Positions 1 through 23,679 of a stretch of DNA of 23,679 nucleotides are shown piece by piece; position 1 is the stretch's first letter, and each line of letters opens with the position of its first letter. A program made the translations under genes and the position numbers. Source of the DNA: a virus; IMG/VR virus record IMGVR_UViG_3300012350_000009, positions 1-23,679 of that record. The stretch is one strand, 5' to 3'. The notes beneath the pieces are model-generated. The model had not been told where the DNA came from, searched no databases, and saw nothing but the letters and a program-made list of their open reading frames with translations.

Positions 1-29
1 CCGTCAAGCGTGCGATGCTCGGGGAATGA
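1..29 (+). CDS. 3' end of an unidentified upstream gene
   Basis: An open frame enters at the left edge and ends with TGA at 27-29; only the last eight residues (VKRAMLGE) are visible. Its stop overlaps the ATG of the next gene as ATGA, the usual sign of a translationally coupled operon. Nothing can be said about function. It suggests that the plus-strand operon containing the nuclease gene begins outside the window. The call rests only on the overlap and open frame. Confidence 0.4.
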
Positions 30-310
30 GGCTCCGCGGGCGTACCGACGGCAACCAAGAGGCGATCGTCGACCTGCTGCGTGCGCTTGGGTGCGTCGCG
101 TGGGTCACGTCGAGCATGGGCCATGGCGCGCCCGATCTGGTCATCCGCACGCGGCGCGGGACCGTGCTACTGCTCGAGGTGAAGGACGGCTCCGCTCCCC
201 TCGCGCAACGCAAGCTGACGCCCGACGAGCTGATGTTCGCCGCGCGCTGGGGGGCGTCGTACGTCGTGGTGAGCTCGGCCGCGGACGCCCGGCGCGTCGC
301 CGACTGCTAG
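26..310 (+). CDS. VRR-NUC-type small phage nuclease
   Basis: This 94-residue protein matches the stand-alone VRR-NUC nucleases common in phages, which are PD-(D/E)xK-fold enzymes acting on DNA, probably in replication or recombination. Seen directly: an N-terminal NQEAIVDLLRALG helix (Q11), then GAPDL with Asp37, a strand reading LLLEVKDG that gives the E-x-K pair (Glu51, Lys53), QRKLTPDE, and a C-terminal WGASYVVVSS strand. The length is typical of the phage single-domain form. The start ATG overlaps the stop of the preceding gene; a Shine-Dalgarno at useful spacing is not obvious, so reinitiation is likely. It is convergent with the endolysin gene and their stop codons overlap. Family assignment is firm; the biological role is inferred. 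Confidence 0.85.
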   Translation: MRLRGRTDGNQEAIVDLLRALGCVAWVTSSMGHGAPDLVIRTRRGTVLLLEVKDGSAPLAQRKLTPDELMFAARWGASYVVVSSAADARRVADC

Positions 311-753
311 GGCGACTCGCCCATGCCGGTCCCGCCCCAGGTCGCCAGCCTCTCGCCGGCTCGAACATCGACATGGATCCAGCCAAGATATCTTCCGAGG
401 CCGCCGATCCGAATCACCCCCCGGTCGAATAGCTCGCGGGAGAGCTTGTGCAGCTCGGCCACGCGCTCGACGGTGGGTGACGTCGGGCGCACGTCGGCGG
501 CCCGGCCCTGCACGTGCTGGCTGTTGAGCGCGACTCCACTCACGCCACCGTTCCTGGCCGCGCTGGCGCGCGCCAGCGCCTCGTTGTAGGCGGCAGTCCT
601 ATACCCGCACACGACCTGGATCGGGCCGTCCCAGGCGTCGCGGATGCTGTCGAGCGCCGCGAACAGGGCGGCCAGGCGGTCGGGCACCCAGACGGCCGGG
701 TACGCCTCGCCCGAGTGACAACGCATCTCGTCAATGCTGAAGTAGCGCGACAT
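307..753 (-). CDS. Endolysin, M15-type zinc peptidoglycan peptidase
   Basis: A 148-residue protein with the peptidase M15 (D-Ala-D-Ala carboxypeptidase-like) metal site: SQHVQGRAADV supplies His80 and Asp87, and GWIHVD supplies His127 as third zinc ligand. A VCGYRTAAYNEAL segment at about 48-60 is the conserved core strand/helix of the family. Such enzymes cut peptide cross-links in the cell wall at the end of infection. There is no signal peptide, so release should depend on a holin; a two-helix candidate lies upstream at 3804-4013. I chose the ATG at 753 because it forms TGATG with the stop of the lipoprotein gene and gives the family's typical N-terminus (MSRYFSIDEMRCHSG); an upstream in-frame start at 789 would add 12 unlikely residues. 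It is the last gene of the late operon. Confidence 0.88.
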   Translation of the reverse strand: MSRYFSIDEMRCHSGEAYPAVWVPDRLAALFAALDSIRDAWDGPIQVVCGYRTAAYNEALARASAARNGGVSGVALNSQHVQGRAADVRPTSPTVERVAELHKLSRELFDRGVIRIGGLGRYLGWIHVDVRAGERLATWGGTGMGESP

Positions 754-1310
754 CAGTACACGTACTGCAACCGATACCCCTGGAAGCACCCGCCGCCGGG
801 GATCTCCGAATAGAGCTCAGCGGCCCACAGCCCATTGGGCAGCCCGTAGGAGCCCTTCGGGGCGTACGAGAGCCCGTCGACGTTAACGTGCATGTGCACG
901 TTGAATCCCCAGCCCCAACCCGGCAGGTGCGACCACATCTCGCAGTCCATCGCCTGCGCATTGCCGAGCCAGGTCCCGTGGTTGGACATCACCACCGACG
1001 GGCAGCGTAACTCGACCTCGGACCGGCCGTAGTCGATCGACCCGGGTGCCCACTCCATCAGTCGCGTGGAGCCGTAGTGCAGAGCGTCGCTGTACGCCTG
1101 TGCGATGCCCTGGCGTACATAATAGGTGACGCCGGTGTCAGAACAGGCATAGGTGGCCGTCGCGAAGAAGCCCGGGGCCGACTGCGGTGCCTGGAAGATC
1201 TGCGCCGACGTCAGCGCTGACTCCCTTCGTTCGACGTCGGGCGCGGGACCGCCGCATCCCACGATCGCGAGCGCCACGATTCCCACCACGAACAGCCTGA
1301 TCAAGTTCAT
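753..1310 (-). CDS. Phage-encoded Cys-rich lipoprotein in the lysis cassette
   Basis: A 185-residue protein with a clear lipoprotein signal: positively charged start (MNLIR), hydrophobic core, and lipobox IVGC with the acylated cysteine at residue 19. The mature part has four more cysteines (56, 103, 123, 175), which could form two disulfides in the periplasm, and a Trp/Gly/His-rich stretch at about 130-142 (GWGWGFNVHMHVNV). I do not recognise the family. Its start is preceded by a strong GGGGGGATCT ribosome site that lies inside the last codons of the 52-residue gene, and its ATG overlaps that gene's TGA. Its own stop overlaps the endolysin start. Position suggests a role in outer-membrane disruption (an outer spanin-like part) or in blocking superinfection. 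Both are inferences; it is longer and less Pro-rich than classical Rz1 proteins. Confidence 0.75.
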   Translation of the reverse strand: MNLIRLFVVGIVALAIVGCGGPAPDVERRESALTSAQIFQAPQSAPGFFATATYACSDTGVTYYVRQGIAQAYSDALHYGSTRLMEWAPGSIDYGRSEVELRCPSVVMSNHGTWLGNAQAMDCEMWSHLPGWGWGFNVHMHVNVDGLSYAPKGSYGLPNGLWAAELYSEIPGGGCFQGYRLQYVY

Positions 1311-1405
1311 AGATCCCCCCTGATTGAAATGCCGGCCGCGCCGGAAGTTGATGCCCACACTCCCAGACGCACCGGCCCAATGAACCGGTGCTCGACGGTC
1401 GCCCC
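1307..1405 (-). repeat. Duplicated 3' gene segment, shorter-gene copy
   Basis: Encodes the last 32 residues plus stop of the 52-residue protein; paralogous to 1800-1898 (22 of 32 residues identical). Both copies end in a Gly-Asp pair and stop that contain the next gene's ribosome site and ATGA overlap. Confidence 0.75.
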
Positions 1406-1465
1406 GAAGGTCGCGTACATGACGAACTCCATCGTCTGGTTGTAGCGGGATGGGCCGCCGGTCAT
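1307..1465 (-). CDS. 52-aa small protein, partial paralogue of the spanin-like protein C-terminus
   Basis: This short frame fits exactly between two larger genes: its ATG (1465-1463) overlaps the TGA of the 113-residue gene and its TGA (1309-1307) overlaps the ATG of the lipoprotein gene, both as ATGA. Residues 21-52 (GATVEHRFIG ... GISIRGDL) match the last 32 residues of the 186-residue protein at 1800-2360 in 22 of 32 positions. Residues 13-22 (EFVMYATFGA) repeat a segment of the 45-residue frame at 2764-2901. It therefore looks like a chimera of two neighbouring genes. The final Arg-Gly-Asp codons contain the ribosome binding site of the next gene, so part of its value may be translational coupling. 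No membrane segment or signal is present. Function unknown. Confidence 0.6.
   Translation of the reverse strand: MTGGPSRYNQTMEFVMYATFGATVEHRFIGPVRLGVWASTSGAAGISIRGDL
1397..1430. repeat. 34-bp direct repeat, copy 1
   Basis: Thirty-four bases shared with 2800-2833 with two mismatches; both encode EFVMYATFG on the minus strand in small ORFs (52 and 45 residues). The pair suggests a local duplication and recombination within the lysis cassette. Confidence 0.8.
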
Positions 1466-1803
1466 AGGGCCGCCAATCGAACCAGTACATCGGCCGACGT
1501 GTGGCCGTCAAACTCGGGGACCAGGCCGCCCCAGTTCGCGAAGTTGGCGTCGTCCCATTTCGACAACGGCAGGTGATAGGTGATCTGCGCCCCCGGCTCG
1601 ACGCCAACTCCGAGCACGAACCATCCAGGGAAGCTCGTCCCATCGGAGTGCGTCTTGCTTCGCCATACGATGAAATCACGCGCAGCCAGCGACCGGCAGA
1701 GTGCCAGATAGAGCGTGATTCGGTGGTCGTAGAGCTCGGCGAATGTGTGGTAGCCGTCTGACACGTCTACGCCGTCCGGAATCTTAATGGTTACTTTACT
1801 CAT
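1462..1803 (-). CDS. Conserved phage protein with HSDG / ITYHLP / DGHTSADV motifs
   Basis: The 113-residue product resembles a family of phage hypothetical proteins that I know by its motifs rather than by a function. Seen here are GYHTFAELYDHRITLYLAL (17-35), WRSKTHSDG (47-55), WFVLGVG (61-67), ITYHLP (74-79) and a C-terminal FDGHTSADVLVRL (98-110); relatives usually read WDGHT. The many conserved His, Asp and Trp residues suggest binding or catalysis, but no activity is established to my knowledge. ATG at 1803 was chosen because it overlaps the TGA of the preceding gene (ATGA) and is preceded by GAGGGG at good spacing. The frame is open further upstream only because the DNA is GC-rich. Confidence 0.8.
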   Translation of the reverse strand: MSKVTIKIPDGVDVSDGYHTFAELYDHRITLYLALCRSLAARDFIVWRSKTHSDGTSFPGWFVLGVGVEPGAQITYHLPLSKWDDANFANWGGLVPEFDGHTSADVLVRLAAL

Positions 1804-1898
1804 ATGTCGCCCCTCAGTGAAATACCCACGGACCCCGACGTACTTCCCCAAATTCCCAGACTCAGTGCGCCGATGAACCGATGCTCGACGGACGCACC
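1800..1898 (-). repeat. Duplicated 3' gene segment, spanin-like gene copy
   Basis: C-terminal segment of the 186-residue spanin-like protein; counterpart of 1307-1405. Confidence 0.75.
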
Positions 1899-2360
1899 GA
1901 GCACCGCGGGGCCCCAGATCGTGACCGCCTTCGAGCCGAACAGTTGCGCGCCGGGCATCAGCGACACGGACCAGTTCGGCCGCACGGGCGTCGCGGTGTG
2001 CAGCTCGACCGTCTGGGTCCGGACGTCCACCGCGCGGTCCTGCGTGCCGCTGGCGTGAGCCTGCTTCGTCTCGTGCGTGTCCATGTCGGTCGCGGCGCGC
2101 GTGGTCGTCTCGGCCTCCGTGATGCCGCCCGGCATCCATCGGTAGCGGGTCACCGTGATGGTGCGTACCTTCGCTTCGACGGCCTTCGCTTCGGCCACGT
2201 CGTGCACGGTGACGGTCTTGAGCCTTTCGACCTGGACCGTTTCGGTTCGCACCTTGTCGACGGTGACCACCTGGGGCGTGCGCGAGTACCGTCCGCCGAG
2301 AAACGCGACGAGGAGCACCGCGAGGGCGGCGCCGGCGATGATGGCGCGGCGGCGGGTCAA
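1800..2360 (-). CDS. Membrane-anchored coiled-coil protein, inner-spanin candidate
   Basis: A 186-residue protein with an Arg-rich N-terminus and one membrane segment at about 6-22 (IIAGAALAVLLVAFLGG), so an N-in, C-out topology. It continues with a heptad-like, Val/Thr/Glu/Lys-rich stretch (30-120) and ends in a Gly-rich, beta-prone tail (129-186: SVSLMPGAQLFG, GASVEHRFIG, LGIWGSTSGSVGISLRGDI). A single N-terminal helix, periplasmic helical region and position beside the endolysin fit an Rz-like inner spanin, which joins inner and outer membranes during lysis; this is inference from layout. The start is TTG at 2360, eight bases after a GGAG, and overlaps the TGA of the upstream 31-residue gene (TTGA). 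Its stop overlaps the next ATG. Its last 32 residues are duplicated at 1307-1405. Confidence 0.7.
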   Translation of the reverse strand: MTRRRAIIAGAALAVLLVAFLGGRYSRTPQVVTVDKVRTETVQVERLKTVTVHDVAEAKAVEAKVRTITVTRYRWMPGGITEAETTTRAATDMDTHETKQAHASGTQDRAVDVRTQTVELHTATPVRPNWSVSLMPGAQLFGSKAVTIWGPAVLGASVEHRFIGALSLGIWGSTSGSVGISLRGDI

Positions 2361-2452
2361 CGAAGCTTCTCCATCCGCTCAAGCCACGGCCCGACGTACA
2401 TGCCGAGGATGAAGCAGCCCGCCCCGATGCAGTAGCCCGCGAATGCGCTCAC
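2357..2452 (-). CDS. 31-aa single-helix membrane peptide
   Basis: This frame is locked between neighbours: GTG at 2452-2450 overlaps the TGA of the 95-residue gene (GTGA) and TGA at 2359-2357 overlaps the TTG of the spanin-like gene (TTGA). An AGGAG lies about ten bases before the GTG. The product is one hydrophobic helix (FAGYCIGAGCFILGMYVGPWL, 4-23 or so, with two Cys) followed by a charged tail LERMEKLR. A short membrane peptide at this place could be a holin, antiholin or pinholin partner; that is inference only. Codon choice is GC-rich like its neighbours. Confidence 0.6.
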   Translation of the reverse strand: MSAFAGYCIGAGCFILGMYVGPWLERMEKLR

Positions 2453-2736
2453 CGGCCGTCGTCTCCTGGCTTACGGTCAGAGTCCCAACAGCTCACGCCC
2501 CCGCCGGCTGTGTGCTGAATGACCTTGCCGAGTCGCATGCGCGCATCTTCGAAGTGGCGGACGGCGAGCATGGCTTGCGCCGCCGCTTCGCCGCTGACCT
2601 TCTTTTCGGTGACCAGCGCACGAACGTAGTGTTCAATGTCGAGGGCCTGGGCGCGCCAGCGGTTGCAGGCGTCCTCCAAGGTGGGGGCCATCGGAGGAAT
2701 GGTCTCGTTATTTGGCGTTGCCTGACTGTCGTTCAT
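2449..2736 (-). CDS. Small helical phage protein of unknown function
   Basis: A 95-residue protein with a polar N-terminus (MNDSQATPNNETIPP), a mostly helical middle (DACNRWRAQALDIEHYVRAL, 23-42, then a Glu/Ala/Lys-rich helix and AVRHFEDARMRLGKVIQ, 58-74) and a Gly-rich tail containing GGGVSCWDSD. There is no signal peptide or membrane helix. The start is well supported: AAGGAGA seven bases upstream of ATG. I do not recognise the family with confidence. It sits between two sets of tiny membrane-peptide genes, a place where phages often keep lysis regulators or host-interaction proteins. Confidence 0.7.
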   Translation of the reverse strand: MNDSQATPNNETIPPMAPTLEDACNRWRAQALDIEHYVRALVTEKKVSGEAAAQAMLAVRHFEDARMRLGKVIQHTAGGGVSCWDSDRKPGDDGR

Positions 2737-2763
2737 GCTGGTCTCCTTGGTTGTCGGTTTCGA

Positions 2764-2901
2764 TCACGCTCGCACCCACGCCCGGGCCATCCGCGCCGCG
2801 GTCGTCCCGAAGGTCGCATACATGACGAACTCCTGATTTGACACGGGTGGCCACGCCAGCATCAGCGCGAGGGCATTGCCCCATGCGTCGGCGAGCGTCA
2901 T
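2764..2901 (-). CDS. 45-aa small protein, weakly hydrophobic
   Basis: The ATG at 2901-2899 overlaps the TGA of the 23-residue gene as ATGA, and the frame runs to TGA at 2766-2764. The product has a hydrophobic N-terminal half (LADAWGNALALMLAWPPV, 3-20), then EFVMYATFGTT and an Arg/Ala-rich amphipathic end (ARMARAWVRA). The EFVMYATFG segment and 34 bases of DNA around it recur at 1397-1430 inside the 52-residue gene. No Shine-Dalgarno is seen, so expression would need coupling. It may be a real small gene or the remnant of a duplicated one. Confidence 0.45.
   Translation of the reverse strand: MTLADAWGNALALMLAWPPVSNQEFVMYATFGTTAARMARAWVRA
2800..2833. repeat. 34-bp direct repeat, copy 2
   Basis: Second copy of the 34-bp repeat at 1397-1430, lying inside the 45-residue frame; the mismatches are a C/T and a G/A. 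Confidence 0.8.
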
Positions 2902-2969
2902 GGGCGGTACCTTGGCAACAAGAACGCCACGACGATCGACACCAGGCCGATGGCGAGCACGTGGATCAT
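2898..2969 (-). CDS. 23-aa membrane peptide
   Basis: ATG at 2969-2967 overlaps the TGA of the 91-residue gene (ATGA), and TGA at 2900-2898 overlaps the ATG of the 45-residue frame (ATGA). The product, MIHVLAIGLVSIVVAFLLPR followed by YRP, is almost entirely one membrane helix with a basic end. Exact overlaps on both sides in a crowded operon are the main evidence that it is translated. A lysis-timing or holin-partner role is possible but unproven. Confidence 0.5.
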   Translation of the reverse strand: MIHVLAIGLVSIVVAFLLPRYRP

Positions 2970-3241
2970 CTCTCGACCCCGTACTTGTCGCACAGCCGCG
3001 CCATGGCGGTCCGGTGCGCCTCCATCCGCTCGGTCTCTCGGAACGCGCTCTCGCTCACGACGTAGCTCCGTTCGATCGTGACCACGGCGGCCAACAACGC
3101 GCGGAAGTCCTCGACTGGGATGCAGTTCGGCCGGTCGACCTTCGTGGGGGTCTCGTGCTCATCGAAATCGGCTTCAATCTCGCTGTCCGCTGGGATATAG
3201 AGTTCATCATCGGCCACGGAGCCACCGCCACCATAATACAC
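2966..3241 (-). CDS. Acidic small phage protein, unknown
   Basis: Up to 91 residues. The N-terminal half is strongly acidic (ADDELYIPADSEIEADFDEHE, about 10-30). The C-terminal half looks helical (EDFRALLAAVVTIERSYVV, then SAFRETERMEAHRTAMARLCDKYGVER). No signal or membrane segment is present. Two GTG starts are possible, at 3241 (as given) and at 3217, which begins VADDELYIP; neither has a clear ribosome binding site. The first overlaps the upstream gene by 35 bases and the second by 11. The stop overlaps the next ATG as ATGA. Family not recognised. Confidence 0.55.
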   Translation of the reverse strand: MYYGGGGSVADDELYIPADSEIEADFDEHETPTKVDRPNCIPVEDFRALLAAVVTIERSYVVSESAFRETERMEAHRTAMARLCDKYGVER

Positions 3242-3530
3242 GGTCCGGGGGCGCGAAGGGCGTTACGCCCGCCTCGGCGAGTAGGTGGTCGGCGCACGCC
3301 CGCATGTCTTCGCTCAACTCTACGATCTGCCGGGCGAGGCCAGCGATCTCAGCCGATCGACGGTCGCTTGCAACCGAATCGATGAGCCTCGCAGCCTCTC
3401 CGAGAGCTGTCGCGCAGCGTGCCGCGTGAAGGGCTGCGTTTGCGAGTGCTCGTCGGTGGCTGCTGGAGCGGCCTCGGAAGACACGATCCCACAGGCCGGA
3501 AGTGCGATCGATGGGGTATTCCTCATTCAC
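3207..3530 (-). CDS. Ala-rich helical small protein, unknown
   Basis: Starting at GTG 3530 the product has 107 residues. A basic N-terminal part (RVFRGRSSSHRRALANAA) is followed by Ala/Arg/Glu-rich helices (LGEAARLIDSVASDRRSAEIAGLARQIVELSEDMRACADHLLAEAG), which look like a helical hairpin or coiled coil. GTG 3530 is preceded by GAAAGG and overlaps the previous gene by eight bases. A TTG at 3563 is in the same frame but less likely. A competing frame, 3320-3526, has an ATGA overlap but an unconvincing protein composition, so I prefer this one. Function unknown. Confidence 0.5.
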   Translation of the reverse strand: MNEEYPIDRTSGLWDRVFRGRSSSHRRALANAALHAARCATALGEAARLIDSVASDRRSAEIAGLARQIVELSEDMRACADHLLAEAGVTPFAPPDRVLWWRWLRGR

Positions 3531-3786
3531 GCGCAGCCTTTCGTTTCTTCGGTTGAGCCGCAAGGATCCGCGCCTCGCTGGCGGTCACCTTTTCGTCCAC
3601 GTACCGCTTCATCTCGTCGGCGCCCTTGGCCACGTCCCATTTGACGTTGTCGACCTTTGTGCCGATGGCGGTCTCGACGCCCTTGAGCTGCTCCGACGTC
3701 ACGCCCCCCCAGTGGGTCGAGATGTAGCCGGCCGTGCTCGTGGCGATCGTCATCGCCCCGCCGATGAGAGTGGCCTTCCAGGTCAT
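3523..3786 (-). CDS. Small N-terminally hydrophobic protein, possible holin-associated
   Basis: An 87-residue protein with a weakly hydrophobic, Gly/Ala/Thr-rich N-terminus (ATLIGGAMTIATSTAGYIS, about 5-23), then a mostly helical polar region (SEQLKGVETAIGTKVDN, DEMKRYVDEKVTASEARILA), and a very basic end (PKKRKAARE). One membrane helix plus a cytoplasmic helix would fit a holin-associated protein, but that is inference. The ATG at 3786 follows the stop of the two-helix protein by 17 bases. No strong ribosome site is seen. Confidence 0.55.
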   Translation of the reverse strand: MTWKATLIGGAMTIATSTAGYISTHWGGVTSEQLKGVETAIGTKVDNVKWDVAKGADEMKRYVDEKVTASEARILAAQPKKRKAARE

Positions 3787-3803
3787 TGAGCGCGAATCGT
3801 CGG

Positions 3804-4013
3804 TCACGACGCGGGCGGGTCCTTCCTGGGAGCCTCGGAGATTGGTCGCGTAACTGATTGCATGAACATGCCGACAGCGCCGCACACTACGGCGATTACC
3901 TGGATGGCCAGCTGATAGTGGGTGGTACCCAGGCCGATGCCCTGGAGCGTGACGCCCGCTCCCGCGATCGACAGGCCCAGCGCGGAGAGGATTCGGTCAG
4001 ATCGGGAGGTCAT
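3804..4013 (-). CDS. Two-helix small membrane protein, holin candidate
   Basis: A 69-residue protein with a short charged N-terminus (MTSRSDR), membrane helix 1 at about 8-30 (ILSALGLSIAGAGVTLQGIG), a brief polar turn, helix 2 at about 34-52 (QLAIQVIAVVCGAVGMFM) and a charged C-terminal tail (PRKDPPAS). Size and topology match small phage holins, which form the membrane lesions that release a signal-less endolysin such as the one at 307-753. The ATG at 4013 has a good GAGGAG five bases upstream, overlapping the stop region of the preceding 15-residue mini-ORF. An alternative is an unrelated small membrane protein. Confidence 0.65.
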   Translation of the reverse strand: MTSRSDRILSALGLSIAGAGVTLQGIGLGTTHYQLAIQVIAVVCGAVGMFMQSVTRPISEAPRKDPPAS

Positions 4014-4021
4014 GTGGCTCC

Positions 4022-4069
4022 TCAATTCGTCGAGATTTCGCGGAAGATCCTGTCGCGGTCGTCGGCCAT
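4022..4069 (-). CDS. 15-aa mini-ORF repeating the N-terminus of the upstream gene
   Basis: ATG at 4069 shares its A with the TAA of the upstream 195-residue gene (TAATG), and the frame ends at TGA 4024-4022. The peptide is MADDRDRIFREISTN. Eleven of its first 13 residues equal the start of the upstream protein (MADDRDRVFREVS), while the DNA differs mostly at third codon positions. The next gene's GAGGAG follows immediately. It is either the stump of a duplicated gene or a coupling leader for the holin candidate; whether it is translated is unknown. Confidence 0.4.
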   Translation of the reverse strand: MADDRDRIFREISTN

Positions 4070-4656
4070 TATGCCGGCACCCCCCACAATTCATAATTGA
4101 AGTCCCACGTGCCGGCGCCGAACTTCACGAATGTCAGCCCCGTCACGTCGTTGGTCGTATCTGCGTTGATTCCGGTCTGGTCCTGCGCCTGGTTAGTGTC
4201 CTGTAGGATGCAGCTGCTCTTGAAGAACTTGATCTTGGGAGCGGCGGGGATTTCGAAATTCCATACCCCAGAGGCGACGTTCGTGCCGTTCCAGCCGAAG
4301 AAGATCCCCGCGCGTGCGCCCGCGTTCTCCGACACCGAGGCTGCCGTCACGAGGGTCTGGCGGCACGACCAGGCGCCAACAAGCCCGACCGCGGTGATCG
4401 TGGACAGCCCCGACGAGCCGGTCTGCGCCGTCTGCTGGATTTTCAGTTGTAGCGCCCGGTAGGTCCTGGCGACCCACGTAGCGGTGTTGTAGTCCGTGGT
4501 TTGCCCTGCCACGGTAGCCGCCTGAATCAGGACTGGCACCGACAGCCTGCCTGGTGCAATCCCCGTGTTCACAAGGCAATTGCTATCGACCAGCGCGAAC
4601 TCTCGCGTGCCCGTGGCGCTGACTTCTCGAAATACCCTGTCTCGGTCATCTGCCAT
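4069..4656 (-). CDS. Unrecognised late protein, possibly virion-associated
   Basis: A 195-residue protein that begins MADDRDRVFREVSATGTRE. The rest is rich in Thr, Ala, Gly, Asn and aromatic residues and looks beta-structured (for example LVGAWSCRQTLVTAASVSENAGARAG, FFGWNGTNVASGVWNFEIPAA, GAGTWDFNYELWGVPA), as expected for a tail appendage or capsid accessory protein. No signal or membrane segment is seen. Its ATG lies 11 bases inside the end of the 550-residue gene, so it is probably co-translated with the putative ejection proteins. Family not recognised. Its first codons are repeated just downstream at 4022-4069. Confidence 0.6.
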   Translation of the reverse strand: MADDRDRVFREVSATGTREFALVDSNCLVNTGIAPGRLSVPVLIQAATVAGQTTDYNTATWVARTYRALQLKIQQTAQTGSSGLSTITAVGLVGAWSCRQTLVTAASVSENAGARAGIFFGWNGTNVASGVWNFEIPAAPKIKFFKSSCILQDTNQAQDQTGINADTTNDVTGLTFVKFGAGTWDFNYELWGVPA

Positions 4657-6298
4657 TGTCGTCTCCCGGTGAAAGAAAGCTTCCCGTCGCGCGCCCGACC
4701 TTCGGGCCGATGACCCGCGCTGCGCCGCCCTCGATCACGGCACGCCCGGCCCGCGAGACCAGATCTCCCGACCGCGCGCTGCGCTCGAGCCGGGACAGGC
4801 CGTAGTCAGCCGCGCGCGCCACTTGCGGGAGACCCTTCGTCACAACCCGGTTGCCCACCTCCATGGCGGCCGCCTCGCCAACGATGGCCAGTAGCCCTGG
4901 GATGTCCCCCGCGGCGAGCGCATGCATGGCGTGTGGCGCCAGCAGCGTCGCTTCCCCCGCGCGCACGATGCCACCGGCGATGGCGTTGCCGATCCCCGTG
5001 CCGCCCTTGGCCGCCTTGGTCGCCCGGTCAGCGAGGGCATCGCGCACGGAGAGCAGCGTGGAAACCGTCTTGTTCGCGGCCTTGAGCTGCGCCACGTCGA
5101 CGCCCGGGGTATGTGCGGCCGCGCCCTCGATCGCCTGGTTGTAAGCGCCGTAGATGGCCTGCTTCGCCGCAATCCCTGGCGTGGCGGCAGCCTCCTCTGC
5201 GCTGGAAAACGTGTTCCCCAACCCCACCTCGTTGCGCGCCTTGCGGAGCACCGTCGAGGTCAGCTTCTGGTCGTCCTTGAACGCCCGGCCGATGAACTTC
5301 TCGTACCGCTCGACGTGCTCGGCCTGCTGAATCTCACCGCTCGCCCGAAGCTTCTCGGTGAGCTGAAGAAGCTGGTACTTCAGGTCGAATCCGGTGGGGG
5401 TCGCGCCGTGCTTGTCGATTGCGGCGTAGATGGGATCGAGCCGCTTCGTGGTGTAGTCGTTGATCACGCCGGTCACCTTGTCGGCAACCTTCCCAGGCGC
5501 GGCCGCTGCCTTGGTCGCGACGGCGCCCGTGAGCCCCGTGCGCTCGAGCTCTGGCATCAGTTCGTCACGCGCCGCTGCCTTGGTCACCTTGTCCGCGAAC
5601 TTGGCCTTGGCGACGCCGCCCGCCTCGCCACGCGCGATGTTCGAGACGATGCGGTCCTCTACCCGCTCGGGCGCGCCACGCACCAGCTTGCCCACGACGC
5701 CCCCCAGCGCGCCGCCTACGGCACCGCCGACCGCGGCCCCCTTGGCAGCGCCCGCCAGCGCGTCGCCTGCGCCCCCGCCCGCCGTAAGCGCGTCCCCGGC
5801 GCCGCCGACAGCCCCGAACCCGGCGCCCGCCGCCGCGCCTGCGCCGACACGCCCGAGCGTACTGGTTCCCTTGGGCAGCGGGATAGGCGCCGCAACTTGG
5901 AGACCCGTGCCGACCACCGTACCAGCGGCCGAGGCAACAGGGTTGGCGGCTGAGCCTGCCTCGTCGCTCGCATTGATGCCGCGCAGCGCCTCCTGGTACG
6001 GCTGTCCGCTCACGAGGTGGGTGATGCCCGCGGCGGCCGGGTTGACGAGGTTGGAGCTGACCGCATTTGACGCCTTGCGAAAGAACGTCTCAATGGCCCC
6101 GGGCGCCTCCTCAGTGGAAGGCGGCGCGGCGTGCTTGCCCTTGGCCAGGTCGGTCAGCGACAGCGTGCTCGGCTGGTCCGGGCTGCCCGCGGGCGGTGCG
6201 GTCTGGCCGGATTGCTCGCGGATCTTCGCGATGATCTCGTCATCCGAGTACCCGGCGGCGCGGGCGTGGGTCGCGAATTCGTGCGGGTCGAAGGCCAT
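4646..6298 (-). CDS. Large Ala/Gly-rich protein, putative DNA-ejection (internal virion) protein
   Basis: A 550-residue protein with no signal peptide. The N-terminus has a short helical unit with GYSDDEIIAKI (16-26), a motif type seen at the start of phage internal proteins. A Pro/Ser linker follows. Residues about 150-205 are a low-complexity Gly/Ala segment with glycine-zipper spacing (GAGAAAGAGFGAVGGAG, GGAVGGALGGVVGKL) that could insert in a membrane. The remainder is helical (for example LKYQLLQLTEKLRASGEIQQAEHVERYEKFIG region). Its place after the tail genes and before lysis matches podoviral proteins that leave the capsid and form the DNA channel in the host envelope. This is inferred from position and composition; no lytic transglycosylase motif is visible. 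It starts at a TAATG overlap with the previous gene. Confidence 0.6.
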   Translation of the reverse strand: MAFDPHEFATHARAAGYSDDEIIAKIREQSGQTAPPAGSPDQPSTLSLTDLAKGKHAAPPSTEEAPGAIETFFRKASNAVSSNLVNPAAAGITHLVSGQPYQEALRGINASDEAGSAANPVASAAGTVVGTGLQVAAPIPLPKGTSTLGRVGAGAAAGAGFGAVGGAGDALTAGGGAGDALAGAAKGAAVGGAVGGALGGVVGKLVRGAPERVEDRIVSNIARGEAGGVAKAKFADKVTKAAARDELMPELERTGLTGAVATKAAAAPGKVADKVTGVINDYTTKRLDPIYAAIDKHGATPTGFDLKYQLLQLTEKLRASGEIQQAEHVERYEKFIGRAFKDDQKLTSTVLRKARNEVGLGNTFSSAEEAAATPGIAAKQAIYGAYNQAIEGAAAHTPGVDVAQLKAANKTVSTLLSVRDALADRATKAAKGGTGIGNAIAGGIVRAGEATLLAPHAMHALAAGDIPGLLAIVGEAAAMEVGNRVVTKGLPQVARAADYGLSRLERSARSGDLVSRAGRAVIEGGAARVIGPKVGRATGSFLSPGDDNGR

Positions 6299-7716
6299 TA
6301 GTGCCCCCCTGCCGCCTTCACGAGGTCATCGATCGACATCCTGCCGGAGGCGGGCTTCGGCGTGGACGTAGCCGTGGGGAGTGTCGCCTCAGGAGCGGCC
6401 TTTCCGGTGGCGTGTCCACCAGCGGCGTGTAGCACCTCCCCGCGGAGGTCATGCATGCTGCTGAGACCCGCATGAATCTTCGCCCTCCATGCCGGCATGC
6501 CGGCATCCGTCTGCGGAACGTCGGGGAAGATGGCGGCGGCGCGTTCCTTGCCAGCCTGCTCACCCATGGATTCCTTGAGGGCTGCGGCCGTCTGGTTGCG
6601 AATCGTGGCCAGCTTCGAATTGGCCTCGGCGCGCGCCTGGTCGCCGGTGAAGAACGCCCGCACCGTGCTTTGCGGTGAGTCATGCCCGGGGAGGTCTGTC
6701 AACACCTCCTCGGTATTCTTGATGGCGCCCTGGATGAGCCCGAGTTGGGTCCGCGCGGTGGCATGCAGCCTCGGCGTCGTCTCGGCTGGGTTCACGGCGA
6801 AGTTTTCCCCGCCGCTGGTGAACTCCGTGGGCGTGCCGCCCGCCCCCGGCGGCTTGACCGTCGGGTCGCGGTCGATGTTCTCGGCGGTGTGCTTGCCGGT
6901 GATCGTCTTGTGCAGCGCTGCTAGGCTCTGCGCGCGGAACTCGTTCGCGTGCTGCTGGAGGTCGAGCGCCTTGAGTCGCGCATCGAGCACCGCCGACTGG
7001 GGGCCCGACGCCTTGACCATGTACTCGCCGAGCATCTGGGCCCGGCGCATGGCCTCGGCGCCCCGCGCGTCCACCTCGGCCAGCGCGGTCGCGCGGGCGT
7101 CGATGGCGTCCTTCAAGCCGGTCTTAGCGATGACCTGGTTGTCGCTGAGCTTCTTGATCTTCTCGCGCTCCTGGTCGAGGAGCATGTTGACCGTCTGCGC
7201 GACGCTGTTCTGCGTGGAGGAGCGCCCGCCGAGGGCCGCGCCCTTCGCCGCGAGCGCGTCCCCGAAGGCCCCTACCGCCAGCGCCACGGCCTTGGCTACG
7301 TTCTTCCAGCCGTCGCCCTCGTGGAACAGCGCAGGCGCGGGCGTCTCCTTGAGGGCCTGATTCGCCTGGCGTAGCACGTCCGCCTGGGCCTTGATGTTCG
7401 CGTTCTGCCGCTCGGATTCGGCGCGCTTCTCCGCGGCGGCGGCATCCAGCGCGGCGAGCTGGTCGGCGGCCTCCTTCTTCAGGGCCTCGGCCACCTCGGA
7501 GCCCTGGAGCCCCTGGGCCTCGACCGTGTCGGCCTGCTGGGTGGCGGTGGATGCCACGTCGCCCACGGCCTTCGTGTACTCGGGCGACGCCACGGGGGTG
7601 CTCGAGCCCGATTCCGACGTCGTGTGCGTCTCGTGCTGCGGCGCAGGAGGGAAGAGCGACGTCAGCCCCCCGCCCGTGGGGGGTTGGTCCTGGTCGTCGG
7701 CGAGAAAGTTAGCCAC
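6298..7716 (-). CDS. Coiled-coil Ala-rich protein, putative DNA-ejection protein
   Basis: A 472-residue protein. After a polar N-terminus (1-50), residues about 70-125 form a long Ala/Glu/Lys coiled coil (ALKKEAADQLAALDAAAAEK). A hydrophobic helix at about 138-165 (WKNVAKAVALAVGAFGDALAA) may cross or insert into a membrane. A second helical block follows at about 175-290 (LDQEREKIKKLSDN, ARGAEAMRRAQMLGEYM). The C-terminus ends with a Pro/Thr/Ser linker and a short tail RMSIDDLVKAAGGH. It overlaps the S74 protein gene by eight bases and shares TAATG with the 550-residue gene, so the three are probably made together. No enzyme motif is seen. Ejection function is inferred from position and composition. 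Confidence 0.55.
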   Translation of the reverse strand: MANFLADDQDQPPTGGGLTSLFPPAPQHETHTTSESGSSTPVASPEYTKAVGDVASTATQQADTVEAQGLQGSEVAEALKKEAADQLAALDAAAAEKRAESERQNANIKAQADVLRQANQALKETPAPALFHEGDGWKNVAKAVALAVGAFGDALAAKGAALGGRSSTQNSVAQTVNMLLDQEREKIKKLSDNQVIAKTGLKDAIDARATALAEVDARGAEAMRRAQMLGEYMVKASGPQSAVLDARLKALDLQQHANEFRAQSLAALHKTITGKHTAENIDRDPTVKPPGAGGTPTEFTSGGENFAVNPAETTPRLHATARTQLGLIQGAIKNTEEVLTDLPGHDSPQSTVRAFFTGDQARAEANSKLATIRNQTAAALKESMGEQAGKERAAAIFPDVPQTDAGMPAWRAKIHAGLSSMHDLRGEVLHAAGGHATGKAAPEATLPTATSTPKPASGRMSIDDLVKAAGGH

Positions 7717-10285
7717 GGCGGCCCTCGATTTTCTTCAGGCGGGCATTGATGGACGCGAGGCCGGCGAGCACCGGGCCGATGGCCTTGGCCGGGTCGAGCC
7801 CGAGCCGGCCGCGCCCGTCGGGGAGCTCCACGACGAACGAGCGGCCCATGCGCGTGCTCCCGGCGTCCTGCGCCATCACGCCCAGGCGCCGGCCCGCGCC
7901 GTCCTTCTCCGGGTCGCGGTAGTCCCACGTCTGCGAGGTGAGCGAGTCGAGGAAGCGGCCCACGTCCTTCGCCCCGTCGGCCACCTTCGTCTTCAGCCGG
8001 CGGTCGGAGGCCGCGATGTAGGCGCCGCCGACGGTGGCGAGGCCGCCGATGATTTTGCCCCAGAACTCAGCATCGGCGCTGTTTGCGGCGGTCTGCGCGG
8101 CGACGCTGATCGCCCGGTTCTTCGTGGCGGCGTCGAGGGAGGCAATCCACGCCGCGAGCCCCTCCTTGGCAATCTCCTGGCGGTCGGAGTCGTTGAGCGC
8201 CATGGCCTTGCTGTAGGCGTCGAGGTCGGCGACGGACATCTGGGTCGCGTTGCCGGCGTTCGAGATGTTCGTCTGCGTCACCGCCGCCAGGTTCGACTTC
8301 ATGGCGTCGAGCGAGTTGTTCGCGTTGTTGATCTGCGACGTCAGCGTATCCGCCTGATTCTGCATCCCCGCCTTGAGAGCGGCGTCCCGGTTTCCCTCGA
8401 GGACGTGGATGTTGTTCTGCGCGGTTTGGATCTGAGCCGTGAGCTGGTTAGCCGCCGCCGCGATATTCGCCTGAGTGGCGTTGGTGGCGCTGACGTTGTT
8501 CGCCGACGTGACGTTGCCAGCGTTCGAGATGTTGACGGCGTTGATGTTCGCCGCGTTGCTGGTGCTGGCCGCCAGCGCGGTCGCCTGGTTGCTCTGCAGC
8601 GCCGCCAGCTGGTTGTTCGCGTTGTTGATCTGAGCCTGGAGGGTGTCCGCCTGGTTCTGCAGGCCCGCTTTCAGCGCGGCGTCACGGTTCCCCGTGAGCA
8701 CGTTGATCGTGTTCGTGACCGATTGGATCTTCGCGGTCAGGTCGTTGGTGGCGTTGCTCTGGAGGGCTGAGAGCTGCTCTTTCTGATTCTCGATCTGCGC
8801 CGTGAGGGCGTCCGCCTGATTTTGCAGCCCGGCCTTGAGCGCCGCGTCCCGGTTGCCCGTCAGGACGTTGATGGTGTTCGTCGTGGTCTGGATCTTCGCC
8901 TGGAGGTCGGTCGACTGGTTCGATTGCTGGCGCGCCAGCTCCTGTCCCGCGGCCGTGCTGGAAAAGGCCCCATAGGTCTCGGTGCCCTTCTGGATCTCCT
9001 GCGCGCGGAGGGCCGCCATGTCGGCCGAGCTCTTGGCGATGGCGGTCTGCGCGCTCGAGCTACCCTGCAGGAGCGCCTGCCCCGCGTTGCGCCCCGAGAG
9101 CGAGGCGGCCAGGCCGTAGGCGGTGCCGACGTTCTGGTCGATCCCCTTCTGGAGGAGCGCCTGCGCCGCGCTGGGGGCGGTCCCCTCAGCCTGCCCCTTG
9201 GCGAGCTCGATGGAGCGCTGCTGGTCGGGGCTGAGCGTCGAGCCGATGGTCTGCCCAACGATGGGCGCCTGCTCGCCGACGGTACCAGCGGTGACCCCGG
9301 GCTTGAAGTTGTTCTGAGGGGCGGTGATCTGCTGGGACTTGATGTCGCCCTGCACACCCACCGTGCCGGCCGTGACGCCCGCCTTGAAGCCGTTGTCGGG
9401 GGCGTTGATGGTGGTCGCCTGCACCGAAGGGGCGTACCCGGCTTGCCCCGCCGTGGACTGACCCGCCTGGATGCTGCCGGCCGTGATGGCAGACTGCTGG
9501 TCTACGGTGCCCGCCGTCAGCGACGCACGGAAACCATTGTCCGGTGCCGTGATGGGCGTGGGCGCGGCGGCCTGTGTGCCCGTGCGGTTGGCGGTGCCGG
9601 CGACATTGGTTGCCATGTTAGCGGCGGCACTCGGGGGTAGGGCCCCGGGGGTGGTCATATTGGGCAGCGTCGACGTGACGGTGGAGGTGGCAGTCGGCGA
9701 CGCCGTCCCACCGGGAGGCCCCGCGACCTGCTGCGCGGTCTTGTAGATCTTGTTGTTGATCGCATTGTCGAGGCCCTTCCCTGGATCCACGCCGGTCACG
9801 TGAGCAATCGCATGTGCAGGGTCAAGATTGTCGAGAACGTTCCGTTTGACGTCGTTGATCTGGTAGGCCGGATCTGCGCCAATGGTCGTCTTGATGTTCT
9901 CGCCTACCCCCTCCGGCGTGGCCGTCGGGTTGAGCTCGTCTTGTCCTAGGATGTAGCCGTCGGTTCGCTTGAAACTCGGGCCGTCTGGCGTGGCGATGTC
10001 ACCCATCTGCCCAGCCGGCACCTCGGAGCCAACGCCGGTCACCTCCGTGCGGCCGTCGGGATGGATCGTGGTCGTGTAAGCGACCGTCCCGTCCTGACGG
10101 CGGGTCTGAATGACCGTGACGGTCTCGTTGGGAATGAAACCCGTGGCCGGGTCTGGCGTTCCCTTGATGCTCTGCTTCGATGTGAAGTCTACATAGCCAG
10201 GGTTCTTCTGATTCGGCGTTCCGGGGGCGCTGGCGACCGCGCCGCTCTCGGTGAACTGGGTATTGTTGGGGTTGTACGACGACAT
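7709..10285 (-). CDS. Repeat-rich virion protein with C-terminal S74 self-cleaving chaperone domain
   Basis: An 858-residue protein. Its last 99 residues are a peptidase S74 intramolecular chaperone domain: ASDRRLKTK places the Ser (760) five residues before the Lys (765) of the catalytic dyad, with cleavage expected just before Ser760, followed by LGVMAQD and a C-terminal helix. In known examples this domain trimerises the passenger and is then cut off. The passenger is unusual. It contains three APDNGF/APQNNF-centred repeats at roughly residues 245, 292 and 319. It also has three copies of a helical unit around NVLTGNRDAALKAG at roughly 470, 525 and 624, and Asn/Ala-rich stretches with NISNAGN. 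A hydrophobic helix (about 738-758) precedes the cleavage site. It starts one base after the stop of the 1019-residue gene. A trimeric fibre, needle or ejection-channel part is likely; which one is unknown. Confidence 0.75.
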   Translation of the reverse strand: MSSYNPNNTQFTESGAVASAPGTPNQKNPGYVDFTSKQSIKGTPDPATGFIPNETVTVIQTRRQDGTVAYTTTIHPDGRTEVTGVGSEVPAGQMGDIATPDGPSFKRTDGYILGQDELNPTATPEGVGENIKTTIGADPAYQINDVKRNVLDNLDPAHAIAHVTGVDPGKGLDNAINNKIYKTAQQVAGPPGGTASPTATSTVTSTLPNMTTPGALPPSAAANMATNVAGTANRTGTQAAAPTPITAPDNGFRASLTAGTVDQQSAITAGSIQAGQSTAGQAGYAPSVQATTINAPDNGFKAGVTAGTVGVQGDIKSQQITAPQNNFKPGVTAGTVGEQAPIVGQTIGSTLSPDQQRSIELAKGQAEGTAPSAAQALLQKGIDQNVGTAYGLAASLSGRNAGQALLQGSSSAQTAIAKSSADMAALRAQEIQKGTETYGAFSSTAAGQELARQQSNQSTDLQAKIQTTTNTINVLTGNRDAALKAGLQNQADALTAQIENQKEQLSALQSNATNDLTAKIQSVTNTINVLTGNRDAALKAGLQNQADTLQAQINNANNQLAALQSNQATALAASTSNAANINAVNISNAGNVTSANNVSATNATQANIAAAANQLTAQIQTAQNNIHVLEGNRDAALKAGMQNQADTLTSQINNANNSLDAMKSNLAAVTQTNISNAGNATQMSVADLDAYSKAMALNDSDRQEIAKEGLAAWIASLDAATKNRAISVAAQTAANSADAEFWGKIIGGLATVGGAYIAASDRRLKTKVADGAKDVGRFLDSLTSQTWDYRDPEKDGAGRRLGVMAQDAGSTRMGRSFVVELPDGRGRLGLDPAKAIGPVLAGLASINARLKKIEGRRG
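8359..8418 (-). repeat. Protein-level repeat unit 3 of the S74 protein
   Basis: Encodes the third copy of the NVLTGNRDAALKAG-type unit (variant HVLEGNRDAALKAG), 99 residues after unit 2 because a 44-residue Asn/Ala-rich stretch is inserted between them. Confidence 0.8.
8656..8715 (-). repeat. Protein-level repeat unit 2 of the S74 protein
   Basis: Encodes the same residues as unit 1 (8821-8880). Eleven of 60 bases differ, all at third codon positions. Confidence 0.85.
8821..8880 (-). repeat. Protein-level repeat unit 1 of the S74 protein
   Basis: First copy of the helical NVLTGNRDAALKAG unit, 55 residues before unit 2. Confidence 0.85.
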
Positions 10286-10286
10286 G

Positions 10287-13200
10287 TCAGCTCCACTTTT
10301 CCCCAGCGGGTCGCCGCTGCTCGGACGGCTTGCGGATGCCGATGTTCAGCGACACGCCCTGGATCCGCATGGTCGCGTCCCCCGACGGCATGGTCACCTC
10401 GACGGAGCAGCTCGTGCATTTCTGCTGCGTGGGGAAGAACTCGCCCACGTCCGTCAGGGTGCCGCCCGCGATTGCCTGCGACGTGAACGTCTGGACCTGC
10501 GCATCATCATCGTTGAAGTACAATTTGGCGCTCGCAGTGATGGTACCACCCCCTGCGATTCGCGTGAACACCACGCGCCCGTCGTAGACACGCATGGGAG
10601 CCTGGACGGGGGCCGGAACGAGCGCGCCGGCCGGGTTGTAGCGGACCCACGCGGTGCGCACGACGCCCGTGAAGGCGGCTCCCTGGTCGGTGGTCTGCGC
10701 CGCCGTTCCCTCGCGCCACACGGTCCCGTCGGTCTTGAACAGGACCATCTGCTCGTTGACGAGGAGGCACCGGCGCATCCCCGAAAGGCCCGTCCAACGA
10801 CTCCACTGGCCGAGGCCCATTCCGCCGTTGGGCAGCGCATCGGGGAACTTCCGGTCGTACACGAACACGTAGTTGGTGGTCACGAAGCGCACCTCGTTTT
10901 TCGAAGGCACGAAAATGCCGTCGTAGAACGTCTCGGGCGTGTTCACCTGGGGCTGGTTCACCCACTGGTCGATGGCAGCGCCGACGAAGCGGATGTTACC
11001 CTGCGCGTCAACCGAATGGACGCCTCGCTGCGACACGAAGTAGATGGCATCCCCGGCGTTCACGAGCGGCGTGCCGGGCAGGGCGCCGATGTCGTCGCTG
11101 ATACGCGTGATGGTGTAGTTGTTGCCCGAGCCGGCGTCGGTGAGCCCGTCGCCCTGCACGAAGTAGATGGCGTTGCGCTTGAAGATGACCCCGCGGCCCT
11201 CCACCGAGCTGCCCCCCGTGACGTCGCCCCACTGGTCGTCGAGGTCGATGACATTGGCGAGTGTGGTCTCGGGTTGGCGCTGGGCCTGGAGGCTCTTTGA
11301 GTATTGGATCTCCGTGCGGTAGTCGCGGTTCACCGCCCACAGCCGGTCGTCGAAGATCCACACGTGCGAGCTCGGGGGCCAGCACATGTTGGGCTGTTCG
11401 CCAACCGTGTAGAGGACTTCGCCGGTATTGATGGCTCCGTCGGATAATGTATCTGTGAACACCCAGCTTCCGGGATTCTGCGAACCATCGGTATAATAGA
11501 CCTTGTCGAGTTGCGGCACCGACCCGTTGGCCTGCGACCGGTAGAACTTGATTCTCAATAATTGGTTGAGCGATTCCGCTTGCTGCTGCGCCTGGGTGAC
11601 CACGACGGTCTGGTTCGCACCGGTTAACGTGATGATGGCTGGAGTTGCAGGCTGACTCCTCCAGACCAATCCATCTTGTGTCACCGTCTCGAACACGACG
11701 ACGAAGTCATAAGTCGCGAGCAGCGTCAGCGCGCCAGCTGCTGCAGACTGCGCAACTGACACTGGCTGCGGAGGCGCGAACTGCCCCATGGGCACCAAGT
11801 ATAAACCTTCCGGGGTGGACAGGGACTGTCCGCACATAATCGGCTTGCCGTTACGATATGCCGGCCACCCGGTGTTGATGCCAGAGTCGCCTGTAACACG
11901 TAGATAATGGGTGAACGACGTCATCACGGTATCGGCGTGCATGCCGCCTCCAATCCGTCCGAACGCGGTGAGCACCGGGAGCCCGACCCTGAATGTCCCT
12001 GATGCAGTGGCGTTTGCCTGCGCGAGCAGGCTCGACGACACGCCTGACCCGATCCCATTCGGGGCGAGAGCGCCAACAGGGCGCGTGGCAACGTCCCCGA
12101 ATGCGAAGCTGTTCGACTGCAGTATGGGCGTCCACAGGAATCCGGTCCCCACCTGGACAGCCTCGGCCACCAGGAAATACCAGGCGCTATCTCCGTTGGC
12201 TGCCCATCCAACCGAGATGAGATTCACCGGGGTCCCCGACGACGCCGTGGATTGCCCATTGAGATATCCAGGGGTGCCGACAACGGAGGCCGTCCGGGCA
12301 TTTCTTCGTAGTTGCCCGGTCGTCGTCTGATAGACGAATGCGCCATTGGCCGAACCAGCATTCATGACGCCGGTCAACTTCGTTGATTGGATTGCCTCGA
12401 CGGAGTATTGCCCCACCTGGGCGCCAGCGGACGTAATCGAATCAACGCGCGTATCCGGCGCAGCGCTGGAATGCGCTGGGTAACGAACGGCGCCGCCCGT
12501 CGCATCATAAATCGTAGTGATAAACGTCGGGCGTGCGGGCGTGGCGATGGATACATCCACCGCGTTCGCCAGTGTTGACGGGTCGAATTCGATGAATTGA
12601 TATGCCGCCGCCGCTCCCGCCATCAGGAATACCAGTGTCACCGTGCTTCCGGCATACACGCCAACGTCAGCTATGAACCCGTTGGCGATCCCCGTCTTTA
12701 TCGTCGCGCTGGAGAAGATCCCGGTGCTGGAGTTACGTACTTTGACCTTGAGATTGCCCGCCGTGTCGCCCCAGAAGAGGCACAAGAACCCAGCGATCGA
12801 GGCGCATTTTATCCATGTTACATTTGCTGCCAGGTCGAGCACGCTGTTCGCCGAGAAGTTGTCGATTTGAGGATTATCCACCTTGCCGGTGACGCAGAGT
12901 ATGACTGGCGCAGCCGGGGCCGATTGGCGGACGACGGCGCAGATCCATTCGGTCGCCGACGACGCATAGCCGAGCCCCCCGACTACCGCGTCGTTCGACG
13001 CCGCGAGCTCCGAACGGGTGATCGCCGAGGCGCGCGCGGTCAATGCGCCGCTCTGCCACGCCCCCAGGGTCGCGTCGTAGACCAGGTATGCGGTCAGCGC
13101 ACTGGCGATCATCGATTGCCCGGTCGGGCCCTCTCCGACGGTTGCGACCTGCGATGGACACACGCCCCCGGGAACCGTATCCCCCGCCACCTGCGTGAAC

Positions 13201-13346
13201 CCGTACCGGCGACGCCACTCGCCCTTGCGCTCCTGGGTCACGTTGTCGCACGTGAGCAGCGACGAGTTCGGCATCGACAGCGGCGCCTTCTGGCTGTCGA
13301 GCGCGCCGCCGAACGGCACGAAGATCGAGGTCTTCGCGAGGGCCAT
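10287..13346 (-). CDS. Large tail nozzle/stabilisation-like protein
   Basis: A 1019-residue protein. The N-terminus (PFGGALDSQKAPLSMPNSSL, CDNVTQERKGEWRRRYGF) follows the pattern of phage tail-closure proteins (P22 gp10-like, T7 gp12-like), where a linear element listing defaults and a short G-x-x-x-R-x-G strand precede a beta-propeller. The rest is beta-rich with repeated short blades. The best propeller-like region is in the last third (HVWIFDDRLWAVNR, GVIFKRNAIYFVQGDGL, DAIYFVSQRGVHSVD, KNEVRFVTTNYVFVYDRKF). Its size exceeds gp10 (about 470) and gp12 (about 790). Function as the tail nozzle below the adaptor is inferred from this pattern and from gene order. The middle of the gene (about 11400-12900) has visibly lower G+C than its flanks. 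Confidence 0.6.
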   Translation of the reverse strand: MALAKTSIFVPFGGALDSQKAPLSMPNSSLLTCDNVTQERKGEWRRRYGFTQVAGDTVPGGVCPSQVATVGEGPTGQSMIASALTAYLVYDATLGAWQSGALTARASAITRSELAASNDAVVGGLGYASSATEWICAVVRQSAPAAPVILCVTGKVDNPQIDNFSANSVLDLAANVTWIKCASIAGFLCLFWGDTAGNLKVKVRNSSTGIFSSATIKTGIANGFIADVGVYAGSTVTLVFLMAGAAAAYQFIEFDPSTLANAVDVSIATPARPTFITTIYDATGGAVRYPAHSSAAPDTRVDSITSAGAQVGQYSVEAIQSTKLTGVMNAGSANGAFVYQTTTGQLRRNARTASVVGTPGYLNGQSTASSGTPVNLISVGWAANGDSAWYFLVAEAVQVGTGFLWTPILQSNSFAFGDVATRPVGALAPNGIGSGVSSSLLAQANATASGTFRVGLPVLTAFGRIGGGMHADTVMTSFTHYLRVTGDSGINTGWPAYRNGKPIMCGQSLSTPEGLYLVPMGQFAPPQPVSVAQSAAAGALTLLATYDFVVVFETVTQDGLVWRSQPATPAIITLTGANQTVVVTQAQQQAESLNQLLRIKFYRSQANGSVPQLDKVYYTDGSQNPGSWVFTDTLSDGAINTGEVLYTVGEQPNMCWPPSSHVWIFDDRLWAVNRDYRTEIQYSKSLQAQRQPETTLANVIDLDDQWGDVTGGSSVEGRGVIFKRNAIYFVQGDGLTDAGSGNNYTITRISDDIGALPGTPLVNAGDAIYFVSQRGVHSVDAQGNIRFVGAAIDQWVNQPQVNTPETFYDGIFVPSKNEVRFVTTNYVFVYDRKFPDALPNGGMGLGQWSRWTGLSGMRRCLLVNEQMVLFKTDGTVWREGTAAQTTDQGAAFTGVVRTAWVRYNPAGALVPAPVQAPMRVYDGRVVFTRIAGGGTITASAKLYFNDDDAQVQTFTSQAIAGGTLTDVGEFFPTQQKCTSCSVEVTMPSGDATMRIQGVSLNIGIRKPSEQRRPAGEKWS

Positions 13347-13349
13347 GCT

Positions 13350-13541
13350 TCAATGCCCCGGCGTCGGTTTGATGGTGAAGTCCGTCGTGATCGTCACCGA
13401 CCAATTGCCCGCGCTGTCCACCGCGAACCCGACGGCGGCGGTGCGCCCGCGCGTGGCTGCCCGGGCCAGTTGCTCCAGTAGCTTCAGCGGCGAGCGGCCG
13501 GCAGCCTTCGGGACGGGGATCGTGATGGAGGTGACGCTCAT
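13350..13541 (-). CDS. 63-aa small tail-region protein, unknown
   Basis: ATG at 13541 overlaps the TGA of the Gly-rich gene as ATGA, and the stop is three bases before the start of the 1019-residue gene. The product begins MSVTSITIPVPKAAGRSPLK, has a helix (LLEQLARAATRG) and ends with beta strands (AVGFAVDSAGNWSVTITTDF). No signal or membrane segment is present. Too small and unfamiliar for a functional call; it could be a minor virion part or a folding helper for the neighbouring tail proteins. Confidence 0.65.
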   Translation of the reverse strand: MSVTSITIPVPKAAGRSPLKLLEQLARAATRGRTAAVGFAVDSAGNWSVTITTDFTIKPTPGH

Positions 13542-14632
13542 GCGATGAAGTTCACGATGAGGAGGCCCTTCGTGCCGGCGCCACCATTGGTCGCCGCACC
13601 AGCTGCGAGCGAGGCCGAGCCCGAGCCGCCGGATGCGTACCCTGTCGCAACGCTGCCATTGCTCTGCACGTTGGGGCCCTGGCCACCGACGCCGACTGGG
13701 GATGCGCTGCCGCCGTCGCCACCGACGCCCACGTTCGCGTTGAAGCGAAGCCCCGAGCGACCGGGCTCTCCCGGGCTCAGGAGGTCGCCGCCGGTGCCCG
13801 CCACTCCGAGGCCCCCGAGAACGACCGCTGCGGCCACGCCGGTGGCCAGCGTCCCGCCGCCGAGACCGCCCTTCGCGGTCATCGTCAGGGCGCCGGTCGT
13901 CAGCACCAGATCGCCGCCCGTCGCCCCGGCGGCTCCGCCTACCCCGCCGGTCCCGGCCGCGCCGATGGTGAGCGTTGCGCCCACATCGAGCCCGGCGGGC
14001 AGGTAGGCCGAGAAGTAGCCGCCCGCCGCCCCGCCGCCGCCTACGGAGGTAGAGTTCAGGCCCGCCGCCCCGCCACCGCCGCCGCCGCTTCCCCATCCCT
14101 GCACGATGCACGGATGTCCTGCGAGGCTGCCGGCGACGCCCGTGAAGTTGCCGGTGAAGATTTGCTGTTGCTGCGTTTGCACGACGCCAGTGAATTGCTT
14201 CACGTCGATGCACAAGGGCCGCGGGTCGACGTACAGATCGTCCGCGTTGAGGGCATATCCGACGACCGTGCAGACCGACCAGTCAGTTGGCTGCGTCGGG
14301 GACAGGCCCGTCGGGCCCAGGTACCAGGGTTGTCCTAGCGCCGTAAATCCAGGCCTTCCCGTCAGCGCTCCTGGGCAGATCCCGCGCAAGGTCACGACCG
14401 AGGCCGGGAAGTCCGGGTTCGTCTGGAACGAATAGTTGTCCGACGGCATCACCGCGATTGCGAGAGACGCCTTCGGGGACGACGTGTCGCAATTATCGAC
14501 GGGGATTTGTGCACCGATGGTTATATCAAGGTCAAACGGAAACACCGTCCCGGGTGCGACGTATGGAGATACGGTAGGCTCCGAGGCCACCCTCGTTTGA
14601 ACGGACTCGATGCAACCGCCGTAAATTGGCAT
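13538..14632 (-). CDS. Gly-rich tail tip/adhesin-like protein
   Basis: A 364-residue protein with two parts. Residues 1 to about 170 are a non-repetitive beta-rich domain with several Cys (7, 49, 86, 121, 141). From about 178 to the end it is a glycine-rich domain (GWGSGGGGGGAAG onward) that closes with GAGTKGLLIVNFIA. This layout, a run of Gly-rich loops ending in a short hydrophobic strand, is typical of phage tail-fibre Gly-rich domains; in some adhesins (T4-type gp38) such segments pack as polyglycine II helices and display variable receptor-binding loops. The start has AAGGAG upstream. It is the second of two tandem Gly-rich genes, so paralogy or a tip/adaptor pair is likely. Receptor binding is inferred. 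Confidence 0.65.
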   Translation of the reverse strand: MPIYGGCIESVQTRVASEPTVSPYVAPGTVFPFDLDITIGAQIPVDNCDTSSPKASLAIAVMPSDNYSFQTNPDFPASVVTLRGICPGALTGRPGFTALGQPWYLGPTGLSPTQPTDWSVCTVVGYALNADDLYVDPRPLCIDVKQFTGVVQTQQQQIFTGNFTGVAGSLAGHPCIVQGWGSGGGGGGAAGLNSTSVGGGGAAGGYFSAYLPAGLDVGATLTIGAAGTGGVGGAAGATGGDLVLTTGALTMTAKGGLGGGTLATGVAAAVVLGGLGVAGTGGDLLSPGEPGRSGLRFNANVGVGGDGGSASPVGVGGQGPNVQSNGSVATGYASGGSGSASLAAGAATNGGAGTKGLLIVNFIA

Positions 14633-14650
14633 GTCTGTCTCTCCTTAGCG

Positions 14651-15904
14651 TTACCAGCAAACAACCTCGACCATACCGGAACCTCCGGCACCGCCCGAAC
14701 CGCCTAGTCCACCGCCAAAATTGGATGCGCCGCCGCCTCCGCCGCCTCCGCCAGGGAATCCCCCGGTTGCCCCGTTCCCTCCAGAGCCAGTGCTCTGCGA
14801 GGCCCCGCCGCCGCCGCCGACGCCGGTGTTTTTGGGCGATGCTGGCGGGTTGATGGCGTTGGGGGCGCCGACGGTTCCCTTGGCGCCACCTGTCTGTCCG
14901 CCGACCGAGCCTCCTACCGCGCCGGAGTTGGCGGCCCCGGTGGCATCAAAACCGCCCCCGGCCCCGCCGCCACCGCAATTGAGATTGCTCAAACCCCCCG
15001 CGCCTGACGAAGCGCCAATGCAGCCGCCTCCAGATCCGGGCATTGTCTCCTTACCTGTGCCCGGCCCGGTGGTTCCAATGGCATTCAACCCCGAGGCGCC
15101 TGGCCCCCCAATAGCGGGGCCGTTGCCGGCGTTCCCATTGGAGATGAGGTCGGCGCCGGCTCCACTTCCGGATGGCTGACCTACGCTGCCTCCACCGCCG
15201 CCGCCGCCGCCCTGGCCGCGAAGCAGAACATTGCTGGACACGCGAAAGTTGGAACTCGTGCCCGTCAGGCCATTGGCTCCAGCTCCCGCGCCGCCTGCCG
15301 TCGGAACGGTCGCCGCGGCGACCGTCACCGTCGCCGTGGCCGGCATCGCCGAGAAGTCGACGATTTCAACGAATCGGCTCCCCGCGCCGCCGCCGGCACC
15401 GCCCGATGCGACGGTCGTCGCCGGTACGCCGCCGGGACCGGCGCCGCCAGACCCACCAGAGCCGACGCACACGATACGCGCCTGAGTGTAGTTTCCCACG
15501 GGCCGCGTCCACGTGAACGTGCCTGGCGTCGTGAACAGCTGGACGTTGGCAATGACGCCCGTGGCCATCCGCCGCCAGCGCCCCTGCGCGACGCCTTGCA
15601 CGGCCGCCACGCTGAATGAGCTGGCCGTCTGCTGCGCGTTGTCGGCGAGCGTGGAGGTCGGATCCCATGCGAAGAGACCCGCCCCGGCATCGAGGGGGCT
15701 GGCCTGGCCGGCGAGCATGCAGACCCGCGGGCCGGCGTTGCCGTCGGCGCTCCCGGTCGTCCGGCGCAGCTCGGCCAGGTTCGCGATCGAGTGTGCGCGC
15801 AGGGGGACGGCCAGCCCCGGGTCGAGCGGGCCTGGATCTTCGATGGCGTCGGCGAGGTTCGCGCCGTCGCGCGACCTGTCTCGGTAGAGTGGTGGGCGCG
15901 CCAT
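14651..15904 (-). CDS. Gly-rich tail fibre protein with fibre-type N-terminal module
   Basis: A 417-residue protein. Residues about 60-92 (RVCMLAGQASPLDAGAG, then LFAWDPTSTLADNAQQT) match a module common near the N-terminus of phage fibres and tailspikes, usually read as V-L-G-Y...G-D-G-G-G..F-x-W-D...S-T..D-D-G-G. Residues about 117-417 are a glycine-rich domain starting with a strand FTTPGTFTWTRPVG and ending GGSGMVEVVCW, with runs of six to eight glycines between. It probably binds the tail through the N-terminal part and exposes the Gly-rich part. It begins one base after the adaptor gene's stop (TGACATG). Because the Gly-rich region is low complexity, the boundaries of sub-domains are uncertain. 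Confidence 0.7.
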   Translation of the reverse strand: MARPPLYRDRSRDGANLADAIEDPGPLDPGLAVPLRAHSIANLAELRRTTGSADGNAGPRVCMLAGQASPLDAGAGLFAWDPTSTLADNAQQTASSFSVAAVQGVAQGRWRRMATGVIANVQLFTTPGTFTWTRPVGNYTQARIVCVGSGGSGGAGPGGVPATTVASGGAGGGAGSRFVEIVDFSAMPATATVTVAAATVPTAGGAGAGANGLTGTSSNFRVSSNVLLRGQGGGGGGGGSVGQPSGSGAGADLISNGNAGNGPAIGGPGASGLNAIGTTGPGTGKETMPGSGGGCIGASSGAGGLSNLNCGGGGAGGGFDATGAANSGAVGGSVGGQTGGAKGTVGAPNAINPPASPKNTGVGGGGGASQSTGSGGNGATGGFPGGGGGGGGASNFGGGLGGSGGAGGSGMVEVVCW

Positions 15905-15905
15905 G

Positions 15906-16547
15906 TCAATAGGGGTAAAGACGGTTGCCGCGCCACCGAGACCGCACGTCGCGCGGAACGGCCTGCCCGGAACTGCGAGAGCGCGCCGCCCACGTGGCCA
16001 CCCGCGCCGACACGATGCCCAGGCGCGCCTGCTGGATCTTGCTGTCGGACTCCTCGGCGTCGAGGTAGGCGATGGCGGCCATGAGCTCCACGTACTCGCG
16101 GAACTGGCCCAGCTCGAGGTCCATCGAGCCGCCCGCCATGGGCGTCACGGTCGGGCAATACCTGAGTTGGTACGTCCCCCCCGCGAGTTCGAGCGGGTCG
16201 ATGATGAGGCTGTTCCCCTCCAGGCGGTAGGTCCGCTGGATGGAATCGATCCGCTCATCGGACGACCGCTCGATGGTGACGCGGTTGGCGGTGTTCGGAT
16301 CTTTGACGACCTTGTACGCTTCCATGAAGTCGGCCGGGAGCGCCTGCGTCTGCGAGCCCCCCGACAGCGTGAAGGCGAACGTGGTCAGCCGGAAGGCGCT
16401 GTTGATGCCGCAGATGTCGAACCAGAGGGCCTCGTACGCGCGCTCGATGGCCAGCGTCCATTCGGCATTGCTCCATGCGCCGCCTACCTGGGCGTTGGCC
16501 GCCACCTGAGCCGACGTGATCAACTGGGCTGCGGTGGCGGCCGGCAT
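15906..16547 (-). CDS. Head-tail adaptor (connector) protein
   Basis: A 213-residue protein in the position of podoviral adaptors (P22 gp4-like, T7 gp11-like), between capsid and tail genes. The N-terminal half is helical (AAQLITSAQVAANAQVG, then WTLAIERAYEALWFDICGIN). The middle has the usual substrate-like strand pattern LPADFMEAYKVV (72-83), then DSIQRTYRLEGNSLIIDPL and a YQLRYCPTVTPM segment. The C-terminal helical part (LGQFREYVELMAAIAYLDAEESD) ends in a basic tail. Such proteins form a ring under the portal and carry the tail. Start supported by GAGGAG overlapping the previous stop. Assignment rests on order, length and fold-like pattern, so the exact family is open. Confidence 0.65.
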   Translation of the reverse strand: MPAATAAQLITSAQVAANAQVGGAWSNAEWTLAIERAYEALWFDICGINSAFRLTTFAFTLSGGSQTQALPADFMEAYKVVKDPNTANRVTIERSSDERIDSIQRTYRLEGNSLIIDPLELAGGTYQLRYCPTVTPMAGGSMDLELGQFREYVELMAAIAYLDAEESDSKIQQARLGIVSARVATWAARSRSSGQAVPRDVRSRWRGNRLYPY

Positions 16548-16550
16548 CGG

Positions 16551-16847
16551 TTACTCCTCCTCGGAAACGGCTCGTTTCGCGCACGCCTCGCACAGGTCTT
16601 CGAGCGCGCTATCGAAGCGGTCGCGATCTTTGTCGGGCACGCCGAGGATTTCGGCGATGTCGTCGAGGGCGTCTTGCGTGACCCCCGAGTAGTCGTCATT
16701 CGGCTCATCCTTCAGGTCGTCAGAGGTCTCGCCGGTATCGTCGCCTCCGTCAGCCATGTCGGCGGGGTCGCCCCGGCGGCTTGCGCTGTCGGAGCGTTCA
16801 GGCGCGGGCTTCTTCTTGGCCAGCGCGATGATGAATCCCGACGCCAT
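16551..16847 (-). CDS. Acidic 98-aa head-region protein
   Basis: ATG at 16847 lies two bases after the stop of the possible decoration gene (TGACCATGG). The product has a short hydrophobic start (GFIIALAKKKPAPE), a very acidic middle (ADGGDDTGETSDDLKDEPNDDY, 31-53) and a helical end (LDDIAEILGVPDKDRDRFDSALEDLCEACAKRAVSEEE). The two cysteines in CEAC could bind metal, but no clear motif is seen. Function unknown; short acidic proteins here in other phages act in assembly. The same frame is open back through the capsid gene only because the region lacks stops; the start is set by the tight spacing. Confidence 0.6.
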   Translation of the reverse strand: MASGFIIALAKKKPAPERSDSASRRGDPADMADGGDDTGETSDDLKDEPNDDYSGVTQDALDDIAEILGVPDKDRDRFDSALEDLCEACAKRAVSEEE

Positions 16848-16849
16848 GG

Positions 16850-17266
16850 TCAGGCCGCCACGGCGCAGAAGAACATCACCGTGTAGCCCGACGTGACGTC
16901 GGTGGCCACGGGCGGGCTCGCGTTGTTCGTGAACTGGAAGGCCACCGTCCCGGCCCGGGTGCCCGCGTCCACGTTGTTGTCGCGCATGAAGCCGTCGTTT
17001 CCGCCGGCCCCAAAGGCCCCGGCGCCCGTCGGCCCGAGGATGCACGCGTAGACCCCCAGAAACTGACGGTAGCCCTTTGCCCCGCCCGTCCCCGAGAGCG
17101 CCAGCGTGTACTGGCCCACCGCCACCCCGTTGAGGGTGGCGACGATGCCAGAGTCGGACGCGGCGTCCTGCGACGTGATGGCACCGGCGGCGCCGATGAC
17201 CACCCGGTGGCAGAGGACGGTGAAGTTCCGCCGTCCCCACACACCCAAGACTGGAAGTAGACCCAT
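16850..17266 (-). CDS. Small capsid-associated protein, decoration-protein candidate
   Basis: A 138-residue protein immediately after the major capsid gene. It looks all-beta: VLCHRVVIGAAGAITSQD (18-35), GIVATLNGVAVGQYTLALSG (40-59), GYRQFLGVYACIL and AGTVAFQFTNN, ending in SGYTVMFFCAVAA. It carries no helices of note and no catalytic pattern. Its place and size fit head decoration or stabilising proteins that sit on capsid threefolds, but I see no specific family signature. Start supported by AAGGAG eight bases upstream, overlapping the capsid gene's TAA. Alternatives are a small head completion protein or an unrelated beta protein. Confidence 0.55.
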   Translation of the reverse strand: MGLLPVLGVWGRRNFTVLCHRVVIGAAGAITSQDAASDSGIVATLNGVAVGQYTLALSGTGGAKGYRQFLGVYACILGPTGAGAFGAGGNDGFMRDNNVDAGTRAGTVAFQFTNNASPPVATDVTSGYTVMFFCAVAA

Positions 17267-17278
17267 GGTGGCGGCTCC

Positions 17279-18565
17279 TTAGTTCGTCGCGTGAACGACG
17301 ACCACGTTGGTGACGGGGCTGTTGCACCCGACGGTCCCGTAGAAGCCACAGCGGCTCTCCACGGAGTCCTCGGCCGTCATGCGGAGGATCTCCCCGACGC
17401 CATCGGCGTTGAGGAAGCGGGGCACCTCGGCGTTGCCGGCGCCGTAGTACTTCCAGGTGCTCATGTCGAGCAGGTACGACCGCTGCACGGGGCAGTAGCG
17501 GTCCGGCATGATCATGATCTCGCCCTCGGTGGCGAGGATGCGCGCGCCCTGGAAGCCGACGTTGTACGGTCCCTTGACCGTGGTGGGACGGAACTTGCTC
17601 ATGCCCGTCTGGATGAGCTGCTTGTAGTTCGTCGGGTTGGTGAAATAGATCATCTTCTCGGGGTTCCCGCCGAAGCGGGCCGAGGAGGTGATCGCCTCGA
17701 TGCAGAGGTCTTCTTTGTTCGCGCCGGCGACGGGCGAGCCCGCGGTGGTCGTGTTGAGGATGGTCCCGAGCAGGAGCGCGTCGTTGGTGCGGTTGGCGCC
17801 CGTCGCGTCGGTGACGCCCGCGGGGGTGATGGGCAGCCAAGCGTCGACGCCCGGCATGCAGCTCACCGCCACCTGCGAGGCGGCGTGGTTGCCTTCGACG
17901 AAAATGAAATCCCCGAAGGTCGCGCCGGCCAGGCCAGCCGTCAGGTTGCCCGACAAGGTCATGAGGCCGAGCTGCAGGTCGGAGATGCCGGTCACCGTGA
18001 CCACCGAGGCGCCGTCTGTGAGGGCCGCGAACTCGGTGTGCGCGCACTGCAAGCGCATGCCGCGCGAAAAGTGCACGATGTCCTCGGGGTTGGCGAGCTG
18101 GAGCGTGGTGCTGGCGAGCACCTGCCCCTGGGCCGCCGAAGCGACGCGCCCCACGTACCCGCTGCCCGACCGGTAGATGTCGGTCGAGAACTGGTTCATG
18201 GTGCCGTCGAGGATGCCGTCCAGCTGCACGCAGAACTTGTCGAAGAGGCCGCCCGTGCTCGAGGCGGCTGCCATCAGCAGGCCGTCGATCTGGGCGATGC
18301 CGTACTTCTTCACCCACGCCGGGTTGAACTGCTCCGTCTTGGTGAACTGAATTGCCGCCTGCGCCTGCGCGTTGGCGAAGCTGTTCGACACGGCGGGCGA
18401 GTTGCCCGAGCGGATCGGGATGACCGGGCCGGTGATGCCCTGCCCGACCACCTTGGTGATCATGCCGGCCAGGGCCCCCTTGGACCAACCGACCTTGCCT
18501 CGAAATGGGCGGTCGTAATTGACCGCAAGAGCCTTGGAAACGTTCGCGAAAGATGAACCGGCCAT
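17279..18565 (-). CDS. Major capsid protein
   Basis: A 428-residue protein placed, as usual, after the portal and scaffold genes. It starts AGSSFANVSKALAVNYDRPF, contains an E-loop-like stretch (PVIPIRSGNSPAVSNSFANA, about 48-67), a long spine-helix region (KKYGIAQIDGLLMAAAS, DKFCVQLDGILDGTMNQF) and beta-rich P/A-domain segments, including the characteristic EKMIYFTNPTNYKQLIQTG and GEIMIMPDRYCPVQRSYLLD. An HK97 fold is expected but is inferred. It has its own promoter (18680-18708) and a leader of about 108 nt whose hairpin covers the ribosome site GAGGT at 18572-18576. Separate promoter and structured leader suggest that capsid output is set independently of the terminase-portal-scaffold genes. 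Confidence 0.75.
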   Translation of the reverse strand: MAGSSFANVSKALAVNYDRPFRGKVGWSKGALAGMITKVVGQGITGPVIPIRSGNSPAVSNSFANAQAQAAIQFTKTEQFNPAWVKKYGIAQIDGLLMAAASSTGGLFDKFCVQLDGILDGTMNQFSTDIYRSGSGYVGRVASAAQGQVLASTTLQLANPEDIVHFSRGMRLQCAHTEFAALTDGASVVTVTGISDLQLGLMTLSGNLTAGLAGATFGDFIFVEGNHAASQVAVSCMPGVDAWLPITPAGVTDATGANRTNDALLLGTILNTTTAGSPVAGANKEDLCIEAITSSARFGGNPEKMIYFTNPTNYKQLIQTGMSKFRPTTVKGPYNVGFQGARILATEGEIMIMPDRYCPVQRSYLLDMSTWKYYGAGNAEVPRFLNADGVGEILRMTAEDSVESRCGFYGTVGCNSPVTNVVVVHATN

Positions 18566-18572
18566 GGTGAGA

Positions 18573-18614
18573 CCTCACGACGAGAGGTGGGTGTCTCCCT
18601 CGATCGTCGTGAGG
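18573..18614 (-). promoter_or_regulatory. Hairpin covering the capsid-gene ribosome binding site
   Basis: Perfect 11-bp arms, 18573-18583 and 18604-18614 (CCTCACGACGA / TCGTCGTGAGG), enclose a 20-base loop that can add a GAGG/CCTC inner helix (18584-18587 with 18598-18601). In the mRNA the 3' arm ends in GAGG, four of the five bases of the GAGGT Shine-Dalgarno (18576-18572) that lies six bases from the capsid ATG. Folding would therefore hide the ribosome site. It could be a translational switch, a site for capsid autoregulation, or an RNase III-type processing and stability element. No U-run follows, so a terminator is unlikely. Confidence 0.6.
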
Positions 18615-18659
18615 CTTCGCGGTTCCGGGCTCGGTCAGATTCGTAGTGCGCCGTCGGGA

Positions 18660-18679
18660 GAACGGGATTGTGCCCGTTC
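18660..18679. promoter_or_regulatory. Inverted repeat at the capsid promoter start site, operator candidate
   Basis: GAACGGG-N6-CCCGTTC, 7-bp perfect arms. It begins directly after the -10 box of the minus-strand promoter and spans the expected transcription start (about 18673). That is the classic position for a repressor operator. It would also put a small hairpin at or near the 5' end of the transcript. Protein partner unknown. Confidence 0.5.
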
Positions 18680-18708
18680 AGAATACGCGGTCACGGCCCG
18701 ATAGTCAA
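18680..18708 (-). promoter_or_regulatory. Sigma70-type promoter for the capsid gene
   Basis: On the minus strand: -35 TTGACT (18708-18703), a 17-base spacer, -10 TATTCT (18685-18680). This matches consensus at 5 of 6 and 4 of 6 with ideal spacing. It points to the major capsid gene, giving a leader of about 108 nt. It makes sense because the plus-strand insert would otherwise interfere with read-through from the scaffold gene. Confidence 0.55.
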
Positions 18709-18740
18709 CGCATGCGTCGGGTACGCGAGCGTCCGTTGAC
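18704..18740. repeat. Inverted repeat formed by two back-to-back -35 boxes
   Basis: GTCAACG at 18704-18710 and CGTTGAC at 18734-18740 are perfect inverted copies. Each overlaps the -35 box of one divergent promoter, with 27 bp between the two boxes. The symmetry could let one dimeric regulator act on both promoters, or simply reflect two similar promoters. Confidence 0.5.
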
Positions 18741-18765
18741 CGACGCGTCGGCACGGGAGCATACT
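18736..18765 (+). promoter_or_regulatory. Sigma70-type promoter for the lipoprotein gene, leaderless
   Basis: TTGACC (18736-18741), an 18-base spacer, CATACT (18760-18765). Matches are 5 of 6 and 4 of 6. The expected start site, six to eight bases on, is 18771-18773, which is at or within two bases of the gene's ATG (18773). The mRNA would be essentially leaderless, agreeing with the lack of a good Shine-Dalgarno. Confidence 0.5.
18740..18751. promoter_or_regulatory. 12-bp palindrome in promoter spacer, operator candidate
   Basis: CCGACGCGTCGG is a perfect palindrome lying between the -35 and -10 boxes of the plus-strand promoter. A protein bound here would block or remodel RNA polymerase binding. 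Short GC-rich palindromes also arise by chance in GC-rich DNA, so the location is the main argument. Confidence 0.4.
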
Positions 18766-18772
18766 TCGGGGC

Positions 18773-19234
18773 ATGCGAACGGCGATGTTGGCGGTGCTTC
18801 TGGCCGGGTGCGGCGCAAGATGGAATGGGGATTTCGTTCCAGACCCGGCGAAGTTGGTTCCACCGCCTGCGCACGCCGCGGAGGCCATCCGGGCCATTGC
18901 AGGCTTCTACGGGATGGCAGAGACGCCGCCGGTTTACTGGTACGGAGGCGCTATCCTGACGTGCGACAACGGGCGCGGCATCGACATCGGCGAGGGCCAA
19001 TGCGAATGGGGCGTCTACGTCGATGGGGCAGCGATCGTCGTAGCGCCGCCGGGCGCTCTGATCGGCGATCCACTCGGCAGCGCGCCTCCTACCAGTGCGC
19101 TGGCCCACGAAATGGGCCATGCCGCCTCTGACCAACGCGGAGAGGGCGTAGACTACGACCACGCCGGGCATTTCTTCGCGCCCGGCGGAGAGGTCGAGCA
19201 GGCCACGGCGATGCTTCAGGCGCGCGGTTGGTAG
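18773..19234 (+). CDS. Moron-type lipoprotein with HExxH metallopeptidase site
   Basis: A 153-residue protein on the strand opposite to the surrounding head genes. It begins with a very short lipoprotein signal, MRTAMLAVLLAGC, with the lipobox LAGC and acylated Cys13. The mature domain has LAHEMGHAA, an HExxH zinc site at 112-116, and a following DYDHAGHFF (127-135) whose His130 or His133 may be the third ligand. Cys64 and Cys77 may pair. Similar HExxH-DxDHxG lipoproteins are, as I recall, frequent in myxobacteria and relatives; zinc peptidase activity is inferred from the motif. The upstream frame is closed by TGA at 18737, so ATG 18773 is the first possible start. It has its own promoter and its stop directly abuts the scaffold gene's stop. 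This arrangement is typical of a moron: a cargo gene expressed apart from the late operon, perhaps in lysogens. Confidence 0.7.
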   Translation: MRTAMLAVLLAGCGARWNGDFVPDPAKLVPPPAHAAEAIRAIAGFYGMAETPPVYWYGGAILTCDNGRGIDIGEGQCEWGVYVDGAAIVVAPPGALIGDPLGSAPPTSALAHEMGHAASDQRGEGVDYDHAGHFFAPGGEVEQATAMLQARGW

Positions 19235-20263
19235 TCAGACCCCGTATTCACGCTTGATGGCGAGCCGGCGCGAGTACTCGTCCATGCCGGCGTAGGGGTC
19301 GACGTTGCCGGCAGGGCGGGGCGGTCCGCCGCGCTTCCCCACGGCGGGCACCGTGGCCTTGGCGGGGGCAGCCTTCTCGGACTTGGCACCCTTCGCCGCG
19401 AGCAAGGGGCCGAACTCCTCGTTGAGAGCGCGCTCGAGCAGCTCGGCGGCCGGCGCGATGTAGTCGCGGCGGTTCTTCTCGGTGGCGGATGGCTTCCCGT
19501 CATCGATCCAGAGCTGCTCGGCCAGCTCGGCGATCACGTCGTGCGTGGAGCGGTAGACCGCCGTCCCGTCGTTCTGGGGCACGGGCACCCGCTTCGACGC
19601 CTTCACCAGCGGCACGTCCACCTCGGCCAGGTGCTCGGCCACCACCTTGGCCACGGCTTCGTCCTCGGCGCGCGCGGCGACCTTCTCGAGCGCCTCCACC
19701 TTGGCCTTGAGGGCGGTGCGCTCCGGGTCGGGGTCGGCTGCGGCCATGCCGGTGCCCTCGAGCACCAGCTTCTCCATGGCCTGCTCTCGCGTGAGGCCGC
19801 GGGCCCGCATGGCGTCGGCGATCGTCCCCTCGGTCAGCGCCTTGTTTTGCGCCTGGAGCTCGGCCACCTTGGCCTCGAGGGCGCGGGCCTTCTTCTCGGC
19901 GCCGATGCTCGCCAGGAGGTCCTTGCGGGTCGGCTTGGCCGGCTCCTCCTCGGTCTTCGCTTCGACCTTGGGGGTTTTCTCCTCTTGACCGGCCTTCTCG
20001 ACCTTGTCCGGTTTGGCGGCGAACTCCTCGACAGTCCCGTCGCCGCGGAGGGCCATCATGATCTGCTCGGCCTTGTTCTGCTCGCCCAGGCCGCCGTCCA
20101 TCTCGACCACCTCGGTGCCGCTAACCACGGGCGCCTCCGTGTCGCTCCACGTCTCGGTCCTGGCGGCAAGGACTTCCTTCGTGGCGTTGGCGCCCCCTGA
20201 CACCTCGTTGACGGGCGTTGCGGTGACGTTCGATGGGGCCGGCGCGGGTGCTGCTTTCGCCAT
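19235..20263 (-). CDS. Scaffolding-like head assembly protein
   Basis: A 342-residue charged protein between portal and capsid, the normal place for a scaffold. The N-terminal third is disordered-looking (Pro/Ala/Thr/Glu-rich, AAPAPAPSNVTATP). Two coiled-coil stretches follow (about 120-145, KARALEAKVAELQAQNKAL; about 185-215, ALKAKVEALEKVAARAEDEAV). The C-terminus is basic (AAKGAKSEKAAPAK, then EYSRRLAIKREYGV), as expected for a scaffold tail that contacts the capsid protein. No protease motif is seen. ATG at 20263 has AAAGGA upstream. Its stop is adjacent to that of the plus-strand lipoprotein gene with no base between them. Confidence 0.7.
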   Translation of the reverse strand: MAKAAPAPAPSNVTATPVNEVSGGANATKEVLAARTETWSDTEAPVVSGTEVVEMDGGLGEQNKAEQIMMALRGDGTVEEFAAKPDKVEKAGQEEKTPKVEAKTEEEPAKPTRKDLLASIGAEKKARALEAKVAELQAQNKALTEGTIADAMRARGLTREQAMEKLVLEGTGMAAADPDPERTALKAKVEALEKVAARAEDEAVAKVVAEHLAEVDVPLVKASKRVPVPQNDGTAVYRSTHDVIAELAEQLWIDDGKPSATEKNRRDYIAPAAELLERALNEEFGPLLAAKGAKSEKAAPAKATVPAVGKRGGPPRPAGNVDPYAGMDEYSRRLAIKREYGV

Positions 20264-20278
20264 GGATGGGTCCTTTCG

Positions 20279-22192
20279 CTATTGGGTCGGTCCGGTGGGC
20301 ATTGCGATGGCGGCCTCGGGCGTCTGAGCCAGGCCGGGTAGCTGCGGTGGAGCTGCGGGCGCCACTGGAGCGGCCGCAGCTCCCAGCGGGGCTGCTGGAG
20401 GTCGGCCCGCCGCCTTGTCGGCGATCGGCTTCAGGTAATCTAGGAGCTTGCGCATCTTGTACACGCCCGCGGTGGGGTAGTTGCCCCCGGTGATGGCGCG
20501 CAGGTAGCGCTTGCGGCAGTAGTCGAACAGCTTCTGCGGGTCCATCCACTCGTCGGGCGTCTCGTAGGGCTGCGTGTCCTCGAGCAGCCCGTCGGCAAGC
20601 TTCTCGGCGTATCCGAACTCGGCGAGCTTCTGGGCGGTGGCCGGGCCCAGGTCAGGGATGTCGAGCATCCACAGGATTTCCTCCTGGTCGAACCATCCGG
20701 CTTTCACGGCATCCATGGCCTTCTGGAGGCGCCCCGGGACGCTGTTGCCGAATAGCGCCGTGGGGAAGGTGCGGATCGCCGGCTTGCGTTCCATCGCCTT
20801 GAACGTGATGACGGTCGAGGCGCCCCGATCTACCGCCAGGTATTCTTCACCGCCCGCGCCGATGTCGGCCGAAACGGCGTACCACAGGTCAGCAGAGCGC
20901 GGGCAGAGCTGCTCCCACATCTGCGAGAGCTGGGAGAGCCGGTCATTCTCGAGGTCGGTCACGGCGTCGATCGCCACCATACTCGTCACGGCGGGGGCCT
21001 TCGTGGCATGCACTGCGTTCGGGGGCAGGCCCAGAATCTCTCCCGCCATGGCCTTGAGCATCTGCCACCAGGAGAAGTCCCCCACGGGCTGCACGGTGTG
21101 CATCGAGATGTCCGCTCCAGGGGCGTGCGGGATTATCTGCACCGGGTTGTTCGTGATGCCCTGGTTCGGGTCGATGCCAGCTCCCGTGGGCACGCCGATG
21201 AACAGCTTGGCCGCCAGATGGGTGGCATCGTCGGCGGCACTGAGCCAATCGTTGACACGATCTTGGATGCTCCGAATCTGCACCAGCGCCGACAATCCCC
21301 ACCCGCCCACGGGCGCCTCGTCGAACACCATCCGCTCGAACAGGTGTCGCTCGTGCTCGTACGCCTCGTTCACCGCCAGGAAGTCTCCGACCATGATGAC
21401 ATGCCGGCCGTCGGGTCCGCGCTTGTAGGCGTCCACCACGCGCACCATCCGCACGCCGTTTCGCTCGGACGTCGCTCGGTAGGTCTCGACCTGCGCCAGC
21501 CGCTCTGCGCCACCTTTGATGGAGTCCTTCGCATCATCGGACGTGCCGTAGTCACGCAGCGCATGGTCGATGGTTACCCACCGCGAGTGGTACATGCACT
21601 CCGGATCGCCATGCTTGTCGTCGTCCGGGTCGATCTTGAGCTCCCACGGCGGGACGCGCATCAGCTCGACGCGCACCTTGCCGGCAACCGTCTCCGGGTA
21701 GACCTTGAGCACGCCCCCGGGGCAGGTGAGCATGTCCCTGAACGCCAGCGTCGCCGTCTTCTGGTACTGTACCTTCTGCGCCCACGCATCGCTCGCGCTG
21801 GTCAGGTCACGCACGAGAGAGTGGGTCGTGTGGTCGCCGTGCTCGGGGAGGAACTGCGCGCGCGGCCGGAACGAGCAGATACGCGCCACGATCGTGTTCA
21901 CGATCTGGTAGCAGATGTTGTACTGCAGGTCGCCATTGACCGTGTCGTACTTGTAGGCGAACAGGTCCGACATCGAGGGCGTGTTGCCCGCGGAGATTGG
22001 CGTGCCGCTGTAGCGCTGCAGGTCCTGGATGATGCAGTTGATCCGCGCCATCTCCTGGGGGCTCGTCTCGATGGACAGCAGCGCCTTGTCGAGCTTCGCG
22101 ACCAGTTCGCGCCGGGCCAGCTGCGCCTCGTCGGAGTCGCCCTCGGCGCCCGTGGCCAGCTCTTTGTCGTGCCACTGAGTCAACGCGTCCAT
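20279..22192 (-). CDS. Portal protein
   Basis: A 637-residue protein downstream of the terminase, forming the dodecameric DNA gate. Recognisable parts are an N-terminal helical region (MDALTQWHDKEL), RYSGTPISAGNTP, a wing-like domain with TVAGKVRVELMRVPPWELKIDP, and the core with ALVQIRSIQDRVNDWLSAADD, HTVQPVGDFSWWQMLKAM and AGEILGLPPNAVHATKAPAV. The C-terminus is a Pro/Ala-rich tail. The length is between siphoviral and P22-type (725) portals and suits a podovirus. I chose ATG 22192 because it forms TGATG with the terminase stop and has GGAGG five bases upstream; ATG 22204, four codons earlier, is the alternative. Confidence 0.85.
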   Translation of the reverse strand: MDALTQWHDKELATGAEGDSDEAQLARRELVAKLDKALLSIETSPQEMARINCIIQDLQRYSGTPISAGNTPSMSDLFAYKYDTVNGDLQYNICYQIVNTIVARICSFRPRAQFLPEHGDHTTHSLVRDLTSASDAWAQKVQYQKTATLAFRDMLTCPGGVLKVYPETVAGKVRVELMRVPPWELKIDPDDDKHGDPECMYHSRWVTIDHALRDYGTSDDAKDSIKGGAERLAQVETYRATSERNGVRMVRVVDAYKRGPDGRHVIMVGDFLAVNEAYEHERHLFERMVFDEAPVGGWGLSALVQIRSIQDRVNDWLSAADDATHLAAKLFIGVPTGAGIDPNQGITNNPVQIIPHAPGADISMHTVQPVGDFSWWQMLKAMAGEILGLPPNAVHATKAPAVTSMVAIDAVTDLENDRLSQLSQMWEQLCPRSADLWYAVSADIGAGGEEYLAVDRGASTVITFKAMERKPAIRTFPTALFGNSVPGRLQKAMDAVKAGWFDQEEILWMLDIPDLGPATAQKLAEFGYAEKLADGLLEDTQPYETPDEWMDPQKLFDYCRKRYLRAITGGNYPTAGVYKMRKLLDYLKPIADKAAGRPPAAPLGAAAAPVAPAAPPQLPGLAQTPEAAIAMPTGPTQ

Positions 22193-23679
22193 CACATCCT
22201 CCATCCGTTGGCCGTGCGTTTCCTGAGGTATGCCGGCACGTTCTCGAGCGCTCTCGCCCGAGCCATCTCGGCCTCAAACGGATCGGCTGGAACCGGCGGT
22301 TTCGAAACCGGCACAGCGTCCCAGAACCCCGCCAGCGCGTACCGGGCGCACTCGGACGCAGTGGGGTGGTAGTCGTTCGTCCACGCCCATTGGTTGTTGG
22401 CCAGCTTGCCCTGGTCGAGCCGCGCCGTTACGAAGTCCTGGGCCAGGTTGCTCCCTGCGATGACCTTGAGCGTGGCGTTCCCCAGCATGTTGTTGGCACG
22501 CCGAATCTGTCCGGCCATGTCAGCCTTCTTCGCGGCCTTGATGCTGGGGATGCCGTGCGAGTGCTGGAAGGCGTTGATTTCCATGTCGCTGTTCGTGTCG
22601 TAGCGGTACTGCCAGTTGCGGCCGCCGATGGCGTCGCGCGCCTGCCTCACCACGTCGGCCATGTCGTCGAGGCTCAGGCGAGCGTTGTACTCGCTCACCC
22701 AATCGAACAGCTCGTACACGGGGCCGCCCGTCTTCGAGCTCCATCCGAGGATGACCACGCCGCACGGGTCCGATCCGCCGGGGTCAAGCGCCACGGAGAA
22801 CGTGTCCACGCCAGGGAGCGGGTCTGCCCCCCACGCCTTGCCGCTCTTGAGCTGCAGTCGGTCCACCCATGCCGGGCGCGCCGGGGCGTAGCCGTTGCGC
22901 TCCTCGCGGTAGTGGTAGGCGCGCGCGAGCGGATCGAACGCCTCGCGGTTGCCGAACCAATCGCGCTGAATCTGCGGGTCGAGCTCGGCGAGCCCGTTGG
23001 CCTGCATGTGGGCGTCCAGCTCGGCGCGGGCCTCGGGCGTGTGGACGTTGTCCATACGCCCCCATGAGCGTTGCCACCAGCTCGTCTTCTGCGACTCCAC
23101 CCACCACGGGCCGCCGGGCGCCTCGGGGATGGTGCCAGCGAGCAGCAGCGTGCTCGAGGGCGTGAGCATGGGGGGGAGGATGGTGCGCAGCATCGCCACG
23201 AACACATCGCGCGGCTGGCTCTGGCACTCGTCGATGCTCACCAGCGACCCGTCGAGGCGGCCGCCCAGGACATTCTGCACGTGCCTCACGTCGTCGGTCC
23301 CACTGAACAGCGTGCGGGAGCCGTTCGCCCACCGCGTGGTCATGGTGGTGTCGACGTGCTCGGCCGGCAGCTTCCACCGCGCGCACATCGGCAACCACAC
23401 CGGCTCCCAGAACGTGTTACGCACGGCGGGCCCGGTCAGTCCGAACGCCAGGTTTGTGACGCCCGGCCGTGACATGGCCCTGTCCGCGTGCGCACCCGCG
23501 ATGCTCCAACTCTTGCCCGTCTGGCGGGCCATCATGAGCAGCATGCGCCGCTCGACGCGCGCTGCCTGCAATACCTCGAGCTGTCGCGTGTGCCCGTTCG
23601 CGTAGGCCTTGATGTCGAAGCCGCGCTTAGCTAGCACCAGCTCGAGCCGGCGCGCCTCGGCCGCCAGCGCCCTCAGCCG
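22192..23679 (-). CDS. Terminase large subunit (5' end beyond window)
   Basis: The DNA-packaging motor ATPase and nuclease. A Walker A motif MARQTGKS lies near 23510-23535, Walker B reads SLVSIDEC, and the C-terminal nuclease region has VALDPGGSDPCGVVILGW followed by RYDTNSDMEINAF and a terminal helix ASECARYALAGFWDA. The frame has no stop up to the right edge. A GTG at 23637 could be a start, but residues upstream (RALAAEARRLEL) look like part of the protein, so I treat it as truncated at the window edge; about 496 codons are visible. Together with portal and scaffold it begins the head module. The small terminase is not in the window. Confidence 0.9.
   Translation of the reverse strand, partial: RLRALAAEARRLELVLAKRGFDIKAYANGHTRQLEVLQAARVERRMLLMMARQTGKSWSIAGAHADRAMSRPGVTNLAFGLTGPAVRNTFWEPVWLPMCARWKLPAEHVDTTMTTRWANGSRTLFSGTDDVRHVQNVLGGRLDGSLVSIDECQSQPRDVFVAMLRTILPPMLTPSSTLLLAGTIPEAPGGPWWVESQKTSWWQRSWGRMDNVHTPEARAELDAHMQANGLAELDPQIQRDWFGNREAFDPLARAYHYREERNGYAPARPAWVDRLQLKSGKAWGADPLPGVDTFSVALDPGGSDPCGVVILGWSSKTGGPVYELFDWVSEYNARLSLDDMADVVRQARDAIGGRNWQYRYDTNSDMEINAFQHSHGIPSIKAAKKADMAGQIRRANNMLGNATLKVIAGSNLAQDFVTARLDQGKLANNQWAWTNDYHPTASECARYALAGFWDAVPVSKPPVPADPFEAEMARARALENVPAYLRKRTANGWRM

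Follow-up and report, generated by a model that had tools for sequence, protein, structure and literature searches.

The interval 18660-18773 of the window (the whole stretch of DNA analysed here, a virus record of 23,679 bases) is best read as part of a small tailed phage, in which it forms the 5′ control region of the gene for the major capsid protein and lies beside a moron-like insertion of a lipoprotein gene. We consider it probable that the capsid gene is served by its own promoter and by a leader RNA that sequesters its ribosome-binding site, with the lipoprotein gene as a moron-like insertion. The promoter-like site and the leader fold are conserved, in sequence and in pairing, across the clade of related phages, and in the window this arrangement is found at the capsid gene only.

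According to this model, a sigma70-type promoter would start the capsid message about 107 nt before the ATG, and the leader would fold so that the Shine-Dalgarno sequence sits in the 3′ strand of a stem, P1, with a spare copy of the anti-Shine-Dalgarno box upstream. P1 would keep capsid translation low by default, and translation would be released when the stem opens, be it through exchange between the CGAAAC copies, binding of a phage or host protein, or cleavage. The amount of capsid in relation to scaffold and portal would thereby be set without dependence on upstream read-through, and the lipoprotein gene would be an independently transcribed, recent insertion outside the capsid control. 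A sequestering stem on the Shine-Dalgarno sequence of the most abundant virion protein is counter-intuitive unless the stem is opened. In tailed phages, the synthesis of capsid subunits, which number in the hundreds, must keep pace with that of scaffold and portal; to our knowledge, the control of the capsid:scaffold:portal ratio is not known for most phages. A conserved, covarying capsid leader RNA that has a promoter of its own and is portable, as a second copy suggests, would offer a directly testable control point in a clade of uncultured phages and would add a family absent from Rfam.

The capsid gene, its neighbours and its relatives

The main genes of the window lie on the minus strand and include those for the terminase, a P22-like portal (weak match), a scaffold-position protein, the capsid and an SU10-type adaptor. 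The record is probably a fragment, since relatives of 36-38 kb are longer. The genes surrounding the control region are:

17279-18565, minus strand: gene for the major capsid protein, 428 aa (NCBIfam match to capsid_maj_Podo, NF033394, at E 2.5e-10, under the curated cut-off)
18773-19234, plus strand: lipoprotein-like ORF, 153 aa, between scaffold and capsid, with a lipobox (LLAGC) and a zinc-protease-like motif (HEMGH)
19235-20263, minus strand: scaffold-position gene, upstream of the capsid gene, with 27-37% identity to the gene intervening between portal and capsid in relatives

Against Pfam, the capsid gene gave a weak match to SU10_MCP. Single-protein scans of IMG/VR with the capsid, terminase, portal and lipoprotein sequences returned no match, and searches of genome, phage and plasmid collections, each with one or more of the capsid, portal, terminase, adaptor and lipoprotein sequences, yielded no relatives. 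Relatives were reached via a fragment of a 1019-aa tail-region protein, which led to L003 and L004, and then via an alignment of three capsids, which led to 25 loci. Several of the 25 related virus contigs recovered in this way are 36-38 kb long, and the capsids of L003 and L008-L013 are 50-53% identical to that of the window.

The gene order terminase-portal-scaffold-capsid is preserved in the relatives wherever the contig is long enough, and the junction between scaffold and capsid is variable: in the window it is occupied by the lipoprotein gene, in some relatives there is little or nothing at this site, and in the closest clade there is another gene. The latter is a co-directional gene of 122-148 aa (L003 1416-1784; L009 5405-5851; L012 4026-4406), DUF5681-like in L003 and L012. 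Elsewhere in the window, a 95-aa ORF (2449-2736, minus strand) matched the hairpin domain of Acb2/Tad1 below threshold (E 0.0012) and possibly encodes an anti-CBASS protein, and a weakly VRR-NUC nuclease-like ORF (26-310, plus strand) is a further plus-strand gene, at the left end of the contig.

A conserved leader over the capsid ribosome-binding site

The control feature that relatives conserve lies at 18563-18652, just outside the interval considered in the preliminary description, and consists of the following parts:

18563-18652, minus strand: conserved leader RNA element of the capsid gene, which ends on the ATG; match to covariance model R1
18638-18644, minus strand: first CGAA(A) box, ACGAATC; nearly all relatives have CGAAAC in the corresponding position
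18615-18620, minus strand: second CGAA(A) box, GCGAAG, which begins the 5′ side of P1
18604-18614, minus strand: 5′ arm of P1, CCTCACGACGA, the anti-Shine-Dalgarno side; part of a perfect 11-bp inverted repeat and present in the minimum-energy fold
18584-18601, minus strand: P2, apical hairpin with a GAGG/CCTC stem, in the minimum-energy fold
18573-18583, minus strand: 3′ arm of P1, TCGTCGTGAGG, holding the Shine-Dalgarno GAGG (18576-18573), 7 nt before the ATG

P1 is thus a long stem which buries the capsid Shine-Dalgarno sequence, is capped by P2 and is preceded by the two CGAAA(C) boxes. The perfect 11-bp inverted repeat over the capsid ribosome-binding site (18573-18583/18604-18614; P 0.0036) is the rarest of the region; it is absent from the preliminary description and is rarer than either of the palindromes reported there, illustrating that an RNA element can be overlooked when raw sequence is searched for DNA operators adjacent to it. 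Fold prediction gives the window's capsid Shine-Dalgarno a paired probability of 0.96-1.00, and the local RNA fold over it is strong (z −3.65), with moderate folding scores for whole leaders (z −1 to −4.4). When aligned, the leaders display two CGAAAC boxes, a variable hairpin region and then GAGGUUUCG directly before the ATG. In 15 of 16 leaders, folded independently by minimum energy, the Shine-Dalgarno lies within P1, and the capsid Shine-Dalgarno is paired more often than the Shine-Dalgarno sequences of other genes in the same phages (P 5e-4), although in these GC-rich phages the latter are partly paired too.

Evidence for the stem from comparison of relatives comes from R1, a covariance model built from eight of them with the window left out. 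On either strand of the 23.7-kb window its sole match is 18563-18652 on the minus strand (24.5 bits, E 4.9e-4; the E-values are rough). R1 also matches the held-out L014, L015, L016, L018 and L025 at their capsid starts, and the only other matches in the held-out set up to E 1 are the same sites on the opposite strand. Because RNAalifold on a MAFFT alignment gave only part of P1, covariation was assessed on the covariance-model alignment, which is fitted to R1 and so biased toward the model. In that alignment P1 is paired in 92% of cells, compared with 27-47% when the partner strand is slid, and 13 of its cells are changed on both sides versus 4.2 in shuffles, none of 500 of which scored as high. 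This pattern argues that P1 is maintained via compensatory changes. The stem is almost invariant within the closest clade, so that the covariation rests on a few deeper lineages.

Two pairs of the consensus P1 are mismatched in the window leader, and its first box is degenerate. This leader is also recovered by a sequence-only model, at 20.9 bits versus 24.5 for R1, indicating that primary sequence contributes part of the signal; the same model entirely misses the leaders of L014, L016 and L018. Structure therefore helps detection of the leader, yet sequence carries much of the signal. Rfam release 15 yielded no match in window positions 18400-19000, even with E up to 1, and no match at the gathering threshold in six relatives; we regard the leader RNA as uncatalogued, a new variant of the phage leaders that sequester ribosome sites. 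When the hairpin arms of the window were searched for as exact sequences, the one hit fell within a terminase gene of an unrelated contig, which we judged a coincidence.

The capsid tree places the window, with full support, as the sister of seven phages that bear the element. Together with L022, the element-bearing phages form a supported group, within which L022 alone is devoid of the leader element, although it keeps a promoter-like site; the more distant L005 and L028 gave no match to the element. With midpoint rooting, and with L022 on a long branch, one gain and one loss would suffice to explain this distribution. Scanning of ten whole records revealed a second promoter-plus-leader element:

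26195-26286 of G002 (the record of L009), plus strand, and 1396-1487 of L032: second promoter-plus-leader element, 43.7 bits

In the L009 phage, this second element has TTGTCC-16-TACATT upstream and precedes a 164-aa ORF with no assigned function. A homologue of that ORF in L033 (7443-7934) is not accompanied by the element, and the promoter and leader hence seem to act as a unit that can be gained or lost. As a separate observation, the capsid ORFs of L015 (start 5842), L016 (2768), L018 (5902) and L021 (5902) have a hydrophobic, signal-like N-terminal extension (e.g., MSHVLGFILLLLIAGAALDSLAG), which begins at the ATG of the leader element and is missing in the other relatives and in the window.

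As to how the leader might act, one tentative proposal, to which we give a minority chance, is that it represents a new class of leader RNA, a two-state switch of capsid translation in which two upstream CGAAAC copies compete for the GUUUCG after the Shine-Dalgarno: near pairing would shut translation, far pairing or binding of a virion protein would open it, and, with the promoter, the element would form a portable cassette for other genes. Replacement of the near copy by the far one carries a predicted cost of 1.3 to 9.3 kcal/mol, and a two-state exchange between the copies is possible.

It is unlikely that the conserved leader is instead a DNA operator, at which a regulator of the phage or the host would bind the CGAAAC boxes, direct and inverted, downstream of the capsid promoter. 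Nearly every leader does contain CGAAAC twice in direct and once in inverted orientation near the promoter, but the spacing varies from 14 to 22 nt between the direct copies and from 40 to 52 nt for the inverted pair, unlike an operator of fixed geometry. Moreover, P1 is lengthened by compensatory pairs to differing extents, always over the Shine-Dalgarno, and encloses an apical hairpin which folds at the P2 position in nearly all other leaders while its sequence changes. The variable box spacings and the retention of pairing despite sequence change make the operator less likely.

Similarly improbable is a leader fold that serves as a constitutive stabiliser of the message, or as an RNase III processing signal, raising capsid yield without regulation through the Shine-Dalgarno. 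The length of the stem, the very high expression of the gene whose leader contains it and the second copy preceding another gene would suit such a role. However, a stabiliser would not require the stem to lie on the Shine-Dalgarno, which it does in every element-bearing lineage, ending a few nucleotides from the ATG or entering it; the CGAAAC copy outside the stem is conserved as well. The model of a promoter-driven, sequestering leader remains the one we favour.

Promoters, palindromes and the lipoprotein gene

Upstream of the leader, the features described in the preliminary description are as follows:

18680-18708, minus strand: capsid promoter, TTGACT (−35, 18708-18703), 17-nt spacer, TATTCT (−10, 18685-18680); predicted transcript start about 18673
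18736-18765, plus strand: promoter-like site for the lipoprotein gene, TTGACC (−35, 18736-18741), 18-nt spacer, CATACT (−10, 18760-18765); a consensus match only, 9/12
18660-18679: repeat GAACGGG-N6-CCCGTTC, which covers the predicted start of the capsid transcript and is probably incidental (chance 0.22 per region)
18740-18751: CCGACGCGTCGG palindrome; probably incidental (chance 0.11 per region)

Both promoters are present as they had been reported, and they are the only sigma70-like sites in 17500-20000, where 0.2 are expected; the whole window has 4. A divergent pair of this kind is rare by chance, arising in about 5e-5 of simulated regions of the same length and composition, a rough frequency obtained post hoc with one consensus from 1 occurrence among 20,000 draws. 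The earlier suggestion that a promoter is dedicated to the capsid gene within the head operon is supported by its recurrence at the same position in relatives. Under one fixed rule, a promoter-like site was found in 11 of 16 homologous leaders, compared with 20 of 1572 background segments (1.3%). These 16 comprise 15 capsid leaders, including that of the window (10 of the 15 with a promoter), and one leader of another gene. The site usually lies 123-143 nt upstream of the capsid ATG, with predicted transcript starts 88-107 nt before the ATG, upstream of the 5′ arm of P1. In relatives, its distance from the ATG is about 123-137 nt and its spacer 16 nt, for example TTGACG-16-TACAGT in L003, L008 and L010, TTGACG-16-TACATT in L009, TTGACC-16-TACCTT in L012 and TTGACA-16-TACGCT in L022. 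The binomial value for the enrichment, 6e-18, is an overstatement, because the leaders share kinship and the rule was loosened after some of them had been seen; even so, the enrichment remains large.

The preliminary description had further combined the two promoters, the symmetry of their −35 boxes and two palindromes into a switch linking capsid and lipoprotein expression. The symmetry, GTCAACG/CGTTGAC, is real, but it is mostly a consequence of two opposed −35 boxes, the match beyond TTGAC/GTCAA having a P of about 0.02. Both palindromes likewise exist in the sequence; CCGACGCGTCGG does lie in the spacer of the plus promoter, except that it begins inside the −35 box and so does not simply fill the spacer. 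Inverted repeats of the size of GAACGGG-N6-CCCGTTC occur in 22% of simulated regions and 12-bp palindromes in 11%, and the window as a whole contains 26 such inverted repeats and 9 such palindromes (nested ones counted). The test proposed at the outset was conservation of both palindromes in relatives with the same gene order; neither palindrome, nor its position, was found in the leaders of 14 relatives, most of which keep the order terminase-portal-scaffold-capsid. Being expected by chance and absent from relatives, the palindromes lend no support to a reading as operators. The linked switch lacks comparative support as well, since the relatives have the capsid control region without the lipoprotein gene. 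A repressor acting on the two palindromes and the symmetric −35 boxes to set capsid against lipoprotein is consequently very unlikely: the rare divergent pair of consensus-matching promoters and the location of the palindromes at promoter positions speak for it, the chance-level palindromes, not found in relatives' leaders, and the failure to find the lipoprotein gene in relatives speak against it, and no regulator domain was detected among the proteins scanned with Pfam in the window, itself probably a fragment.

The plus promoter is plausibly the lipoprotein gene's own and, if real, would start transcription at about 18772 to give a leaderless message. The gene had no tblastn match in the related contigs, and its product had no significant match in Pfam, PHROGs, NCBIfam or PDB and no relative in the collections searched; its AlphaFold model (pLDDT 42) was uninterpretable. 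The lipobox and HEMGH motif suggest a small surface zinc protease. The GC3 of the gene, 0.75 versus 0.87-0.93 for the other phage genes, is consistent with recent insertion, and the gene is probably limited to this phage. Phage morons are single genes of atypical composition, with their own promoter, inserted between conserved genes. The lipoprotein gene resembles them in its atypical composition, in its absence from the site in close relatives, and in lying on the opposite strand, with its own promoter-like site, between two conserved genes. It differs from morons in that no terminator was found in 18600-19400 and in that its stop codon abuts that of the scaffold-position gene.

Comparison with known phage control elements

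The soc gene of phage T4 encodes the small outer capsid protein and is thus itself a capsid gene. Together with T4 genes e, 49 and I-TevI, it has a leader hairpin that sequesters the ribosome site (PMC3014915). What the window leader shares with these hairpins is a leader helix, in the window a predicted one, that encloses the Shine-Dalgarno and/or AUG of a phage gene; it is unlike them in its tandem CGAAAC boxes and in its target, the major capsid gene. At T4 gene e, the position of the late promoters leaves the 5′ strand of the structure out of late messages (PMC3014915). We rejected this promoter-inside-hairpin mode for the present leaders on geometry, because the predicted start precedes the whole stem and the message from the promoter would carry it.

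Another conserved element at translation starts is the SAS of cluster K mycobacteriophages, a 13-bp sequence of which the non-structural half of the genome carries 11-19 copies, some copies having upstream inverted repeats with a variable spacer (extended SAS) (PMC3203893). The capsid leader element, in contrast, is present in 1-2 copies, on the capsid gene and one other gene. Searching the window with the 13-bp SAS, GGGATAGGAGCCC, gave one match with two mismatches, at 5880-5892 and hence away from the capsid start, against a chance expectation of 0.8.

In phage T7, the phi10 promoter before capsid gene 10 provides this gene with its own supply of message within the late region, and T7 promoters are served by the phage's own RNA polymerase. 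The window shares with T7 a dedicated, here predicted, capsid promoter; unlike phi10, this promoter resembles a host sigma70 site and is followed by a conserved leader that would sequester the Shine-Dalgarno.
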